Origin: a virus | Strand: one strand, 5' to 3' | DNA length: 21,620 nucleotides | Virus record (IMG/VR): IMGVR_UViG_3300030389_000403 | Span: 1 to 21,620 of that record | Shown: piece after piece, positions 1 through 21,620 of the stretch | How the letters are laid out: the number at the start of each line of letters is the position of its first letter | Position numbering within the stretch: position 1 is the first letter of the stretch | Translations under genes and position numbers: made by a program | Notes under the pieces: generated by a model | Seen by the model: the letters and a program-made list of their open reading frames with translations, nothing else | Told to the model about the DNA's origin: nothing | Databases searched by the model: none

Positions 1-129
1 ATAGTTGATAGCAGAAACAAGGTACATTTAAAATTACTTAAGTTTCTAGGCTTTAAGTTTTTACGTAAGTTAAAACACGGGCCAAACAATGTAACATTTA
101 TTGAATTTTGCCGTGTGCATGGATGCTAA
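1..129 (+). CDS. C-terminal end of a gp13-like (GNAT-type) phage protein, partial
   Basis: The first frame is open from base 1 to a TAA at 127-129 and encodes 42 residues ending EFCRVHGC. The pattern is an Asn/His-containing helix, then LGFKF, then a GP-x-x-x-x-F-I-E-F strand. This resembles the last helix and strand of GNAT-fold acetyltransferase-like phage proteins such as the T7 gp13 family (DUF2833). In T7, gene 13 lies immediately before 14-15-16, which is what follows here, so synteny supports the call. The 5' end lies outside the window, so no catalytic residues can be assessed. The end overlaps the start of the next gene by up to 29 nt. I am fairly sure this is coding and less sure of the family. 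Confidence 0.55.
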   Translation: MVDSRNKVHLKLLKFLGFKFLRKLKHGPNNVTFIEFCRVHGC

Positions 130-664
130 TGCGGGGGCTAGAGCTGCCGCTGAAGAAAAAGCAAGACAGAAAGATGCTGTATTTGCTCAAGAAAAATTAA
201 AGTTTTTTAATAAAGAAGTTGGTACCCAAGTAGCCTATGACACAAATATTATAGGTTACAGCCGTGATACAAGTGATGCTTACGTACAAGCATTATACGC
301 TCAGGGTAAAGGTAGAAAACAAGAAGAAGACGTCGTACGTGCTTACTTTCAATCAGCGAAAGTAGATGAAGGTGGACGTTCAAGACGATTTGGAAAAAAA
401 GATTACATAAATTTATTAAATAAAAGAGCTGAAGTGGAAAGCGTTGTCGATAACTTATATGGTCGAAACATGGCATACGCAGATCAACTATCTCAACGCA
501 AGTTTATGGCAGCTAATGCTGAAGCTAGAGAGAAACTTGGTATACCAGCAGCTTACGGTGCTCCTGTTATGAAGCCTCCTACTAACAGATTAGGTGGTGC
601 ATTAAGTTTAGCTTCATCAGTACTTAGCATAGGTAGCAGCTTAAAAACATTAGAATGGATCTAA
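101..664 (+). CDS. Internal virion protein, T7 gp14-like
   Basis: A 187-aa protein, close to the length of T7 gp14 (about 196 aa), lying directly before the gp15- and gp16-like genes. In T7, gp14 forms part of the internal core and is ejected into the outer membrane on infection. The sequence shows a short N-terminal segment with a Cys, then Ala/Glu/Lys-rich helix (ANAGARAAAEEKARQK) continuing to about residue 130. The hydrophobic, Ser/Gly-rich tail (GGALSLASSVLSIGSSL) could insert in membrane. The start is uncertain. The longest frame begins with TTG at 101; GTG at 113 and ATG at 119 are in frame; none has a convincing Shine-Dalgarno. I kept the TTG because Cys-containing N-termini are usual in this family, but ATG 119 is equally plausible. 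Function is inferred from position, length and composition, not from a strong motif. Confidence 0.75.
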   Translation: MNFAVCMDANAGARAAAEEKARQKDAVFAQEKLKFFNKEVGTQVAYDTNIIGYSRDTSDAYVQALYAQGKGRKQEEDVVRAYFQSAKVDEGGRSRRFGKKDYINLLNKRAEVESVVDNLYGRNMAYADQLSQRKFMAANAEAREKLGIPAAYGAPVMKPPTNRLGGALSLASSVLSIGSSLKTLEWI

Positions 665-665
665 A

Positions 666-3206
666 ATGACATCATCATTTGGAAACGTCGTTGGTACACC
701 ACGGGATAAACTTCCCGATATGGGGTCTACCAACTATGATCGCACAGCACCCGATATGACGGGTGTGGTCAATAAAGAAATAGATAGAAGTATAGCAGAT
801 ACTAAAGATTTTTTCAACGACATGATAAAGTTAGCAGAACTACGCTACAAGAATCGTGACGACAATCTGAAGGCTCTTGCTAATTTTGCTAAGTCTGCTG
901 CTGAATATAAAGCAGCATCAGAAAAAGCTGAAGAAGTAGCTATAATAAAAAGAGAACATAACCAAAAGATAGATGACGCACAACGTCAGCATGAAGAAAG
1001 CAAAGAAAGAGAGTACGATGGAGAAGTAACTAAAGGTGCTAATAACTTAATTGAACAGGGTGATACTAACAGTATAGATATGGCTACTATCATCACTAAA
1101 AAAAGCGATGAAGATTTACACATAGACCAGTTTAGAGATCCTAACTGGGGAGCTATAGATGAGTACACTAACAAAAACGATTGGTTAAATAAAGGCACCA
1201 GTGCAGAAGGAGAAGCAGTCTGGGATGAAGGTGAAGATCTTTGGCTTGTAACTTTATATGGTAGATACGAAAGAGAAGGTGGTGATACTAAAAGCAATGC
1301 TTGGAAAAAACATATGCGTAAATTTATTTTACCTGAGTTAGATAAGAGAAAAGCAGCAGCAATGCGTGAATGGGAACAGGTACGAAAGTTAAAAATTAGA
1401 AGTAATATAAACGATAGAATAGAAGGCAGAATTTTAGAAGATATTGCTAGTGGTGAAGAGTTTGATACTGGAGAACTTATAGCATATGTTAAAGGTGCTA
1501 ATGGTTTTACTAAAGATGAGCAAGCTTTGACTTATATAGTCGACTTTATGTATCGTGAACTTACAAACAAAACTGGTAGAGTTACACCAGCAATGGCAGA
1601 TGACTTTAAAAGTTTGTTTAAATTTAAAGTTAATGGTACTGGTAATGGTACTGACAAGATTAAAACTACTACTTTACAAGATTCTAATTTTGGGTCAAAC
1701 GGATCTCTTACAGCTAGTCTAATATCTAGACTTGACAGAGGTATACAAAACTCTATTGTTGACCCAAAAGAAGTTTTTAAAAAAGAAGCAATTAGATTTG
1801 AGACAGATGTTATAGATCCTCTAAGAGATGAAAATGGTGAGCTGTCTGAAATGGACCAGCTTAACATCGGAACGCAGTGGACTAAACAATTTCCTAACGA
1901 ACCATTACCACAAAGTCTTTTAACTGCTGGTACAAAGTCACATACAGGAAATAGTTTTGGCACATCATATGGTAACTATTCTGTACCGGGTAAGGCTGAT
2001 CCACTTGCTAACACTATAAATGACCTTAATAGAGTTATCATCGAAAAGTATAAAAAAGAAGACAAAGTATACGAGCCTAGTACTATACCACAGAAAGATA
2101 AGTTTGCTATACAAAAAGCATACGGTGATTTAAAAAGACGATTAGAGGAATCGAAAAAAGGTAATCAAGGTATGGACGAGCAAACTAGAATTTTAAGTGA
2201 ATTAGAAAAAGTAAAAATTAACCTAGCAAATGGTGACTACGATATTGAACTACCTAAGTTTAATACAGGAACAGAACAAGATAGTATAGCTATTGCTGAA
2301 TACTTTAAACAGCCCGGTAATATAAAATCTGCAAAGTTCGCACATCCTTTAGAAAAGAACGCTTTAGAAATCAGTAGGGCAGCATTAAATGATGGTAATT
2401 TTGGAGCTGCTATTACAGAGTTTTGGAAAAACCTTGCTAAAAAACTAGGTGTACCTCCTGAGCAACTACTTAGAGATAGGTTAGTAGCTACTGGTGGAAT
2501 AGATGAAAAGACAGGAAAGATAATTGATGATAATGATATATACAAGTTAAGTAAAGATGACTTGTATACACTATATCGTAACCCTAACGCACATGCTTCT
2601 ATAGATGTGTTCCATAAAGCTAATCTAGAAACAGGCGAGAAGAACAGTACAATTATGTTAAATGCTGCTCGAGTTCAAAAAGCTGATGGATTATACTATG
2701 ATGATGATTATTACGAATTGTCAGGAGGAGCCATAAGAGGAGCGTCGGGTGTTAAAAAGCTACCTAGAAAATCCAAACAGACTGCTGCTAATTTAATTAA
2801 CATGGGAGCAGATAAGATAGGTAGATATCAGTTATCTAATGATGAATTGAAACAAGCTTTTGCTTTTACAGGCAGCGGTACTAAACCTGTATTAGAAGGT
2901 TTATTAAATAAAGAGTTTGATGAAAATTCTCAAAGTCAAGTCTTGGCATTACTATGGCATATTAGGTTACAAAAACAAAATGCTATAAGAGGTGTCGAAA
3001 TAGATGGCGACTTTTCATGGCGTTTATCTGGATTAACAGATACAGAACAAGCAGCTCTCGAAGAGTTTATGCCTGCACTAAAAGATGCACCTTATACAGC
3101 CAAACCACATGTTCTGCAAGAAGATGTTATGGCAGCTATTATTGACGCACCACCAAAGCCAGTAGTAAAAAAAGTACAACCAAATCGTAAACGCACTAGA
3201 AGATAA
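666..3206 (+). CDS. Internal virion protein, T7 gp15-like
   Basis: An 846-aa protein between the gp14-like and gp16-like genes, where T7 has gp15 (747 aa), an internal-core protein that helps form the periplasmic DNA-ejection channel. It is soluble-looking, highly charged and mostly helical. Residues about 40-115 are a long Lys/Glu/Ala-rich helix (DIKL-type start, then KAASEKAEEVAIIKREHNQK) likely to form coiled coil. The middle is Asp/Gly-rich with several predicted helical bundles. The C-terminus is proline-rich and then strongly basic (PPKPVVKKVQPNRKRTRR). No enzymatic motif is visible. The ATG follows one base after the upstream stop, and the gene ends TAATG, sharing its final A with the next start. 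Assignment rests on synteny, size and composition. Confidence 0.78.
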   Translation: MTSSFGNVVGTPRDKLPDMGSTNYDRTAPDMTGVVNKEIDRSIADTKDFFNDMIKLAELRYKNRDDNLKALANFAKSAAEYKAASEKAEEVAIIKREHNQKIDDAQRQHEESKEREYDGEVTKGANNLIEQGDTNSIDMATIITKKSDEDLHIDQFRDPNWGAIDEYTNKNDWLNKGTSAEGEAVWDEGEDLWLVTLYGRYEREGGDTKSNAWKKHMRKFILPELDKRKAAAMREWEQVRKLKIRSNINDRIEGRILEDIASGEEFDTGELIAYVKGANGFTKDEQALTYIVDFMYRELTNKTGRVTPAMADDFKSLFKFKVNGTGNGTDKIKTTTLQDSNFGSNGSLTASLISRLDRGIQNSIVDPKEVFKKEAIRFETDVIDPLRDENGELSEMDQLNIGTQWTKQFPNEPLPQSLLTAGTKSHTGNSFGTSYGNYSVPGKADPLANTINDLNRVIIEKYKKEDKVYEPSTIPQKDKFAIQKAYGDLKRRLEESKKGNQGMDEQTRILSELEKVKINLANGDYDIELPKFNTGTEQDSIAIAEYFKQPGNIKSAKFAHPLEKNALEISRAALNDGNFGAAITEFWKNLAKKLGVPPEQLLRDRLVATGGIDEKTGKIIDDNDIYKLSKDDLYTLYRNPNAHASIDVFHKANLETGEKNSTIMLNAARVQKADGLYYDDDYYELSGGAIRGASGVKKLPRKSKQTAANLINMGADKIGRYQLSNDELKQAFAFTGSGTKPVLEGLLNKEFDENSQSQVLALLWHIRLQKQNAIRGVEIDGDFSWRLSGLTDTEQAALEEFMPALKDAPYTAKPHVLQEDVMAAIIDAPPKPVVKKVQPNRKRTRR

Positions 3207-6200
3207 TGAGCGAAAAGTATAGTATTGAGTTTGATGATAATGACTTGGACAATCTGGAAGAAGAGGCATTAAGAATATCAGACGCATACAATCAACGTAT
3301 ACAAGCAGAAGAGTTATCACAACAAGCAGAAGCACAAGTCGAGCAGCAAGCTGCCGACGAAGCTTATGATCCTCGGAACGCTGATACATGGGGAGCTAAG
3401 GCTCTCATAAAAGAAGGACAGTCTATCTTATCTGGTGGACTACAAGATACCGCTTCATCTATAGCAACATTTCCAGAGCGTACGGCAGATGCTTTATCTG
3501 GCGAAATGCAAAGACAGAGATTAGAAATGGGGGAATACAGGCCAGACTGGACTCCATTTAATTCTTACGATAACCCAATCGAAACTAAAACTTGGTGGGG
3601 TAAACAACTAAGAGGTCTAATACACTTTGGTTCTTTGGCTGCTGGAACAATACTAGCAGCTAAAGGAGCTGTAGCTACCGGTCTAATTACTATACCAGCT
3701 GGTTTAACAGCTTTAGCCGGAAGCACTGTTGCAAGAGGTGCTGCTGTTGGAGCTGTATCTGATCTGATATCAAAAGAATCAGACGAACAAAACGCATTAG
3801 GTGCTCTACGTGACCGTTATGGTTGGGTAGATACACCAATTTCTACGAGAGATACTGACCATCCTATAATGATGAAAGTAAAAAACATCGTAGAAGGTAT
3901 GGGTATAGGATTAATATTTGATGGACTAGCTTTTGCTTTAAAAAAAGGCGGCAAAGAAGCTGTAGATCAAATTACAAAACGAAACAAAAGCTTAAAAAAA
4001 CAAACAGTAGAAGCTGGCGTAGCACAGTTACGTGAAGGCGAACTAGAATTTAGAGCTGATAAAAACGCACCAATCGCACAACCACATCAAGGTGCTCACG
4101 TTTCAGAAGTAGAGCCAGAAGTTGCTAGGCAACAGCTATCTAAAACTCGTAAAGACTGGGGGTCTGAAGAAGGGTCTACTGGTTCTGTTACGACTCCTGT
4201 TGAACGTGAACGTATCGCATTAAAAGGTGGTACAGATGAAGAGACTGTAGAACGTATATTTCGTGGCTTAGTAAGTAGTGAGAAGTTTGCAAAAGAACTA
4301 GAAGCTGCTAAAGGCTCTAGAAAAGCACTGGTTACGAAATGGAAAGAAGCTATCGAAGCACACCAAGAGATTACACAGGGTAGAAACGCATCAGAATTAT
4401 CAGCTAATGAGTACTTAAAAGAGTTATTAGAAGCTAATCCTGATATCGTAGATGGCGTAGAAATATGGACATCTAAAAATGTAGTTGTCGCTGACCTTGT
4501 ATTAGGTACATTAATGAAGCAACTACGTGATACTGGTATAGCTGGTAGAGAAATAGCTGATTTAGTATCACTTGATGATATAGATGGACCAGCTAAACAG
4601 ATAGTTGATACAATGTTAACTGCATTATATCAAACAAAGAAAGCAAGATTTGTAAAGTCTGATTCATTTAGAGCATTAGGTGCTGGTAAGAAAACAAAGA
4701 AAGCTGTACAAGAAGCTATAACATCTGAAATGGAAGATGCTAAAGATTCTATTATGTCTGTACTTAAAATTGCTAAAGATGATGACAATGATGACATGCT
4801 TAACGCATTGTTTGAAGCATTTTCTATGATGGATAATGTTAATACATTAGATGACTTTGATAGATGGGCTCGTACACTAATACTTGGTGGTAAATTAGCT
4901 GAATCTGGACCTGATCGTACAGGTGTAATGATAAGAGAGTTAGAAGGTGTTATGACTCACAGTGTTTTATCTGGACCTAAAACTCCAGTTCGAGCAATTA
5001 TGGGTACATCCACTGCAACTTTTCTTAGACCTTTAGCTACGGCTTTAGGTTATGCTGTTAAAGCTCCGTTTACAGGTGAGACTGCTGCTCTTAGAGCTAG
5101 CCTTGCAAGTGTTAACGCTATGATAGAAGCAGTACCAGAATCGTTACAGCTATTTAAAACTAAGTTAAACTCTTACTGGAAAGGCGATATCAGAACTATT
5201 AAGACACGTTTTAGTGAGTTTTCTCAAGGCGATGATAATTGGGAATTATTAAGACGTTGGGCAGAAGATAGTGGTAGAGCTTCTCCCGGAGAAGTAGCTG
5301 CATTTCGTGTAGCTAATATGGCAAGAAACGCTAATAATACCAATCTGCTAACTTACTCCACAAAAATCATGGCAGCGACTGACGACGCATTTGCGTATAT
5401 ATTAGGTCGTGCTAAGATGCGTGAGAAAGCTATGCGTCAAGCATTAGAACTAAAGAACAACGGATTCCAAACACCTAAGATTACTAAGGATTTAATGAAA
5501 GCCTACGAGGATGATTTTTATTCTCAAGTGTTTGACTCTGCTGGTAACATAAGAGATGAAGCTACTTTATTTGCACGTAAAGAAGTTACATTGACACAAG
5601 ATCTAACAGGATTCGCAAAAGGATTAAACGATGTATTTTCTTCTGCACCATTAGCTAAACCATTCTTTTTGTTTGCTAGAACTGGTGTAAACGGTCTTGC
5701 ACTTACAGGTAAGTATACACCCGGTTTTAACTTCTTAGTCAAAGAGTTTAATGATATAGCATTTGCAAACCCAGCTGACTTAGCAAGCGTAAATAAGTAT
5801 GGTATATTTACACCAGAAGAATTAGCTAACGCAAGAGCACTACAAATTGGTAGATTATCTATAGGAAGTGCTGTTGTATTTACAGCTGTATCTGCATGGA
5901 TGCGAGGTGACCTTAACGGTAACGGACCAGTCGATAGACAAAAGCGTCAGATGTGGTTAGATAACAGATGGGAACCTAGAACTATTAAACTAGGTGCTGT
6001 TCGTGTTGGTTATGACAACTTTGAACCATTTAACTTAATTATGTCTACAATAGCTGATATAGGTGACGCAAGTGAACTTATGGGTGAAGAGTGGACAGAA
6101 AATGAATTAGGTAAAATATCTTTAGTAGTAGCACAAGCTATTACAAGTAAGTCATACCTAGCTGGTATTCAGTCTTTCGTAGATTTATTTGGTGGTAGAC

Positions 6201-6913
6201 GTGGACAAATAGGACGTATCGCTGGTAGCCTAATAAACAACAGTGTTCCTTTAGCTGGTCTACGTAATGAACTAGGTAAGTTAGTTACACCTTACATGCG
6301 TGAACTTAACTCAGGTGTACAACAATCTATACGAAATCGTAACGCATTTTTTGAAGCGTTAACTGGTGTTAATCCATTAGCAAATCCTCTACCTATTAAG
6401 TATGATATGCTTAACGGTAGACCTATCAAAGATCATGACTTCTTAACTAGAGCTTATAATGCAGTTAGTCCGATTAGTCTTAACTTAGAGCAAAGTCCCG
6501 GTAGAGAATTTTTATTTGATAGTGGGTACGACCTTAGACAGTCTACTTACTATGCACCAGATGGTACAAATTTAACTGATACTCCAGAAATTAGATCTAA
6601 GTTTCAGCAAGCTATAGGATTACAAAACTTACAACGTCAGCTAGATAAACTAGCAGCTAATCCTAAAGCTATTGCTTCTATGGAACAGATGTATAAAGAT
6701 ATTAAATCTGGTAGACGTGCAGACTTTGATGCTAGAGATTATTGGCATAACAGACAGATAGATAAAATGTTCCAGAACGCACGTAGAATTGCTTGGAATA
6801 CAATTAACAGTCAATCTGATATACTTGCTATAATTGAAGAACAGCGTAAGAATAAACGAGAACAGAAACGTAAACAGGAACAAACAGCTAACCTTTTAAA
6901 TATATACAAATAA
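3206..6913 (+). CDS. Internal virion protein, T7 gp16-like, without a visible transglycosylase domain
   Basis: A 1,235-aa protein, the largest in the window and close to T7 gp16 (1,318 aa), in the gp16 position just before the tail-fibre gene. gp16 is the ejection protein that crosses the cytoplasmic membrane during genome entry. The first 50 residues are acidic and Gln/Glu-rich. Residues about 136-188 are a long Gly/Ala hydrophobic stretch (from [20 protein letters not shown] onward) suited to membrane insertion. A second hydrophobic segment lies near residue 890 ([14 protein letters not shown]). The C-terminus is basic ([10 protein letters not shown]). T7 gp16 carries an N-terminal lytic transglycosylase domain; I cannot find its E and GLMQ-type motif here, so the cell-wall activity is either absent or elsewhere. 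Translation is coupled by TAATG. Confidence 0.8.
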
Positions 6914-7450
6914 ATGGCTACAACTACAAAGGAATATACAGGGGATGGTTCTAAGGGTGTAGCCGGTGGTGCACAGCTAACCTTCCCTTTTCCCTATCTA
7001 AAAACTGAAGACGTAAAAGTATCTCTCAATGGACAGGTACTTGCAACAACTAAATACACATTTCCAACAGCGACCTCCATCCAGTTTAATGCTCTTGGAA
7101 GCTCACCATCTGCATTTGAAACATTAACACAAGAGACTAACGGAGCTCCTAAAACTGGTGTTACTATCTTAATATTTAGAAAAACTGACATGGATACAGC
7201 TCAGGCTGTCTATGCTACAGGTTCATCAGTAAGAGCTACTGATCTAAATAATAACACAGACCAGTCTTTATTTTTTGCACAAGAAGCATCAGATACATCA
7301 AACCCACTTATATCTTTGCTTCAAGCATTTACAGCTAATACCCACTCCGTAGTAGATGAATCTATTGTGTACTATGATGCAGCAACAGCATCGTTTCAAG
7401 CAGATGCAACAACAACAAAATCAACAATCGTGGACGGAGGTTCCTTTTAA
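6914..7450 (+). CDS. Tail fibre N-terminal adaptor, T7 gp17 N-domain family
   Basis: A 178-aa protein that covers little more than the N-terminal tail-attachment domain of T7 gp17 (T7_tail family). It contains the family pattern: an early Y-TGDGS and FPFPYL strand, DVKVSLNG (T7 has a V-V-x-L-x-G strand here), KYTFPTATSI, GVTILIFRKTD, then VRATDLNNNTDQSLFFAQEA, matching the conserved R-A-x-D-L-N helix of gp17. T7 gp17 is 553 aa with a coiled coil and a receptor-binding tip. Here those parts are missing and are presumably supplied by the following separate genes. The protein ends VDGGSF. Those GGA GGT codons place GGAGG 10 nt before the next ATG. The gene starts directly after the upstream TAA. 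Confidence 0.9.
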   Translation: MATTTKEYTGDGSKGVAGGAQLTFPFPYLKTEDVKVSLNGQVLATTKYTFPTATSIQFNALGSSPSAFETLTQETNGAPKTGVTILIFRKTDMDTAQAVYATGSSVRATDLNNNTDQSLFFAQEASDTSNPLISLLQAFTANTHSVVDESIVYYDAATASFQADATTTKSTIVDGGSF

Positions 7451-8299
7451 ATGGCTCAATTAAGAATAAAAAGATCTACTGGGTCTACAGCACCTAGTAG
7501 TTCAAACTTAGCAAACGCTGAATTAGCGTTCTGCGAAGGAGATGAAACTCTTTATATAGGTAAGGGTACAAGCGGTAGCAACGCTGCATCCGTAGTAAAA
7601 ATCGGTGGTAAGGGTGCATACGTAGATTTAACAAATGCTCAGACTGTAGCCGGTGACAAAACATTTAGTGGTAACTTAGCTATATCAGGTAATCTAACAG
7701 TTAATGGTACGACTACAACTGTTAATACTACAAACACTACTGTAAGTGATCCTCTAATGGAACTTAATAGTGGTGCTAGTTCTAACTCTAACGACTGTGG
7801 AATCCTTATTGAAAGAGGTTCTACTGGTGATAATGCTTTTATAGGTTTTGACGAAAGTACTGATAAGTTTACTGTAGGTCTAACAACAGATACAGCTAAC
7901 TCAACTGGTAATTTAAGTAATTTTACAACAGGTACATTAGTAGCTTCATTAGAAGGTAATGTTACTGGTAATGCTAGCTCTGCTACTGCACTACAGACTG
8001 GAAGAACAATAGCTGGTGTAACCTTTGATGGTACTCAAAATATATCTTTAAATAATAATAGTATTACAAACGGAGCTGGCTATATTACAAGTAGTTCTAA
8101 TATTACTGGTAACGCAGCTACAGCTACAACAGCTACAAATATTACAGCTACTGCAAACAACTCTACAAGTGAAACTGTTTATCTAACTTTTATAGATGGA
8201 CAAACTGGTGCACAAGGAATCGAATCAGATACTGATTTAAGCTATAACCCATCTACTGGTGTACTCTCAGTTGGACAGATCGACGGGGGCACATTTTAA
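7451..8299 (+). CDS. Tail fibre/structural beta-repeat protein
   Basis: A 282-aa Thr/Ser/Asn/Gly-rich protein of the kind that forms trimeric phage fibre shafts. It opens with MAQLRIKRSTGSTAPSSSNL, then NAELAFCEGDETLYIGKG, an N-terminal motif I associate with cyanophage and other marine phage fibre proteins. Residues about 57-110 contain DKTFSGNLAISGNLTVNGTT, a short beta-repeat common in fibre collar and shaft segments. Later parts have GNVTGNASSAT and GNAATATTATNITAT repeats. It ends QIDGGTF, echoing the VDGGSF end of the preceding protein. The ATG abuts the upstream stop. Immediate neighbours on both sides are fibre proteins, so it most likely forms part of the same host-recognition structure. 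No enzymatic motif is present, and the exact position in the fibre is unknown. Confidence 0.8.
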   Translation: MAQLRIKRSTGSTAPSSSNLANAELAFCEGDETLYIGKGTSGSNAASVVKIGGKGAYVDLTNAQTVAGDKTFSGNLAISGNLTVNGTTTTVNTTNTTVSDPLMELNSGASSNSNDCGILIERGSTGDNAFIGFDESTDKFTVGLTTDTANSTGNLSNFTTGTLVASLEGNVTGNASSATALQTGRTIAGVTFDGTQNISLNNNSITNGAGYITSSSNITGNAATATTATNITATANNSTSETVYLTFIDGQTGAQGIESDTDLSYNPSTGVLSVGQIDGGTF

Positions 8300-9988
8300 A
8301 TGGCTACCAAACTACTACATAAAAGAGGTACGAGTGATCCTACTGCTTCTGATCTTGATGTAGGTGAGATTGGTATTAATACTACTGATGGTGGGATCTT
8401 TACAAAAACCTCTGGTGGCACGGTTGTCGAAGCTGGCGGAGGAGGAGGTGGCGGTGGTGTTACTTCGGACTCTCAAGGTAATACAGTTGCCGGAACTAAT
8501 GCTGGTGATAACTTTAATGGTACTGAAGCTAATTATAATACTTGTTTTGGATATGACGCTGGAACTGATATTGATAATGGTGACAATAATGTCTTTATAG
8601 GTTATCAGGCTGGTGCAAACGCTACAGATGCTAGAAATGCTGTAGCTGTAGGGTATCAAGCTTTATTCAGCATGGGAGGTTCGAGAGCGTATCAAACAGC
8701 TGTAGGTTATCAGGCACTTCGTAATAATTCTTCCGGACAGGAATGTACAGCTGTAGGTTATCAAGCATTGTATTCTAATAGTAGTGGAGACGATCAGTGT
8801 GCTTTTGGAGTTTATTCTTTACAAAACTCTAACGGAGCTAATAATAGTGCATTTGGTTACAAGTCACTCATGGATGTATCCAGTGGTACTGAGAACTCTG
8901 CTTTTGGAAGTTTAGCTTTAGAAAATAATACTTCAAACGGTAACACTGCTGTTGGGTATAAAGCTTTAACTTCAAACGGAACTGGTAGCTGGAACACAGC
9001 AGTCGGTCATGAGGCACTTCAGAATAATACAGGTGCAACTAGCTGTACTGCTGTAGGTGTCGAAGCATTAAAAAGAAATACAACTGGTGAAGCTAATGTA
9101 GCTATAGGTGCTTATGCTTTAAACTACAACACTTCTGCAAACAATAATGTTGCTGTAGGAGAAATGAGCTTATATAATAGCACAGGTACTGCTAACGTTG
9201 CTATGGGTCATCAAGCTGGTCAGACACAAACAAGTGGCACCAGAAATGTATTTATAGGCTATCAAGCTGGACACGATAATACAACAGCAGATGATAATAC
9301 GGCTGTTGGTTATCAAGCTTTAGATAAATGTACAACAGGTACAAAGAATGTAGCTATAGGACCACTAGCTTTACAGGGAGTTATAGATCATAACGGAAAC
9401 ACAGCTGTAGGTTATGAAGCTGGTAAACCTCATTCGGGTGCAAACAATACACTTATAGGTTATCAAGCTGGTGCAGTATCTAACTCTGGTGATAATAATA
9501 TTGTCATTGGAAAAGAAGCTTACACTTCAACAACTACTGTATCTAACGAGATAACTTTAGGAAACGGAAACAATAATAAGTTTAGAGTTCCCGGAACTAA
9601 CCTAGAATCCTCAGCTGGTGTACTTGATATTAAAAACGGCGGAACAGCATCTGAAATGCGTCTATACTGTGAGTCAAATAATGCTCACTATGCAGCTCTT
9701 AGAGCTCCTGCACACTCTGCTTTTTCTGGTAACTTAACTTTTACTTTACCGGGAAGTTATGGCTCTAATAATCAGGTATTAACGTCTAATGGTAGTGGAG
9801 GTATGTCTTGGACTACTCCAGCAAGTGGAGGTACATACACAGCTGGTACAGGACTAAGCTTATCAAGTAACGCTTTTTCAATCGCTTACGGTAATTCATC
9901 CAGTAACGCTGTAAGAAAAATAACATCGTCAACATCAGCACCATCAGGTGGCTCCGATGGAGACATCTGGATTAAATACACAAACTAA
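8300..9988 (+). CDS. Tail fibre adhesin with 20 YadA-head-like 17-residue repeats
   Basis: A 562-aa protein. Residues 1-45 form an N-domain (ATKLLHKRG, then LDVGEIGINTTDGGIF) resembling the start of the preceding fibre protein. A run of eight glycines (about 46-53) follows, probably a hinge. Residues about 82-408 hold twenty repeats of consensus N-x-A-V-G-Y-x-A-L. The repeat glycine falls at 84, 101, 118, 136, 153, 170 and so on to 404, a period of 16-18 residues. Such AxG repeats are known to fold as a left-handed beta-roll in YadA-type trimeric adhesin heads, so a trimeric receptor-binding head is likely. The remainder (about 410-562) has ITLGNGNNNKFRV and FTLPGSYG-type strands and ends in a Ser/Gly-rich beta segment. 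The G-rich run at 8285-8289, 10 nt upstream of the ATG, may serve as ribosome site. Confidence 0.85.
   Translation: MATKLLHKRGTSDPTASDLDVGEIGINTTDGGIFTKTSGGTVVEAGGGGGGGGVTSDSQGNTVAGTNAGDNFNGTEANYNTCFGYDAGTDIDNGDNNVFIGYQAGANATDARNAVAVGYQALFSMGGSRAYQTAVGYQALRNNSSGQECTAVGYQALYSNSSGDDQCAFGVYSLQNSNGANNSAFGYKSLMDVSSGTENSAFGSLALENNTSNGNTAVGYKALTSNGTGSWNTAVGHEALQNNTGATSCTAVGVEALKRNTTGEANVAIGAYALNYNTSANNNVAVGEMSLYNSTGTANVAMGHQAGQTQTSGTRNVFIGYQAGHDNTTADDNTAVGYQALDKCTTGTKNVAIGPLALQGVIDHNGNTAVGYEAGKPHSGANNTLIGYQAGAVSNSGDNNIVIGKEAYTSTTTVSNEITLGNGNNNKFRVPGTNLESSAGVLDIKNGGTASEMRLYCESNNAHYAALRAPAHSAFSGNLTFTLPGSYGSNNQVLTSNGSGGMSWTTPASGGTYTAGTGLSLSSNAFSIAYGNSSSNAVRKITSSTSAPSGGSDGDIWIKYTN
8543..9523 (+). repeat. 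Twenty 51-bp-class coding repeats (AVGYxAL) in the fibre gene
   Basis: Degenerate direct repeats of mostly 51 bp encode the AVGYQAL-type units of the fibre adhesin. Words such as GGTTATCAAGC and GGTTATCAGGC recur many times. The period is kept at the protein level (16-18 residues), while synonymous positions have drifted. Confidence 0.8.
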
Positions 9989-9998
9989 TTAATTAATT

Positions 9999-12752
9999 AT
10001 GGCAGATATAATGTACGTCGATTACGAGGGTGCTGCTGGTACTGGTGACGGTTCTTCTTTTGCAAATAGAGCTAGTTCTGTAGCAGCCTTAACTAAAAAC
10101 GGCGGAAACTATGGTAACTCATACCTGTATGCTACAGGTCAACCTTGGGGTAATTCTCAACCTAACGATTCGTATGAGATAAGAATTAAAGCTTCTCCGG
10201 CACCTACACAACTTTCAACAGGTTGTAAGATTGTTAAGAGAGCAGCAGATTCAAAAAATGGTTATAACAGTCGAAACATGGGAACTGTTACTTACAGTAC
10301 AACGACTGGAGCAACTAGCATGAACTGGAGCAGTCATAAAGTTGTTACGGGAGATTGGATAACTATTGTTAATAACACTCAGTACCATACAAGTAATGAC
10401 TTTGCTAATCGTATGGGACTTAATGGTCGATGGAAGGTAACACGAGTAGACGATAATAATTTTACAATAGATGGTTATACCGCACCAAGTGCTTCTGTTG
10501 CAGGCGGAAATACTGGAAACTGGTGGGTATCTAGTGGAGCCGTGGTAGAACTACCAAGTTCTGGAGCTGACAAATGGAAACCTATAGCATGTACTGATGC
10601 TAAAAGAGCAAAATGGGTAGCGAGTAGTAACGTAACTACTTATGATCCTTATTGGAGTGTTTCAACATGGAGTGAAACTTATAACGTAAGTTCGATGATG
10701 TCCGACAGGATTGAAATAAGTGGTAGTTTTACTACAGGAAAAGTTGCTTATTATGAACTTCCAGCTACGTTAGATTTAAGTGCTTTTCAACAAGTATCTT
10801 GGAACATTATAGCTACTCAGGGAAAGAAAAAGTTAAGATCTAATGGAGATCATGGTATCTCATTTAGACTATGTAGTGATACAACAGGTGACACAACTGT
10901 TGATACTATCCCATGGGAAGGCGAGCACCTTGCTAATACAGGTTACTGGCAAGCAATGGTTAGAAATAAAGGTTCTGCTCTTGGTAACTCAATCAGATCT
11001 ATCGCTATTTATTTAGATGAAAGAGTTGATAACTATACAGGTTCATATAATTTTTGGATACACAATGTTTGTGCATGTAAAGCTCCATCAGCTGCTGATT
11101 CAGTAACACATAGATCATTGCTTGGCAAAAATACACCAGCTATGCAAAGTTGGTATCGAATTGTAGAACTTGGTAATCATAAAGAAATTTGCTTTGGTTC
11201 CTGTAATTTTCAGAGACGCAGATCAATTTATTCATATTATAATTCTGGTGATGTTGTATGGTGGGACGAAGGCGGTACGAACGTCACAATATGGAAGCGA
11301 GAACCTGTGCTTGCACCACCTAGAAACTCATCAACTCAAGAAGACAGCTCAGGTGATTTAGGTGGTGCTCATGAGTTTGAGTTTAGTAGAATTAGTGGAC
11401 CATCTGGTAGTGCCTTTGCAATAGTGTCTGGTGGTTGGAACCCTACTGACATGAGTTCGCAAGTAAATGACGGAACAGGTAATCCTTATACATGTATAGA
11501 CTGGGTAAACAACCTTGGTGGATGGAGAAGTAGTAGTGGAGGTGGTCCACACAGGATTAAAGATTTGTATTTTGTTTCTGCTTACTATGGACCTTACTTA
11601 ACAAGTACTAAGGGCATGCTTGATAACACAGGACATCACCAATGTTACGGACAGAACGGTATTAAGTGTTCTTGGAATGAACATAGTGGTATTGGTATGA
11701 GACAGTATTCTCATAATCAAAATTCGCAAGTTATTCACCATAGTTTAGATCCAACTGCATGGAATAGAACTTACAACGCCCCAAGTAGTCCTGTTTGGTA
11801 TATTAGAAACGCAAGCTGTATGCCTTATAATAATAGTACATTAGGTCTAGGTAACTCTTGGACAAACAACAGTGGCGATGCAGTAGTTTGGACATATATA
11901 AATGTTGAAAACTGTAAAGGTGTAAGTCTTGGTGGCGGACCGGGAGCTGGAATTACTACTATACGTGCTGGTTATCCTTTTACCAGTATGAACGACTATG
12001 GTATGTATTGTAACTATTCGTTAAACATAGGAACTGCTGTAGTACATTCAATGAACGGTATATATACAAACCAAGGGACTTATGGACCGATAACTATAGA
12101 TCATTTTACCCACGATGCCTTAGATGGTGATAATGGTGAAAACTCACAGTACCAGTGGAGTAGTAGCTACTCACAGTATGCTATCGAAATGGGTAGTAAC
12201 AGTAATGATCTTATCATAAACGATGGAGAGATAGATAAAAGAGCACGAGTTTACAAGGGTCATTTAAAACTTACTGGTGTTGTCAATAACGACTCTCAGT
12301 CTCACGACAACTATGGTGGAGAAATTTCAGTTAAAAACCATAATGATGTGCTTGGAGCTAATACTTTCTATGGTGATGGATATACTATAGAACCAGAAAC
12401 AACTACACGAAACACAAACTCAGGATTTGCTTGGAAGTTTACTTCTACAAACAGTAATAAAACTGGTAGTTATGAAATAGCTAAGTTTGCTGTAGCGTCT
12501 GGCGGTACTGTTGCTGTTAAAGTTCATATGTATAAAGCTGGTGGCACAGGTGGTATTAAAATAATAAAAAATACCGATATTGGTATGACAGCAGATGTTA
12601 TAACTGAAAACACAACAGACGGTTCAAATACTTGGATTGAAAAGACTGCATATATCCAACCAAATGCTGCTGGAATTATTACAGTAGCATTAACTATACG
12701 AGGTGGAAGTGGTAGTACAATTTTCGATGACATGTCCATTACACAATCTTAG
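9999..12752 (+). CDS. Large tailspike/adhesin-like beta protein
   Basis: A 917-aa protein in the fibre module. It begins MADIMYVDYEGAAGTGDGSSFAN, which resembles the N-terminal Y-V-D-x-x-x-G-x-D-G strand motif at the mouth of right-handed parallel beta-helix proteins. The body is unusually rich in Trp, Tyr, Asn and Ser, with many aromatic-glycine turns, and has scattered Cys and His. No catalytic pattern for a known depolymerase can be named. The last about 120 residues (from YEIAKFAVASGGTVAVKVH to FDDMSITQS) look like a jelly-roll, carbohydrate-binding-like domain ending in a typical F-D-D-x-x-I strand. The ATG follows a short run of TAAT repeats and has no Shine-Dalgarno. A receptor- or glycan-binding structural role is inferred from context. 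Confidence 0.7.
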   Translation: MADIMYVDYEGAAGTGDGSSFANRASSVAALTKNGGNYGNSYLYATGQPWGNSQPNDSYEIRIKASPAPTQLSTGCKIVKRAADSKNGYNSRNMGTVTYSTTTGATSMNWSSHKVVTGDWITIVNNTQYHTSNDFANRMGLNGRWKVTRVDDNNFTIDGYTAPSASVAGGNTGNWWVSSGAVVELPSSGADKWKPIACTDAKRAKWVASSNVTTYDPYWSVSTWSETYNVSSMMSDRIEISGSFTTGKVAYYELPATLDLSAFQQVSWNIIATQGKKKLRSNGDHGISFRLCSDTTGDTTVDTIPWEGEHLANTGYWQAMVRNKGSALGNSIRSIAIYLDERVDNYTGSYNFWIHNVCACKAPSAADSVTHRSLLGKNTPAMQSWYRIVELGNHKEICFGSCNFQRRRSIYSYYNSGDVVWWDEGGTNVTIWKREPVLAPPRNSSTQEDSSGDLGGAHEFEFSRISGPSGSAFAIVSGGWNPTDMSSQVNDGTGNPYTCIDWVNNLGGWRSSSGGGPHRIKDLYFVSAYYGPYLTSTKGMLDNTGHHQCYGQNGIKCSWNEHSGIGMRQYSHNQNSQVIHHSLDPTAWNRTYNAPSSPVWYIRNASCMPYNNSTLGLGNSWTNNSGDAVVWTYINVENCKGVSLGGGPGAGITTIRAGYPFTSMNDYGMYCNYSLNIGTAVVHSMNGIYTNQGTYGPITIDHFTHDALDGDNGENSQYQWSSSYSQYAIEMGSNSNDLIINDGEIDKRARVYKGHLKLTGVVNNDSQSHDNYGGEISVKNHNDVLGANTFYGDGYTIEPETTTRNTNSGFAWKFTSTNSNKTGSYEIAKFAVASGGTVAVKVHMYKAGGTGGIKIIKNTDIGMTADVITENTTDGSNTWIEKTAYIQPNAAGIITVALTIRGGSGSTIFDDMSITQS

Positions 12753-12756
12753 AACA

Positions 12757-12996
12757 ATGGCAACAATTTACAATAAAGAAATAACGAACGCTAAACAAGT
12801 ACGTTATCAGGTAAAATTAACTGATGAAGAATCTACTTTACTTACTTTTAATGAAGAAGTAGAAGAAGCTACTTTAGATAAGTTAATAGCTGAAGAACTT
12901 GCGAATAGAGAAGCTATGAAGGACAGACAAGCAAAAATAGATAAAGCAATATCTGAAGCCTTATGGACTGACGAAGAGAGGGCAAATCTTGGCTAA
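12757..12996 (+). CDS. Small charged protein of the fibre module, unknown function
   Basis: A 79-aa protein. The frame is open further upstream to 12703, but that part lies inside the preceding gene, so the ATG at 12757, just after the upstream TAG, is the better start. The N-terminal third is beta-like (ATIYNKEITNAKQVRYQVKL). The remainder is a Glu/Lys/Ala-rich helix (EEVEEATLDKLIAEELANRE) that could form a coiled coil. It sits between the 917-aa adhesin and the GILP-repeat protein and overlaps the latter by 8 nt. It could be a fibre chaperone or small structural protein, but nothing in the sequence decides this. Confidence 0.6.
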   Translation: MATIYNKEITNAKQVRYQVKLTDEESTLLTFNEEVEEATLDKLIAEELANREAMKDRQAKIDKAISEALWTDEERANLG

Positions 12997-13795
12997 TACT
13001 ATTTACGTAAATGTCGGTGGAGTATGGAAGACTGTAACTGATTATTATGTAAATGTAAGTGGAGTATGGAAGACTGGTACAGCATTTGCAAATAACGTGA
13101 GTGGTGCATGGAAAGGAACTGCACCAGCTGGACCAGTTTCCTTACCTACAGCTTTAGAGGCTCTAAGTTTAGATTTTGTAATAGGTATACTTCCATTTGC
13201 AACATCTGATTCCAAGGATACAGTAGATAGCCAAACTTTAGACTTGTTTGAAGGTATACTGCCTTATGCTTGTACAAGTACAACTACTACCGCATTTCCA
13301 ACGACATCTAGCACGCTACCTACAGCTGAAGATTTTTTAAAACTAGACTTTTTTGAAGGTATACTTCCATTTGCAACGTCTGACACTAAAAGTACTTTCA
13401 GTAGTTTAACTTTAGATTTCGTAGAAGGTATACTTCCCTTTGGGTGTACACCTACTACTGTTGCGGCACCTGTAGATTTACCTACAGCTGCACAGTATCT
13501 ATCACTAGATTACGTATTTGGTATTTTACCTTTTACATCATCAGATAGTAAGAATACAATAAATAGTATGGGGTTAGACTTTTTTGAAGGTATACTGCCT
13601 TATGCTTGTACACCTACTACTCAAACAGCCTATCCAACTACATCAGCTACATTACCTACCGCAGCTGACTTTTTGAAGTTAGATAATTACGAAGGCATAC
13701 TTCCTTATGCTACATCAGATTCTAAGGCAAACGTAAACAGTAAATCAATGGATTACACGTTTGGAATACTGCCTTATGTCTGTACCGATATATAA
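12989..13795 (+). CDS. GILP-repeat protein with N-terminal VNVSGVWK triplet, probable tail/fibre component
   Basis: A 268-aa protein starting at TTG 12989. Bases 12975-12982 (AGAGAGGG), 6 nt upstream, form a good Shine-Dalgarno, and no ATG is available. Residues 5-42 hold three copies of V-N-V-x-G-V-W-K, a motif I associate with short phage tail proteins. From residue 52 there are four double units, each starting LPTA (52, 110, 164, 222). The first half ends GILP-F/Y-A/T-x-SDSK and the second half ends EGILP-Y/F-x-C-T. GILP occurs at 66, 89, 124, 147, 178, 201, 236 and 259. Each unit has one Cys (95, 153, 207, 265). Successive pairs are exactly 112 residues apart, so the protein is a duplicated two-unit block. 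I do not recognise the repeat. Location in the fibre cluster suggests a virion part. Confidence 0.75.
   Translation: MANTIYVNVGGVWKTVTDYYVNVSGVWKTGTAFANNVSGAWKGTAPAGPVSLPTALEALSLDFVIGILPFATSDSKDTVDSQTLDLFEGILPYACTSTTTTAFPTTSSTLPTAEDFLKLDFFEGILPFATSDTKSTFSSLTLDFVEGILPFGCTPTTVAAPVDLPTAAQYLSLDYVFGILPFTSSDSKNTINSMGLDFFEGILPYACTPTTQTAYPTTSATLPTAADFLKLDNYEGILPYATSDSKANVNSKSMDYTFGILPYVCTDI
13142..13792 (+). repeat. 336-bp tandem duplication inside the GILP-repeat gene
   Basis: Block 1 (13142-13477) and block 2 (13478-13792, slightly shorter at the end) align with a constant 336-bp offset. A 30-nt stretch encoding FEGILPYACT is identical at 13247-13276 and 13583-13612, and the LPTA and GILP codons recur at the same spacing throughout. 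Each block itself holds two diverged copies of a unit of about 54-58 codons. Confidence 0.85.
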
Positions 13796-13801
13796 CAATT
13801 T

Positions 13802-14401
13802 ATGACTATACACCACCCTTTTCAATATATTTTCGGATTAGAAACAGTAAAAGAAGACTTATCTGAATTAACAACTAATACTTTGTTTGCCAATGGAAGG
13901 CAGCAAGAAACTCAAGAAACAACTTTATCTCCTTTTAATATTTTAGATAACTACGCATTTTCTAAAAATGTTCTTACAAGCTATTTTAACGAGTTTATAA
14001 AAGATGCTTTTAATTATCAATGTGATTTTAAAATAACTACCTCGTGGATGACAAAATTAGGTGTAGGAGAAAGTGTTCACTACCATAACCATCTTAATAG
14101 TCTGTGGAGTGCAGTATTTTATTTTGATGAATATACAGAAGATAGCTGCCCGTTACTATTTCGTAATCCTATACCTAATAGCTTTCCTTTATCTATTGGA
14201 AAGTCAAAACAAAATCCAATGACTAAAGACTGGGGAGTACAGCCAGAGCATAACTTACTTGTAATATTTCCTAGCTGGATATTTCATTATTCTAAACCGA
14301 ATAAAGAAAAAGAAAGAAAATCTCTAGCATTTAATTTTATGCCTTCAACGCCTATTGGCATGTCGGACTCAATCTATGATCCATCATGGAACCAACAATA
14401 G
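13802..14401 (+). CDS. 2OG-Fe(II) oxygenase-like protein
   Basis: A 199-aa protein resembling the putative 2OG-Fe(II) oxygenases of the TIGR02466/PF13759 group that is frequent in cyanophages. Visible family features are a W-x-x-x-x-G strand, the metal-site region SVHYHNHLNSLWSAVFYF (His 93, 95 and 97 followed by an aromatic strand), the segment LLVIFPSWIFHYSKPN (with His 162 as the distal ligand), and R172 followed by SLAFNF, fitting the basic residue that binds the 2OG carboxylate. The enzyme would couple 2-oxoglutarate decarboxylation to hydroxylation of an unknown substrate. It lies after the fibre genes and overlaps the next gene by 16 nt, so it may act on a virion protein or in host metabolism. 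The metal triad assignment is by pattern only. Confidence 0.75.
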   Translation: MTIHHPFQYIFGLETVKEDLSELTTNTLFANGRQQETQETTLSPFNILDNYAFSKNVLTSYFNEFIKDAFNYQCDFKITTSWMTKLGVGESVHYHNHLNSLWSAVFYFDEYTEDSCPLLFRNPIPNSFPLSIGKSKQNPMTKDWGVQPEHNLLVIFPSWIFHYSKPNKEKERKSLAFNFMPSTPIGMSDSIYDPSWNQQ

Positions 14402-14778
14402 ACTTACCACCGGCTATGGAGATAGAGACTATATCTATACCTCTACCCACAGCTGACGTACCTTACTATATTCCTATGGTTGTGCCTCCTAGTGATCTTA
14501 GAGATCAGGAAGCTAAACCAGTTAAGACTGAAGAAAAAGTAGAACCAGCTACATTAAAAATACCGTTTATACCGCAGCCAATACCTAGACCTTCAACAGA
14601 GGTTATCGTAGTAGCTGCTACAACGGCAATTACAGCTGTGGCAGCTACAACGCTAACACAGCCTTTAATCGAATGGATACGTAAAAAAGTCCAAAAGTTC
14701 CTACAAGATAAAATCACCAAATGGAGAAAAAACCTGATGAACAAAAAGGACTCTTCAAAAGAATCAAAGAAGGAATAG
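14386..14778 (+). CDS. Single-pass membrane protein, unknown function
   Basis: A 130-aa protein with three parts. Residues 1-70 are Pro/Glu-rich and probably extended (PLPTADVPYYIPMVVPP and IPFIPQPIPRPS). Residues 72-91 are a clear transmembrane segment (EVIVVAATTAITAVAATTL). The C-terminal 40 residues are strongly basic and amphipathic (WIRKKVQKFLQDKITKWRK). Its start overlaps the oxygenase gene by 16 nt, and its end overlaps the next small membrane-protein gene by 58 nt, so translation is probably coupled. Together with the following two or three genes it forms a cluster of envelope-directed proteins in the interval where T7 has its holin gene, so a role in lysis or envelope remodelling is possible but not shown. 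The ATG start is supported only by the overlap. Confidence 0.6.
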   Translation: MEPTIDLPPAMEIETISIPLPTADVPYYIPMVVPPSDLRDQEAKPVKTEEKVEPATLKIPFIPQPIPRPSTEVIVVAATTAITAVAATTLTQPLIEWIRKKVQKFLQDKITKWRKNLMNKKDSSKESKKE

Positions 14779-15005
14779 ACGATCATGAAGAACAGATGGT
14801 GGTACTGGGGGCGATGGTTCGTCTTGGTGTCGTTATCTGGTCTGGGTTTATCATAACCCTTAATTATGTCGAACTACCCATGGTTAAAAAGAGTCCCGGT
14901 GGGGATATAACATTCCCAGCTTCAATATTTACTGGAGCACTCGCCACATTCGGCTTGTCTACAGGCAACGGCAAAAAAGACAAAGAGACAAAACCAAAAA
15001 CATGA
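14721..15005 (+). CDS. Putative holin (gp17.5 position), two-TM small protein
   Basis: A 94-aa protein. It has a hydrophilic N-terminus (MEKKPDEQKGLFKRIKEGID), then two hydrophobic segments (about 26-50, VVLGAMVRLGVVIWSGFIITL, and about 65-84, FPASIFTGALATFGLS), and a very basic tail (NGKKDKETKPKT). Small size, two membrane spans and a charged tail are the usual class II holin features. The location between the gp17-like fibre genes and the gp18-like terminase small subunit matches T7 gene 17.5, the holin. The gene overlaps its upstream neighbour by 58 nt and shares ATGA with the next gene. No endolysin is visible in the window, so the partner enzyme would be encoded elsewhere. Family membership is inferred from topology and synteny. 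Confidence 0.55.
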   Translation: MEKKPDEQKGLFKRIKEGIDDHEEQMVVLGAMVRLGVVIWSGFIITLNYVELPMVKKSPGGDITFPASIFTGALATFGLSTGNGKKDKETKPKT

Positions 15006-15358
15006 CTAAATGGATAATACTCTTAGCTCTGTTGTCACCCGCAGCCGCAAGAGCCAATACTGTAACGCCTCAGTTTACAACAGGGTCGATGCAGTCAACC
15101 ACGACAACACAACAAACAATAACGGAGACTATCGAGCACGACATAAAAGGCTCGGCTTCTTCGTCTTGGAGTGGTACAAATATTACTGTGACTGGCAGCA
15201 TAGGAGCAGACAACGCAACTTATGCACCAACAAACAATGCAGCGGACTGGGATCTACAGATCACAACCAGAGAAGCTGGCACAATCGAAACAATCACAAT
15301 AGAAAGAGAAATCGAAACAGACAGTACCACTACATCTTACTCTATCTTCTCTCAATAA
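15002..15358 (+). CDS. Small secreted Thr-rich protein, unknown function
   Basis: A 118-aa protein with a textbook signal peptide: MTK n-region, WIILLALLSPAAA core, and A-R-A before Asn 19. The mature part is Thr/Ser-rich and beta-like (TTTTQQTITETIEHD, then SSSWSGTNITVTGSIG) and has no Cys. The start overlaps the holin candidate through ATGA. A second frame (the gene that follows) is open across this whole gene, so this DNA is potentially read in two frames. I take this frame as the real one over 15002-15358 because it has a proper signal peptide and a plausible secreted-protein composition, while the other frame there is Arg/Asn-rich and looks like a shadow. Confidence 0.6.
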   Translation: MTKWIILLALLSPAAARANTVTPQFTTGSMQSTTTTQQTITETIEHDIKGSASSSWSGTNITVTGSIGADNATYAPTNNAADWDLQITTREAGTIETITIEREIETDSTTTSYSIFSQ

Positions 15359-15852
15359 CTGCACCAGCATTTGCAGAAGGAGAAGATACTAATGTAAGTA
15401 ATCCTGTAGCAGCAGCTACGGGTAACGTAACTAACCAAGCTGTACAGTTCCAGAACAATGGAGCTCAGAGTCGTCAGTATTTTGGTCCTAATATAAGCTG
15501 TAATGGCAGTACAATGACATTCCAGCCTTTCTATATGGGTAATCATACCAAACCATTTGACGAGCTTATGCAGCCTAGTAGTTACACAATAGCTGAGAAC
15601 TGGGGATTCCAGATTAACTTTATGGTTCCTCTAGATAAATCAGGCTACAAACAATGCAAAGAAATAGCAAAACGCTATGAAGAAAAGATGCGGCTTGAGT
15701 ATGAACTTACACGAGCCCATAAGTGTGCCGACTTACAAAAGAAAGGCTTTCAGATACGGCCTAATACAGACATGTATGTCATGTGTCAGGATATAGTACC
15801 GATAGTCAAAGTCAAGCCACCTAAACCTAAAAAGAAATTTGGATTATTTTAA
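15334..15852 (+). CDS. Secreted Cys-containing protein with undefined start codon
   Basis: The C-terminal protein is clearly coding: a signal-peptide-like core ILLYLLSITAPAFA, then a mature part of about 160 residues with YFGPNISCNGSTMTFQPFY, GFQINFMVPLD, KQCKEIAKRYEEKMRLEYEL, and a proline/lysine tail ending KKKFGLF. It has paired Cys and looks exported. The problem is the start. In this frame there is no ATG, GTG or TTG between TTG 15166 and ATG 15514, and ATG 15514 would remove the signal peptide. The frame is open back to ATG 15010, but that reading is the -1 frame shadow of the upstream gene. I placed the start at ATC 15334, before the hydrophobic core, as a working choice. Alternatives are ATA 15355, a -1 frameshift from the upstream gene, or an assembly error. 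Confidence 0.55.
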   Translation: MLLYLLSITAPAFAEGEDTNVSNPVAAATGNVTNQAVQFQNNGAQSRQYFGPNISCNGSTMTFQPFYMGNHTKPFDELMQPSSYTIAENWGFQINFMVPLDKSGYKQCKEIAKRYEEKMRLEYELTRAHKCADLQKKGFQIRPNTDMYVMCQDIVPIVKVKPPKPKKKFGLF

Positions 15853-15942
15853 ATGAGCACAATATCAATACAAAGAGCTGAAAGAGAAGCGAAAGCAAAA
15901 GCAGCTAAAGCAAAGAAAGCTAAGAAGGAGGAGACTAAATGA
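15853..15942 (+). CDS. 29-aa Lys/Ala-rich peptide, unknown
   Basis: A very short frame immediately after the upstream TAA: MSTISIQRAERE, then KAKAAKAKKAKKEE, TK, stop. About half the residues are Lys or Ala, giving a strongly basic helix. Its last codons (AAG GAG GAG) contain GGAGGAG, which is the ribosome binding site of the next gene, and its TGA overlaps the next ATG (ATGA). It may be a genuine small protein or mainly a leader for coupling; position and packing favour translation. Confidence 0.45.
   Translation: MSTISIQRAEREAKAKAAKAKKAKKEETK
15925..15932 (+). promoter_or_regulatory. Strong Shine-Dalgarno (AAGGAGGA) inside the 29-aa frame
   Basis: The sequence AAGGAGGAG begins at 15925 and sits 6-7 nt before ATG 15939. 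It is one of the best ribosome sites in the window and fixes the start of the 52-aa gene. Confidence 0.7.
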
Positions 15943-16097
15943 TTGCATTAGTTAAACCTATTTTATTTGCCTTTATTAAAACTACAGCAGTTAAAGAACT
16001 GATAGTCAATCTACTAGAGGCATATGCAAAATCTACAGATAATACTGTGGATGACAAGCTAGTCGTACTTGTTAAGAAAAACTTATTACCAGAATAA
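15939..16097 (+). CDS. Small 52-aa protein with hydrophobic N-terminus, unknown
   Basis: The frame runs from ATG 15939, preceded by AAGGAGGAG, to TAA 16095-16097, sharing the final A with the ATG of the terminase small-subunit candidate. The protein starts MIALVKPILFAFIK, continues with VKELIVNLLEAYAK, then a polar stretch STDNTVDDK, and ends LVVLVKKNLLPE. It looks like two amphipathic or membrane-associated helices. Short hydrophobic genes of this kind precede gene 18 in related phages as I recall them, but no function can be assigned. The strong ribosome site and coupled overlaps on both sides make translation likely. Confidence 0.6.
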   Translation: MIALVKPILFAFIKTTAVKELIVNLLEAYAKSTDNTVDDKLVVLVKKNLLPE

Positions 16098-16360
16098 TGG
16101 ACGAACTAAAGAAACTACCCAGAAAAGCAACAGAAGAGACTTTTAATGAGCTACACTATCTTGTTACAGAAGACTTCTTGCATAGAATAAAAAGTGGAGA
16201 AGCTACAACACAAGATTTAAAGGCAGCATGTGACTGGTTAAAAACCAATGACATTACAGGAGTTGCTTACGAGGGTAGTCCTTTAGATAAGCTCAATAAA
16301 CTTCTACCTACTGTTGACCCTTCACTCGTAAAGAGGAAAGTATATGGCAAAAACTTCTGA
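16097..16360 (+). CDS. Terminase small subunit, T7 gp18-like (candidate)
   Basis: An 87-aa acidic-basic helical protein, the same size class as T7 gp18 (89 aa). It has a helix ATEETFNELHYLVTEDFLHRI, then SGEATTQDLKAACDWLKTNDITG, in which the xxxL-x-A-A-x-D-W-L-K-x-N helix matches what is usual in gp18-type small terminases of marine T7-like phages. Small terminases recognise phage DNA and stimulate the ATPase of the large subunit. It is encoded 2.5 kb before the large subunit with three genes between; in T7 the interval holds the Rz-type genes. TAATG couples it to the upstream gene, and its end overlaps the next gene by 17 nt. Synteny and length carry most of the weight. Confidence 0.65.
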   Translation: MDELKKLPRKATEETFNELHYLVTEDFLHRIKSGEATTQDLKAACDWLKTNDITGVAYEGSPLDKLNKLLPTVDPSLVKRKVYGKNF

Positions 16361-16595
16361 ATATTACAAGAAGAATCCGAAGGCTGCGGCAAAAAGGCGG
16401 AAGCAGCAGCGAAAATACAACAAAACTAAAAAAGGTCTAGAAATTAGAGTCAATGCAAACAAACTTAATAGAAAACTTGGAACATATGGCAACCGTGACG
16501 GCTTGGATGCCGCCCATTATAAGGGTAGCAAGACCAAGGGTAGAAAGCAAAAGCCATCTATTAACAGACGAAGCAGACTTAAAATTAAAAAATGA
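16344..16595 (+). CDS. Very basic 83-aa protein, unknown, possibly nucleic-acid binding
   Basis: An 83-aa protein with roughly 40% Lys plus Arg: AKTSEYYKKNPKAAAKRRKQQ at the start, LNRKLGTYGNRDGLDAAHYK in the middle, and RKQKPSINRRSRLKIKK at the end. GAGGAAAG (about 16333-16340) just before the ATG is a fair ribosome site. Similar lysine-rich proteins with the D-A-x-H-Y-K segment occur beside HNH or terminase genes in cyanophages, to my knowledge without an assigned role. The charge points to DNA or RNA binding, perhaps in packaging. The central GNRDGLDAAH could be a degenerate HNH-like element, but no Cys pairs support that. It overlaps the terminase small-subunit gene and shares ATGA with the HNH gene. 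Confidence 0.65.
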   Translation: MAKTSEYYKKNPKAAAKRRKQQRKYNKTKKGLEIRVNANKLNRKLGTYGNRDGLDAAHYKGSKTKGRKQKPSINRRSRLKIKK

Positions 16596-16918
16596 CCCCA
16601 TTACTACCTAACCCTGATTACTATTTACACAACTTAATAACCATGACAAGTTCAGAATCAAAACGGCTCTGGAGAAGGGCTATCAAAGAGCACTTTAATT
16701 GTCAATGTGTTTATTGCGGAGAAATTTATGATTTACAAAACCTCACCATCGACCATGTACGCCCAAAATGCAGAGGCGGCAAAGATGTTACGGCTAATGT
16801 TGTGCCGTCGTGCAGAAGATGCAATCAGGAAAAAGGTAGTCAAAACTGGAGAGACTGGATGAGATCGACATTCGGCGAGACTGAACGAGAACAAACTATT
16901 CTATCACATATAAGATGA
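16592..16918 (+). CDS. HNH endonuclease
   Basis: A 108-aa protein with a complete HNH module. A CxxC knuckle (C39-V-Y-C42) is followed by LTIDHVRPKCRGG (D54, H55, the catalytic His region), then the conserved Asn region TANVVPSCRRCNQEKGS with the second CxxC (C74 and C77) and N78. The two Cys pairs bind a structural zinc and the His-Asn part holds the catalytic metal. In many phages an HNH protein is encoded next to the terminase and is needed for cutting DNA during packaging, so the position between the small- and large-subunit genes suggests that role. A homing enzyme is possible but less likely for such a short, embedded gene. The ATG shares ATGA with the upstream stop. Confidence 0.85.
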   Translation: MTPLLPNPDYYLHNLITMTSSESKRLWRRAIKEHFNCQCVYCGEIYDLQNLTIDHVRPKCRGGKDVTANVVPSCRRCNQEKGSQNWRDWMRSTFGETEREQTILSHIR

Positions 16919-18822
16919 ACGAAGAAGAAGACAAGCCTAATATTGGTGGTACAGTAGCAGGCGTAGGTTTTGAAGCAGCAGCTGGAATAGCTACTGATAT
17001 AGCAACAAAACCTTTACTAGCTGTACCTCCAGTATATGCTTTAGCTAATTTTGTCTCTGGTTCAGTAGCCAATGCTATTGCTCAGAGACTACGAGGAGAA
17101 AAAGGAATTAACTTAGGAGAAGTATTAAGCTCTGGAGCTGTAGGTATCATTCCCGGTAGTACTATTAAGACAGGAAAGAATCTTTCTAAAGTTGTAGGAA
17201 AAGCGGGTAGTATAAAACGAGCTGCTGTGTCTGGAGGATTACAGGGAGTCGGAGCTGAAGCTATACGTGTAGGTATAGATGAACAAAGATTATTAAATAC
17301 AAAAGAAGCTTTTTTAGGCGGAGCTGTAGGTGGTACAGCCAGTGCTAGTATGCAAAGAATATTAGACTCGAACGCTTTAGAAAACTTTAGTCAACTATTT
17401 TCTAAACCTAACTTTGTTAAACAAGCTGAAGAAGTATTTTCTGGTAGATTGTTTGGTGTAACAGGTGGTGATTTTCCTGTGCCTAAAGGTGCTAAGTTTG
17501 ACGAGAATGTTCTTAAGAAGTACGTAGAAGACGCATTTAACTACAGAAAAGCAAGACTAGAAGAGAAAACTATACAAGGCTTTAGTCCAAAGAGAGTTGA
17601 CTTAATGAAAGGTTTTGGCAGAACTGTACAAAACAAATCTGGACAAGACTTTATTTTAGTACGTAAAAGAAAAGTACCTAATCCAGAGGTTCGTGAAGCT
17701 GTAGAAAACTATCAACTTAGAAGCTTATGGAGTGTAGAAGATCAGCTTGTTAAAAAACGTGGCTTTGAATTTAAGCGTACACCAGAAGTTGCTGAATTAA
17801 ATAAACTAAAGGTTGAGTTAAATAAATTTAAAGATCAACATGGGGACAGATATTATGCTGCACTTATGGAACAAGGTGAACGTGCCTATCTTGAACATAA
17901 GGTAGCAAGAGGTCAATCATGGTTTTGGAACAGAATTGAAAACAAAAAAGCTGGAGAAACTTTTGGAGATTGGGTTAAAGCTACTAACAGAAATAATATA
18001 GAAAATTTACGTCTGTTATTTAGAGAACCTTTTAAGCAGATTAAAGATACTACTGAAATGAGATTAGCAGCTAGACAAGCTAAGATAAAAGATGATTACC
18101 AAAAGCTAGTTATAGATATAGAAGACCCTTTATCAGGTGATATATTTAAGCGTAGTAACCCCGGTAACTTGCTTATACGTAGAGCTGATAATGGTCAAGT
18201 AGTAGGTCTTATTGGTGACTTCTATCAAGAACTATACAGTGAAGCGTTTAAGAAAAATTATAGTATTAAACGACTTAGAGCTGCTGGAATACCAGAAAGA
18301 TATAAAGCAAGACCAGAAGAAACTCTTAAACAGTATCAAGCTAGGATATTTAACGAAAAGTTAGACCAAGCATTTCAGCAAGGTTTAACTTATCAGCAGC
18401 TAAGGGAACAATCCTTAGACGAAATGGCAGAGTTTTTTGATACTTTTGATGAGCAGTTAGGCATGATTGACACACCACAATGGGTCAAGAATATACAAAG
18501 AGGAAGGTTTGATGATCCAGTTGGTCAAGAGGCAGTTAGACGTAACGTAGAAGATCTTAAAGCAATACAAGCTAGCAAAGAAGTAGATAACTCTTTGTTA
18601 AAAATGCTAGAAGATGAAGAGGCTATAGAAAAAACTATTAATCAATTCGCTAGATTTACAGATATGGAAGATCCTAACTTGTTTGAAGCTGCACAGAAAA
18701 TACTAGAAGACTTTAGAGCTAAGACTCCGGTAGGAGAACAGGGTCTTATAGCAGAGATAGGCGAAGAGCAAGCAAGATCTAGATTAATGGAAATACTATT
18801 TAAAAAGTTTGGAGCTAAATGA
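16915..18822 (+). CDS. Unrecognised 635-aa protein, virion-like, inside the packaging module
   Basis: A 635-aa protein that I do not recognise. Residues about 8-150 are Gly/Ala/Val-rich with repeated small-residue patterns (GTVAGVGFEAAAGIATDIAT, AGSIKRAAVSGGLQGVGAEA, LGGAVGGTASASM), resembling the membrane-inserting parts of internal virion proteins. From about 170 on it is charged and helical (RKARLEEKT, EMRLAARQAKIKDDYQK, KAIQASKEVDNSLLKMLEDEE) with probable coiled coil. No nuclease, ATPase or lysozyme motif is seen. It lies between the HNH gene and the terminase large subunit with ATGA overlaps on both sides. T7 has only small lysis and accessory genes there, so this is an addition. Composition suggests an ejected or internal structural protein; a packaging accessory role is the alternative. 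Confidence 0.6.
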   Translation: MNEEEDKPNIGGTVAGVGFEAAAGIATDIATKPLLAVPPVYALANFVSGSVANAIAQRLRGEKGINLGEVLSSGAVGIIPGSTIKTGKNLSKVVGKAGSIKRAAVSGGLQGVGAEAIRVGIDEQRLLNTKEAFLGGAVGGTASASMQRILDSNALENFSQLFSKPNFVKQAEEVFSGRLFGVTGGDFPVPKGAKFDENVLKKYVEDAFNYRKARLEEKTIQGFSPKRVDLMKGFGRTVQNKSGQDFILVRKRKVPNPEVREAVENYQLRSLWSVEDQLVKKRGFEFKRTPEVAELNKLKVELNKFKDQHGDRYYAALMEQGERAYLEHKVARGQSWFWNRIENKKAGETFGDWVKATNRNNIENLRLLFREPFKQIKDTTEMRLAARQAKIKDDYQKLVIDIEDPLSGDIFKRSNPGNLLIRRADNGQVVGLIGDFYQELYSEAFKKNYSIKRLRAAGIPERYKARPEETLKQYQARIFNEKLDQAFQQGLTYQQLREQSLDEMAEFFDTFDEQLGMIDTPQWVKNIQRGRFDDPVGQEAVRRNVEDLKAIQASKEVDNSLLKMLEDEEAIEKTINQFARFTDMEDPNLFEAAQKILEDFRAKTPVGEQGLIAEIGEEQARSRLMEILFKKFGAK

Positions 18823-20564
18823 ATACCGAAAAAAATTCCCTAGCTCTATTACGGCAAGACTTTAAGATGTTCCTACAGGCTCTGTGGGGACAGCTTGACT
18901 TGCCAGCACCCACAAGAGCACAATATGCCATTGCAGACTACCTACAGCACGGACCTAAAAGACTACAAATACAGGCTTTCCGTGGTGTAGGCAAGAGCTG
19001 GATTACTGGAGCTTTTGTGCTGTGGACTTTATTTAACGATCCAGAACGAAAGATAATGATAATTTCTGCCTCTAAGGAGAGGGCAGATAACATGTCGATC
19101 TTCTTACAAAAACTAATCATTGAGACACCATGGCTAAACTTTCTAAGACCGAAATCGGACGATTCTCGCTGGAGTCGCATCAGTTTCGACGTAAACTGTT
19201 CACCACACCAAGCACCAAGCGTAAAGTCGGTAGGAATCACTGGGCAGCTTACAGGAAGCCGAGCCGATCTCATGATTTTAGACGATGTAGAGGTTCCGGG
19301 CAACAGTATGACGGAGTTAATGCGTGAAAAGCTTATTCAACTCTGTACGGAAGCGGAATCTATCCTTACACCCAAAAGTGATAGCCGTATTATGTATCTC
19401 GGGACTCCTCAGACTACTTTTACTATTTATCGTAAGCTGGCAGAGCGTTCGTATCGTCCCTTGGTTTGGCCCGCAAGATATCCAAGAGGAAAGTCTATCA
19501 CACAGTACGAAGGACTCCTAGCACCTGATTTACAGGCAGATATAGATAATGGAGCAGAGGAGTGGTCTCCTACAGACGACAGATTCACAGATGAAGACTT
19601 GTTAGAAAGAGAAGCGTCTATGGGTCGGTCAAACTACATGCTACAGTTTCAACTCGACACAAGTCTATCAGATGCAGAGAAATTTCCACTTAAGATGGCT
19701 GATCTTATCGTTACTAGCGTTAATCCTAGTAATGCACCCGAGAATATCATATGGTGCTCAGATCCAGCCAATGTCATTAGAGATGCACCCACAGTCGGTT
19801 TACCGGGAGACTATTTCTATTCACCTATGCAAATGCAAGGAGAATGGAGTGAATATAACGAAACCATATGTTCGGTGGATCCATCCGGTAGGGGTACAGA
19901 CGAAACAGCGGCTTGTTATCTATCCCAAAAGAACGGAATCATCTACTTGCATGAAATGCGAGCGTACAGAGACGGGTATAGTGATAATACCTTGCTCGAC
20001 ATCCTTAGAGGGTGTAAAAAGTACGGAGTTACAAGCTTGGTTATCGAAACAAACTTCGGAGACGGTATCGTAAGTGAATTATTTAAGAAACATCTTATTA
20101 ACACAAAACAAAACATCTTTGTGGAAGAGGTTAGGGCAAATGTCAGGAAAGAAGACAGGATCATTGATAGTCTTGAGCCTGTGCTTAACCAACACCGTCT
20201 TGTTGTTGATCGTAGTGTCATTGATTGGGACTATTCCTCCAACAAAGACAGTGCACCTGAAAGTAGGCTCTTATATATGCTCTTTTATCAAATGAGTCGT
20301 ATGTGTAGACAAAAAGGAGCTGTAAAGCATGATGACAGATTAGACTGCCTAGCACAGGGAGTTAAATACTTTATAGATGCTCTACATATCAGTGCACAGG
20401 AAGCAATAAAAGACAGAAAGACAGAAGAATGGAATCATATGCTAGCAGAGTTCCTAGACGACCCTCAAACAAGTGCAAATCACTTAGTATTGGGTCTAAA
20501 TTTGGAACAAAGACAACAAGCAAGAGGTAAAGAAACAGGAAATAGTGTGCCAAATTGGCGATAA
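18819..20564 (+). CDS. Terminase large subunit, T7 gp19-like
   Basis: A 581-aa protein, almost the length of T7 gp19 (586 aa). The N-terminal packaging ATPase has Walker A QAFRGVGKSW (about 52-61), Walker B LMILDDVE (151-158) and a coupling motif YLGTPQTT (193-200). The C-terminal RNase H-fold nuclease shows SVDPSGRGTDET (D354), LVIETNFGDG (E410) and KHDDRLDCLAQG (D505, D506), the acidic residues that bind the metals. The protein translocates DNA into the prohead through the portal and cuts the concatemer. It follows the 635-aa gene through an ATGA overlap and is the last gene of the late region; a long non-coding region comes next. Nothing in the motifs looks degraded. Confidence 0.95.
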   Translation: MNTEKNSLALLRQDFKMFLQALWGQLDLPAPTRAQYAIADYLQHGPKRLQIQAFRGVGKSWITGAFVLWTLFNDPERKIMIISASKERADNMSIFLQKLIIETPWLNFLRPKSDDSRWSRISFDVNCSPHQAPSVKSVGITGQLTGSRADLMILDDVEVPGNSMTELMREKLIQLCTEAESILTPKSDSRIMYLGTPQTTFTIYRKLAERSYRPLVWPARYPRGKSITQYEGLLAPDLQADIDNGAEEWSPTDDRFTDEDLLEREASMGRSNYMLQFQLDTSLSDAEKFPLKMADLIVTSVNPSNAPENIIWCSDPANVIRDAPTVGLPGDYFYSPMQMQGEWSEYNETICSVDPSGRGTDETAACYLSQKNGIIYLHEMRAYRDGYSDNTLLDILRGCKKYGVTSLVIETNFGDGIVSELFKKHLINTKQNIFVEEVRANVRKEDRIIDSLEPVLNQHRLVVDRSVIDWDYSSNKDSAPESRLLYMLFYQMSRMCRQKGAVKHDDRLDCLAQGVKYFIDALHISAQEAIKDRKTEEWNHMLAEFLDDPQTSANHLVLGLNLEQRQQARGKETGNSVPNWR

Positions 20565-20582
20565 AAACCGATCACGCACTTA

Positions 20583-20617
20583 TACAGGGGAGGAGAAGGG
20601 TGGACTCAGCCCCTGTA
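20583..20617 (+). terminator. Hairpin after the terminase gene, possible late terminator
   Basis: TACAGGGG (20583-20590) pairs perfectly with CCCCTGTA (20610-20617) around a 19-nt loop, in which GAG/CTC can add an inner 3-bp stem. It lies 18 nt after the terminase stop. There is no U-tract, so it is either a factor-dependent or phage-polymerase terminator or a processing/packaging hairpin. Confidence 0.35.
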
Positions 20618-20620
20618 CCT

Positions 20621-20641
20621 AATATCCTATGAGTGGATATT
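20621..20641. repeat. Second hairpin, AATATCC/GGATATT
   Basis: A 7-bp perfect inverted repeat with a 7-nt loop, directly after the first hairpin. It lies within a direct repeat of CCTAATA (20618-20624 and 20642-20648). No U-tract follows. Confidence 0.4.
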
Positions 20642-20664
20642 CCTAATAGACCTCCACTAACTCC

Positions 20665-20682
20665 TATAACGGCGTATAACGG
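20665..20682. repeat. Tandem octamer TATAACGG x2, 10-bp phase
   Basis: Two exact copies of TATAACGG at 20665-20672 and 20675-20682, start-to-start distance 10 bp (about one helical turn), followed by a run of A. This is the arrangement of a paired protein-binding site. Confidence 0.4.
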
Positions 20683-21019
20683 TAAAAAAACAGCATAAAT
20701 TTGTGAAGCCATATATACGACGTGGGCCGGTCGCAGATTCCCCCAATGGGTCTTGCTATACTACAGAGTCTGAGTCTCATTGCGTCTCGTGGGTCTGCTG
20801 AGACTCACCGCAACAAGGATGGAGTCTACGGTGCGACGCAGTCTGAGACACGTCAAGTGCGGTATGCCGTTCACAATCATTCGCAACATGGACGCATCCT
20901 GAGACTACAATGTGTAACGATCTGTTGGCATCTCAGTTGTATCAGTATCATATCAGTCTTAGTCTTAGACTCACAATCATGTGCGACTCATTTGCAATGT
21001 GTGGTACTGCTCAAATCTC

Positions 21020-21049
21020 ATGACAGTCGCAGAATAATAATGCTATAAT
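21020..21049 (+). promoter_or_regulatory. Sigma70 promoter P1 (extended -10)
   Basis: The -10 is TATAAT (21044-21049), a perfect consensus, preceded by TGC (TGn extended -10). ATGACA at 21020-21025 serves as -35 with an 18-bp spacer. It lies 33 nt upstream of the small operon starting at 21082. Recognition by host RNA polymerase early in infection is inferred. Confidence 0.75.
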
Positions 21050-21065
21050 AGGTACATAGAGAGAT

Positions 21066-21072
21066 AAAGGAG
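21066..21072 (+). promoter_or_regulatory. Ribosome binding site AAAGGAG
   Basis: A strong Shine-Dalgarno 9 nt before ATG 21082. It decides the start of the 65-aa gene. Confidence 0.75.
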
Positions 21073-21081
21073 ATTCCAAAC

Positions 21082-21279
21082 ATGACAAACATTGAGACAC
21101 AAGCTAAGACAGCCTTCGGTAAGACATTACACTATGTAACAGATCCAGTATATGCTGATGCACTAACTAGACTCACTGGTAAGAAAACAATTAATGATTT
21201 AGATATTATTAATTTACAAATGTTAGGACTTGCAGTTAATGGTGTTAACCACATATCTCAGTTGGAGCTTGCAGTCTAA
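21082..21279 (+). CDS. Small 65-aa protein, first gene after the early promoter, unknown
   Basis: The frame is preceded by a sigma70 promoter with a perfect -10 and by AAAGGAG. The protein is MTNIETQAKTAFGKTLHY, then VTDPVYADALTRLTGKKTI, NDLDIINLQMLGLAVNGVN and a short tail. It is soluble and helical, with no Cys or Trp and no recognisable motif. Its position as the first gene behind a host-type promoter suggests an early host-takeover protein, like the small early genes of T7. It overlaps the next small frame through TAATG, so the two are probably an operon. Expression signals make the gene very likely; function is unknown. Confidence 0.75.
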   Translation: MTNIETQAKTAFGKTLHYVTDPVYADALTRLTGKKTINDLDIINLQMLGLAVNGVNHISQLELAV

Positions 21280-21452
21280 TGATGAGATCATATGAATATT
21301 ACAAACAGTTACATGATTCGATCACGCACTTAGAAACGAACTGTAAAGAAATAGATTACAAAGTATTACCATCTACAATTAACAGGAAACGCACATCAAA
21401 ATTCATAAAGCGTAACAGTAATACTTTTAAGTCTCATAAGAAAGTGGGTTGA
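21279..21452 (+). CDS. Small basic 57-aa protein, second gene of the early operon, unknown
   Basis: The frame runs from ATG 21279, which overlaps the TAA of the previous gene (TAATGATG), to TGA 21450-21452. A second ATG follows at 21282. The protein is MMRSYEYYKQLHDSITHLET, then NCKEIDYKVLPSTINRKRTS, and a very basic end KFIKRNSNTFKSHKKVG. Arg/Lys content suggests nucleic-acid binding. It has no own Shine-Dalgarno, so translation would be by coupling. It also contains a 14-nt copy of a sequence found downstream of the terminase (21319-21332). Coding is likely but not certain, given its length. Confidence 0.5.
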   Translation: MMRSYEYYKQLHDSITHLETNCKEIDYKVLPSTINRKRTSKFIKRNSNTFKSHKKVG

Positions 21453-21538
21453 GTCCAGTATGATTCTCATGCGACTCACACTCATTCACAATCAGTCTCA
21501 TGCGACTTATTATACTTATCTGAGATTCCACACATCTC
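21453..21538. repeat. TCTCATGCGACT repeats and related words upstream of P2
   Basis: TCTCATGCGACT occurs exactly at 21465-21476 and 21496-21507 (31 bp apart), with TCACAATCA between them. The same words, TCACAATCA and GTGCGACTCA, appear in the array before promoter P1 (about 20871 and 20971), so this is a second, shorter copy of that array type. Confidence 0.6.
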
Positions 21539-21567
21539 ATGACAGTCTCAAGATAAGATGCTATAAT
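21539..21567 (+). promoter_or_regulatory. Sigma70 promoter P2 (extended -10)
   Basis: TGC-TATAAT with TATAAT at 21562-21567, and ATGACA at 21539-21544, spacer 17 bp. The 14-nt segment ATCTCATGACAGTC around the -35 is identical to that of P1 (21015-21028 versus 21534-21547), so the two promoters are copies. It would drive genes beyond the window end. Confidence 0.75.
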
Positions 21568-21582
21568 AGAGATATATGAGAC

Positions 21583-21595
21583 AAAGTTCAACTTT
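21583..21595. promoter_or_regulatory. Palindrome AAAGTTCAACTTT after P2
   Basis: A perfect 6+1+6 palindrome about 16 nt after the P2 -10, within the expected 5' untranslated region. It could be an operator or a short RNA hairpin. Such a palindrome can arise by chance in AT-rich DNA. Confidence 0.25.
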
Positions 21596-21620
21596 TCACA
21601 CACATCACAAGGACACGGAC

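Follow-up and report, generated by a model that had tools for sequence, protein, structure and literature searches.

What is a protein that carries the tetrapeptide GILP eight times, and why does its gene lie among the fiber genes of a cyanophage? We addressed this question in 21,620 nucleotides of viral DNA (IMG/VR record IMGVR_UViG_3300030389_000403), which we refer to as the window. The window comes from a T7-like marine cyanophage: its terL is 80 to 84% identical to those of P-SSP2, P-SSP3, P-SSP7, and S-RIP phages, and outside the fiber cluster its gene order is that of P-SSP7. The GILP gene sits in a variable fiber region, in which a 917-aa gene, a 79-aa gene, the GILP gene, and a gene for a 2OG-Fe(II) oxygenase (matching PF13759 and phrog_81) follow one another (Table 1). 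This region is strongly mosaic across the 53 IMG/VR loci that we fetched via a downstream gene.

A GILP repeat protein in a mosaic fiber region

The GILP ORF begins 236 nt past the stop codon of the 917-aa gene. Two observations support its TTG start: a GAGAGG stretch lies just 5' of it, and its 8-nt overlap with the preceding ORF recurs in the relative in locus L051, there with a GTG start. Small ORFs occupy the place of the 79-aa gene in most relatives, and a methanogen virus has none; the 79-aa protein is a possible assembly factor.

Table 1. Features of the fiber region, with positions in the window
Feature	Position	Strand	Details
Probable spike gene, 917 aa	9999..12752	+	Conserved N-terminal part and C-terminal domain, hypervariable center
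79-aa protein encoded between the spike and GILP genes	12757..12996	+	Small ORFs at this place in most relatives
GILP repeat protein, WK3 plus four LD units, 268 aa	12989..13795	+	TTG start
WK3 module (residues 5-43)	13001..13117	+	Three 14-residue xVNVxGxWK repeats; Trp 13/27/41
LD unit 1 (residues 52-109)	13142..13315	+	Motifs LDFVIGILP, LDLFEGILP, plus Thr-rich linker
LD unit 2 (residues 110-163)	13316..13477	+	Motifs LDFFEGILP, LDFVEGILP
LD unit 3 (residues 164-221)	13478..13651	+	Motifs LDYVFGILP, LDFFEGILP; 71% identical to unit 1
LD unit 4 (residues 222-268)	13652..13792	+	Motifs LDNYEGILP, MDYTFGILP

The sequence-only reading of this protein had described a duplication at two levels, and its description was accurate to the residue. 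GILP occurs eight times (residues 66, 89, 124, 147, 178, 201, 236, and 259) and LPTA four times (52, 110, 164, and 222), and the two halves of the repeat region, offset by 112 residues, are 66% identical, versus a maximum of 18% in 2,000 shuffles. Each unit has one Cys in register (residues 95, 153, 207, and 265). The SDSK ending that had been assigned to every unit is present in units 1, 3, and 4 (residues 73, 185, and 243), whereas unit 2 has SDTK (131). At the DNA level, the repeats are 152 nt long and 70 to 75% identical. The closest relative, in locus L068, is likewise duplicated at two levels (units 1 and 3 are 65% identical, 2 and 4 are 58% identical, and 1 and 2 are 28% identical). In addition, the N terminus of the GILP protein holds a second, different repeat on which that reading was silent, three copies of xVNVxGxWK, which we call the WK3 module.

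Two side observations concern the neighboring genes. In the window, the T7-type fiber N-terminal domain is encoded by a separate 178-aa gene, followed by 282-aa and 562-aa fiber-like genes (6914 to 9988), and the fiber seems to be divided among several proteins, whereas P-SSP7 has the 715-aa gp17. A 118-aa ORF (15002 to 15358) and a 280-aa ORF (15010 to 15852) overlap in different frames; the start of the 280-aa ORF is doubtful because PHROG support falls mainly over the later part of the longer ORF.

The WK3 module and the LD unit

Direct searches of phage records, IMG/VR, and the PDB returned no GILP homologues. Relatives were reached first via the neighboring gene (53 IMG/VR loci) and then by a scan for the WK3 module, which gave 80 loci. 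One of the 53 loci, L051, has a GILP relative in the corresponding position; its identity is 74% across WK3, and beyond the module it is far more diverged. The relatives belong to phage fiber and spike modules, as had been expected of homologues, and the impression that the 56-residue unit matches no named repeat family was borne out by profile searches of Pfam, PHROGs, and NCBIfam, which gave no credible match, and by the PDB, which gave none. We did not accept NCBIfam match PRK11440.1 (24.5 bits, cutoff 195) or a match of the L068 protein to Pfam Lipocalin_3, both of which are below cutoff. The WK3 and QPF motif strings had no match in the literature searched. Both modules are apparently undescribed, and neither is covered by a named repeat family.

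Comparison among relatives resolved the GILP repeat into a unit with the pattern LP, about 7 aa, an LDxxxxxLP-like motif, about 13 aa, and a second motif. We call this the LD unit; the window protein has four (E 2e-86, with a profile built with the window units included). The motif takes forms such as LDYLEWSLP, LDVSDFVLP, LDIAYLGQP, and FDIIGFAVP in relatives, and GILP ends all eight motifs in the window. Natural proteins have 2, 4, 6, or 8 motifs, most commonly 2, which indicates that repeat number reflects expansion: the GILP repeat is a fourfold-expanded form of the two-motif LD unit. One unit is the usual number; L097 has two, three occur in L051 and L087, and four occur in L068 and the window. 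The modules are arranged as WK3 then unit, as unit then WK3, or with WK3 between two half-units (L116, L117, L121, and L127), in all cases beside the spike gene described below. LD units also occur with other long repeats and without WK3; in L157 (2980 to 5394), L158, L159, L150, and L165, they precede long arrays of a short repeat (xADKGTFALTGNAAxL), again beside the spike.

Three repeats were present in 73 of 78 distinct WK3 modules, a count biased against fewer than three because the query has three, while more than three would have shown; in the other five, the deviating count is due to a Trp lying beyond the module or to a W-to-F change. The module is fused, at either end, to LamG and Kelch domains (by Pfam), to Gly-rich, adhesin-like regions (by sequence), and to LD units, and in isolates WK3 genes adjoin tail-fiber or minor tail genes. 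Downstream of LD or degenerate units, seven loci have a variant with about three xYIKTxxxTW repeats; this triple (xYIKTxxxTWx) replaces WK3 in L197, L200, L239, L241, and L253, and the other two loci are L196 and L230.

We modeled residues 1 to 96 with AlphaFold using 36 sequences; an earlier two-sequence model was discarded (pLDDT 31). WK3 is predicted to form three beta-hairpins (residues 6 to 15, 20 to 29, and 34 to 43) with a pLDDT of about 75 to 85. The LD unit is predicted to have no strands, and its pLDDT, mostly 46 to 66, is low enough to be compatible with a compact or a disordered chain. In BFVD, Foldseek matches were confined to the hairpin module, which recurs in many phage proteins, and a PDB fold search with the model of WK3 plus one unit gave matches at E > 1 only.

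Each of the four cyanophage-type WK3 proteins with several units (window, L051, L068, and L087) has the 2OG-Fe(II) oxygenase gene next to it (13802 to 14401 in the window). This gene also lies beside a few single-unit proteins (L071, L110, and L111), and in most loci with one unit none is seen. The oxygenase is possibly linked to the expanded repeats. We did not adopt it as a modifier of the repeats because P-SSM2 and Sf-CH11 have relatives of this gene elsewhere in their genomes.

Genetic linkage to the spike and matched motifs

The center of the 917-aa protein shows 14 to 18% identity, and searches of Pfam, PHROGs, NCBIfam, and the PDB with this protein found nothing credible. Its homologue in Methanosarcina virus MetMV weakly matches NosD beta-helix repeats, below the cutoff. 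Given this match and the combination of conserved ends with a variable center, the sequence is probably that of a beta-helix spike, and we refer to it as the spike.

Linkage between the LD unit and the spike held in both directions. Among 58 non-redundant WK3 clusters, 25 had unit and spike, none had the unit only, one had the spike only, and 32 had neither. The spike was found in 25 of 25 unit-bearing clusters versus 1 of 33 without a detected unit (p = 1.5e-15, a value that overstates independence because common descent of the cassette adds to the counts), and in the sole spike-only cluster, L071, the unit is degenerate. The reverse scan used a spike region and kept 80 loci of 148 spike candidates. 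Downstream DNA was visible for 58 spike clusters, and 57 of these had a unit, 49 by profile and 8 as degenerate units recognized by eye (for example, IGPWGPAV...VGPWGAVY in L230); L252 was the exception. The pair of spike and LD unit also occurs without WK3, in MetMV and in a Ca. Methanoperedens contig (loci L148, 1632 to 5398, and L173). In the isolate VPv81, the spike homologue is partial and no unit accompanies it.

The motifs themselves are matched within proteins. At motif positions 5 to 8, agreement was 88% within a protein versus 26.5% between proteins (41 distinct pairs; permutation p = 1e-4, permutation maximum 44.5%), while the six residues preceding each motif agreed at 13% within and 11% between. 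Because of these unmatched flanks we rejected recent duplication as the cause, although a small excess remains in the codons: at identical motif residues, 57% of codons agree versus 46% expected from usage (P = 1e-4). Because codon agreement is only slightly above chance, the match is mostly at the protein level with a small excess at the DNA level, and some gene conversion is possible. The match is weaker in L051 and L087, and the eight motifs of L068 are of two types, arranged A-B B-A A-B B-A.

From this match it follows that a single constraint acts on both motifs, either a shared partner or each other. We prefer a shared partner because of the linkage to the spike. No exact copies of the motifs were found within the spike. 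In an exploratory analysis, uncorrected for multiple tests or phylogeny, a few spike segments stood out for covariation with the motif (spike residues 266 to 345 and 761 to 835); this covariation is suggestive at best and does not settle whether the constraint is a shared partner or the other motif.

Candidate roles and comparison with known systems

The reading that we find most plausible, tentatively and short of calling it probable, is that the GILP protein would be a structural connector of the adsorption apparatus, with WK3 on a trimeric fiber and the LD units on the spike. The three beta-hairpins of WK3, with one Trp each, would dock one copy onto a three-fold symmetric fiber or tail element. 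The partner of the LD units would be the spike, whose gene lies two genes upstream; each motif of a unit would take an equivalent site on it, so that both motifs would have to suit the same partner and would change together. Fourfold expansion to eight GILP motifs would make the connector multivalent or give it longer reach. Counting against this role, two motifs per unit have no obvious fit to a trimer, the LD unit is without a confident fold, cassette inheritance may partly explain the linkage, and VPv81 has no unit.

The matched motifs would also be expected if the motifs were strands that pair within a unit, or between neighboring units, in one small self-contained fold; the protein would then be a tip adhesin that touches the host through its LD part, and its linkage to the spike would reflect cassette inheritance. 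The order of motifs in L068, which places equal motifs side by side across units, is consistent with such a fold, as is the position of WK3 between the motifs in L116, L117, L121, and L127, which implies that the halves meet in space; moreover, other WK3 passengers (LamG, Kelch, and Gly-rich) resemble binding domains. We nevertheless consider this reading doubtful, since no strands are predicted in the unit and near-exclusive pairing with one spike family, even without WK3, is unexpected for a free-standing adhesin. A nonstructural role as a spike chaperone or trimerization aid, absent from the virion, is unlikely. It would fit a gene that directly neighbors the spike and a small ORF located where assembly factors are usually encoded, as well as the size of most members (about 95 to 110 aa), but WK3 is also found on lectin-like and Kelch domains, which fits virion parts, and LD units are fused to long passengers in proteins of up to 1,046 aa.

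The sequence-only reading had suggested that the repeats form a solenoid or a trimeric prism, its Cys possibly joined by disulfides or metal. The in-register Cys pointed that way, but relatives have other residues at that place, so the Cys is no family feature, and the low-confidence model of the unit shows no regular structure; we regard this proposal as very unlikely. Least probable by our assessment is a functionless tandem duplication, in which recent slippage would have expanded a low-complexity sequence. The identity between the two halves and between the DNA copies speaks for slippage, but viruses of bacteria and of archaea both conserve the unit, the motifs stay matched while the flanks and most synonymous sites diverge, and the two-level layout is found in L068 as well.

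We also consider a more specific and rather speculative idea, somewhat less plausible to us than the self-contained fold: the LD unit may be a private address code for virion assembly, in which each spike lineage would have a short motif of its own, written twice in the partner and kept identical by selection. If this were true, only the right accessory protein would join the right spike, in bacterial and archaeal viruses. Matched, co-changing motif pairs are in any case an unusual evolutionary signature, and they offer a handle on recognition between spike and accessory protein.

The proposed connector resembles the S16/T2-type gp38, one copy of which joins the gp37 trimer (PDB 6F45). S16 offers the nearest precedent for the mechanism: there, three Trp of this monomeric adhesin dock into the gp37 trimer at three pockets equivalent by symmetry (PMC6851490). 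Both are encoded in a fiber cluster and have an N-terminal three-Trp module and a swappable distal domain, which is Gly-rich in some WK3 proteins (CHOED gp10, L104, L107, and L123). In contrast, the Trp of gp38 lie on alpha-helices whereas WK3 is predicted to form beta-hairpins, and PDB searches found no sequence similarity. The GILP protein also has no Gly-rich stretches and hence no polyglycine (PGII) sandwich domain, and for this reason we do not file it as a gp38. By analogy, we take WK3 to work like gp38 docking without belonging to that family.

Among database families, PHROG 25859, 21772, and 36019 (function not assigned) match WK3 over their first ~40 residues (E about 0.003 to 0.01 for the window protein and down to 1e-4 for relatives); their remainder differs, and none spans the LD unit. 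The closest parallel to the LD unit is in MetMV, where only 14 nt separate a spike homologue from the next gene, whose protein begins with an LD unit (hypothetical proteins AZF89914 and AZF89921), with motifs LDWAFQGQPF and MDWAFQGQPF. Unlike the window, this pair has no WK3, no small ORF between the genes, a different passenger, and an archaeal host. Recognizing the two modules would aid the annotation of many "hypothetical" genes near tail fibers: WK3 is common to many phages and fused to many domains, and the LD unit goes with a single spike family in viruses that range from cyanophages to those of methanogens.
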